A stretch of DNA of 37,812 nt from Polyangiaceae bacterium (lineage in GTDB: Bacteria > Myxococcota_A > Polyangia > Polyangiales > Polyangiaceae): the NCBI GenBank assembly GCA_025937835.1, contig JAICQO010000069.1, positions 1 through 37,812 of the forward strand, read 5' to 3'. Both the position numbers and the translations under genes were made by a program. A model generated the notes under the pieces. The model made no database searches. It was not told the origin of the DNA and saw only the letters and a program-made list of their open reading frames with translations. Positions 1-37,812 of this stretch are shown here, piece after piece; the first letter of the stretch is position 1, and every line of letters starts with the position of its first letter.

Positions 1-44
1 CCGTTGGCTCCGGAGGACACGTCGTAGCCGATTTCTAGACTCAT
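1..44 (-). CDS. Start of a short reading frame leaving the window (partial)
   Basis: Reading leftward, an ATG at 44-42 opens a frame MSLEIGYDVSSGAN that runs off the window edge. A purine-rich GGAGAGGA lies a few bases upstream, a good ribosome binding site. It follows the Fic-like gene on the same strand after about 120 bases, so it may belong to the same transcription unit. Only 14 residues are visible, so no function can be given. The polar, Ser/Gly-containing start would fit a small peptide or the beginning of an ordinary protein equally well. Confidence 0.4.
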   Translation of the reverse strand, partial: MSLEIGYDVSSGAN

Positions 45-167
45 CGCCGTCCTCTCCGTGATTGAGAAAGGCTGCGCGCCCTCGGGTTTCCCGAGTCTTT
101 CGGACAGGGATCCGCGAGGTGACGGCGCGAGTGTGGCGGGGGCGTTTCGCGCGGCCCGGCAGCGGGC

Positions 168-1514
168 TCAATCGAGGATCAACGACGCCCGTGCAGCGGC
201 GGGCTGGCTTTTGGCGAGCAGCGCGGCGTTTTCCGTGGGGCGCTGTAGGCGCTGAATGAAGCCGTAGCTCAGCGCCTTCTTCTCGCGGTGGGCGCGCCAG
301 CGCTCGGACGGCTCGCCAGCGAGCGCGTACTCGGCGACGGCCAGCTCGAAGATGCGCTCGTACGCGGGCAAGGTGAAGCGCAGCGCCAGCTGATCGAGCA
401 AGAGGTGAGGCATGCCGGCCCCGCGAAACCGAGCCAGCGCGAGGTTCACGAGGTTCATCGACAGGCTCTGGTTCGCGCAGCGGAACGGGTGCATGCGCAC
501 GAAGCGGTAGTGAAAGCGCGAGAGCTCGCGCGTGCCTCGCTCGGCGTCGCCCGCTTCGTATGCCGTGAGTGCCTGGCGATAGGCTTCGAACAGCGCCTCG
601 AAATGCACCGGCAACAGGGGCCGAGGTGGCAAGAACCAGGGCGCATCCTGTTCGTCACTCGCAGCGCGGCCGGTCACGACCTCGCCCCAAAGAAGGCCGT
701 CGCTTTCGAGAGCGCGCGCTGGAAGCAGACTCTCCGGATCGCCGCCGCGCTCCGCGAGCAAGCGATGATATGCCTCGCCACCCACGAAGCCGACGCCGAC
801 GCGCGGCCCACCGAGAAGCAGCGCGCGCTCGCCGCGCTTCACGTTCACGGGAGTGTCGTAAATCGCCCCCGGCCGCACTCCGCCCTCCGTGATGCGGCTC
901 GCGGGGCGGTAAAAGTTGCTGAGCTCCGCACCCAGCAACGCCACGACGTGCAGGCGACGCAACCAGCCGAGCGGTTCGGAGGCGAGCTCGTCGAGCGTTG
1001 AAAGCGCCAGCTTTCGGGTTGCGCTCATGTTCTCCCAGTACGCGCGCACGATTTCGTACGGCACGCCGGGAAAGCGCACGATTTCCGTGCCCGAGAGCTC
1101 CGCTTCGAGAGCCGCCAACGCGCCGGGCGCGAACAGCAGGGAGCCCATGGTCTGGGCCACGACGCGCTCGAACGCCGCGCGGTCGGGCCCCGCCGCCGCT
1201 CGCAGCTCCGACAGAGTCCGCCGTCCGTCGAAAAGCCCTGCGACGCGCTCGAGCACCCGCCGCGTCATGCCTTGAATCGTTATCCCACCGCCCAGGGAGG
1301 CGGACGCGAGCTCGAGCGAGTGGTTCTGCGCGTGGACGGCGAGGTCCGGGGGAGCGACCAGCACGTCCTCGCCTCGCGCACGGAATCGCGCCTTCGCCGA
1401 AGCGAACAAGTAGTCGTCGCGATCGCGCGCTTGCTCGGCCAGCCAGCGTTCGTAAGCGCGCAGGTCCGCGCGCCCCTCCAGCACGGAATCCAGGCGTGCG
1501 CGGAGGTCGCCCAT
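168..1514 (-). CDS. Fic-like fold protein with degenerate motif, N-terminal winged-helix-like region
   Basis: A 448-residue protein of unknown role. The C-terminal third carries a segment shaped like the Fic core helix (FHYRFVRMHPFRCANQSLS). Canonical Fic AMP-transferases have HPFx(D/E)GN(G/K)R. Here the His, Pro and Phe are kept and the Asn is present, but the acidic residue is Cys, the first Gly is Ala and the final Arg is not in place, so ordinary AMPylation is doubtful. A hydrophobic stretch typical of Fic proteins follows (MPHLLLDQLALRF). The N-terminal part (about residues 75-140) looks like a small winged-helix/PqqD-like domain (RRVLERVAGLFDGRRTLSEL); this is a weak resemblance. The ATG start lies 3 bases after the stop of the methyltransferase gene, so the two are almost certainly co-transcribed. 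The protein could be a peptide- or nucleotide-modifying enzyme, or a non-catalytic scaffold. Confidence 0.75.
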   Translation of the reverse strand: MGDLRARLDSVLEGRADLRAYERWLAEQARDRDDYLFASAKARFRARGEDVLVAPPDLAVHAQNHSLELASASLGGGITIQGMTRRVLERVAGLFDGRRTLSELRAAAGPDRAAFERVVAQTMGSLLFAPGALAALEAELSGTEIVRFPGVPYEIVRAYWENMSATRKLALSTLDELASEPLGWLRRLHVVALLGAELSNFYRPASRITEGGVRPGAIYDTPVNVKRGERALLLGGPRVGVGFVGGEAYHRLLAERGGDPESLLPARALESDGLLWGEVVTGRAASDEQDAPWFLPPRPLLPVHFEALFEAYRQALTAYEAGDAERGTRELSRFHYRFVRMHPFRCANQSLSMNLVNLALARFRGAGMPHLLLDQLALRFTLPAYERIFELAVAEYALAGEPSERWRAHREKKALSYGFIQRLQRPTENAALLAKSQPAAARASLILD

Positions 1515-1517
1515 GAG

Positions 1518-2594
1518 CTAACCGCCCAGCGCTTGCGCGAGCCCGCTGTCGTCGTTCTGCACGGCGTTGAGCTCGGGCGCGAAGTCGCCCGGCGCGCGCT
1601 CGAATGGCAGCGAAAGGAAGCGCTGCAAGATCTCGTCGCGGCGCTCCGAGAGCACGCGCGAGCCCGGATTCAAACGTCGCACCACCACGAGCCCGGAGGG
1701 CGGCGCGAGCACGGTCGTGAGCTTGAGCTCGGGGCGGTAAGCGCGGAGCGCGGGCACGATTTTCCAGGTGTCACCGACCCAGAACTTGGTCGAGCGCTCG
1801 CGCGCCGCGGCCCGCGCCAGGATCGGCACGCAATCGTGGAGCACGATCGTGCCAGCGGGATCGCTCCAGCTCTCGACGTTCGCGAAATCCGACAGCGCAT
1901 TCTCGAAGCGGTGCAGGCCGTCGATGAACGCGAGCGCGACGCGGCGCGGGCCGAACACCGCGTCGCGCCCGCGCTGGGCGAAGAACTCGTCGCTCGCTTC
2001 CTCGAAGAACCGCGCGTTCGGCGGCAACCGCACGCGCAGCGCGTTCACCGGGTCCACACCGACGGCAAGCTCGCTCTGTTGGGCGAGCGCCAGCGTCGCG
2101 CCCGTGTCCACGCCGATCTCGAGGTACGTCTTCGGTCGTAACAGCTGGTGCAGGCGCGCCAGCACCTCGCGGTAGTGGGGACCCGGCATGTACAGCGTCG
2201 CGAGCAAACCCTGCGCGCGCGGGTAGTCCGGGTAGCGGCCCACGAGCTCGAGCAGAGACTCGCGCGCGGCCTCGCGCTGCCCGAGCCGGAGCAACATCTC
2301 CGCCCGCACCGACAGCGCGGGCAGGGGACGCGCTCCGCCCGCGAGCACTTCGTCGACCGCGGAAAGCCCGCCCGCCGTGTCACCCGAAAGGAAGGTCGCG
2401 ACGGCGCGGCACAGCCGAATTCCTGGGGTTTGCTCGACTCCTTCGAGCGCGTCGGTCAGCGCGAGCGCGTGGTCCCAGGCGCCCGCTTCCAGGCACTGCT
2501 GCAACACGAAGACCAGCTCGTCCGCGTCGAGCGTGCCGAACGCCGCCGCGATCTCGGCTGCCGGCGCGACGAAAGAATCGGCGAGCGTCGCCAT
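1518..2594 (-). CDS. Class I SAM-dependent methyltransferase with N-terminal helical repeats
   Basis: A 358-residue protein. Residues 1-150 are helix-rich and resemble TPR repeats (LRLGQREAARESLLELVGRY). From about residue 165 a Rossmann methyltransferase fold begins, with motif I TYLEIGVDTGATLALA for SAM binding, the acidic end of strand 2 in AVGVDP, and later VALAFIDGLHRFENALSDF and TIVLHDC, as in the Methyltransf_24 family. That family methylates varied small molecules and sugars; the substrate cannot be told from sequence. The ATG start follows the apaG stop by 13 bases, and the Fic-like gene begins 3 bases after this gene's stop, so the three genes form one minus-strand unit. The N-terminal repeats may bring a protein or peptide partner to the catalytic domain (inference). 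Confidence 0.85.
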   Translation of the reverse strand: MATLADSFVAPAAEIAAAFGTLDADELVFVLQQCLEAGAWDHALALTDALEGVEQTPGIRLCRAVATFLSGDTAGGLSAVDEVLAGGARPLPALSVRAEMLLRLGQREAARESLLELVGRYPDYPRAQGLLATLYMPGPHYREVLARLHQLLRPKTYLEIGVDTGATLALAQQSELAVGVDPVNALRVRLPPNARFFEEASDEFFAQRGRDAVFGPRRVALAFIDGLHRFENALSDFANVESWSDPAGTIVLHDCVPILARAAARERSTKFWVGDTWKIVPALRAYRPELKLTTVLAPPSGLVVVRRLNPGSRVLSERRDEILQRFLSLPFERAPGDFAPELNAVQNDDSGLAQALGG

Positions 2595-2607
2595 GCCCTG
2601 CGCCCGC

Positions 2608-2997
2608 TCAGTTGAAGGCTTCGTTTTCGCGCAGCGCGAACGGCGCGATCATCACGTCGAAGCGCTCGCCGCCGGGGGTCGTCATTTCATAGCTGCCGTG
2701 CATCGAGCCGAACGGCGTCTTCAGCGGGCAGCCCGAGGTGTATTCGAAGTTCTCACCCGGATGCAGCACGGGTTGTTTCCCCACCACTCCCGGGCCCTGG
2801 ACTTCTTCCACGTGTCCGTTGGCGTCGGTGATGATCCAGTGACGATTCAAGAGTTGAACCGTCTCGCCACCTTCGTTGACGATCTTGATCGTGTAGAGAA
2901 AGAACCACTCGCGCTTTTTCGGATCCGAATGCCCGGCGGAGAAGTGAGCCTGCACCCGAACCCGTACGCCGCGGGTGACGGCTTCTGAATTGGACAC
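2608..2997 (-). CDS. apaG: ApaG family protein
   Basis: A 129-residue ApaG/DUF525 protein, the full length of the family. Recognisable segments are FFLYTIKIVNEGGETVQLLN, RHWIITDANG, GVVGKQPVLHPGE and the C-terminal GSMHGSYEM. ApaG folds as a fibronectin-III-like beta sandwich. In enterobacteria it is linked to Co2+ resistance and Mg2+ efflux, but its biochemical role is unsettled. The start is a GTG at 2997; no ATG lies nearby in frame. It is the first gene of the minus-strand unit and is divergent from the HAD phosphatase gene, with about 105 bases between them that should hold both promoters. Confidence 0.93.
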   Translation of the reverse strand: MSNSEAVTRGVRVRVQAHFSAGHSDPKKREWFFLYTIKIVNEGGETVQLLNRHWIITDANGHVEEVQGPGVVGKQPVLHPGENFEYTSGCPLKTPFGSMHGSYEMTTPGGERFDVMIAPFALRENEAFN

Positions 2998-3102
2998 GGC
3001 CGGTACTCTAACTCCGACCTGGGTCCGCCAAGGAACCCGGCTCGCGCAGAGACCGCGAGCTCAGAGGTTCGAAGGGCATCGGAGTGCGCCTGACGGGCCG
3101 CC

Positions 3103-3873
3103 ATGGCTGGTCAGCCACCCGGTCAGATAGCCATGCCGCGGAAATTCTTATTGATTTCGCCACAGCTTGACACTCGGACGGGCCTATACGACTCCCGTGG
3201 GCCCGTGGCAGCCTGTTACTTCGATGTGGACGGGACTTTGGTCTCGACCAACCTCGTTCATCCGACGCTCTATTACCTGGTCAACCAGGGCACGCCCGTC
3301 CAGAGCGCTCTGCGGCTCGGCAAGGCGCTGATCCAGGCGCCGCGCATGGCCGTGGCCGAGCTGCTCGACCGCCGCACCTTCAACGAGCTCCTGTTCTCGG
3401 CCTACGCGGGCATGAGCGAGGACCGGCTCGAGGTGCTGGGCGAAGACGTGTTCAAGGAGATCATGCTGCCGTCGCTTTACCCGTCGGCCAAGGCGCTGGT
3501 GGCACAGAGCCTGGCAGCCGGCCACGACGTCGTGTTCGTGTCGGGCGCGCTCGAGTGCGTGATCCGTCACCTGGCGAAGCTGCTCGGCGCGACCGAGGTG
3601 ATCGCCAACCGGCTCGAGATGAAAGAGGGCATCGCCACCGGCAAGATGCTGCGCCCCGTGGTTGCAGGACCCGAGAAGGCGCGCATCATTCGCGACCACG
3701 CGCGAGCCAAGGGTTATGACCTCGATGAATGTTTCGCCTTCAGCGACAGCTACTCGGATGTGCCGATGCTGAGCGTGGTCGGACACCCGGCCGCCGTGAA
3801 CCCCGATCGCCGGCTGGCGCTGATGGCCCGCGCTTACAGCTGGCCGAGCTTCGACCTCCGCCAGCCGATCTGA
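3103..3873 (+). CDS. HAD-IB family hydrolase (SerB-like phosphatase)
   Basis: A HAD superfamily subfamily IB phosphatase. Motif I is YFDVDGTLV (nucleophile Asp41 and acid/base Asp43 counted from the ATG at 3103). Motif II is VVFVSGA, the motif III Lys is in GPEKARII, and motif IV is FAFSDSYSDVPML. The helical cap lies between motifs I and II. HAD-IB enzymes remove phosphate from phosphoserine or lipid-type phosphomonoesters. As first gene of the lipid operon it may act on a phosphorylated glycerolipid intermediate (inference). The start is uncertain: no clear ribosome binding site precedes the ATG at 3103 or 3133, and relatives usually begin just before motif I, so a GTG at 3205 is possible. 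The next gene begins 40 bases downstream. Confidence 0.88.
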   Translation: MAGQPPGQIAMPRKFLLISPQLDTRTGLYDSRGPVAACYFDVDGTLVSTNLVHPTLYYLVNQGTPVQSALRLGKALIQAPRMAVAELLDRRTFNELLFSAYAGMSEDRLEVLGEDVFKEIMLPSLYPSAKALVAQSLAAGHDVVFVSGALECVIRHLAKLLGATEVIANRLEMKEGIATGKMLRPVVAGPEKARIIRDHARAKGYDLDECFAFSDSYSDVPMLSVVGHPAAVNPDRRLALMARAYSWPSFDLRQPI

Positions 3874-3913
3874 AGCTCCCGTTCCGAGCCCGTTCTCGAA
3901 AGACCACCCACTG

Positions 3914-5533
3914 ATGGACCATCCCTCTCTCGTCACGCTGGACAGCGACAGCGCGCCGCGTGTCGTGTTTGCCGGCGATCGCCTGGTCGAAGTCGACCTC
4001 CCGCCCGGAACCCGCTGCATCTACCCGAAGCCACCGCTGGCCGGCATCAAGGACCCCGACGCCGCGATCCGCTACGCGATCAACCACCCGCACGGCTCGG
4101 ATCCACTGCACGCCAAGCTCCGCCCCGGCATGCGCGTCACGATCGCAGTCGACGACATCTCGGTGCCGCTGCCGCCGATGCGAAGGCCCGACGTGCGCGA
4201 GCGCGTGCTCACGATCGTGCTGCAAATGCTGGCCGATCACGGGGTGGACGACGTCGAGATCGTGATCGCGCTCGGCATCCACCGAAGGCTCAAGGCCCAC
4301 GAAATCCGCCACATCGTCGGCGACAAGATCTTCGACGCCTATTACCCGGAGCGGCTCTACAACCACGACGCCGAGGACAAGGCGAACATCAAGCACGTCG
4401 GTCACTCCGACCACGGCGAGGTGCTGAACCTGAACCGCCGCGCCGCCGAAAGCGATCTGCTGATCTACGTGAACCTGAACTTCGTGGCCATGAACGGCGG
4501 CCACAAGTCGGTGGCGGTCGGTCTTTGCGACTACGAGAGCCTGCGTCACCACCACAACCCGGGCACGATCCGCGCCTCCGACAGCTACATGGATCCGGCG
4601 GGCTCGAAGCTCGCGCACGACATCAGCCGCTTGGGCAAGGTCGCGCACAAGGCGCTCGACATCTTCACGATCGAGACCACGGTCAACAATCGCATGTTCG
4701 ACAAGAACCTCGACTTCTTGATGAAGAACGAGGACGACTTGAACGGCAAGGAGCGGCTGCTCTCCAAGGCGCTCGTGGCGGCCACCGCGAAGCTCCCGCA
4801 GCCGGCGCGCCAGGCGATCTTCGACAAGTTTCCGGCGCCGTACGAGCTCACCGGAGTGTTCGCGGGCTCGGCGGAGGCCGTGCACCAGAAGGCGATCCAG
4901 CGCTGCTTCGATCAGTACCTGGTGCCGATCAGCGGCCAGGCCGACGTGCTGGTCACGCCGATCCCGTTCATCAGCCCGTACAACGTGCACGCGTTCTTGA
5001 ACCCGCTGCTCGTGCAGGTGCTGGCGCAGGGCTACCTGTTCAACATGTACCGGGGCGCGCCGCTCGTGAAGAAGGGCGGCACGCTGATCTTGCTCCATCC
5101 GTGCACCGACAAGTTCGACCACGAGCAGCACGCGCCGTACGTCGACTTCTTCCACCAGCTGTTGCCGGAGACGCGCGACGCGATGGAGCTGATGCACCGC
5201 TACGAGCGCAAGTTCGCCTCGAACCCGGCGCACCTGCAGATGTTCCGGAACGGCCACGCCTACCACCCCGCGCACCCGTTCTTCATGTGGTACTGGGGCG
5301 AGAACGGCCGCCAGCATCTCGGGCGCGTGATCGTCGTCGGCGCCGACAACGAATACATCCCGAAGATGATGGGCTGGGAGACGGCCGTCAGCATGGAAGA
5401 CGCGCTCTACCGGGCCAAGGGCGGCCAGGCGCGCTCTCTGGACATCACCCTGCTGCACGTGCCGGCGATCGTGATGGGTGACATGACGCCGCCCGGCGCA
5501 CCCAAGTCGTCCTCCGGAGGAGGAGCGAGTTGA
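3914..5533 (+). CDS. LarA-like (DUF2088) nickel-pincer-type racemase family protein
   Basis: A 539-residue member of the lactate racemase LarA superfamily. The N-terminal domain has DDISVPLPPMRRPDV and IALGIHRRLKAHEI, matching the conserved Asp/Arg and catalytic His region (His123 here). NGGHKSVAVGL around residue 198 matches the GGxK element, whose Lys carries the nickel pincer nucleotide in LarA, and LRHHHNPG matches the next His-containing element. LarA relatives racemise or epimerise 2-hydroxyacids and similar compounds. The protein is about 100 residues longer than LarA. No larB, larC or larE cofactor gene is in this window. It sits between the HAD phosphatase and the multidomain enzyme, overlapping the latter by 4 bases (TTGA), so a role in the same lipid pathway is likely, though the substrate is unknown. 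Confidence 0.85.
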   Translation: MDHPSLVTLDSDSAPRVVFAGDRLVEVDLPPGTRCIYPKPPLAGIKDPDAAIRYAINHPHGSDPLHAKLRPGMRVTIAVDDISVPLPPMRRPDVRERVLTIVLQMLADHGVDDVEIVIALGIHRRLKAHEIRHIVGDKIFDAYYPERLYNHDAEDKANIKHVGHSDHGEVLNLNRRAAESDLLIYVNLNFVAMNGGHKSVAVGLCDYESLRHHHNPGTIRASDSYMDPAGSKLAHDISRLGKVAHKALDIFTIETTVNNRMFDKNLDFLMKNEDDLNGKERLLSKALVAATAKLPQPARQAIFDKFPAPYELTGVFAGSAEAVHQKAIQRCFDQYLVPISGQADVLVTPIPFISPYNVHAFLNPLLVQVLAQGYLFNMYRGAPLVKKGGTLILLHPCTDKFDHEQHAPYVDFFHQLLPETRDAMELMHRYERKFASNPAHLQMFRNGHAYHPAHPFFMWYWGENGRQHLGRVIVVGADNEYIPKMMGWETAVSMEDALYRAKGGQARSLDITLLHVPAIVMGDMTPPGAPKSSSGGGAS

Positions 5534-8500
5534 GCTACGGCGCTAACGGTCACGCACCGCTCGAGCTCGGCCGGCTGCTGTCCGGGCAGAAGTTCGTGGT
5601 GGTCGGGGGGACCGGTTTTCTCGGCAAGGTCTGGCTCGCGTTCGTGCTCGATCGCTACCCGGACCTCACGCTCTACCTCCTGGTGCGGCCGAAGCGCGGC
5701 CGTAGCGCCGAGCAGCGCTTCTCGGACGAGGTCTTGACGAGCCAGGTCTTCGACGCGCTGCGCGGCAAGCACGGCGAGCGCTTCGAAGAGTTCTTCCGCG
5801 CGCGGGTGATCCCGGTCGCGGGCGACGTGGTGCAGCCGTTCTGCGGCATCGACGCCGATTTCCGGCGCGGCCTGCGCGGCTCGATCGCCGCCGTCGTCAA
5901 CGTCTCCGGCGTGGTCGATTTCGATCCGCCGCTCGACGAGGCGCTCGAGGTCAACGCCTTCGGCGTGCAGAACCTGGTCGCGCTGGCGCGAGACCTCGGC
6001 ACCAAACGGCTGCTCCACACCAGCACTTGCTACGTCGCCGGCAGCCGCACCGGTTTCGTCGAAGAAGACGACCCGCGCGACGTGCCGTTCCCGCGCGCGG
6101 GCGAGCTCGAGCGCGCCCACTGGGATCCCGATCGCGAGATCAGCGAGTGCCTGGACGTGATCGAGCAAGCGCGCCACCGCGCCAGCGACGCCTTCCGCCA
6201 GAGCCGCTTCCTCGACGAGGCCAAGAAGAACCTGCGCGAGCGCGGCGAGCCCGCGCGCGGTCGCGTGCTCGAGGTCGAGGTCGAGAAGGTGAAGCGCAAG
6301 TTCGTCGAGGCGCAGCTCGCCGAGCTCGGCATGGAGCGCTCGCTGTTCTGGGGCTTCCCGAACACGTACACGTACACCAAGGCTCTCGGCGAGCAGATCG
6401 CCGCCAACTCGGGCCTGGATTTCGCGATCGTTCGCCCCGCCGTGGTCGAGTCGACGCTGTCGTTCCCGTTCCCCGGCTGGAACGAGGGCATCAACACCAG
6501 CGCGCCCTTGATCTTCATCCTGCGCCAGGGCGGTCTGCAGATCCCCGGCTCCGAGAACTACCTCGACGTCATCCCTTGCGACCTGGTCGCGAGCGGGCTG
6601 ACGCTGGCCCTCGGCGAACTGCTCGAGGGCAAGCACAAGTCGGTCTACCAGCTCGGCTCGAGCGACACGAACCCGTGCACGATGCGGCGGTTCTTCGAGC
6701 TCACGGGCCTCTACAAGCGCAAGTACTACCAGCGCACGGGCAAGGGCGGCCCGCTGTTGAGCTTTTTGCAATCGCACTTCGAAGGCGCGATGCTGTCGGC
6801 TTCGCAGTTCGACCGGATCGGCCCGAACGTGATCGCCGACGGGGCGCGCAAGGCCGCTGGCCTGCTCGGGATCGTATCGAAGGGCAGCCTCGAGCCGTTG
6901 CTCGGCCCCGCCAGGGACGCAGTCGAGAAGTTCGCGGACCAACAGGGCCGCGTCGGGCGCATCCTGCAAGTGTTCGTGCCGTTCACGTGCCAGTACCAGT
7001 ACGTGTTCCGCACCGACAACGTGCGCGGAGCCGTGGCGCGGCTCGCCCCCGAAGATCGCGAGAAGGTCTCGTTCGACCCCGCCAGCATCGATTGGCGACA
7101 GTGGTTCTTCGAGGTCCACGCGCCGGGCCTCGAAAAGTGGGTGTTCCCGCAGATCGACGCCAAGCTCGAGCGTCCGCGCAGGGTGCCCGAGCGCCACGAG
7201 ACCCTACCGCTGCTCCTCGAAGAAGCGGCCGATCGCTACGATCTCTCGATCGCGCTCGGTCGCGCGGGCGAGGAAGGGCTCGCGGGTCTCAGCTACCGCG
7301 AGCTCCGCGCGCGAGCGCGCGCTACGGCCGAGCGCCTGGTGCAAGCCGGAGTGCGCCCGGGCGAACGCGTGATCCTGAGCGCGAAGAACCAGGCAGAGTG
7401 GCCGATCGCCTTCTTCGGCATCCTGATGGCCGGAGCGACCACGGTGCCGGTCGATTTCAACGTCGAGCCCGACGTCGCGCTGAACCTGGCGCTGGCTTCG
7501 CGCGCGACGGCGGTGTTCGCCGACAGCTACGTGTGGAATCGGATCGGTTCGGCGTTGGGGCCCGAGATCCGCCGCTTCGACATCGTGAGGGCCGCCGCGC
7601 CGGGCCCCGAGTTCGAGCCGCTGCCGGTGTCGCCCGACGACGTCGCTGCGCTCATTTACACGAGCGGCACGACCGGCAACCCGAAGGGCGTCGCGCTCAC
7701 GCACAAGAACCTGACGGCGCTGGTGGCGATGCTCTCGCCGCTGTTCCCGCTGGGGAAGGACGACCGGATCCTGAGCGTCTTGCCGCTTCACCACACGTTC
7801 GAGCTCACCTGCGGCATGCTGCTGCCGCTCTCGCGCGGCTCGCGCGTGGTGTACCTCGACGAGGTGAACGGTGAGCGCGTGACCGCCGCGTTGTCCGACG
7901 CGCGGATCACGGGCATGGTCGGCGTGCCCGCGCTGTGGGAGATGCTCGAGCGCAAGATCACGGCGCGCGTGGCCGAGCGCGGCCCGGTCGCGACCTGGTT
8001 CTTCGACGTGCTGGTGGAGCTGAACCGCAACCTCGGCAAGACGCTCGGCGTTGACGCGGGGCGGCTGTTGTTCGGCCCGGTCCACGCCGCGCTCGGCAAC
8101 AACCTGCGCTTCCTCGTCAGCGGCGGCGCCGCCTTGCCCGAAGCCACGCACCGGCTGTTCGCGGGGCTCGGCCTGCATCTCGCCGAGGGCTACGGCCTCA
8201 CCGAGGCGGCGCCCGTGCTCACGGTCGCAGCTGGCAAGCCCGGCGCACGCTCGGGACACGTCGGCAAGCCGATCCCGGGCGTCGAAATCCGCATCGATCA
8301 GCCGGACGCCGCGGGTGTCGGCGAGGTGCAGGCGCGCGGCCCGAACGTGATGCGCGGCTACATCGACGACCCCGAGTCGACCGAAAGGGTGCTGACGCGC
8401 GACGGCTGGCTGCGCACGGGTGATCTCGGCAAGGTCGGCCGCCGCGGCGAGCTCACGATCGTCGGCCGCGCCAAGGACGTGATCGTCGCGTCCAACGGCG

Positions 8501-10185
8501 AGAACGTTTACCCCGACGACGTCGAGGCGCGGCTCGGTCGCGTCGAGGGCGTGCTCGAGCTGTGCGTGGTCGGCATCTCCGACGGCCGCGGCGGTGAGCG
8601 CGTCGCGCTGGTCGCCGTGCCCGAGGCCGAAGGGCAGGGCACCCGCGAGCAACGTCACGAGCGCGCGAAGGTTGCGCTCGATCGCGAGATCCAGAAGCTG
8701 CCGAGCGCTGCGCGCCCCGCGCTGGTCACGCTGATCGACAATCGCCTGCCGCGCACTGCCTCGCGCAAGGTCAAACGCAACGACCTTCGCAAGCTGGTCG
8801 AGCGCCTGCAAGAGGCGAGCGACGCGGCCCGCGCGACTCCGGACGACGCCAACGACGCGCACGCAGCGGTGGTGCGTCGCGCGATCGCCAGCATCGCCCG
8901 CCGCGATCCAGCTCGATTGCGCGGCTCGGACACGCTGCGCGGCGATCTGGGCTTCGATTCGCTGATGCTGCTCGAGCTGCTCGTGGCGCTCGAGGCCCGA
9001 GCCGGCCGCAGCGTCGACGCGGAGCGCCTGAACGCGGCCGAGACCGTGGCGGACGCCGAGGCGCTGTTCCGGGAAGAGCTCGGCGCGCGTCGGGTCTCCC
9101 CGACCAAGGCCATCGAGTCGAACGACGAACCGCTCGAGATCCCGCCGGAGCTGCGCCGCGCGGCGATGACCTTCTTGGGTCGCGCCCAACTCGGCTTCTA
9201 CGACCAGGTGCTGTCCACCAGGGTCACGGGTCGCTCCTTCGTCCCGCACAACCGCAACGTGATCGTGGCCGCGAACCACGCCAGCCACCTCGATATGGGG
9301 CTCGTGAAGTACGCGCTCGGCAGCTACGGGCAAGATCTGGTCTCGCTCGCCGCGCAGGACTACTTCTTCGAAGGCCCGCGCTGGCGCAAGGCCTACTTCG
9401 AGAACTTCACGAACCTCGTGCCGCTGTCGCGCAACGGCTCGCTGCGGCAGGCGTTGCGACAGGCCGGTGACCTGATCGACCAGGGCAAGACGGTGCTGAT
9501 CTTCCCGGAAGGGACGCGCAGCAGCGACGGGCGCGTCCACGAGTTCAAGGCTGCAGTCGGGCATCTGGCGCTGCGCCACAACGTGGACGTCTTGCCGGTA
9601 TTTCTCGGCGGTACGCACGCGGCGCTGCCCAAGGGGGCGCGCTGGATCCGCCGCCGCAACGTCGAGGCACGCATCGGTCCGCCGATCGAAGCGGCCGAGC
9701 TGCGGCGCATCGTGCAGGGCCTGCCCCCGGCCGATGCCGCCCGCGCTGCGTCGCGGTTGATCGAAAGAGCCGTCGCGGCGCTCGGTGACGGCAAGGTGCT
9801 CGACCTTTCCAGCGTGAAGCAGAGCGAGCTGGTCGAGGTCGTCGAAGCCGGGCCGCCGTCGCTCGAGCCGGTGTTCCGGGAGCTCGAGAGCCGGTTCGTG
9901 GCCGGCAGCGTCGAGCAACCCGTGAGCTTCTACTTCGCGCTAGGCGACAGCGAGCGCTGGACCGTGCGCATCAACCAGGAACGCTGCGAGGTGACGCCGG
10001 GCAAGATCGCCACCCCGGCCGACTGCGTGCTCAAGACCACGCCCGACATGTTCCGGCGCATCGTGCGCGAGCGCTACACGCCTTCTCCGGCGGAGTTCAT
10101 GACCGGCGTGGTCAAGTCCAACAACGTCGCGCTGCTGTTCACGTTCCAGCGCGCTTTCCAGCTCCAGAGCTCGGACGCCGAATGA
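5530..10185 (+). CDS. elbD: Multidomain lipid enzyme: acyl reductase, acyl-AMP ligase, carrier protein, acyltransferase, SCP2 (ElbD-like)
   Basis: A 1551-residue enzyme with five domains. (1) Extended SDR/fatty-acyl reductase, residues about 15-480: GGTGFLGK near 25, TSTCYVAG, and Tyr-Lys in YTYTKALGEQ near 280. (2) AMP-forming acyl ligase, about 560-1090: IYTSGTTGNPKGVAL near 705, GYGLTEAAP, and GDLGK in the hinge region. (3) Carrier protein, about 1115-1185: phosphopantetheine Ser in LGFDSLML near 1143. (4) PlsC-type acyltransferase, about 1200-1420: NHASHLDMG near 1248 and FPEGTRSSDG near 1324. (5) C-terminal SCP2-like lipid-binding domain, about 1445-1550. The order and neighbours recall ElbD, the multifunctional ether-lipid enzyme described in Myxococcus; the symbol is assigned from memory of that architecture and not from an alignment. 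It starts with TTG overlapping the previous stop, with GGAGGAGGAG at 5516-5525. It overlaps the next gene by 4 bases (ATGA). Confidence 0.85.
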   Translation: MSYGANGHAPLELGRLLSGQKFVVVGGTGFLGKVWLAFVLDRYPDLTLYLLVRPKRGRSAEQRFSDEVLTSQVFDALRGKHGERFEEFFRARVIPVAGDVVQPFCGIDADFRRGLRGSIAAVVNVSGVVDFDPPLDEALEVNAFGVQNLVALARDLGTKRLLHTSTCYVAGSRTGFVEEDDPRDVPFPRAGELERAHWDPDREISECLDVIEQARHRASDAFRQSRFLDEAKKNLRERGEPARGRVLEVEVEKVKRKFVEAQLAELGMERSLFWGFPNTYTYTKALGEQIAANSGLDFAIVRPAVVESTLSFPFPGWNEGINTSAPLIFILRQGGLQIPGSENYLDVIPCDLVASGLTLALGELLEGKHKSVYQLGSSDTNPCTMRRFFELTGLYKRKYYQRTGKGGPLLSFLQSHFEGAMLSASQFDRIGPNVIADGARKAAGLLGIVSKGSLEPLLGPARDAVEKFADQQGRVGRILQVFVPFTCQYQYVFRTDNVRGAVARLAPEDREKVSFDPASIDWRQWFFEVHAPGLEKWVFPQIDAKLERPRRVPERHETLPLLLEEAADRYDLSIALGRAGEEGLAGLSYRELRARARATAERLVQAGVRPGERVILSAKNQAEWPIAFFGILMAGATTVPVDFNVEPDVALNLALASRATAVFADSYVWNRIGSALGPEIRRFDIVRAAAPGPEFEPLPVSPDDVAALIYTSGTTGNPKGVALTHKNLTALVAMLSPLFPLGKDDRILSVLPLHHTFELTCGMLLPLSRGSRVVYLDEVNGERVTAALSDARITGMVGVPALWEMLERKITARVAERGPVATWFFDVLVELNRNLGKTLGVDAGRLLFGPVHAALGNNLRFLVSGGAALPEATHRLFAGLGLHLAEGYGLTEAAPVLTVAAGKPGARSGHVGKPIPGVEIRIDQPDAAGVGEVQARGPNVMRGYIDDPESTERVLTRDGWLRTGDLGKVGRRGELTIVGRAKDVIVASNGENVYPDDVEARLGRVEGVLELCVVGISDGRGGERVALVAVPEAEGQGTREQRHERAKVALDREIQKLPSAARPALVTLIDNRLPRTASRKVKRNDLRKLVERLQEASDAARATPDDANDAHAAVVRRAIASIARRDPARLRGSDTLRGDLGFDSLMLLELLVALEARAGRSVDAERLNAAETVADAEALFREELGARRVSPTKAIESNDEPLEIPPELRRAAMTFLGRAQLGFYDQVLSTRVTGRSFVPHNRNVIVAANHASHLDMGLVKYALGSYGQDLVSLAAQDYFFEGPRWRKAYFENFTNLVPLSRNGSLRQALRQAGDLIDQGKTVLIFPEGTRSSDGRVHEFKAAVGHLALRHNVDVLPVFLGGTHAALPKGARWIRRRNVEARIGPPIEAAELRRIVQGLPPADAARAASRLIERAVAALGDGKVLDLSSVKQSELVEVVEAGPPSLEPVFRELESRFVAGSVEQPVSFYFALGDSERWTVRINQERCEVTPGKIATPADCVLKTTPDMFRRIVRERYTPSPAEFMTGVVKSNNVALLFTFQRAFQLQSSDAE

Positions 10186-11240
10186 GTCACACAAGCAACG
10201 GCAACGGTCACGTCGCTCCGAAGAAGCTGTGGATCGCGGGGGCGACCGGCTTTCTCGGTTCGCACCTCGTGAAGCGCCTGGAGGCCGCGGGACACTCGCT
10301 CGTGGCCGTGTCGCGCAGCGGCGGCAAGGTCGGCGGCACGGACGTCCGCGCGCTCGACGTGCTCGACGCGGAAGCGGTCGCCGAGAGCGCGCGGGGTGCG
10401 GAGGGCGCGTTCCTCGTCACCGGTAAAGTGAGCCGCTCCAAGGACGCCGCGGAAGAGCTCCACCGCGCGCACGTGCAGGCCACGCGCTCGGCGCTCGATG
10501 GGCTGAGGAGAGCAGGCGTGCGCCGCGTCGTCGTGGCCAGCACCAGCGGCACCATCGCCGTCAGCCGCGACGAAGGCGTGATCGCCGACGAGAGCTCGGC
10601 CGCGCCGCTCGAGCTGATTGCGCGCTGGCCGTACTACCGCAGCAAGCTCTACGCCGAGCGCGCGGCGCTCGAGGCCAACGCTCCGGATTTCGAGGTGATC
10701 GTCGTCAACCCCAGCCTGCTGCTGGGTCCGGGCGATCTGCGAGAGTCCTCGACCGGCGACGTGCGGCTGTTCCTGCAGAAGGCGATCCCCGCGGTGCCCG
10801 CCGGGGGCCTCGCGTTCGTGGACGTGCGCGACGCGGCCGAGGGCATGTGGCTTGCGCTCGAGCGCGGCCGCCCCGGCGAGCGCTACCTGCTCAACGCCAA
10901 GAACCTGACCTTTGCCTCGTTCCTGTCGCGGCTCGAGCGGATCAGCGGCATCAAGGCTCCCGTCCTGAAGATGCCGCGCTCGCGCCCGCTGGCGAGCGGC
11001 ATGAGCCGGCTCTACGTGAAGGCCGTGCGGGCGATCGGCGGCGAGCCGCCCGTGGACGAAGAGAGCGCGGAGCTCGGACAGTACTACTGGTACTGCGACG
11101 CCTCGCGCGCCGAGCGCGAGCTCGGCTTTCACGCGCGCGACCCCGGCGAAACCTTGCGCGACACCGTCCACGACCTGGCCGCGCGCGGTGTGGTGTTTTT
11201 GCCGGGCTTCGCCGAACGGTCGTCCGCGCTCGACGTCTGA
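10182..11240 (+). CDS. NAD(P)-dependent epimerase/reductase (extended SDR)
   Basis: A 352-residue extended short-chain dehydrogenase of the dihydroflavonol reductase/HpnA/3-beta-HSD-like group. The cofactor loop is GATGFLGSHLVKRLE near residue 20, followed by the STSGT strand and the Tyr-x3-Lys pair in WPYYRSKLYAE. VVNPSLLLGPGD follows the catalytic Lys, as is usual in this group. Enzymes of this type reduce keto groups or epimerise sugars and lipids. The ATG start overlaps the stop of the multidomain enzyme by 4 bases, so translation is coupled and this is the last gene of the lipid operon. A ketone-reduction step on a fatty or ether-lipid intermediate would fit the context (inference). Confidence 0.88.
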   Translation: MSHTSNGNGHVAPKKLWIAGATGFLGSHLVKRLEAAGHSLVAVSRSGGKVGGTDVRALDVLDAEAVAESARGAEGAFLVTGKVSRSKDAAEELHRAHVQATRSALDGLRRAGVRRVVVASTSGTIAVSRDEGVIADESSAAPLELIARWPYYRSKLYAERAALEANAPDFEVIVVNPSLLLGPGDLRESSTGDVRLFLQKAIPAVPAGGLAFVDVRDAAEGMWLALERGRPGERYLLNAKNLTFASFLSRLERISGIKAPVLKMPRSRPLASGMSRLYVKAVRAIGGEPPVDEESAELGQYYWYCDASRAERELGFHARDPGETLRDTVHDLAARGVVFLPGFAERSSALDV

Positions 11241-11405
11241 CTCGCGGTTTCGGGCAACGATCCGTTGCGAACCCCGGCAACAGCCGCTCTCCGCTAGTTA
11301 TTCCCGCGAGGATTTTGGCGGTTCCGGCGGTGGACAGACCCGCCCGTCGTGCTTAATCCTTTCGAGTCGCGCTGGGTTGCCCGGGCGCGATAGAGGAGCC
11401 CCACG

Positions 11406-12290
11406 TTGTTCAAGCGGATTACGTTGTTTTTGGTCACCAACCTGGCCGTGATGGTGCTGCTCAGCATCGTCTGGCAGGTCGTCGTTGCCAGCGGGCTCGT
11501 GCCGCCGGGTCTGCTCGGCGGACACGGCAATCTGCTGATCTTCGCCGCGGTGTTCGGCTTCGGCGGCTCGTTCATCTCGCTCCTGGGCTCGAAGTTCATT
11601 GCCAAGTGGAGCACGGGAGCCAAGGTCATCGAGCAACCGCGCGACGAGGTCGAAGCCTGGCTGGTCCAGACCGTCCAGCGACAGGCCCAGCAGGTCGGCA
11701 TCGGCATGCCGGAGGTCGCGATCTTCGACTCCCCGCAGCCGAACGCGTTTGCGACCGGCGCGAGCAAGAACAACGCGCTCGTCGCCGTCAGCACCGGCCT
11801 GCTCCACGCCATGAAGCGCGATGAGGTTGAGGCCGTGCTCGGCCACGAGGTCGCTCACGTGGCCAACGGCGACATGGTGACCCTGACCCTGATTCAAGGC
11901 GTCGTGAACACCTTCGTCATCTTCCTGTCGCGGATCATCGGCGGCCTCGTCGACTCGTTCCTGCGCGGCAAGGACGAAGAGCGCAGCGGCGGAGGCATCG
12001 GCTACTTCGTGACCGTGATCGTCTGCGAGATCGTGCTCGGTCTGTTCGCGAGCATGATCGTGGCCTGGTTCAGCCGTTACCGCGAGTTCCGCGCGGACGC
12101 GGGCGGCGCGAGCCTCGCCGGCCGTGAGAAGATGATCAACGCGCTGAAGCGCCTCGCGGCCGACCGCGGAGGTTCGGACCTGCCCAAGTCGCTCACCGCC
12201 TTCGGTATCAACGGCGGCGGCCTGGGCCGGTTCTTCAGCTCGCACCCCCCGATCGAAGACCGCATCCGCCGTCTGGCGGAAGCGGCCTGA
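11406..12290 (+). CDS. htpX: Membrane zinc metalloprotease HtpX
   Basis: A 294-residue M48B peptidase, normal length for HtpX. Two hydrophobic segments lie at the N-terminus (about residues 5-28 and 42-62). [10 protein letters not shown] gives the zinc site (His147, Glu148, His151), two further membrane segments follow, and EFRADAGGA supplies the third zinc ligand. HtpX degrades damaged membrane proteins in the inner membrane. The start is TTG, preceded by GAGGAG at a suitable distance. It stands alone after the lipid operon, with a 165-base gap that holds a weak -35/-10-like pair (TGGACA at 11331, TAATCC at 11354). Its transcript should end at the terminator at 12317-12368. Confidence 0.95.
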
Positions 12291-12300
12291 GCCACGGCCT

Positions 12301-13575
12301 CTAGCGCCGGCGCACGCCCGGCGGGAGCTCGACGGAAGCCGTCGAACCCGCCGGGTTCTTCTTTTGTTCGACCGGTGCAGGGCTCGCCGCGGGCGCTGGC
12401 GCGGATGCGGCGCCACCGAGCTTGCCGCGCAGCAAGTCACCGAGGCTGCCGAGCGACGCCTGGGGCGCGGCCGCGGGGGAGCCGGCGAACTCGCGGTAGT
12501 GGCTGCGCTCTTCGACCCGCGCCACCTCGGTCGCGCTGAACGTCAGCTTCTGTCCGGCGCGGTTCACGATCACCACGTTCAGCTCCTTGCCCGGCGGGAA
12601 GGCGCGGCGGTGATCGGCGCCCGGCGGCAGGCCGAGCTCGCGCGCCGGGATCAGACCCTGACCGCGCGCCGTCTGCACGAGCAGCCCGTTCGGCGTGGCC
12701 CGGGTGACGGTCGCCTTCAGCACCTCGTCGGCTGGCGGCGGGGCTTTCTTCTCGTCGCTCGTCTGCGGCGCAGCGAGCACGCGCAGCGACAACCGCACGC
12801 GCAGCCCCTTCGGAGAATCCTCGACGCTGAGCACCCGCGCCTTGACGGTTTCGCCGGGCGTCACCGCGTCCTCGGCGCGCTCGATGCGGTGGGGCGCGAG
12901 CTCGGAGATGTGGATGAAGCCCTCGACGCCGCCGAGATCGACGACGGCGCCGTGTTTGCTCGTGGACTGAACGACGCCATCGACATCGCTACCCACGATC
13001 AGCCGCTCTTTGGCCGTGGCCGCCGCCTGACGCCGCTCCTCCTCGAGCAACGCCCGCCGCGACACGACCACGCTGCGACCGCCGTCGCGGACCTCGATCA
13101 CTCGGAACTGGAGCCGTCGTCCAACGTAGCTGGAAAGGTCTTCGACGCGGCCGATCTCGAGCTGCGACGCCGGGCAGAACGCGCGGGCGGAGCCAATCAT
13201 GATTTCGACTCCCGCTTTGACGGCCTTGGTGATCTCCGCCTCGACCGGTGTACCGCTCGACTTCATCAGCTCGAGGGAACCGTCGTTGTTCGACGCAGCG
13301 TGTCCAAACTGGACCGCGAGAATCGGACCGTCGGGTCGCGGATCCACGACGGTCGCCTTCAGCAGATCGCCCACTGCCACCGGCGGCCCCCCGCGCGCGT
13401 CTAGCTCTGCGCGCGCGATTCGGCCGTCACTTGGCGTTCCGGCGTCTACGAACACCCAATCTTGGGCCACATATAGGACGGGGACTGTAACGACGTCTCC
13501 CGAACGCAGCCGGCGAGTTCCCGACCCGCTGGGGGCGGCTCGCATCAGGCTTTCGAAACTGTTGTCCTCGGACAT
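12301..13575 (-). CDS. S1-domain RNA-binding protein (RpsA-like)
   Basis: A 424-residue protein with several OB-fold S1 repeats. The clearest is at about residues 193-265 (DVDGVVQSTSKHGAVVDL, GFIHISEL, VKARVLSVED). Weaker repeats are seen at about 25-75, 100-165 and 290-345. The tail is Ala/Pro-rich and basic. Ribosomal protein S1 has six repeats in E. coli; a four-repeat form suggests an S1 paralogue or general RNA-binding translation factor. The start was set at the ATG at 13575 (MSEDNSFESL); the open frame continues upstream, but that part has unlike, low-quality composition and would overlap the GH8 gene. Divergent from GH8, with 135 bases between the starts. Its 3' end carries the htpX terminator on the opposite strand. 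Confidence 0.88.
   Translation of the reverse strand: MSEDNSFESLMRAAPSGSGTRRLRSGDVVTVPVLYVAQDWVFVDAGTPSDGRIARAELDARGGPPVAVGDLLKATVVDPRPDGPILAVQFGHAASNNDGSLELMKSSGTPVEAEITKAVKAGVEIMIGSARAFCPASQLEIGRVEDLSSYVGRRLQFRVIEVRDGGRSVVVSRRALLEEERRQAAATAKERLIVGSDVDGVVQSTSKHGAVVDLGGVEGFIHISELAPHRIERAEDAVTPGETVKARVLSVEDSPKGLRVRLSLRVLAAPQTSDEKKAPPPADEVLKATVTRATPNGLLVQTARGQGLIPARELGLPPGADHRRAFPPGKELNVVIVNRAGQKLTFSATEVARVEERSHYREFAGSPAAAPQASLGSLGDLLRGKLGGAASAPAPAASPAPVEQKKNPAGSTASVELPPGVRRR
12317..12368 (+). terminator. Intrinsic terminator of htpX inside the convergent S1 gene
   Basis: CCCGGCGGG (12317-12325) pairs with CCCGCCGGG (12347-12355). Inside lies a second perfect stem, CGACGG/CCGTCG, with an AAG loop. 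A T-rich tail (TTCTTCTTTTGTT) follows on the plus strand. It lies 27 bases after the htpX stop and within the last codons of the S1-domain gene on the other strand. Confidence 0.85.
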
Positions 13576-13710
13576 CGCGCGAGCATAGTCGCGACCGGGT
13601 ACCGGTTCCAGCGCTGCCCAATCGACCGGGGACGGAGTTTTCTTGGGTCGCGAAATCCGCTTGAGACGGAGCGCTTGCGCGGCGCGGAGGATCAGCCAAC
13701 TCTTCGCGCC

Positions 13711-16599
13711 ATGAAGGTGCGTGCGGTGCTCGTGTTGCTGCTCGGAATGATCGCTCTGGCGATCGCGAGCTGTTCTTCGGACAAGAGTGATGGGAAAGAG
13801 GCAGGTTGCGATAACCCCGCACATACGGTGTGCGGCGACTTCTGCGTCGATCTCAAGACCGATCCGAAGAGCTGCGGCTCGTGCACGAAGGTCTGTTCCG
13901 CAACAGAGGAGTGCAAGAACGGCACCTGCACCGCCAAGCCCACCACCGAGTGCCCGATCGGTCAGGCCAAGTGCGGCGGCACCACCTGCATCGACATTCA
14001 GACGAACTCGATGAACTGCGGCCTGTGCGGCAACGCCTGCGGCTCCGCTCAAGCCTGCGTCGGCGGCCTATGCACCTGCCCCGGCGGGCAGATGGCGTGT
14101 CTCAAGACCTGCGCCAACGTCCAAACCGATCTCGCGAACTGCGGCTCGTGCGGTCGCGCCTGCCGGACGGGTGAAAACTGCGTGGCCGGTGCCTGCACCT
14201 GCCAGGACGGCCTCACCCAGTGCAGCGGCGCCTGCGTCGACCTCCAGTCGAACGGCGCGAACTGCGGCAGTTGTGGAATGGCCTGCAGCGGAGAGCTGGT
14301 CTGCGACAACGGCGCGTGCGCCGCGGGGTGCTCCGGTGGCCGCATGAAGTGCGACCAGAGCTGCGCCGATTTCCAGACCGACCCGGCCAACTGCGGCGGA
14401 TGCGGCAACAAGTGCCCCGCGGGCGGCGCTTGCAACGCGGGTCAGTGTAGCTGTGCGACGGCCGGCCAGGCCCTGTGCGGCGGCGTCTGCGTCGACACCC
14501 AGTCGAGCGGCGAAAACTGCGGCAGCTGCGGCAACCGCTGTCCGACGGGCGCGGTCTGCAACGGCGGAACCTGCGCTTGCCCCGCGGGCCAGATGCAGTG
14601 CGGAACGCAGTGCGTGGACCTCAAGACCTCGCAGCAGCACTGCGGCGCTTGCAACTCGGTTTGCGGCACCACCTGCTCGAACGGCACCTGTATGGGCGGC
14701 GCGGGTGGCGCCGGCGGTGGCGGCGGTGCGGGTGGCTCGGGTGGCGGCGGCGGCGCTGGCGGCTCGGGTGGCTCGGGCGGCGCGCCTCAGACCGGCTGCG
14801 CGGGCCCCGAGGTGATCAACGATTTCGAGACCGGCACCAGCGCCATGAACCCCTCTGAAGGCCGGATGGGCTGGTGGTACGTGTTCCACGACGACATGAC
14901 GGGCACGATCTCGCCGCCCAAGATCATGGAGGCCATCGCCGCGGCCGAGCTACCTGCGGCCGAGCAGACCGAATGCAACAAGTACGCGCTGCACGTGACC
15001 GCGAGCGGTCATCCGCAGTACGTCGGCTTCGGCGGCACGTTCTTGCCCGCTCCCCCGCCGAGCGAGCTCAAGAGCCCGTACTCGGTCGAGAAGTACACGG
15101 GCATCTCGTTCAAGATCAAGGCCGGCTCCGGTACAGCGCCGCCCGTGTTCTTCGAGATGGCGACCAAGGAAAATCAGCCCCCCACTTCCGGCGGCACGGC
15201 CATGAACGACGCCGTGGACACCTACAACACGCGCGGCAAGTTGATCACGGGCATCACCTCGAGCTGGCAGACCATCACCGTGCCGTTCTCGACGCTCGCC
15301 CCGCGCTACTTGCCCGACGGCACGGGTGACGCGTGCGGCGCTGGCGTCGTCTGCGAAGCGCCGCGCTTCAACCCCGCCAACGTACTCGGCTTCCAGTTCG
15401 CAGTTTACGAACAGTTCATGACGCTCGGAGCCAACGGCGCCTTCGACCTCTGGATCGACGACGTGAAGTTCGTCACGGGCGACGAGGGCATCCCGACGCT
15501 CGCGCAGAGCGAGGCCGGAGCGCTCAAGTTCCCGCGCGACGGCATGGTGGGCACCTGCACCAAGCCGGCCGGCGCCACGGGCAAGCAGCTGATCGAGATG
15601 TTCCAGCGCTGGAAGCAGGTCTTCGTCGTCGCGGACGGCGGCAACCTGCGCGTGCAGCGCATCGAAGAGAGCAACGACACGGTGTCCGAAGGCATCGCCT
15701 ACGGCCTGCTGATCGCCGTCTACTTCAACGACAAGGACCTGTTCGACAAGCTCTACGCCTACTGGAACGCGCACCTCGCGCAAGGCAAGCTCATGACCTG
15801 GCGCATCGGTGGTCAGGGCGGCTCGGGCGCCGCGACCGACGCCGACGAAGACACCGCGTTCGCGCTGCTCCAGGCCGACAAGCAGTGGCCCGGCGGCAAC
15901 TACAAGATGCAGGCGCAGCAGGTGATAAACGACATCTGGCAGTACGAGGTCGCGGGCACGGTGCTGAAGCCGGGCAACAACTTCGGCAACCAGGACCTGT
16001 TCAACCCCTCGTACTTCTCACCCGCGTGGTACCGCGAGTTCAAGAAGGTCGACACCGCGCACGACTGGGACGGCGTGATCGCCACCGGCTACAGCTACAT
16101 CAACCAGATCGCCGGCGCGAACGGCCTGGTCCCCGCCTGGTGCTCGAACGCCTGCAGCAGCGCTGGCGGCGGCGGCTACGAAGACGCCAACATGTACCAG
16201 TACGACTCGCACCGCATGCCCTGGCGCCTCGGCCTCGATGCGTGCTGGAACAACAACGCCGACGCCAAGGCCTACGTGCTCAAGACCACGAACTTCTTCG
16301 CCGGTCTCGCCAACAACGGCATCGGCACGATCTTCGACGTGTACAGCACCACCGGTCAGCCAAAGTCGGGCGCCGCCGCCAACTCGGCCTCGATCGTCGG
16401 CACCGCCGCGATCGGCGCCATGGTGACGGCCGGCTCGAACGCCGGCCACAAGGCGTTCCTCGACCGCGGCTACCAGTTCGTGCTCGACGCGGCCTACGTC
16501 CCGGATCCCACAACCCGCGCCGACGCGTACACGTACTACAACGCAACCGTGGGCCTACTGATGGCGCTCACGATGTCGGGGAACTTCCAGATCCTCTGA
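13711..16599 (+). CDS. GH8 family glycoside hydrolase, lipoprotein with cysteine-rich repeats
   Basis: A 962-residue secreted enzyme. Residues 1-20 form a lipoprotein signal ending in AIASC. Residues about 35-325 hold seven or eight cysteine-rich repeats of the pattern CxxxCVDLQSNxxNCGxCG, as in myxobacterial surface proteins. A Gly-rich linker covers about 329-360. Residues about 365-590 look like a beta-sandwich carbohydrate-binding module (WIDDVKF near its end). The C-terminal 360 residues are GH8: VSEGIAYGLL with the acid Glu660, and ATDADEDTAFALL (708-720), which fits the GH8 signature, then DSHRMPWRLGLD. GH8 enzymes cleave beta-1,4-glucan, xylan, chitosan or licheninan; the exact substrate is open. 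The ATG at 13711 was chosen because it starts the signal peptide, although no strong ribosome binding site is next to it. Confidence 0.92.
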   Translation: MKVRAVLVLLLGMIALAIASCSSDKSDGKEAGCDNPAHTVCGDFCVDLKTDPKSCGSCTKVCSATEECKNGTCTAKPTTECPIGQAKCGGTTCIDIQTNSMNCGLCGNACGSAQACVGGLCTCPGGQMACLKTCANVQTDLANCGSCGRACRTGENCVAGACTCQDGLTQCSGACVDLQSNGANCGSCGMACSGELVCDNGACAAGCSGGRMKCDQSCADFQTDPANCGGCGNKCPAGGACNAGQCSCATAGQALCGGVCVDTQSSGENCGSCGNRCPTGAVCNGGTCACPAGQMQCGTQCVDLKTSQQHCGACNSVCGTTCSNGTCMGGAGGAGGGGGAGGSGGGGGAGGSGGSGGAPQTGCAGPEVINDFETGTSAMNPSEGRMGWWYVFHDDMTGTISPPKIMEAIAAAELPAAEQTECNKYALHVTASGHPQYVGFGGTFLPAPPPSELKSPYSVEKYTGISFKIKAGSGTAPPVFFEMATKENQPPTSGGTAMNDAVDTYNTRGKLITGITSSWQTITVPFSTLAPRYLPDGTGDACGAGVVCEAPRFNPANVLGFQFAVYEQFMTLGANGAFDLWIDDVKFVTGDEGIPTLAQSEAGALKFPRDGMVGTCTKPAGATGKQLIEMFQRWKQVFVVADGGNLRVQRIEESNDTVSEGIAYGLLIAVYFNDKDLFDKLYAYWNAHLAQGKLMTWRIGGQGGSGAATDADEDTAFALLQADKQWPGGNYKMQAQQVINDIWQYEVAGTVLKPGNNFGNQDLFNPSYFSPAWYREFKKVDTAHDWDGVIATGYSYINQIAGANGLVPAWCSNACSSAGGGGYEDANMYQYDSHRMPWRLGLDACWNNNADAKAYVLKTTNFFAGLANNGIGTIFDVYSTTGQPKSGAAANSASIVGTAAIGAMVTAGSNAGHKAFLDRGYQFVLDAAYVPDPTTRADAYTYYNATVGLLMALTMSGNFQIL

Positions 16600-16609
16600 C
16601 AGAGAGAGA

Positions 16610-16694
16610 GGGGGGTGCCCACCCCCCACGTGCTCGGCTTCGCCTGCGCGCGTGGCCCCTCCCAAACGCGGGCCTGCGGCCCGCGTGGGAGGGG
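16610..16694. terminator. Two hairpins downstream of GH8
   Basis: The first hairpin pairs GGGGGGT (16610-16616) with ACCCCCC (16621-16627). The second is long: CCCCTCCCA (16656-16664) pairs with TGGGAGGGG (16686-16694) and CGCGGGCC (16667-16674) with GGCCCGCG (16678-16685), with a TGC loop and only an AA bulge. Neither has a clear T tract, so they may act as mRNA-end stabilisers or Rho-assisted stops for GH8, or may form the left edge of the repeat block that follows. Confidence 0.5.
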
Positions 16695-16705
16695 AGCTCG
16701 GACGG

Positions 16706-16944
16706 GCGATCGCTTACGCGGAGGGCGATCGCTTACGCGAAGGCGATCGCTTACGCGAAGGCGATCGCGATCGCTTAAGCGGAGGGCGATCGCGAAGGCG
16801 ATCGCGAGGGCTTGGGCGATGGGGATCGCGAGGGCTTAGAGCGATCGCTTTCGCGCACGCGATCGCTCTCGCGGATGCGATCGCCTTCGCGGTCGCCTTC
16901 GCGGTCGCCTTCGCGATCGCCTTCGCCATCGCCTTCGCGATCGC
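16706..16944. repeat. GCGATCGC palindrome array with mirror-image halves
   Basis: Twelve perfect copies of the octamer GCGATCGC lie at 16706, 16725, 16743, 16761, 16767, 16786, 16798, 16841, 16859, 16877, 16913 and 16937, with more imperfect ones between. Spacing in the left part is mostly 18-19 bases (unit GCGATCGCTTACGCGAAG) and in the right part in multiples of 12 (unit GCGATCGCCTTC). The left half carries GCGATCGCGAAG and the right half its reverse complement, so the array as a whole is a large imperfect inverted repeat. Reading frames through it give only low-complexity Ala/Ile/Phe or Ala/Lys repeats and are not credible genes. The stretch 16600-17136 contains no gene I can support. Confidence 0.8.
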
Positions 16945-17010
16945 CTTCGCGATCGGCCTGCCAACGGTGGAAGCTTCGCCTGCTGGCTTTTCGATTGTGC
17001 CGGCGTGCTC

Positions 17011-17077
17011 GGCGGCGTCCAGGCCGCTTCGCGCCGGCTCCGCCGGTGACCGCTGCGCGGTCAGCCTGGACACCGCC
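17011..17077. other. Compact four-way-junction fold (candidate structured RNA or DNA element)
   Basis: The 67 bases fold with almost no unpaired base outside loops. The closing stem is GGCGG/CCGCC plus GTCCAGGC (17017-17024)/GCCTGGAC (17064-17071), with a single C-A mismatch. Inside it are three directly abutting hairpins, each with a 3-base loop: CGC-TTC-GCG, CCGGC-TCC-GCCGG and TGACCGC-TGC-GCGGTCA. Another hairpin, GGCGC-TGAA-GCGCC, lies at 17088-17101. The element ends 59 bases before the four-helix-bundle gene. It is not a tRNA: loop sizes and conserved bases do not fit. Confidence 0.6.
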
Positions 17078-17136
17078 TGCGCGCGCCGGCGCTGAAGCGC
17101 CGTGCCTGCAGGTCGCGGGCGCGGAAGGCGGAGCAG

Positions 17137-17463
17137 ATGGCTCTTCAAGTTGCGGAGGTCAGTTTCGAGATGATCGCGGCGTTGCGGCCCTTGGTGGCGC
17201 GGATCCGGCGGCACGATCGGTCGCTTGCGGACCAGTTGGTGCGCGCGGCAAGCAGCGTGGCGCTCAACATCGGCGAGGCGGATGTGTCGGATCCTGGCAA
17301 CCAGCGAGCGCGGTTCTTTACCGCCGCGGGGAGCGCAAACGAGTCGCTGGCGGCGCTCCGGGTTGCGGTCGCCTGGGGCTACATTCCGGAAGCTGATGCC
17401 GTGGAAGGTTCGGCGTTGCTCCGGCGCATCGTCGCGATGCTCTGGAAGCTGGCTAGGCGCTAG
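17137..17463 (+). CDS. Four-helix-bundle protein (23S rRNA intervening-sequence family)
   Basis: A 108-residue all-helical protein matching the S23/intervening-sequence family: LADQLVRAASSVALNIGEAD in helix 2, RARFFTAAGSANESLAALR in helix 3, and a C-terminal helix LLRRIVAMLWKLAR. Members were first found inside insertions in 23S rRNA of Leptospira and Coxiella and are related in fold to Avd of diversity-generating retroelements. They form pentamers that probably bind nucleic acid. There is no rRNA or reverse transcriptase here. The ATG is preceded by GGCGGAG. Upstream lie the four-way-junction element and the GCGATCGC array. The 3' end overlaps the convergent nucleotidyltransferase gene by 11 bases. 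Confidence 0.85.
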   Translation: MALQVAEVSFEMIAALRPLVARIRRHDRSLADQLVRAASSVALNIGEADVSDPGNQRARFFTAAGSANESLAALRVAVAWGYIPEADAVEGSALLRRIVAMLWKLARR

Positions 17464-18028
17464 CGCGTTCGAGAAGGGCCGCGATGCCGAGGCGCGCGGC
17501 CCACGTCTCCAGGTACGCGCGATCAATCTGGTCGCGGCTCACTCGCAGGACCGAGACGATGTCGCGCCACTGTTTGTCGGAGACTTCTCCGCCTGCTCGG
17601 TACCAGAGGAGCTTGCGCAGGACGGTGTCTTCGGGCGCCTTGATGACCAGGGTCTCGCCGCTCCTGCGGACCTGACGCGGCAGGCGCCGAGAGAATTCAG
17701 CCTCGTCGTAGGGCTCGTAGCCACGACCGAAGAAGTCGACCTTGGTGATGAGCGGTAGGTAAAAGGCGTTGGCCGAGCTGGCTCGACGGACCGCGTCGCG
17801 CAATTGCTCGGGATCGATCTCGAAATCTGGCCCCAGCTCGGCGCAGAACGCTGCGACGCGGCCGAGCGGCAGGGAGATCACGAAGTCGATATCGTTCGTG
17901 GAGCGCGGGTCCCCTTGAAGCGAGCTGGCGACGCTGCCTCCTACGAAGTACTCGGCGCCCACGGCTTCGAGCGCCCGCGCCACCCGCAGGGCGATGTCGA
18001 GCGCGTCGCTATCGGTCGTGGACGGCAC
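17453..18028 (-). CDS. Nucleotidyltransferase of the pol-beta superfamily (toxin-antitoxin-like)
   Basis: A 191-residue protein with the minimal nucleotidyltransferase signature: Gly30-Gly31-Ser32, then Asp46-Ile-Asp48 (STNDIDFVIS). A third acidic position may be in TKVDFF. The rest is helical (APEDTVLRKLLWYRAGG). Similar stand-alone enzymes act as toxins or antitoxins (MNT, AbiEii and MenA types) by adding nucleotides to RNA or protein; which applies here is unknown. The start is a GTG at 18028, 20 bases inside the end of the upstream small gene, with AGGA ahead of it, so the pair is translated together. A longer frame exists upstream but overlaps the partner gene. It converges on the four-helix-bundle gene. 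Confidence 0.8.
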   Translation of the reverse strand: MPSTTDSDALDIALRVARALEAVGAEYFVGGSVASSLQGDPRSTNDIDFVISLPLGRVAAFCAELGPDFEIDPEQLRDAVRRASSANAFYLPLITKVDFFGRGYEPYDEAEFSRRLPRQVRRSGETLVIKAPEDTVLRKLLWYRAGGEVSDKQWRDIVSVLRVSRDQIDRAYLETWAARLGIAALLERASA

Positions 18029-18260
18029 GCGAATCCTGACCGAAGAGGTGCTCGGCGACTTCGGGGCCGTAGAGGCGCTCCGTGAGGAGCCGCCGAACTT
18101 GCTCGTCGGTTGCGTTCGGGTGCGAAGAACGAATGGAGGACTCCGCAAGCTCGCGCACCGAGCGCGTCAACCGGAGGGAGATCGCGAGTCGCTCGATGGG
18201 GCCACGCTCGGCGAGGAGCGCGTAGTAGCGCTCTTCGGCTTCGGGCGTGGTGTCTCGCAT
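18009..18260 (-). CDS. Small helical protein, partner of the nucleotidyltransferase
   Basis: An 83-residue charged, helical protein that I do not recognise as a named family (MRDTTPEAEERYYALLAERG; later EQVRRLLTERLYGPEVAEHL). The ATG start is at 18260. Its end overlaps the nucleotidyltransferase start by 20 bases. A small gene directly before, and overlapping, a nucleotidyltransferase is the usual layout of toxin-antitoxin modules, so it may be the cognate antitoxin or substrate protein (inference from arrangement only). It is divergent from the HTH-like gene at 18399. Confidence 0.7.
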   Translation of the reverse strand: MRDTTPEAEERYYALLAERGPIERLAISLRLTRSVRELAESSIRSSHPNATDEQVRRLLTERLYGPEVAEHLFGQDSRAVHDR

Positions 18261-18344
18261 GGCGCGGGGAGCATACCTCGACCCGCGGAAGCTGGCACAG
18301 GCGACGCTCTGCGCGGGTCACACGGAAAATTGGCCAGATCGTGC

Positions 18345-18360
18345 GTGCAAGAAATTGCAC
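18345..18360. promoter_or_regulatory. Palindrome in divergent promoter region (candidate operator)
   Basis: GTGCAAGAAATTGCAC is an inverted repeat with perfect 6-base arms around a 4-base centre. It lies in the 138-base gap between the divergent genes starting at 18260 (minus) and 18399 (plus), 39 bases before the latter. The size and symmetry suit a dimeric DNA-binding protein, possibly the HTH-like product of the gene at 18399. This is inferred from position and symmetry alone. Confidence 0.4.
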
Positions 18361-18398
18361 TATGCCGGGGACGGGGGGCGGGCCACAACGGGGTGGGT

Positions 18399-19082
18399 AT
18401 GGACATCGCGGTTCTGATCGATGCGATCGTGCGGCAGACGACGGTGCTGATTGCACAATTGGCGACGTCGGCGGGGGGGCGGGCACCGCTCGCGCACACG
18501 GCGAATCAGGTGTTCGTGGATCTGGTTCGCGAGCTGAAGGAGCAGGGGCTCGGGAACAAGGTGATCGCGGACATGTTCGGGATGGCCCTTCGCACCTACC
18601 ACTGGAAGGTGCGGCGGCTGGGCGAGAGCAGCACGTTTCGAGGGCGCTCGTTGTGGGCGTCGGTGCTCGAGTTTTTGCAAGACCGCGAGTCGGTGCTGCA
18701 CGGGGAGGTGCTGCACCGGTTTCGGTACGACGACGAGGGCAGCGTGCGCAGTGTGCTGAACGATCTCGTGGACTCGGGAATGGTGTTCCGGACGGGCACG
18801 GGCGCCCGCAGGACCTATCGCGCGGCGAAGCCCGAGGAGTATCAGGGCACTGAGCGGGATGCGGGGGAGGGGGTGGCCAACTTCGTTTGGGTGGCGGTGA
18901 GCCGCTTCGGGCCAATCACGGAGAAGGCGCTGGCGGACGTCGCGCCGCTCGATGCGACGCTGCTTTCAGGGGCGCTCGAGCGGCTCGTGAAAGACGGGCG
19001 AATCGCCCGCAGCGAGCGGGACGGCGTGGCGGTCTACAGCTGTGACCAGTGCGTGATCCCGCTGGGGAGCGCCGCCGGCTAG
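18399..19082 (+). CDS. Helix-turn-helix/winged-helix-like protein, probable regulator
   Basis: A 227-residue protein without a family name I can assign. Residues about 45-72 look like a helix-turn-helix (LGNKVIADMFGMALRTYHWK). Residues about 85-145 look like a winged helix (VLHRFRYDDEGSVRSVLNDL, then GMVFRTGTGARRTYRAA), and a second such module may lie at about 160-220 (GPITEKALADVAPLDATLLS). It is therefore probably DNA-binding. The ATG at 18399 was chosen for the GGGTGGG just before it. It is the first gene of a three-gene operon with the 100-residue protein (9-base gap) and the cysteine-rich lipoprotein, and it is divergent from the nucleotidyltransferase pair. Confidence 0.75.
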   Translation: MDIAVLIDAIVRQTTVLIAQLATSAGGRAPLAHTANQVFVDLVRELKEQGLGNKVIADMFGMALRTYHWKVRRLGESSTFRGRSLWASVLEFLQDRESVLHGEVLHRFRYDDEGSVRSVLNDLVDSGMVFRTGTGARRTYRAAKPEEYQGTERDAGEGVANFVWVAVSRFGPITEKALADVAPLDATLLSGALERLVKDGRIARSERDGVAVYSCDQCVIPLGSAAG

Positions 19083-19091
19083 GAGGCCGCC

Positions 19092-19394
19092 GTGTTCGAC
19101 CACTATCAGGCGATGGTGACGGCGATCTGCACCAAGCTTCGGCTGGGAGCGCAGGCCACGGCCGGTGAGCAGATCGGAGGGAGCACTTACGGCTTCTTGA
19201 TCTGGGAAGGGCACGAGTACGAGCAGGAGGTTCGGGGCTTGCTCGGCTCGCTCCGCCAAAAAGCGGCGGAGCTGCGCTCGAAGGTGACGGCGTACAACGA
19301 GCGACACCAGGCACCGCCGGATGGGGAGGTGCAGGTGATCGCTTACGTGGGGCAGACGGTGATCGAGGCTGAATCGATGGGAGACGACTCTTGA
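19092..19394 (+). CDS. Hypothetical protein, 100 residues
   Basis: A small soluble protein of no family known to me. It has a helical centre (EYEQEVRGLLGSLRQKAAEL) and a C-terminal strand-like part (EVQVIAYVGQTVIEAE). No signal peptide or membrane segment is visible. The start is GTG with AGGAGG six bases ahead, directly after the stop of the upstream HTH-like gene. The stop overlaps the TTG start of the lipoprotein gene (TTGA), so the three genes are translationally linked. Any function would be guesswork; linkage to the regulator is the only clue. Confidence 0.75.
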   Translation: MFDHYQAMVTAICTKLRLGAQATAGEQIGGSTYGFLIWEGHEYEQEVRGLLGSLRQKAAELRSKVTAYNERHQAPPDGEVQVIAYVGQTVIEAESMGDDS

Positions 19395-20440
19395 AGCAGA
19401 ACCACTTTTTTCTGGGGCTTGTCGGTGTACTGGCTTTCTTTGCGGCTTGCGGCAAAGACCGAGTCGGGGGCGACAGCGAGACGAACTGGATGAAGCGCTG
19501 CGACTCGGCGGCGGACTGCGGCTCGGGTACCGAGTGCTTGTGCGGCATTTGCAGTACGGGGTGTGAGCGGACCGACGATTGCTCGGCGCTCGGTGATCGA
19601 ACGGAGTGCTCGGACGCTGCGGCGCTCGAGCAATGCGGAGGCAGCGCCCCGCCCGGCGTCTGCGTCGCGACCTGTTCGGCTTCGCGAGACTGCCCCGCCG
19701 GGTTCGATTGCGCCTCGGGAGCGTGCGTCCCGGCCGAGTCGAGCGGAACGGGGGGCGCGGCCGAGTCGAGCGGAACGGGGGGCGCGGCCGGTTCCAACAA
19801 CAACGGCGGAATGCCGAATTCTCCGGGGGGAGGCGCGCCCACCGGCGGCGGAGGGGGCCAGTGCAGGGAGCTCCCGCCGGGTTTCGGAGGTGCCGTGGCG
19901 GTTGGGGCGCAACCGCCGCCCGTAGGAACTCCGTGTCCGGAAGCGCTCGACGGGTTCGAAGTTTGCACACCGCGCTACGCACCCCCGGACTTCGGGAACA
20001 ACGCCCTTTCGCGATGCGCGGACGGGGTTTGGGGCACGATCGAGGATCCTTCCGATTGCCAGCCGCCCGACTACCCCGATTGCGAGGAGCCCGGCACCTG
20101 TCCGCGATATCACCTCGAATGCAATCATCCCGAGGCGGCCGACGGGGTGTGTTGTGATGCCCCGCGCTACTGCGAGAAGATCGCGCTGGCGGTGTGTGAC
20201 GGCACGCGCTGGTGGAAATCTCCAGAGGTGAGCGGGGGCGCGTGCGGCGATGCCATTCGGCAGAAGGACGAGGAGTGCGACGACGGCAACGACGACGAGC
20301 GCGACGATTGCCTACCCAACTGCCGCCTGCCGAGGTGCGGCGACTCCGTAGTTCACGATCGGGGCACCGGCCACGAAGAATGCGACGAAGGGCTCGCCAA
20401 CGGCCCGTACCCAGCGACCTGCACCGCGAGTGCCAGCTAG
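19391..20440 (+). CDS. Cysteine-rich repeat lipoprotein (N-terminal part, frame interrupted)
   Basis: The open frame encodes 349 residues. It begins with a lipoprotein signal (LVGVLAFFAACGK), then cysteine-rich modules (CDSAADCGSGTECLCGIC; CSASRDCPAGFDCASGAC), a Gly/Ser linker, and myxobacterial cysteine-rich repeats of the type DEECDDGNDDERDDCLPNC. It starts at a TTG overlapping the previous stop, with GGGAGA upstream. The frame stops at 20440 in the middle of a repeat, and the same repeat pattern continues in another frame to 20706. The protein is therefore probably meant to be about 438 residues and cell-surface anchored. Surface or adhesive roles are usual guesses for such proteins; none is shown here. 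Confidence 0.8.
   Translation: MKQNHFFLGLVGVLAFFAACGKDRVGGDSETNWMKRCDSAADCGSGTECLCGICSTGCERTDDCSALGDRTECSDAAALEQCGGSAPPGVCVATCSASRDCPAGFDCASGACVPAESSGTGGAAESSGTGGAAGSNNNGGMPNSPGGGAPTGGGGGQCRELPPGFGGAVAVGAQPPPVGTPCPEALDGFEVCTPRYAPPDFGNNALSRCADGVWGTIEDPSDCQPPDYPDCEEPGTCPRYHLECNHPEAADGVCCDAPRYCEKIALAVCDGTRWWKSPEVSGGACGDAIRQKDEECDDGNDDERDDCLPNCRLPRCGDSVVHDRGTGHEECDEGLANGPYPATCTASAS
19733..19786 (+). repeat. 27-bp tandem duplication in the lipoprotein linker
   Basis: Two perfect 27-base copies, each encoding ESSGTGGAA, lie in the linker between the cysteine-rich modules. Perfect identity at the base level suggests a recent duplication by slippage. Confidence 0.85.
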
Positions 20441-20706
20441 TAGGCCTGTGCGGCAATGGTGAGGTCGATGATGGGGAGGAATGCGACGACGGCGTCGAGG
20501 AGCGCGAGGAGAACGGCGACTATCTGCGCGGCAACCATCTGAACGCTGCCTGCACACCAGGCTGCGCGTTCAACCGCTGCGGGGATGGCGGATTCTACGT
20601 CTACGAGCGCGCAGACCAAGAAAACCCGAACGGCATCGAAGAATGCGAGGACGGAAACGTAGAACCCGGCGACGGTTGCGACGAGGAATGCCGCGAGGAG
20701 AACTGA
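20426..20706 (+). pseudogene. Displaced C-terminal part of the cysteine-rich lipoprotein
   Basis: In the frame offset from the upstream gene, the sequence reads ECQLVGLCGNGEVDDGEECD and then CGDGGFYVYE and EECEDGNVEPGDGCDEECRE. These are clear cysteine-rich repeats of the same kind as in the lipoprotein before it. There is no start codon or ribosome binding site for independent translation. One extra C in the run near 20423-20425 would join the two frames as CTRECQLVGLCG, which fits the repeat. The break is thus a one-base deletion, either real or a sequencing error. The stop at 20704-20706 lies 9 bases from the end of the convergent malic enzyme gene. Confidence 0.75.
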
Positions 20707-20715
20707 AAAGAAGCG

Positions 20716-22980
<2,265 letters not shown>

Positions 22981-23029
22981 CACGGCATCGTACAACCGAG
23001 GCGAAGAAAAGGGATATGCTCCGTGGCCG

Positions 23030-24124
23030 ATGCCCGGCTCCCCGCTTACCGTCGAGCTCGAACGCGCAGCCCTCCACGCCGTCCGTCGCAGCTTCGACGA
23101 CGTGAACGGGAGCTACTTCCGTTGGGCGTTGACGCCGCCTTCGTTCGAGTTGGTGGACCACGGCTCACGCCTCGGACGCTGGGTGGGCGCGCACCGGCGT
23201 ATCGAGCTTTCGCGCGGCCTGCTCACCGAACACCGCTGGGGCGTCCTGGTCGAGGTGCTGAAACACGAGATGGCGCACCAGTACGTGGACGAGGTGCTGG
23301 GCGTTCACGACGAAACCAGCCACGGTCCGGCGTTCCGCCGCGTCTGCGACGAGCGCGGCTTCGACGGCGGCGCCGCGGGCGTTCCAAAGGATCCCGGCTC
23401 GGACGACCGCCACACCGCCGTGCTCGAGCGGATCGCGAAGCTCCTGGCCCTGGCCGAGAGCTCGAACCAACACGAGGCGCAGGCCGCGATGAGCGCCGCG
23501 CAGCGCTTGATGCTCCGCTACAACATCGAAGAGGTGCAGCGCAACGCAGCGCGCGTCTACACGCACCGGCAGATCGGCGAGCCCACCGGGCGGGCGAGCG
23601 AGGCAGAGCGCCTGCTCTCGGCGGTGCTGGCGGAGTTCTTCTTCGTCGAGGTGATCCGCGTGCCGGTGTGGCAAGCGCTCGAAGGTCGCCGCGGTAGCGT
23701 GGTCGAGGTGTGCGGGACCCTCGCCAACGTGGAGCTTGCCGAGTACGTGTACGCGTTCTTGAACCACACCGCCGAGCGGTTGTGGCGCGAGCACCGGCGC
23801 GAGCATGGCCTCAAGGGCAACGCGGGGCGGCAGTCATTTCTGGCCGGCGTGATCGCCGGATTTCGCAACAAGCTCCGGCTCGAGCGCGGCAAGAGCCAGA
23901 GCACGGGCCTGGTCTGGGTCGGGGATGCCGGGCTCGAAGCCTTCTTCCGCAAGCGCCATCCATCGCTGCGCTGGTCGCGGCACAGCTCACGCCGCGGCTC
24001 GGCCGCCTTCGCGCACGGCGAGCGCGCCGGCCGCGAGATCGTGCTCCACCGCGGCGTCAGCCAGGGGCCCTCGGGAGGGCTCCGGCTCCTGGGTTCCGGC
24101 AAAGGGGCGGGGGGCTCGCGTTGA
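23030..24124 (+). CDS. SprT-like/DUF2786 zinc metalloprotease-like protein
   Basis: A 364-residue protein. The N-terminal domain is SprT-like, with the zinc site LKHEMAHQYVDE (His79, Glu80, His83) and SHGPAFRRVCDERG (third ligand His98). From about residue 125 there is a DUF2786 segment (LERIAKLLALAESSNQHEAQ, then MLRYNIEEVQ). The remaining C-terminal part is basic. SprT/Spartan-type proteases cut DNA-protein crosslinks; whether this protein does so is unknown. The ATG at 23030 was chosen as the first codon clear of the maeB start region. It overlaps the kinase gene by 4 bases (TTGA). Confidence 0.85.
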   Translation: MPGSPLTVELERAALHAVRRSFDDVNGSYFRWALTPPSFELVDHGSRLGRWVGAHRRIELSRGLLTEHRWGVLVEVLKHEMAHQYVDEVLGVHDETSHGPAFRRVCDERGFDGGAAGVPKDPGSDDRHTAVLERIAKLLALAESSNQHEAQAAMSAAQRLMLRYNIEEVQRNAARVYTHRQIGEPTGRASEAERLLSAVLAEFFFVEVIRVPVWQALEGRRGSVVEVCGTLANVELAEYVYAFLNHTAERLWREHRREHGLKGNAGRQSFLAGVIAGFRNKLRLERGKSQSTGLVWVGDAGLEAFFRKRHPSLRWSRHSSRRGSAAFAHGERAGREIVLHRGVSQGPSGGLRLLGSGKGAGGSR

Positions 24125-26061
24125 CGGAACGGGAGTCGAAAGCGCCGGCCCTCGCGCCTCTGGTCGGCACCGTGATCGGCGACCGCTACCGCATCGAGGC
24201 CTTGATCGGCGAAGGCGGAATGGGCGCCGTGTATCGCGCCGAACAGATCGACCTGCGCAAGAAGGTCGCGATCAAGGTCCTGCACCGCGACATGCTGCTG
24301 AACGCCGAGGTGGTGGCGCGCTTCGAGCGCGAAGCCGTGGCCGGAGGTCGCATCACGCATCCGCACGTGGCTTCCGCCTTCGACTTCGGCAAGCTCGAGA
24401 ACGGCTCGTACTACCTGGCGCTCGAGTTCGTGGAGGGCAGGAGCCTCGGCAAGCTGATGCGCGAGCAGTCGCCGTTCACCGAGCGCCGAGCGCTGCGCAT
24501 CGCCTGGCAAATCGCCGACGCGCTGGCCGCGGCCCACGCAGCCGGCGTGATCCACCGCGACCTCAAGCCCGAGAACGTGATGTTGCTGGGCCGTGACCCT
24601 GAGGACGAGTTCGTGAAGGTGCTGGACTTCGGCATCGCCAAGCTGCGTTCGACCGGGGACACGGAACAGCCGCTGACCCAGCTCGGTACGGTGTTCGGTA
24701 CGCCCGAATACATGTCGCCCGAGCAGGCGCGCGGCGTGGAGGTCGACGGCCGGTCGGATCTCTACACGCTCGGGCTCATCCTCTACGAGATGTTGGGCGG
24801 GGAATCGCCGTTCGGGCACGCGGACGTGGTCGTGATCTTGGCGCGCCAGCTGTCGATGCAGCCGCCTCCGCTGCCGCAGCAGATCTCGGCCAAGACGCGC
24901 GAGCTCGTGACGAAGCTCCTGAAGAAGGACCGCGACGAGCGCGCGAGCAGCGCCGTCGAGGTCCGGGACGCGCTGAAAGCGCTGCTCGCCGAAGCACCGC
25001 GAGGGCCGGCCGCCGCGGGACCAGTGGTCGATATCCGGGTCGATAGCGGCTCGGTCGAGCTCGTGCGGAAGGGCGAGGAGGAGGCGGGGCCCGTCAGCGG
25101 CGACGCGCCGACCCGCGCTGCGCCCTTGCTAGACGTGGCTCCGCCGTCGCTCGCCGAGCCCTTGCCGAGCACCGTGCGGCGCGGCAGCCGGATCGCCCTG
25201 TTCGGCTATGCGGTGCCGAAGCGGGCCGTGATCGTCTTCGGCGGCTTGCTCGCGCTGGTCGTGGTGCTGTCGCTCGTGCTCTGGTCCGTCTCCGCCAAGC
25301 AGCGTAAGGCCGCGCCCGACGCGGAGCTCCTGGCCAAGGCGCGCGCCGTCGAGCTCACGCTGCTGGCAGCCGCGGCCGAGGGCGGCGATCCGAACGCCCT
25401 CGCCAAAATCCAGGCCATGCCCGAGGCCGAGCGCACTCCGGCGCTGTGGCGGGCTCTCGCGCGCGGCGCGTGCGGCGACGGCAACTCCGAACGCTGCTTG
25501 TTTGCCCTGCGCGACGCCCTGCGCGCCGCGCCCATGCTCGGTGAGGATCTCGACATCGTCGCGGACGTACGGCGGCTCGCGAAGTCGGAGACCCACGGCA
25601 TGGCGGCGATCGAGCTTTCGGCCACGGCGCTCGGAGCCCGCGGCGCCGATCTGATCTACGACGTGAGCACGGACAAAGTCTTGGGGCGCACGCAGACCGG
25701 TGAGCGCGCTCGCGGCTTGCTCCAGGAGGAGCGCGTGAAGCAGGTGATGTCGACCGAGCTCGCCGCCACCCAACGCCTCCACACGGCCCTCAAGAGCCCT
25801 CGCTGCGCGGAGCTCAAGAAACTCCTGCCAGAGCTGACTCCGAAGCTCGATCGGCGAGCGGTTTCGCTGCTGTCGCGCCTGAACGAGCGTCGCGGCTGCG
25901 GCTTCTTGGGGCTCGGCGACTGCTACTCCTGCTTGCGGAGCGGCGGTGAGCTCAAGTCCGCGCTCGAAGCTGCCAAGTCGCGGCCGGAGCCGGAGTTCAG
26001 TGGGGCCGTAGCAGAGGCTTCGCCCTCCGCGGCGCCCGCCCCTTCGAGCTCGGCAAAATAG
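24121..26061 (+). CDS. Membrane-anchored eukaryotic-type Ser/Thr protein kinase
   Basis: A 646-residue PknB-type kinase. The kinase domain covers residues about 20-285: the glycine loop IGEGGMGAVYRAE, the ATP Lys in VAIKVLH, the catalytic HRDLKPENVM near 143, DFGIAKL, and GTPEYMSPEQ. All key residues are present, so it should be active. A linker follows, then one membrane segment at about 367-390 (VIVFGGLLALVVVLSLVL). The C-terminal 250 residues, probably in the periplasm, are helical with several Cys pairs and resemble no sensor I know. The TTG start overlaps the SprT-like stop, so translation is coupled. The FGE-type lipoprotein gene follows after 52 bases. Confidence 0.92.
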   Translation: MTERESKAPALAPLVGTVIGDRYRIEALIGEGGMGAVYRAEQIDLRKKVAIKVLHRDMLLNAEVVARFEREAVAGGRITHPHVASAFDFGKLENGSYYLALEFVEGRSLGKLMREQSPFTERRALRIAWQIADALAAAHAAGVIHRDLKPENVMLLGRDPEDEFVKVLDFGIAKLRSTGDTEQPLTQLGTVFGTPEYMSPEQARGVEVDGRSDLYTLGLILYEMLGGESPFGHADVVVILARQLSMQPPPLPQQISAKTRELVTKLLKKDRDERASSAVEVRDALKALLAEAPRGPAAAGPVVDIRVDSGSVELVRKGEEEAGPVSGDAPTRAAPLLDVAPPSLAEPLPSTVRRGSRIALFGYAVPKRAVIVFGGLLALVVVLSLVLWSVSAKQRKAAPDAELLAKARAVELTLLAAAAEGGDPNALAKIQAMPEAERTPALWRALARGACGDGNSERCLFALRDALRAAPMLGEDLDIVADVRRLAKSETHGMAAIELSATALGARGADLIYDVSTDKVLGRTQTGERARGLLQEERVKQVMSTELAATQRLHTALKSPRCAELKKLLPELTPKLDRRAVSLLSRLNERRGCGFLGLGDCYSCLRSGGELKSALEAAKSRPEPEFSGAVAEASPSAAPAPSSSAK

Positions 26062-26113
26062 CGTCTTTCGCGCAGCCGCCAGAGCTGACAAACTGACCGG
26101 CTTGGAGCCTGCC

Positions 26114-26956
26114 GTGCGGCGCGCATCGAGTCTAGTGATGGTGCTGGGTTTGCTCGGGTGCCAGACCGCGGCTTCGAAGCCGGCGCCGTCCGAGAACGCG
26201 AAGGCTCCGCTCGCGAAGGCGGCAGCCAAAGCGCCGCCGCCCCCGTGTCCGGCCGGCATGGTGGTCGGTGCCAACGTGTGCATCGACATCTACGAGGCAC
26301 ACCTGGTCGAACGCGGAGCAGCGGGTGCCTTCACACCGCATCCCCACTTCGAGCGGCCCGTCGAAGGGGTCACCTACGAGGCGCGCTCCGAGCGCGGCGT
26401 GAAACCCCAAGCGTACATCAGCCGCATCGAAGCCGCGGCTGCTTGCGCGAACGCCGGCAAGCGGCTGTGCACGGTCACGGAATGGTATCGCTCCTGTCGC
26501 GGTCGCGGGGACACGCTCTACCCGTACGGGCCCAAGTACGAGTCAGGGCGCTGCAACGTCGGACGCCCGCACCTGCTCACGCGCTTCTTCGGGCCAAATC
26601 CCAACAACTGGTCGTACAAGTTGCATTTCAACAACCCGAAGCTCAATCGAGAGCCCGGGTTCTTGCTGAACACCGGCGAGCGCGACGGCTGCGTCAATGA
26701 CTACGGCGTCCACGACCTGGTCGGCAACCTGCACGAGTGGGTCGCCGACCGCGTGGATTCGACGCTGTCCAAGAAGATCCCGCTCACCAACGGTATCAAG
26801 AACGCGCTCGAACGCAGCACCGGCAGGGGCGTGTTTTTGGGCGGTTTTTTCAGCACCCGCGACGAGCACGGGCAGGGCTGCACCTTCGTCACCACCGCGC
26901 ACGAGCCGGCGTATCACGATTATTCGACCGGGTTCCGCTGCTGCCGGGACTTGTAG
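26114..26956 (+). CDS. Formylglycine-generating-enzyme/SUMF1-type lipoprotein
   Basis: A 280-residue protein. The signal ends in the lipobox LLGCQ and an Ala/Lys/Pro linker follows. The rest is a FGE-sulfatase (SUMF1) fold: KRLCTVTEWYRSCRGRGDTL, YPYGPKYESGRCN, VHDLVGNLHEWVADR, and GFRCCRDL at the end. In myxobacteria, such domains next to Ser/Thr kinases often act as binding or sensor modules and not as sulfatase activators, and this one lacks an obvious sulfatase partner nearby. The start is put at the GTG at 26114, with GGAG six bases ahead; a TTG at 26102 is also in frame. It converges on the phosphatase gene with 13 bases between the stops. Confidence 0.88.
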   Translation: MRRASSLVMVLGLLGCQTAASKPAPSENAKAPLAKAAAKAPPPPCPAGMVVGANVCIDIYEAHLVERGAAGAFTPHPHFERPVEGVTYEARSERGVKPQAYISRIEAAAACANAGKRLCTVTEWYRSCRGRGDTLYPYGPKYESGRCNVGRPHLLTRFFGPNPNNWSYKLHFNNPKLNREPGFLLNTGERDGCVNDYGVHDLVGNLHEWVADRVDSTLSKKIPLTNGIKNALERSTGRGVFLGGFFSTRDEHGQGCTFVTTAHEPAYHDYSTGFRCCRDL

Positions 26957-26969
26957 CTCACTCGCCGGC

Positions 26970-27953
26970 TCACTCGGCGCGCAACACACGGACCTCACCA
27001 CCCGCAATCTCGAGCACGGACGTGGGGTTGGCTCCGTAATGCTTGGAGAGGCCGACGTCGATGCGCCACACCTGAGCGTCGCAGGCGCTGTTGATGCCCT
27101 GTCGTTGCACGGTGTGACCGACCACCAGGCGCTTGGCGTTCAGCCGCGCGAGCACGCGCGAGAGCTCGCCGCAGGCCGCCGATGACGGCGCTCCGTCCGA
27201 GTACAAGCGCGCCCAGATCGGCGCTTGCTCGTTGGTCAGGATCTCGGGCGCCGGGGCCAGCGCCGACGCCTGCATCCATTGCCGCGATTCGCGGTTGATG
27301 CGCCCGAGGCCGTAGTCGAGGTGCTGCTCGCGCACGCCGCCGTGGACGAACACGCTGTCACCCACCTGGATCACCACGGGGCGCTCGGCGAGGCGCCGTG
27401 CCGCGCTTCCGCCCGCGAGGAATGCGGACGCGCGACCGCGCGACTCGGGCGGGAGCCTCTGGATTTCGCGCTCGTGGCCCGCGCTCGGAGTCTTTTCGTA
27501 GTCGTGAAAGCCGTCCTCGGTGACATAGCGAAAATCGCCCTGCACGTTCATCACCTCGTGATTGCCGTTCAGGACGTGGAGCGCCCCGCCCGCAGCCTTC
27601 GCCTCCGTCGAGAGCCGCTCGAGCAGCGCCAGGATGTCGGGCTCGTCGTCGCCGCGGTCCAGCTGATCGCCGGTCTGGACGACCACCAGCTTGCCTCCCT
27701 TCCAGCGGTCATTCTCGTCGGTGGCGCCCGCCAGTCGCAGCGCGCGTTTCGTCGCCGAAAGGTCACCGTGGAGATCGCCGATCGCCACGACCCGCTCAGC
27801 GGCGGGGAAGCGGAACGAAGTGTCGGTCTCGACCGGGGCGCGTTGCGTGGCGACCGGCGCGGGGGGCGCTGCGCGGGTCGCCCGTTCCGGCTCGGTCTTG
27901 CTGCAGGCGCTCGCGGTCCCCGCTGCCAGCAGCGCGACGATCCAGAGTTTCAT
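26970..27953 (-). CDS. Shewanella-like metallophosphatase, lipoprotein
   Basis: A 327-residue calcineurin-type phosphoesterase. The signal is MKLWIVALLAAGTASACSK, with the lipidated Cys at 17. The metal motifs are in order: AIGDLHGD, TGDQLDRGDDE, LNGNHEVMN, HGGV and VGHTVQ. This set and the length fit the Shewanella-like (SLP/Shelph) phosphatases of the PPP superfamily, which can act on phosphotyrosine or phosphoserine. A cell-envelope location is predicted. It lies opposite the Ser/Thr kinase/FGE pair but is not in their operon, so a link is only a possibility. ATG start at 27953. Confidence 0.9.
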   Translation of the reverse strand: MKLWIVALLAAGTASACSKTEPERATRAAPPAPVATQRAPVETDTSFRFPAAERVVAIGDLHGDLSATKRALRLAGATDENDRWKGGKLVVVQTGDQLDRGDDEPDILALLERLSTEAKAAGGALHVLNGNHEVMNVQGDFRYVTEDGFHDYEKTPSAGHEREIQRLPPESRGRASAFLAGGSAARRLAERPVVIQVGDSVFVHGGVREQHLDYGLGRINRESRQWMQASALAPAPEILTNEQAPIWARLYSDGAPSSAACGELSRVLARLNAKRLVVGHTVQRQGINSACDAQVWRIDVGLSKHYGANPTSVLEIAGGEVRVLRAE

Positions 27954-28068
27954 GGGCGCATTCTAGGCGGTCGCGGGGACGGCGATCGGGTGGAAAATTC
28001 CGCCGGCTTTCACGCGCTGCGAGCGATCGCTGTGATCGTGGCGGGAAGTTGAGGCATGACAGAGGGAC

Positions 28069-30363
28069 GTGTCTCTTCCGAGTGCTCCCCGCTTCCGAAT
28101 GGCAAGCCGCTTTCCCCAGCTGATCAGCGCGGTAGTCGTCACGATCGCCGCTTGCAGCAGCGAGGAAGGCGGTTCACCGCCGGACAGCGGCGGTGTTGCC
28201 GGCGCGGCCGGCTCGAGCTCGGGCGGCAAGCCGGGCAGTGGCGGCTTGAGCTTTGGCGGTGCGCTCGCCGCGTCCGGTCAGGGCGGGGCCGCACCCTCCG
28301 CGGGCGTGGGTGGCGGCGGCGCTGCGACCAGCCCGAACGGCGGCAAGGGCGCGCTGTCCGGCGGCGTCAGCTCGACCGCCAGCGGCGGCGCTGCGACTGC
28401 GACCGGGGGCGCTACCGGTGCCGGTGCTCCGGGAACACCTACCGGCGGCTCGGCGAGCGCGGGCGCCGCGGCGACGGGCGGCAGCGCGGGCGCTGCGACC
28501 GGTTCCGGCGGCTGTGTGTCGAGCTCGGCCACCGGCCATTTCTTGATGGAAGATCTGGATCGCGGGCTCGTCGCGGTCCGCAGCGGCGACGGCAACTACG
28601 TCGGCTGGCGCATGCTCGGCTGGGAGTACGACCCGGACGCGCCGGAGCGCGTGGCTTACAACCTGTACCGCGACGGCGAGAAGGTCGCGACCGTCACGGA
28701 CAGCACGAACCACCTCGACCAGGGCGCGCCCGCCGCCGCCTCGTACGAGGTGAGCGCGGTGATCGGCGGCACGGAGTGTCCGAAATCCGCAGGCGTCACG
28801 CCCTGGGCCAAGGATTACCTGTCGATCCCGCTCACCCCCCCGCCAGCGGGAACCAACCCGAAGGGTGAGAGCTTTTCGTACGACACGGCTACCGTGCGGC
28901 AATCGAGCGGCAGCGTGAGCGACGGCAGCCCCGGCGACGTGGACGGGGACGGACAGTACGAAATCGTCGTGATCTGGGAGCCGTCGAACGCGCAGGACAA
29001 CTCCAAGGCGGGCCACACCGGGCCCGTCTACCTCGACTGCTACAAGCTGAACGGCACGCGGCTCTGGCGCATGAATTTGGGCCCGAACGTGCGTGCCGGG
29101 GCGCACTACACGCAGTTTCTGGTCTACGACCTCGACGGCGATGGGCGCGCCGAGGTCGCGCTGCGCACCGCTCCGGGCACGCGCGATGCGACCGGTCAGT
29201 ACCTGAGCCGTGGCCCCGCGGCGACCGACAACGACAGCATGGATTACCGGAACGCCGACGGCTACGTGCTGTCGGGTCCGGAGTACCTGACGGTGTTCGA
29301 CGGCGCGACGGGCGTCGAGCTCGCGACCGAAAACTTCGAGATAGCGCGCGGCAAGGCCGGCGATTGGGGCGACGACTACGGTAACCGCGTCGACCGCTTC
29401 CTCGCGAGCGTCGGCTACGTGAGTGACACGGGGAGCGACGGCAAGGGCTCGGGGCGTCCCAGCCTGCTGATGGCGCGCGGTTATTACACGCGCGCCACGG
29501 TGACTGCCTGGAACTACCGCGACGGCAAGCTCGAGCGGATCTGGACGGCCGACAGCAAGAGTCAGGGCTCGTCGGCGCTCGCCGGCCAGGGCTCGCACAG
29601 CATGGTCGTCGCGGACGTCGACGGCGACGACGCGCAGGAGATCGTCTACGGCGCGGCCATGATCCAGAGCAACGGCAGCTTCGGTTGCTCGACGGGCCTC
29701 GGCCACGGGGACGCGCTGCACGCTGGCGACTTCGTGCCGACTCGCCCCGGCCTCGAGGTGTTCATGCCGCACGAGGACAAGAGCCAGGAAACCTGGGACA
29801 TCCGCGACGCGAAGACCTGCCAGATCCTGCATTCTTCCGGCGTGACCGGCGCGGACAACGGCCGCGGCGTGGCCGGCGACATCGTCGCCAGCAACGCGGG
29901 CGCGGAGTTCTGGTCCGCGAGCGACGAAAGCCTGCGGAGCGCGAGCACCGCCGCGAACGTCGGCGCGAAGCCGAGCTTCGTCAATTTCCTGTTGTGGTGG
30001 GACGCGGACGAGCTACGCGAGGTCGAAGACAACACCAGCATCCGCAAGGGTGACGGCAAGGAAGTCTTCGGCTGCAGCGCCTGCATGTCGAACAACTACA
30101 CCAAGGCCACGCCGACGCTGACCGCCGACCTGTTCGGCGACTGGCGAGAAGAGATCATCTGGCGCACCCCCACCAGCAACGAGCTCCGCATCTTCACGAC
30201 GACGGCGGTCACCAAGCGCCGCCTGTTCACGCTGATGCACGACCCGCAATACCGCATGCAGGTGAGCTCCGAGCAGACCGCCTACAACCAGCCGCCGCAC
30301 CCGAGCTTCTTCCTCGGCGACGGCATGCAACCCCCCCCAAAGCCCAAGATCCGCCTGCGCTGA
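28069..30363 (+). CDS. Rhamnogalacturonan lyase (PL11 family), secreted
   Basis: A 764-residue enzyme. The N-terminus is a lipoprotein-like signal (LISAVVVTIAACSS) followed by a long Ala/Gly/Ser linker (about residues 35-150). The PL11 part begins at about 160 with EDLDRGLVAVRSGDGNYVGW and continues with DGSPGDVDGDGQYEIVV, YDLDGDGRAEVALRTAPGTR and ADVDGDDAQEIVYGAAM, the Asp-rich calcium-binding repeats of the family's beta-propeller. It ends with QPPHPSFFLGDGM, near-invariant in PL11. These enzymes cut rhamnogalacturonan I of pectin by beta-elimination. The start may be the GTG at 28069 or the ATG at 28099; the ribosome binding site does not decide. Confidence 0.92.
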   Translation: MSLPSAPRFRMASRFPQLISAVVVTIAACSSEEGGSPPDSGGVAGAAGSSSGGKPGSGGLSFGGALAASGQGGAAPSAGVGGGGAATSPNGGKGALSGGVSSTASGGAATATGGATGAGAPGTPTGGSASAGAAATGGSAGAATGSGGCVSSSATGHFLMEDLDRGLVAVRSGDGNYVGWRMLGWEYDPDAPERVAYNLYRDGEKVATVTDSTNHLDQGAPAAASYEVSAVIGGTECPKSAGVTPWAKDYLSIPLTPPPAGTNPKGESFSYDTATVRQSSGSVSDGSPGDVDGDGQYEIVVIWEPSNAQDNSKAGHTGPVYLDCYKLNGTRLWRMNLGPNVRAGAHYTQFLVYDLDGDGRAEVALRTAPGTRDATGQYLSRGPAATDNDSMDYRNADGYVLSGPEYLTVFDGATGVELATENFEIARGKAGDWGDDYGNRVDRFLASVGYVSDTGSDGKGSGRPSLLMARGYYTRATVTAWNYRDGKLERIWTADSKSQGSSALAGQGSHSMVVADVDGDDAQEIVYGAAMIQSNGSFGCSTGLGHGDALHAGDFVPTRPGLEVFMPHEDKSQETWDIRDAKTCQILHSSGVTGADNGRGVAGDIVASNAGAEFWSASDESLRSASTAANVGAKPSFVNFLLWWDADELREVEDNTSIRKGDGKEVFGCSACMSNNYTKATPTLTADLFGDWREEIIWRTPTSNELRIFTTTAVTKRRLFTLMHDPQYRMQVSSEQTAYNQPPHPSFFLGDGMQPPPKPKIRLR

Positions 30364-30382
30364 GAGCGCTGCGAGAGAAAAC

Positions 30383-30526
30383 CAACAGGAAGGAGGGAGG
30401 TCAGAATTTTTCTTGTCGTTCCGCTGAGAGCGGGCGCTCGAATGGCGGACGCAACAGCCAAGACAAGTTTCTGGGTTCGGGTCTTGCCACCCAAAAATCC
30501 CTTCTTGTCTTCCCGCCTTCCTGTTG
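30383..30526. repeat. 144-bp palindromic intergenic element (MITE-like or structured RNA)
   Basis: The ends are inverted repeats: CAACAGGAAGG (30383-30393) is the exact reverse complement of CCTTCCTGTTG (30516-30526), and the match extends to 16 of 18 bases. Inside, AAGACAAG (30460-30467) pairs with CTTGTCTT (30504-30511) around a TGGGT/ACCCA stem, and CTTGTC (30412-30417) gives an alternative partner. The element sits between the PL11 lyase and nadE and contains no gene. A target-site duplication is not evident. Confidence 0.65.
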
Positions 30527-30588
30527 AATTCCCCCGTATTTTGCCGGCCCACGACGTAGCAGCGCTGCTGCGCTAGGGTCGTCGGGTC

Positions 30589-32580
30589 GTGAAGCTGGTC
30601 CGCGTAGCTGCTGCCACCCTGAATCAGACGCCGCTCGACTGGGAGGGGAATGCAACGCGTATTCGCGAGGCCATCCAGAAGGCTCGTGCGGACGGCGTCG
30701 GCATCCTGTGCTTGCCCGAGCTGTGCATCACCGGCTACGGCTGCGAGGACGCTTTTCTCTCGCCCAACACCGAGAAGCTCGCGCTCGAGATCCTGGACGA
30801 GCTCTTGCCGGAGACGCGCGGCCTGGTCGTGAGCGTCGGCCTGCCGCTGCGCCATCACAAGGCCGTGTTCAACGCCTGCGCGCTGCTCGCGGACGGACGC
30901 CTGCTCGGGTTCGTCGCCAAGCAGGCGCTCGCGGGGGACGGCATCCACTACGAGCCGCGCTGGTTCAAACCCTGGCCGGTCGGCAAGCGCACGAAGGTCT
31001 CGGTCTCGGGCCGCGAGCTCCCCCTCGGTGACATCCATTTCGACGTCGGCGGGATCAAGATCGGCTTCGAGATCTGCGAGGATGCCTGGACTGCGCAGCG
31101 CTCGGGTGCCGCGCTCGCGAGCCGCGCGGTCGATGTGATCCTGAACCCGAGCGCGAGCCACTTCGCGTTCGGAAAGTACGCGATCCGGCGGCGTCTGGTG
31201 CTGGAGGGCTCGCGCGCCTTCGGCGTCACGTACGTGTACGCGAACCTCGTGGGCAACGAGGCGGGTCGCGCCATCTACGACGGCGACGCGCTGATCGCGT
31301 CACGCGGCCAGCTCGTGGCCGAGGCGCGGCGCTTCAGCTACGCGGAGGTGGAGCTGGTCGCGGCCACCGTAGACATCGAGCTCGGCCGCACGGATCAGGC
31401 CTGGGTGTCGAGCTATTCGCCGGACGTGACGTCGAGCCCCGACGAGTGCGTTCGCGCGGATTTCAGCTATCCGCCGGCGTCGGCTGCCCGCGAGGTCCGG
31501 GTCCCGGAGAGCTACGATCCGACCAAGGTGCGCGAAGAGGAGCTCGCGCGCGCGATACCGCTCGCGCTCTTCGATTACTTGCGGAAGAGCCGAGCGGGCG
31601 GGTTCGTGGTGTCGCTGAGCGGGGGAGCCGACTCCGCGGCGGTGGCCTGCTTCGTGTGGCTCGCGTGCGAGTTCGCGCTCGCGGAGCTCGGCGCGGACGG
31701 CCTTCGGGCACGGCTCGCGCACGTGTCGGGCCTGGAGAATTGCCGGAGCTCCCGTGACTTCACGGCCAAGCTGCTGACCACCGCGTATCAGGCGACGCGA
31801 CACAGCGGGCAGGTCACGCGCGACGCGGCCCGCGGCGTGGCCGAAGCCATCGGCGCGCGGCACTTCGAGCTCGACGTCGAAGCGCTCGTCGCGGGTTACC
31901 GCGGTCTCGTCGAACAGGCGCTCGGCCGCGAGCTCGATTGGCAGAGCGATGACGTCGCTCTGCAGAACATTCAAGCCCGCGTGCGTGCGCCCAGCGTGTG
32001 GATGCTCGCGAACCTGACGGGCTCGCTTTTGCTGAGCACCAGCAACCGCTCCGAGGCCGCCGTCGGCTACGCCACGATGGACGGCGACACCGCGGGCGGC
32101 CTGAGCCCGATCGGCGGGGTCGATAAGGCCTTCTTGCGCAAGTTCTTGCGCTGGCTCGAGCAGACAGGGCCCGGCGGTCGCAAGCTCCCGGCGCTCGCCG
32201 CGGTCAACGCCCAGCGCCCCACGGCCGAGCTCCGGCCACCGTCGGCGGAGCAAACGGACGAGGGCGACCTCATGCCGTACGACGTGCTCGACTTCGTGGA
32301 GCGCGCCGCGATCCGCGACAAGCGCGCGCCGCACGAGATCCTCGAGCTCGCGCAGGTCGAATTCCCCGCCCATTCACCGGAGGATTTGCTCGGCTGGCTG
32401 GAGCGCTTCTACCGGCTGTTTTGCCGCAATCAGTGGAAGCGGGAGCGCTATGCGCCCTCTTTTCACGTGGACGACGAGAACCTCGACCCCAAGACCTGGT
32501 ACAGGTTTCCCATCCTGTCCGGCGGCTTCGAGCGCGAATTGCGGAAGCTCCGGCTCGACGCGACGAAGAGGAAGGGCTAG
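30589..32580 (+). CDS. nadE: Glutamine-dependent NAD+ synthetase
   Basis: A 663-residue two-domain enzyme of normal length. The N-terminal nitrilase-like glutaminase domain has the catalytic triad Glu44 (LCLPELCITGYG), Lys111 (VAKQAL) and Cys163 (FEICEDAW). The C-terminal synthetase domain has the PP-loop VVSLSGGADSAAVACF near residue 344 and STSNRSEAAVGYATMDGDT. It amidates deamido-NAD to NAD using ammonia channelled from glutamine. The start is GTG at 30589. The epimerase gene begins 3 bases after the stop, so the two are probably co-transcribed. Confidence 0.96.
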   Translation: MKLVRVAAATLNQTPLDWEGNATRIREAIQKARADGVGILCLPELCITGYGCEDAFLSPNTEKLALEILDELLPETRGLVVSVGLPLRHHKAVFNACALLADGRLLGFVAKQALAGDGIHYEPRWFKPWPVGKRTKVSVSGRELPLGDIHFDVGGIKIGFEICEDAWTAQRSGAALASRAVDVILNPSASHFAFGKYAIRRRLVLEGSRAFGVTYVYANLVGNEAGRAIYDGDALIASRGQLVAEARRFSYAEVELVAATVDIELGRTDQAWVSSYSPDVTSSPDECVRADFSYPPASAAREVRVPESYDPTKVREEELARAIPLALFDYLRKSRAGGFVVSLSGGADSAAVACFVWLACEFALAELGADGLRARLAHVSGLENCRSSRDFTAKLLTTAYQATRHSGQVTRDAARGVAEAIGARHFELDVEALVAGYRGLVEQALGRELDWQSDDVALQNIQARVRAPSVWMLANLTGSLLLSTSNRSEAAVGYATMDGDTAGGLSPIGGVDKAFLRKFLRWLEQTGPGGRKLPALAAVNAQRPTAELRPPSAEQTDEGDLMPYDVLDFVERAAIRDKRAPHEILELAQVEFPAHSPEDLLGWLERFYRLFCRNQWKRERYAPSFHVDDENLDPKTWYRFPILSGGFERELRKLRLDATKRKG

Positions 32581-32583
32581 CTG

Positions 32584-33798
32584 ATGCGCTACTACACGGT
32601 GTTGTTGTCGTTGCTCGTTGCTTGCTCCGGCTCCAAGCTGCCGCCGCCGATGCCGCCTGCAGAGCCGGAACCGGCACGACCCCCCGACGCCGTCGCGCCC
32701 GTGCTCACCCCGGCCGAGCCCGTCGCGGCTCCGCCGACCGACCAGGGGGCGCCGCGGCTGGCCAAGGCACCCTACGGAAGCATCGAAGGAAAAAACGTGG
32801 AGCTCTATACGCTGACGAACGCGAGTGGGATGGTGGTGAAGGTCTCGACGTACGGCGCGGCCATGACCGAGCTGCACGTCCCCGATCGCGCCGGAAAGCT
32901 CGACGACATCGTGCTCGGCTTCGATACCCTTCAGGGTTACACCGGCGCCACCAACCAGTTCTTCGGCGCCACGGTCGGGCGCGTCGCGAACCGCATCCGT
33001 GACGGCAAGTTCAAGCTCGCGGGCAAGGAATACAAGCTCGCGGTCAACAATCCGCCGAACCACCTGCACGGCGGGAGCAAGGGCTTCGACAAGGTCGTCT
33101 GGTCGGCGGAGGCCAAGGACACCCCCGAGGGGCCGTCCGTCGTGTTCAGCTACGTCTCGCCCGACGGGGACGAGGGTTACCCCGGCAAGCTCACGGCGCG
33201 GACCGTGTACACGCTCACCGACCAGGGTGCGCTGCGCATCGACATGGACGCGGTCACGGACAAGACCACGATCGTGAACCTGGCCCACCACTCGTATTTC
33301 AACCTGTCCGGGCACGCGGCAGGCTCGATCGCCGAGCACGTGCTCGAGCTGTCGGCGGACCAGTACACGCCGGGCGATCCGATCGTGCCGAGCGGCGTGG
33401 TGAAGCCGGTCAAGGGCACTGCCTTCGACTTCACGACCCCGAAGCCGATCGGCCGCGATCTGGGCGCGACCAAGCTCGATCCTCCCGGTTTCGACCACAA
33501 TTTCGTGGTTCGGGGCGACGCCGACGCGCTGCGTCCCGTGGCGAGGGTCAAGGATCCGAAGAGCGGCCGCGTGCTGACGCTCGACGCCAATCAGCCGGGA
33601 GTGCAGTTCTACACCGGTAACTATTTGAACGGGCAGACCGGCAAGGGCGGGGCGAGCTACTCGCGGCACGGAGCCTTCTGCCTCGAGACCCAGAAGTTCC
33701 CGAACGCGATCGGCGTGCCGGCCTGGCAGAAGCAGGTGATCCTGGAACCGGGTCAGACCTATCGCCATACGATGGTGCTGCGCTTCACGACCGAGTGA
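32584..33798 (+). CDS. Aldose 1-epimerase (galactose mutarotase), lipoprotein
   Basis: A 404-residue protein. The N-terminus is a short lipoprotein signal (YYTVLLSLLVACSGS), followed by a Pro/Ala linker to about residue 60. The GalM-type domain follows: YGAAMTELHVPDR, GATVGRVANRI, NNPPNHLHGGSKGFDKVVW (first catalytic His region), VNLAHHSYFNLSGH (second His), and GFDHNFVVRG. The C-terminal catalytic Glu is likely in AFCLETQKFPN. It interconverts alpha and beta anomers of hexoses. A membrane-anchored form would act on sugars outside the cytoplasm, fitting the neighbouring polysaccharide and sugar-uptake genes. AGGAAGGG lies a little upstream of the ATG. Confidence 0.92.
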   Translation: MRYYTVLLSLLVACSGSKLPPPMPPAEPEPARPPDAVAPVLTPAEPVAAPPTDQGAPRLAKAPYGSIEGKNVELYTLTNASGMVVKVSTYGAAMTELHVPDRAGKLDDIVLGFDTLQGYTGATNQFFGATVGRVANRIRDGKFKLAGKEYKLAVNNPPNHLHGGSKGFDKVVWSAEAKDTPEGPSVVFSYVSPDGDEGYPGKLTARTVYTLTDQGALRIDMDAVTDKTTIVNLAHHSYFNLSGHAAGSIAEHVLELSADQYTPGDPIVPSGVVKPVKGTAFDFTTPKPIGRDLGATKLDPPGFDHNFVVRGDADALRPVARVKDPKSGRVLTLDANQPGVQFYTGNYLNGQTGKGGASYSRHGAFCLETQKFPNAIGVPAWQKQVILEPGQTYRHTMVLRFTTE

Positions 33799-33869
33799 GG
33801 GGCCGGCCAGCTCGCAACGGGCACGCTGACCAGTGGGGGCGCGGCTTGTAAATAGTCTTGCCCCATCGC

Positions 33870-33897
33870 TTGAATTCGCGCGCGCCTCCTGTACTCT
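33870..33897 (+). promoter_or_regulatory. Possible sigma-70-type promoter of the xyl operon
   Basis: TTGAAT (33870-33875) and TACTCT (33892-33897) are separated by 16 bases, about 100 bases before the xylF ATG. It lies in the only sizeable gap (33799-34000) before the transporter genes. The match is moderate and unproven. Confidence 0.35.
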
Positions 33898-34000
33898 CGG
33901 GCGCCTTCGAGCCCCCCAATCGGGCCCCCCACCCGCCTGCCATCGCCCCCCGCTACGCGGATCGGGTGAACCGGACGTCTCTGTTTGAACGCGTGTAGTC

Positions 34001-35092
34001 ATGAACGTGCGCATCGTTTTGGTCGTAGCCTCCTTCATCCTTTCCGCCGCGATCGGCCTCGTCCTCGCGCGTGGCGGCGGCGAAAAGGAAACTAGTTCGA
34101 GCGGGAAAATTCTGATCGGCCTGAGCCTCGACACGCTGAAAGAAGCGCGCTGGCAGGCCGACCGGGATCTGTTCGTCAAGCGCGTGAAGGAGCTCGGCGG
34201 CGAGGTGATCGACCTCTCCGCCAACAGCGACGACACGGTGCAGATCAGCGACGTCGAGAAGCTCATCACCAACAAGGTGAACGCGCTCGTGATCGTGCCG
34301 CACGACGGCAAGGCCATGGCCAAGGCCGTGAACATGGCGCACCAGGCCAACATCCCGGTCATCGCTTACGACCGGTTGATCACCGACAGCGACCTGGACC
34401 TGTACGTGAGCTTCGACAACGTGCGCGTCGGCGAGCTCCAGGCAAAATACGTGATCGATCACCTGCCGACCCCCGGCAAGGGCAAGATCGTCCGGATCTA
34501 CGGCTCGAAGACCGACAACAACGCGTTCCTGTTCAAGAAGGGCCAGGACAACGTGCTCAAGCCGTACATCGATCGCGGTGACATCGTGGTCGTGCACGAA
34601 GACTGGGCCGACGACTGGAAGCCCGAGAACGCCAAGCGCATCATGAACGCGGCGATCACGGCCAAGGGCAGCGATTTCGACGCGGTGCTCGCCAGCAACG
34701 ACGGCACGGCCGGCGGCGCGATCCAGGCCCTCACGGAAGAGGGCCTGGCGGGCAAGAAGATCGTGACCGGTCAGGACGCCGAGCTCGTGGCGGCGCAGCG
34801 CATCGTCAACGGCACCCAGTCGATGTCGATCTACAAGCCGCTCGCGTTGCTCGCCGGCAGCGCGGCGGAGCTGGCGGTCAAGCTCGCCAAGCGCGAGATC
34901 ATCATCGCCAAGCAGACCGTGAACAACGGCAAGCGCGACGTGCCGTCGATCCTGAACGAGGTGGTGACCGTGACCAAGGAGAACATGGTCGATACCGTCA
35001 TCAAGGACGGCTTCCACCCGTTCGACGAAGTTTATCGCGGCATCCCCGAGGACAAGCGTCCGCCGAAGCCCGCCGCTCCCGCCAAGCCATGA
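34001..35092 (+). CDS. xylF: Xylose-type ABC transporter substrate-binding protein
   Basis: A 363-residue periplasmic-binding protein of the ribose/xylose type I family. Stretches typical of XylF include GLSLDTLKEARWQADRDLFV, VIAYDRLITDSDLDLYVSFD, VGELQAKYVIDHL and VLASNDGTAGGAIQAL. It captures xylose, or a similar pentose, for the permease. The N-terminus has a hydrophobic segment (VLVVASFILSAAIGLVLA) without a lipobox Cys, so it is either cleaved by signal peptidase I or stays membrane-anchored. The C-terminus is Pro/Ala/Lys-rich. Its stop overlaps the xylG start by 4 bases (ATGA). Confidence 0.92.
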   Translation: MNVRIVLVVASFILSAAIGLVLARGGGEKETSSSGKILIGLSLDTLKEARWQADRDLFVKRVKELGGEVIDLSANSDDTVQISDVEKLITNKVNALVIVPHDGKAMAKAVNMAHQANIPVIAYDRLITDSDLDLYVSFDNVRVGELQAKYVIDHLPTPGKGKIVRIYGSKTDNNAFLFKKGQDNVLKPYIDRGDIVVVHEDWADDWKPENAKRIMNAAITAKGSDFDAVLASNDGTAGGAIQALTEEGLAGKKIVTGQDAELVAAQRIVNGTQSMSIYKPLALLAGSAAELAVKLAKREIIIAKQTVNNGKRDVPSILNEVVTVTKENMVDTVIKDGFHPFDEVYRGIPEDKRPPKPAAPAKP

Positions 35093-36636
35093 GCGCGCCG
35101 CTCCTAGTTACGCGGGACCTGACGAAGCGCTTCGGCGGCGTCACGGCGCTGAAGTCCGTCAATTTCGAGCTCGGCAAGGGCGAGGTCCACTCGCTTTGCG
35201 GTGAGAACGGCGCCGGCAAGAGCACGCTGATCAAGCTGCTCGGCGGCCTCCACCCCCATGGCAGCTACGAGGGCGAGATCCTGATGGAGGGCCGCCCCGC
35301 CCAGTTCCTGGCGCCCGGGGACTCGAGCGCCTCCGGCATCGCCGTCATCTACCAGGAGCTCGCGCTCGTGCCGGAGATGACGGTCGCCGAAAACCTGCTG
35401 CTCGGCAACGCGCCGAAGCGCGGCGGCCTGATCGACTGGAACGCGCTCTACCAGCGCGCCAAGGAGATTTTGGCAGAGGCCAAGATCGACCTCGACCCGG
35501 TCACACCGATCGGCGAGCTCGGCGTAGGGCAGCGGCAGCTGGTCGAGATCGCCCGCGCCATCGGCAAGAAGAGCAAGATCCTGATCCTGGACGAGCCGAC
35601 CGCGGCGCTCACCGATCAGGAAGTGATCGCGCTGCTCGAGCTCGTGAAGCGCTACCGCGCCGACGGCATTTCCTGCATCTACATCTCGCACAAACTCGAC
35701 GAGGTGTTCGCGATCTCCGACCGGATCACGGTGCTGCGCGACGGCCAGAGCATCATCACGCTCGAGGCCAAGCAGACCAACGAGAAAGAGGTGATCCGGC
35801 ACATGGTCGGCCGCGAGATCACCGATCTTTTCCCGCGCCGCGCCGTCACCCCGGGCGACGTGAAGCTCGAGGTGAAAAACCTTTCCGTGGCGCCGAAGAA
35901 GGGCGCGCCGGCGTTTCTCAAGGATCTGAGCTTCGAGGTGCGCACCGGTGAGGTGCTCGGCATCGGCGGCCTGATGGGCGCCGGTCGCAGCGAGCTCTTG
36001 ATGCACCTGTTCGGCGCCTGGGGCGAGCGCAAGAGCGGTCAGGTGCGGCTGCTCGGGCAAGAGCTCTCTCCGCGCATGACCCCGCAGCAGGTGCTGCAGG
36101 CGGGCATGGCGCTGGTGTCGGAAGATCGCAAGCGCTTCGGCCTGATCCTCGGCGCCAGCATCGGCTACCACCTGACCCTGTCGAGCCTCGGCTCGGTCAC
36201 CAGCAACGGCCTGATCGACGCCCCGCGCGAGAACACCATCAGCCAGCAGCTGTTCAAGGAGCTGCGCATCAAGGCGCCCGATCTCGAGACCCCGGTCGGC
36301 TCGCTCTCCGGCGGTAATCAGCAGAAGGTGGTGCTGGGCAAGGCGCTCAACACCAAGCCGAAGCTGCTCATGCTCGACGAGCCCACGCGCGGCATCGACG
36401 TGGGCGCCAAGCTCGAGGTCTACAACATCGTCAACCGCATCAGCTCGGAGGGCACCGCGGTGATCCTGGTCTCGAGCGAACTCCCGGAGCTCATCGGTAT
36501 GAGCGACCGGATCATCATGCTGCACGAGGGCCAGGCAAGCGGCCCGTTCATGCCCAAGGAAGTCACTCAGGAGCGCCTGCTCGCGGCGGCTCTCGGCAAG
36601 CTGAAAGTCAAGTCGCCGGCCGAGGCCGCGCTCTGA
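35089..36636 (+). CDS. xylG: Xylose-type ABC transporter, double ATP-binding protein
   Basis: A 515-residue sugar ABC ATPase with two nucleotide-binding domains in tandem. Domain 1 has Walker A GENGAGKST near residue 40, the signature-like VGQRQLVEIARAIG, and Walker B KILILDEPTAALTD. Domain 2 has a degenerate Walker A (GLMGAGRSELL), as is normal in this family, the signature LSGGNQQKVVLGKAL, and Walker B LLMLDEPTRGID. It energises import through XylH. The ATG start overlaps xylF by 4 bases, and xylH follows 12 bases after the stop. Confidence 0.95.
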   Translation: MSAPLLVTRDLTKRFGGVTALKSVNFELGKGEVHSLCGENGAGKSTLIKLLGGLHPHGSYEGEILMEGRPAQFLAPGDSSASGIAVIYQELALVPEMTVAENLLLGNAPKRGGLIDWNALYQRAKEILAEAKIDLDPVTPIGELGVGQRQLVEIARAIGKKSKILILDEPTAALTDQEVIALLELVKRYRADGISCIYISHKLDEVFAISDRITVLRDGQSIITLEAKQTNEKEVIRHMVGREITDLFPRRAVTPGDVKLEVKNLSVAPKKGAPAFLKDLSFEVRTGEVLGIGGLMGAGRSELLMHLFGAWGERKSGQVRLLGQELSPRMTPQQVLQAGMALVSEDRKRFGLILGASIGYHLTLSSLGSVTSNGLIDAPRENTISQQLFKELRIKAPDLETPVGSLSGGNQQKVVLGKALNTKPKLLMLDEPTRGIDVGAKLEVYNIVNRISSEGTAVILVSSELPELIGMSDRIIMLHEGQASGPFMPKEVTQERLLAAALGKLKVKSPAEAAL

Positions 36637-36648
36637 TCCGGGTCAACG

Positions 36649-37776
36649 ATGTCCGACCGCATCTCTCTCCGTAACTTCTCGATGGTGATCGCGCTGATCG
36701 CGATCTCCGCCTTCTTCGCGTTCAAGCAGCCGGTGTTCTTGTCGGCGCGCAACCTGTCGCTGCTCTCGATCGAGCTCAGCGTCACGGCGATCCTGGCGCT
36801 CGGCATGTTGATCGTGCTCCTGCCGGGGCACATCGATCTGTCGGCTGGCAGCGGCGTCGGCCTGACGGGGGCGGTCGCGGCCGTGCTCGTCTTCGATTCG
36901 CGCTGGCCGGCACCGATCGCACTGCTGGTGGCGGTGGTGATGGCGATCGCGGTCTGGGCGGCGATGGGCGCGCTGATCGTGCGCCAGCGCATACCGGCGT
37001 TCATCATCACGCTCGGCGGCCTGCTCGTGTTCAAGGGCCTGCACTGGCTCGTGATCCGGAACCAGACCATCCCCGTGGTCGAGGGCGGGAAAGAGAACAT
37101 CTACTCGCTGCTCACCACTTACTACCTGCCCCCCGTGGTCGGCGTATCGCTGGCCGTGATCGTGGTCGGGCTGATGGTCTGGGCCAAGCTCAACGGCCGC
37201 GTCCGCCGCCAGCGCTTCGGTTTCCAGGTCGACGACAGGGAGATCCTGTTCCTGAAGCTGTTCGTCGCGGCCCAGGGGGCGCTGCTGCTGGTCTTGATCA
37301 TGCACCAGTACCGCGGCCTGCCGCTCGCGGCGGTGATCCTCGGCGGCGTGGCGTACCTGATCCACGTCCTCACGCAGCACACGCCGTTCGGCCGCTACCT
37401 TTACGCCGTGGGCGGCAACGAAGAGGCCGCGTTGATTTCCGGCGTCCCGATCCAGCGCATCGTGATCGGCGCCTTCGCGCTGATGGGCGTGATCGTGGCG
37501 CTCGGCGGCTTCATGCAGACCGCCTACTCCGGCGCTTCGACCTCGACCGTGGGCAGCTTGATGGAGCTCGACGCGGTTGCGGCCTGCGTGATCGGCGGCG
37601 CCAGCCTGCGCGGCGGCCGCGGCACCGTTCCGGGCGTGATCTTCGGCGCGCTGATCATGGCCACCCTGCTGAACGGCCTCACCCTGATGGCCGTCTCCCC
37701 CGAGGTGAAGTTCATCGCGCGCGGCGTGGTGCTCGCCCTGGCCGTCTGGGTCGACGTCAAGCTCGCCGGCAAGTGA
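36649..37776 (+). CDS. xylH: Xylose-type ABC transporter permease
   Basis: A 375-residue polytopic membrane protein of the BPD_transp_2 family, with roughly ten hydrophobic segments starting at about residue 12 (MVIALIAISAFFAF). Typical motifs are LSVTAILALGMLIVLLPGHI followed by DLSAGS, ALIVRQRIPAFIITLGGLL, FGRYLYAVGGNEEAALISGV, and ASLRGGRGTVPGVIFGALIM. It forms the channel for XylF-bound sugar. It is the last gene of the transporter operon. No xylose isomerase, kinase or regulator gene is visible before the window ends 36 bases later. Confidence 0.94.
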   Translation: MSDRISLRNFSMVIALIAISAFFAFKQPVFLSARNLSLLSIELSVTAILALGMLIVLLPGHIDLSAGSGVGLTGAVAAVLVFDSRWPAPIALLVAVVMAIAVWAAMGALIVRQRIPAFIITLGGLLVFKGLHWLVIRNQTIPVVEGGKENIYSLLTTYYLPPVVGVSLAVIVVGLMVWAKLNGRVRRQRFGFQVDDREILFLKLFVAAQGALLLVLIMHQYRGLPLAAVILGGVAYLIHVLTQHTPFGRYLYAVGGNEEAALISGVPIQRIVIGAFALMGVIVALGGFMQTAYSGASTSTVGSLMELDAVAACVIGGASLRGGRGTVPGVIFGALIMATLLNGLTLMAVSPEVKFIARGVVLALAVWVDVKLAGK

Positions 37777-37812
37777 GCGGCGGAGGCCCTGTTCTCAGGG
37801 GCGGCACGCGCC

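What the first reader, a model, noticed from the sequence alone, without database searches (positions are those of the whole stretch)
16706..16944. Dense array of GCGATCGC palindromes arranged as a mirror-image block
Twelve perfect octamers and several degenerate ones fall in 239 bases, whereas only isolated copies were noticed elsewhere in the window. The left units are the reverse complement of the right units, so the whole array could form a long hairpin or cruciform. GCGATCGC is known as the HIP1 motif in cyanobacteria, but it is scattered there and not clustered. Possible roles: a protein-binding or methylation array, a recombination hotspot, or the product of repeat expansion.
Basis: seen in the sequence. 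Interest (0 to 1): 0.55.

Follow-up and report, generated by a model that had tools for sequence, protein, structure and literature searches.

The report
Hexamer-flanked four-helix-bundle gene cassette
The cluster of GCGATCGC palindromes is the front end of a small repeated DNA cassette in a myxobacterium, in which a six-base tandem repeat and a conserved hairpin precede a gene of the protein family known from insertions in ribosomal RNA; the same arrangement recurs, with other repeat sequences, in many related bacteria and looks like a free-standing, probably mobile, relative of those insertions.

Summary
In detail: 12 GCGATCGC octamers lie in 16706-16944, in two imperfectly inverted halves. 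But the unit is a GC-led hexamer (lag-6 periodicity); the octamer is its by-product. The array lies about 180 nt before a PF05635 (23S rRNA intervening-sequence protein, IVP/S23) gene, 17137-17463, with a hairpin between them whose pairing is kept by compensatory changes in 6 of 35 pairs. The cassette recurs with other repeat units in this genome and in Myxococcota and Planctomycetota: 38 of 80 IVP loci have a strong period-6 array within 700 bp, against 0 and 9 of 1000 control positions and 2 of 30 Y1-transposase loci. At 5 of 5 testable sites whole cassettes, arrays included, are absent from a congener. Copies keep coding (median dN/dS 0.07-0.22). Best reading: a dispersed, probably mobile, intergenic relative of rRNA IVS elements; how it moves, and what the array does, are unknown. 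HIP1 and REP/RAYT are not supported.

The parts
16606..16704 (+). Dispersed GC-rich repeat just after the GH8 gene stop, with an inner hairpin (16655-16697); left edge of the cassette in this copy
   Evidence: 97% copy at G000:C226:78886-78975, also directly before an array, and 78% match at C58:1906-1968; hairpin I24. Whether it belongs to the cassette or to its insertion site is not settled.
16706..16958 (.). Hexamer tandem array (GC-led hexamers), mirror-image; holds the 12 GCGATCGC octamers
   Evidence: lag-6 score in an 84-bp window 0.65 (L024), control 0 of 1000 positions at 0.60 or more in 200 kb of the same genome
16706..16835 (+). Left arm of the mirror array
   Evidence: inverted pairs I1, I3, I5, I9
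16841..16959 (-). Right arm of the mirror array (units reverse complementary to the left arm)
   Evidence: inverted pairs I1, I3, I5, I9
16993..17090 (+). Leader hairpin between array and gene, conserved in copies of the cassette
   Evidence: copies at C3, C10, C19, C127, C83 and in G005; 35 pairs, 6 with changes on both sides, 94.5% of cells paired against 30-45% when slid, 0 of 500 shuffles as high
17137..17463 (+). IVP/S23-family four-helix-bundle protein gene, 108 aa
   Evidence: PF05635 E=1.2e-11; profile A2 matches PDB 2GSC (XCC0516) E=2.3e-13; 64-75% identical to own-genome and G005 copies

Best explanation
The array is the 5' repeat tract of a small dispersed cassette: [hexamer tandem array] - [about 180-nt leader with a conserved hairpin] - [IVP/S23 four-helix-bundle gene]; in relatives there may be two tail-to-tail IVP genes and an array on both sides. 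Shown: this anatomy; its recurrence at unrelated sites within and between genomes; presence or absence of whole cassettes between congeners; selection on the hairpin's pairing and on the protein. Inferred: the cassette is a (formerly or presently) mobile, probably selfish element, a free-standing relative of the IVS elements that interrupt 23S rRNA genes. The leader acts as RNA: one invariant and two common G.U pairs lie on the strand that reads IVP and would be A.C mismatches on the other. The IVP homopentamer (known for XCC0516, not tested here) would bind this structured nucleic acid and help the cassette be copied or tolerated. The array would be a slippage-prone end tract whose direct or inverted copies allow expansion, hairpin formation and deletion of the cassette by recombination. 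The chemistry of movement is unknown; no recognisable transposase or reverse transcriptase travels with it.
For: Own genome: 4 full IVP genes plus one cut by a contig end, each with a repeat array beside it (5 of 5), and the leader hairpin in all 4 copies whose leader is readable, plus C3 (array and hairpin at a contig end) and C83 (hairpin, no IVP hit). Relatives: 32 of 59 searched genomes, own included, have IVP, with up to about 30 matches. Lag-6 array: 38 of 80 loci of the scan against 0/1000 and 9/1000 controls; 13 of 33 loci at one per genome plus the four own, against 2 of 30 Y1_Tnp loci (Fisher p=0.003); single-contig G048 7 of 7 fetched loci, chance about 1-2% each from 7 arrays per Mb; Polyangium fumosum 7 of 7, Polyangium sp. 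6x1 6 of 7, a Planctomycetota MAG 5 of 5 fetched loci; G038 11 of 11 fetched loci. Of the other lags 4-11 only lag 7 reaches the threshold, in 2 of 80. Cassette absent in G049 at 5 of 5 testable G040 sites, with 13, 52, 167 and 28 bp, and one complex site, in its place. Array polarity tied to cassette orientation in 8 of 8 G040 cassettes with arrays. dN/dS medians 0.15, 0.07, 0.22.
Against: 42 of 80 IVP loci lack a strong lag-6 array, and those of Bdellovibrionales, Legionellaceae, Calidithermus and Bacteroidales show none. In the 1 Mb sampled from G048, 5 of 7 arrays have no IVP within 700 bp, so arrays also occur without the gene. No target-site duplication was seen by eye at the breakpoints. 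At the L084 site G049 keeps inner cassette sequence, so at least that difference is a loss, not an insertion. Two of the four own full copies (C10, C127) score only 0.42-0.45 at lag 6; their arrays have periods of about 19 and 14. No empty site could be found for the window's own copy: no genome of the genus that was searched keeps both neighbours. No transposase or RT is linked.
Confidence: 0.6

Rival explanations
1. The arrays are pre-existing hexamer tracts that serve as insertion sites (or tolerated landing pads), and the element proper is only hairpin plus IVP gene(s).
For: Arrays occur without IVP (5 of 7 in 1 Mb of G048; G049 has about 30 short array matches and no IVP match). G049 keeps short hexamer tracts at 3 of 5 empty sites (L082, L084, L086). 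In G048 and G028 units mostly differ between loci (cross-locus sharing 2 of 20 and 6 of 20).
Against: In G040 and G038 nearly all cassettes of a genome share the unit (29 of 30 and 11 of 12 cross-locus pairs) and in G040 its polarity is tied to the cassette (8 of 8); at L080 and L088 no clear array is left in G049. In Polyangium the array usually ends at a near-constant distance, about 200 nt, on the 5' side of IVP.
Confidence: 0.25
2. Host regulatory or structural module: array, hairpin and IVP serve the cell (3' hairpin, terminator, RNA processing by RNase III), and copy number reflects duplication of a useful module.
For: Strong purifying selection on IVP, hairpin covariation, a G048 mirror-image array followed by TTTTCTTTT at a gene end; cassettes rarely between divergent genes (2 of 26 in a crude gene call).
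Against: Patchy presence: 27 of 59 searched genomes have none; all five tested cassettes are missing in a congener; no terminator-like site in the window copy.
Confidence: 0.15
3. Retro-element: IVP acts like the Avd subunit of diversity-generating retroelements and the arrays are tails made by a reverse transcriptase acting in trans.
For: PF05635 resembles Avd (PMC10053308, passages); RT presence is weakly associated with IVP presence (16 of 19 against 8 of 17 genomes, Fisher p=0.03).
Against: G000, G005 and G039 carry 5, 5 and 12 IVP matches and no PF00078 match; all three are drafts.
Confidence: 0.07
4. REP/REPIN-like palindromes moved by a RAYT (Y1 transposase) in trans, the IVP gene being a bystander.
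For: Dispersed palindromic intergenic repeats next to a gene resemble REPIN-RAYT loci (recalled).
Against: No Y1_Tnp match in this genome, G005, G039, G040 or G048, all with IVP cassettes; Y1 loci have the arrays in 2 of 30.
Confidence: 0.03
5. HIP1-like octamer array, or chance or assembly artefact.
For: Octamer identity with HIP1 (recalled).
Against: Hexamer periodicity, other units in homologous arrays, long contigs and isolate genomes.
Confidence: 0.02

Closest known systems
Intervening sequence (IVS) elements of 23S rRNA genes with an S23/IVP ORF (Coxiella, Leptospira and others; PMC4990558, passages read)
   Same: IVP/S23 gene of the same family; ORF next to or within a strong stem; the paper calls it a selfish element; Coxiella IVS has short tandem repeats (heptamers, number varying between strains) just before the ORF.
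   Different: Here intergenic, outside rRNA, multi-copy, with arrays of up to several hundred bp and a separate leader hairpin; in some relatives two IVP genes tail to tail; protein under clear purifying selection, whereas the Coxiella ORF is described as decaying.
REPIN-RAYT systems (recalled)
   Same: Dispersed palindromic intergenic repeats tied to one small protein gene family.
   Different: Protein is a four-helix bundle, not a Y1 transposase; repeats are long period-6 tandem arrays with locus- or genome-specific units.
Diversity-generating retroelements, Avd subunit (PMC10053308, passages read)
   Same: Avd is described there as resembling PF05635 in sequence and structure.
   Different: No RT, template repeat or variable repeat seen with the cassettes; RT not found in some carrier genomes.
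HIP1 of cyanobacteria (recalled)
   Same: Octamer GCGATCGC.
   Different: By-product of a hexamer array; clustered; other organism group.

Membership tests
PF05635 / IVP (S23) protein family | Profile match over most of the domain | tested here: met
   45.1 bits, cut-off 33.8, residues 3-103 on profile 3-105 of 106; PDB 2GSC by profile
PF05635 / IVP (S23) protein family | Homopentameric four-helix-bundle ring | not tested
   No structure was predicted; the pentamer is known for the Xanthomonas protein (PMC4990558, passage)
23S rRNA IVS element | Lies inside a 23S rRNA gene | tested here: not met
   Window copy lies between a GH8 gene and an opposite-strand ORF; no rRNA match at 16400-17600, all Rfam hits below gathering scores
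23S rRNA IVS element | Stem of terminal inverted repeats enclosing the ORF | tested here: inconclusive
   Of 36 loci with arrays on both sides, 8 inverted, 16 direct, 12 unclear; the window's mirror array lies before, not around, the ORF
23S rRNA IVS element | Excision by RNase III | not testable with these tools
   needs RNA data
REPIN-RAYT | RAYT (Y1_Tnp) gene in the genome | tested here: not met
   0 PF01797 matches in G000, G005, G039, G040, G048
Diversity-generating retroelement | Reverse transcriptase | tested here: not met
   0 PF00078 matches in G000
Classical transposon or IS | Linked transposase, terminal inverted repeats, target-site duplication | tested here: not met
   G040 cassettes read in full carry only IVP genes; no duplication seen by eye at four clean breakpoints
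HIP1 | Octamer dispersed genome-wide in a cyanobacterium | tested here: not met
   0.25 octamers per kb in a 200-kb sample, clusters mostly at IVP loci or contig ends; same genus as a Polyangiaceae MAG

The most novel reading that the evidence does not exclude
A new class of bacterial mobile element whose only protein is a non-enzymatic four-helix bundle (IVP/S23) and whose ends are tandem hexamer tracts, spread through Myxococcota and at least one Planctomycetota lineage; rRNA IVS elements and the Avd subunit of DGRs would be derived or sister forms of this free-living element.
Probability: 0.4. Interest if true: 0.85.

Novelty: new variant of a known kind. Interest (0 to 1): 0.7.

Why it matters
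The function and origin of IVS elements and their S23/IVP proteins are described as unclear (PMC4990558, passages). Multi-copy, intergenic IVP cassettes with congener-level presence or absence, in isolates that can be grown (Polyangium), make their mobility and the protein's nucleic-acid target directly testable. They also give a defined source of long simple-repeat arrays, and of assembly breaks, in myxobacterial genomes.

Tried and rejected
HIP1: rejected. REP/RAYT: rejected for this genome. Known RNA family: Rfam search of 16400-17600 gave only sub-threshold matches. Simple terminator: none found in the window copy. RT-driven copying: not required as far as drafts show, RT not found in three carriers. 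Convergent-gene insertion rule: a crude gene call gave 8 convergent, 2 divergent and 16 co-oriented of 26 loci with both neighbours called, and some of those calls are plainly wrong (window, L084), so I make no claim. TRF at a low score is a poor measure, since weak arrays are common in controls (12% and 28% of control positions), so I used the lag-6 measure, with the 0.70 threshold set after seeing the TRF output. Empty site for the window's own cassette: not found. Structure prediction: not run; PF05635 and PDB matches were judged enough. Papers: searches found nothing, 33 one unrelated paper, 25, 41 and 71 only the DGR paper (25 also one unrelated), 34 and 75 nothing on IVP with arrays in the listings, 42 the IVS literature (listing; one paper read in passages). 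The library lacks most subscription papers and all preprints, so 'not in print' is not claimed beyond these searches.

Full report
OBSERVATION. The window holds 18 GCGATCGC octamers, 12 of them in 16706-16944; dinucleotide shuffles give 6.1 on average and at most 12. In 200 kb of the same genome there are 50 octamers. The halves of the array are imperfect inverted repeats (65 nt at 72%, 53 nt at 85%), and the region folds far better than shuffles (z = -12.8). The true repeat is a hexamer: self-identity of 16701-16960 is 0.57, 0.60, 0.58, 0.58 at lags 6, 12, 18 and 24, and 0.18-0.32 at the other lags from 4 to 29. Read as hexamers the array runs GCGATC GCTTAC GCGAAG and so on, with slips of one base; an octamer appears wherever GCGATC is followed by another GC-led hexamer.

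SURROUNDINGS. A GH8 gene (13675-16599) lies to the left. A PF05635 gene (23S_rRNA_IVP, 45.1 bits, cut-off 33.8) lies at 17137-17463. Between array and gene is a GC-rich hairpin at about 16993-17090. To the left of the array, 16606-16704 is a dispersed repeat with a 97% copy before another array on contig C226.

SAME GENOME. IVP genes: four full (C10, C19, C105 = window, C127) and one cut by the end of C113. All five have a repeat array beside them: C105, C127 and C19 before the gene, C10 and C113 behind it. Units differ: GCGATC-type (C105, C113, also C3 and C226 at contig ends), 14-bp units (C127), a 6-13-bp mixture (C19), about 19 bp (C10, only 2.3 copies). The leader hairpin is shared by C105, C3, C10, C19, C127, C83 and a genus mate G005. 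On that alignment 94.5% of cells pair, against 30-45% when the partner strand is slid; 6 of 35 pairs have compensatory changes, and 0 of 500 shuffles is as high on any of the five measures. The structure was derived from this same alignment, which favours it over slid versions. A U.G pair is invariant in 7 of 7 and two further G.U pairs occur in 5 of 7 on the IVP-sense strand; on the other strand these would be A.C, so RNA is the likelier acting form (inference).

RELATIVES. IVP occurs in 32 of 59 searched genomes, own included, with 30 matches in G038, 17 in G040, 13 in G043, 12 in G039. In G040 the cassette is [CAGTGC-type array]-[hairpin]-IVP-A > < IVP-B-[hairpin]-[array], about 1.2 kb; array polarity follows cassette orientation in 8 of 8 G040 cassettes with arrays, and a ninth fragment (L087) has none. 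In G038 11 of 11 fetched loci have period-6-multiple arrays, with genome-typical units such as GCGGAC or CCGCTC.

STATISTICS. Measure: best 84-bp window with at least 70% self-identity at lag 6 within 700 bp of the gene. IVP loci of the genome-contig scan: 38 of 80 (these are the best 80 of 148 and include several loci per genome; many flanks are cut by contig ends). Random positions: 0 of 1000 in 200 kb of G000, 9 of 1000 in 200 kb of G048, where one array lies. Of the other lags 4-11 only lag 7 reaches the threshold, in 2 of 80. One locus per genome plus the four own loci: 13 of 33; Y1_Tnp loci of the same set of relatives: 2 of 30 (Fisher p = 0.003). The window itself scores 0.65 and misses 0.70; at 0.60 the own-genome control is 0 of 1000. 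Single-contig G048: 7 of 7 fetched loci of 9 reported reach 0.70, one barely (0.71), measured over the whole 2.3-kb locus; G028: of 10 fetched loci of 11, 2 reach it at lag 6, one more at lag 7, six lie at 0.64-0.69 and one has none. Measured over whole loci: Polyangium fumosum 7 of 7 fetched of 15, Polyangium sp. 6x1 6 of 7 fetched of 14, Planctomycetota MAG Zod_Metabat.340 5 of 5, Planctomycetota MAG CSMAG_1592 1 of 4, 'Proteobacteria' MAG F1-120-MAGs226 3 of 7 fetched of 11. IVP loci of Bdellovibrionales, Legionellaceae, Calidithermus and Bacteroidales have none, so the array belongs to part of the family only. The 130 nt upstream fold with z below -3 at 21 of 65 IVP loci with enough flank, against 1 of 80 random stretches.

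ARMS. Where arrays lie on both sides (36 loci), they share 8-mers directly in 16, inverted in 8, and unclearly in 12. In G040 and G038 units are shared genome-wide, in G048 and G028 mostly not across loci. Arrays also occur alone: 5 of 7 in 1 Mb of G048 have no IVP within 700 bp, one of them a mirror-image array like the window's, followed by TTTTCTTTT.

PRESENCE AND ABSENCE. G049, of G040's genus and without any IVP match, keeps both flanks of all five testable G040 sites but lacks the cassette: 13 bp for 1159 (L080), 167 for 1051 (L084), 52 for 1203 (L082), 28 for 632 (L088), and a 1.17-kb shortfall at a complex site (L086). The other four fetched G040 loci (L081, L083, L085, L087) end at contig ends and were not tested. 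At L084 G049 keeps GACCCAAGCTAGATCACACTGA, which matches the inside of the cassette, so that copy was lost rather than never gained; at the others the direction is open. IVP copies inside G040 are 83-91% identical in DNA, with dN/dS medians of 0.15 (IVP-A, 5 copies) and 0.07 (IVP-B, 7 copies); the four own copies give 0.22.

ENZYMES. RT (PF00078) was not found in G000, G005 and G039, which carry 5, 5 and 12 IVP matches, and G049 has neither; Y1_Tnp was not found in G000, G005, G039, G040 and G048. Whatever copies the cassette is not a linked, recognisable enzyme.

READING. The most economical account is a free-standing relative of the rRNA IVS element: a selfish or domesticated cassette with an IVP gene, an RNA-active leader hairpin and slippage-prone hexamer tracts. 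Coxiella's rRNA IVS has a short, strain-variable heptamer tandem just before its S23 ORF (PMC4990558, passages), which is an independent echo of this layout. Multi-copy spread, presence or absence and purifying selection are shown; active movement, IVP binding and the role of the array are inferred.

Noticed in passing
G000:C83:19139-19247 (L043): Leader hairpin with compensatory changes but no IVP match nearby: a decayed copy or a solo hairpin.
   Followed up: partly
L259 about 1048-1195 (G048:C1 near 6,514,349): Mirror-image hexamer array without IVP, followed by TTTTCTTTT at a gene end: a giant terminator-like hairpin.
   Followed up: partly
window 16606-16704; G000:C226:78886-78975; G000:C58:1906-1968: Dispersed GC-rich repeat; the window and C226 copies directly precede arrays.
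   Followed up: no
L082, L086, L122, L124, L234, L238: In G040 and G049 a second dispersed intergenic repeat (ends near CACCTACTCCTCGA and CACCGGTTGACGCAGA) carries short hexamer tracts; possibly a non-coding partner of the cassette.
   Followed up: no
G040; G017:C84 and C85; G043:C30 and C54: IVP genes in tail-to-tail pairs a few to about 80 bases apart; in G040 the two genes belong to two different IVP subfamilies.
   Followed up: partly
window 13675-16599: Protein with a STIG1-like stretch (residues 48-87) and a C-terminal GH8 domain.
   Followed up: no
window 17453-18148, minus strand: ORF without Pfam match, conserved at 73% and 69% DNA identity in two genus mates outside this context.
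   Followed up: no
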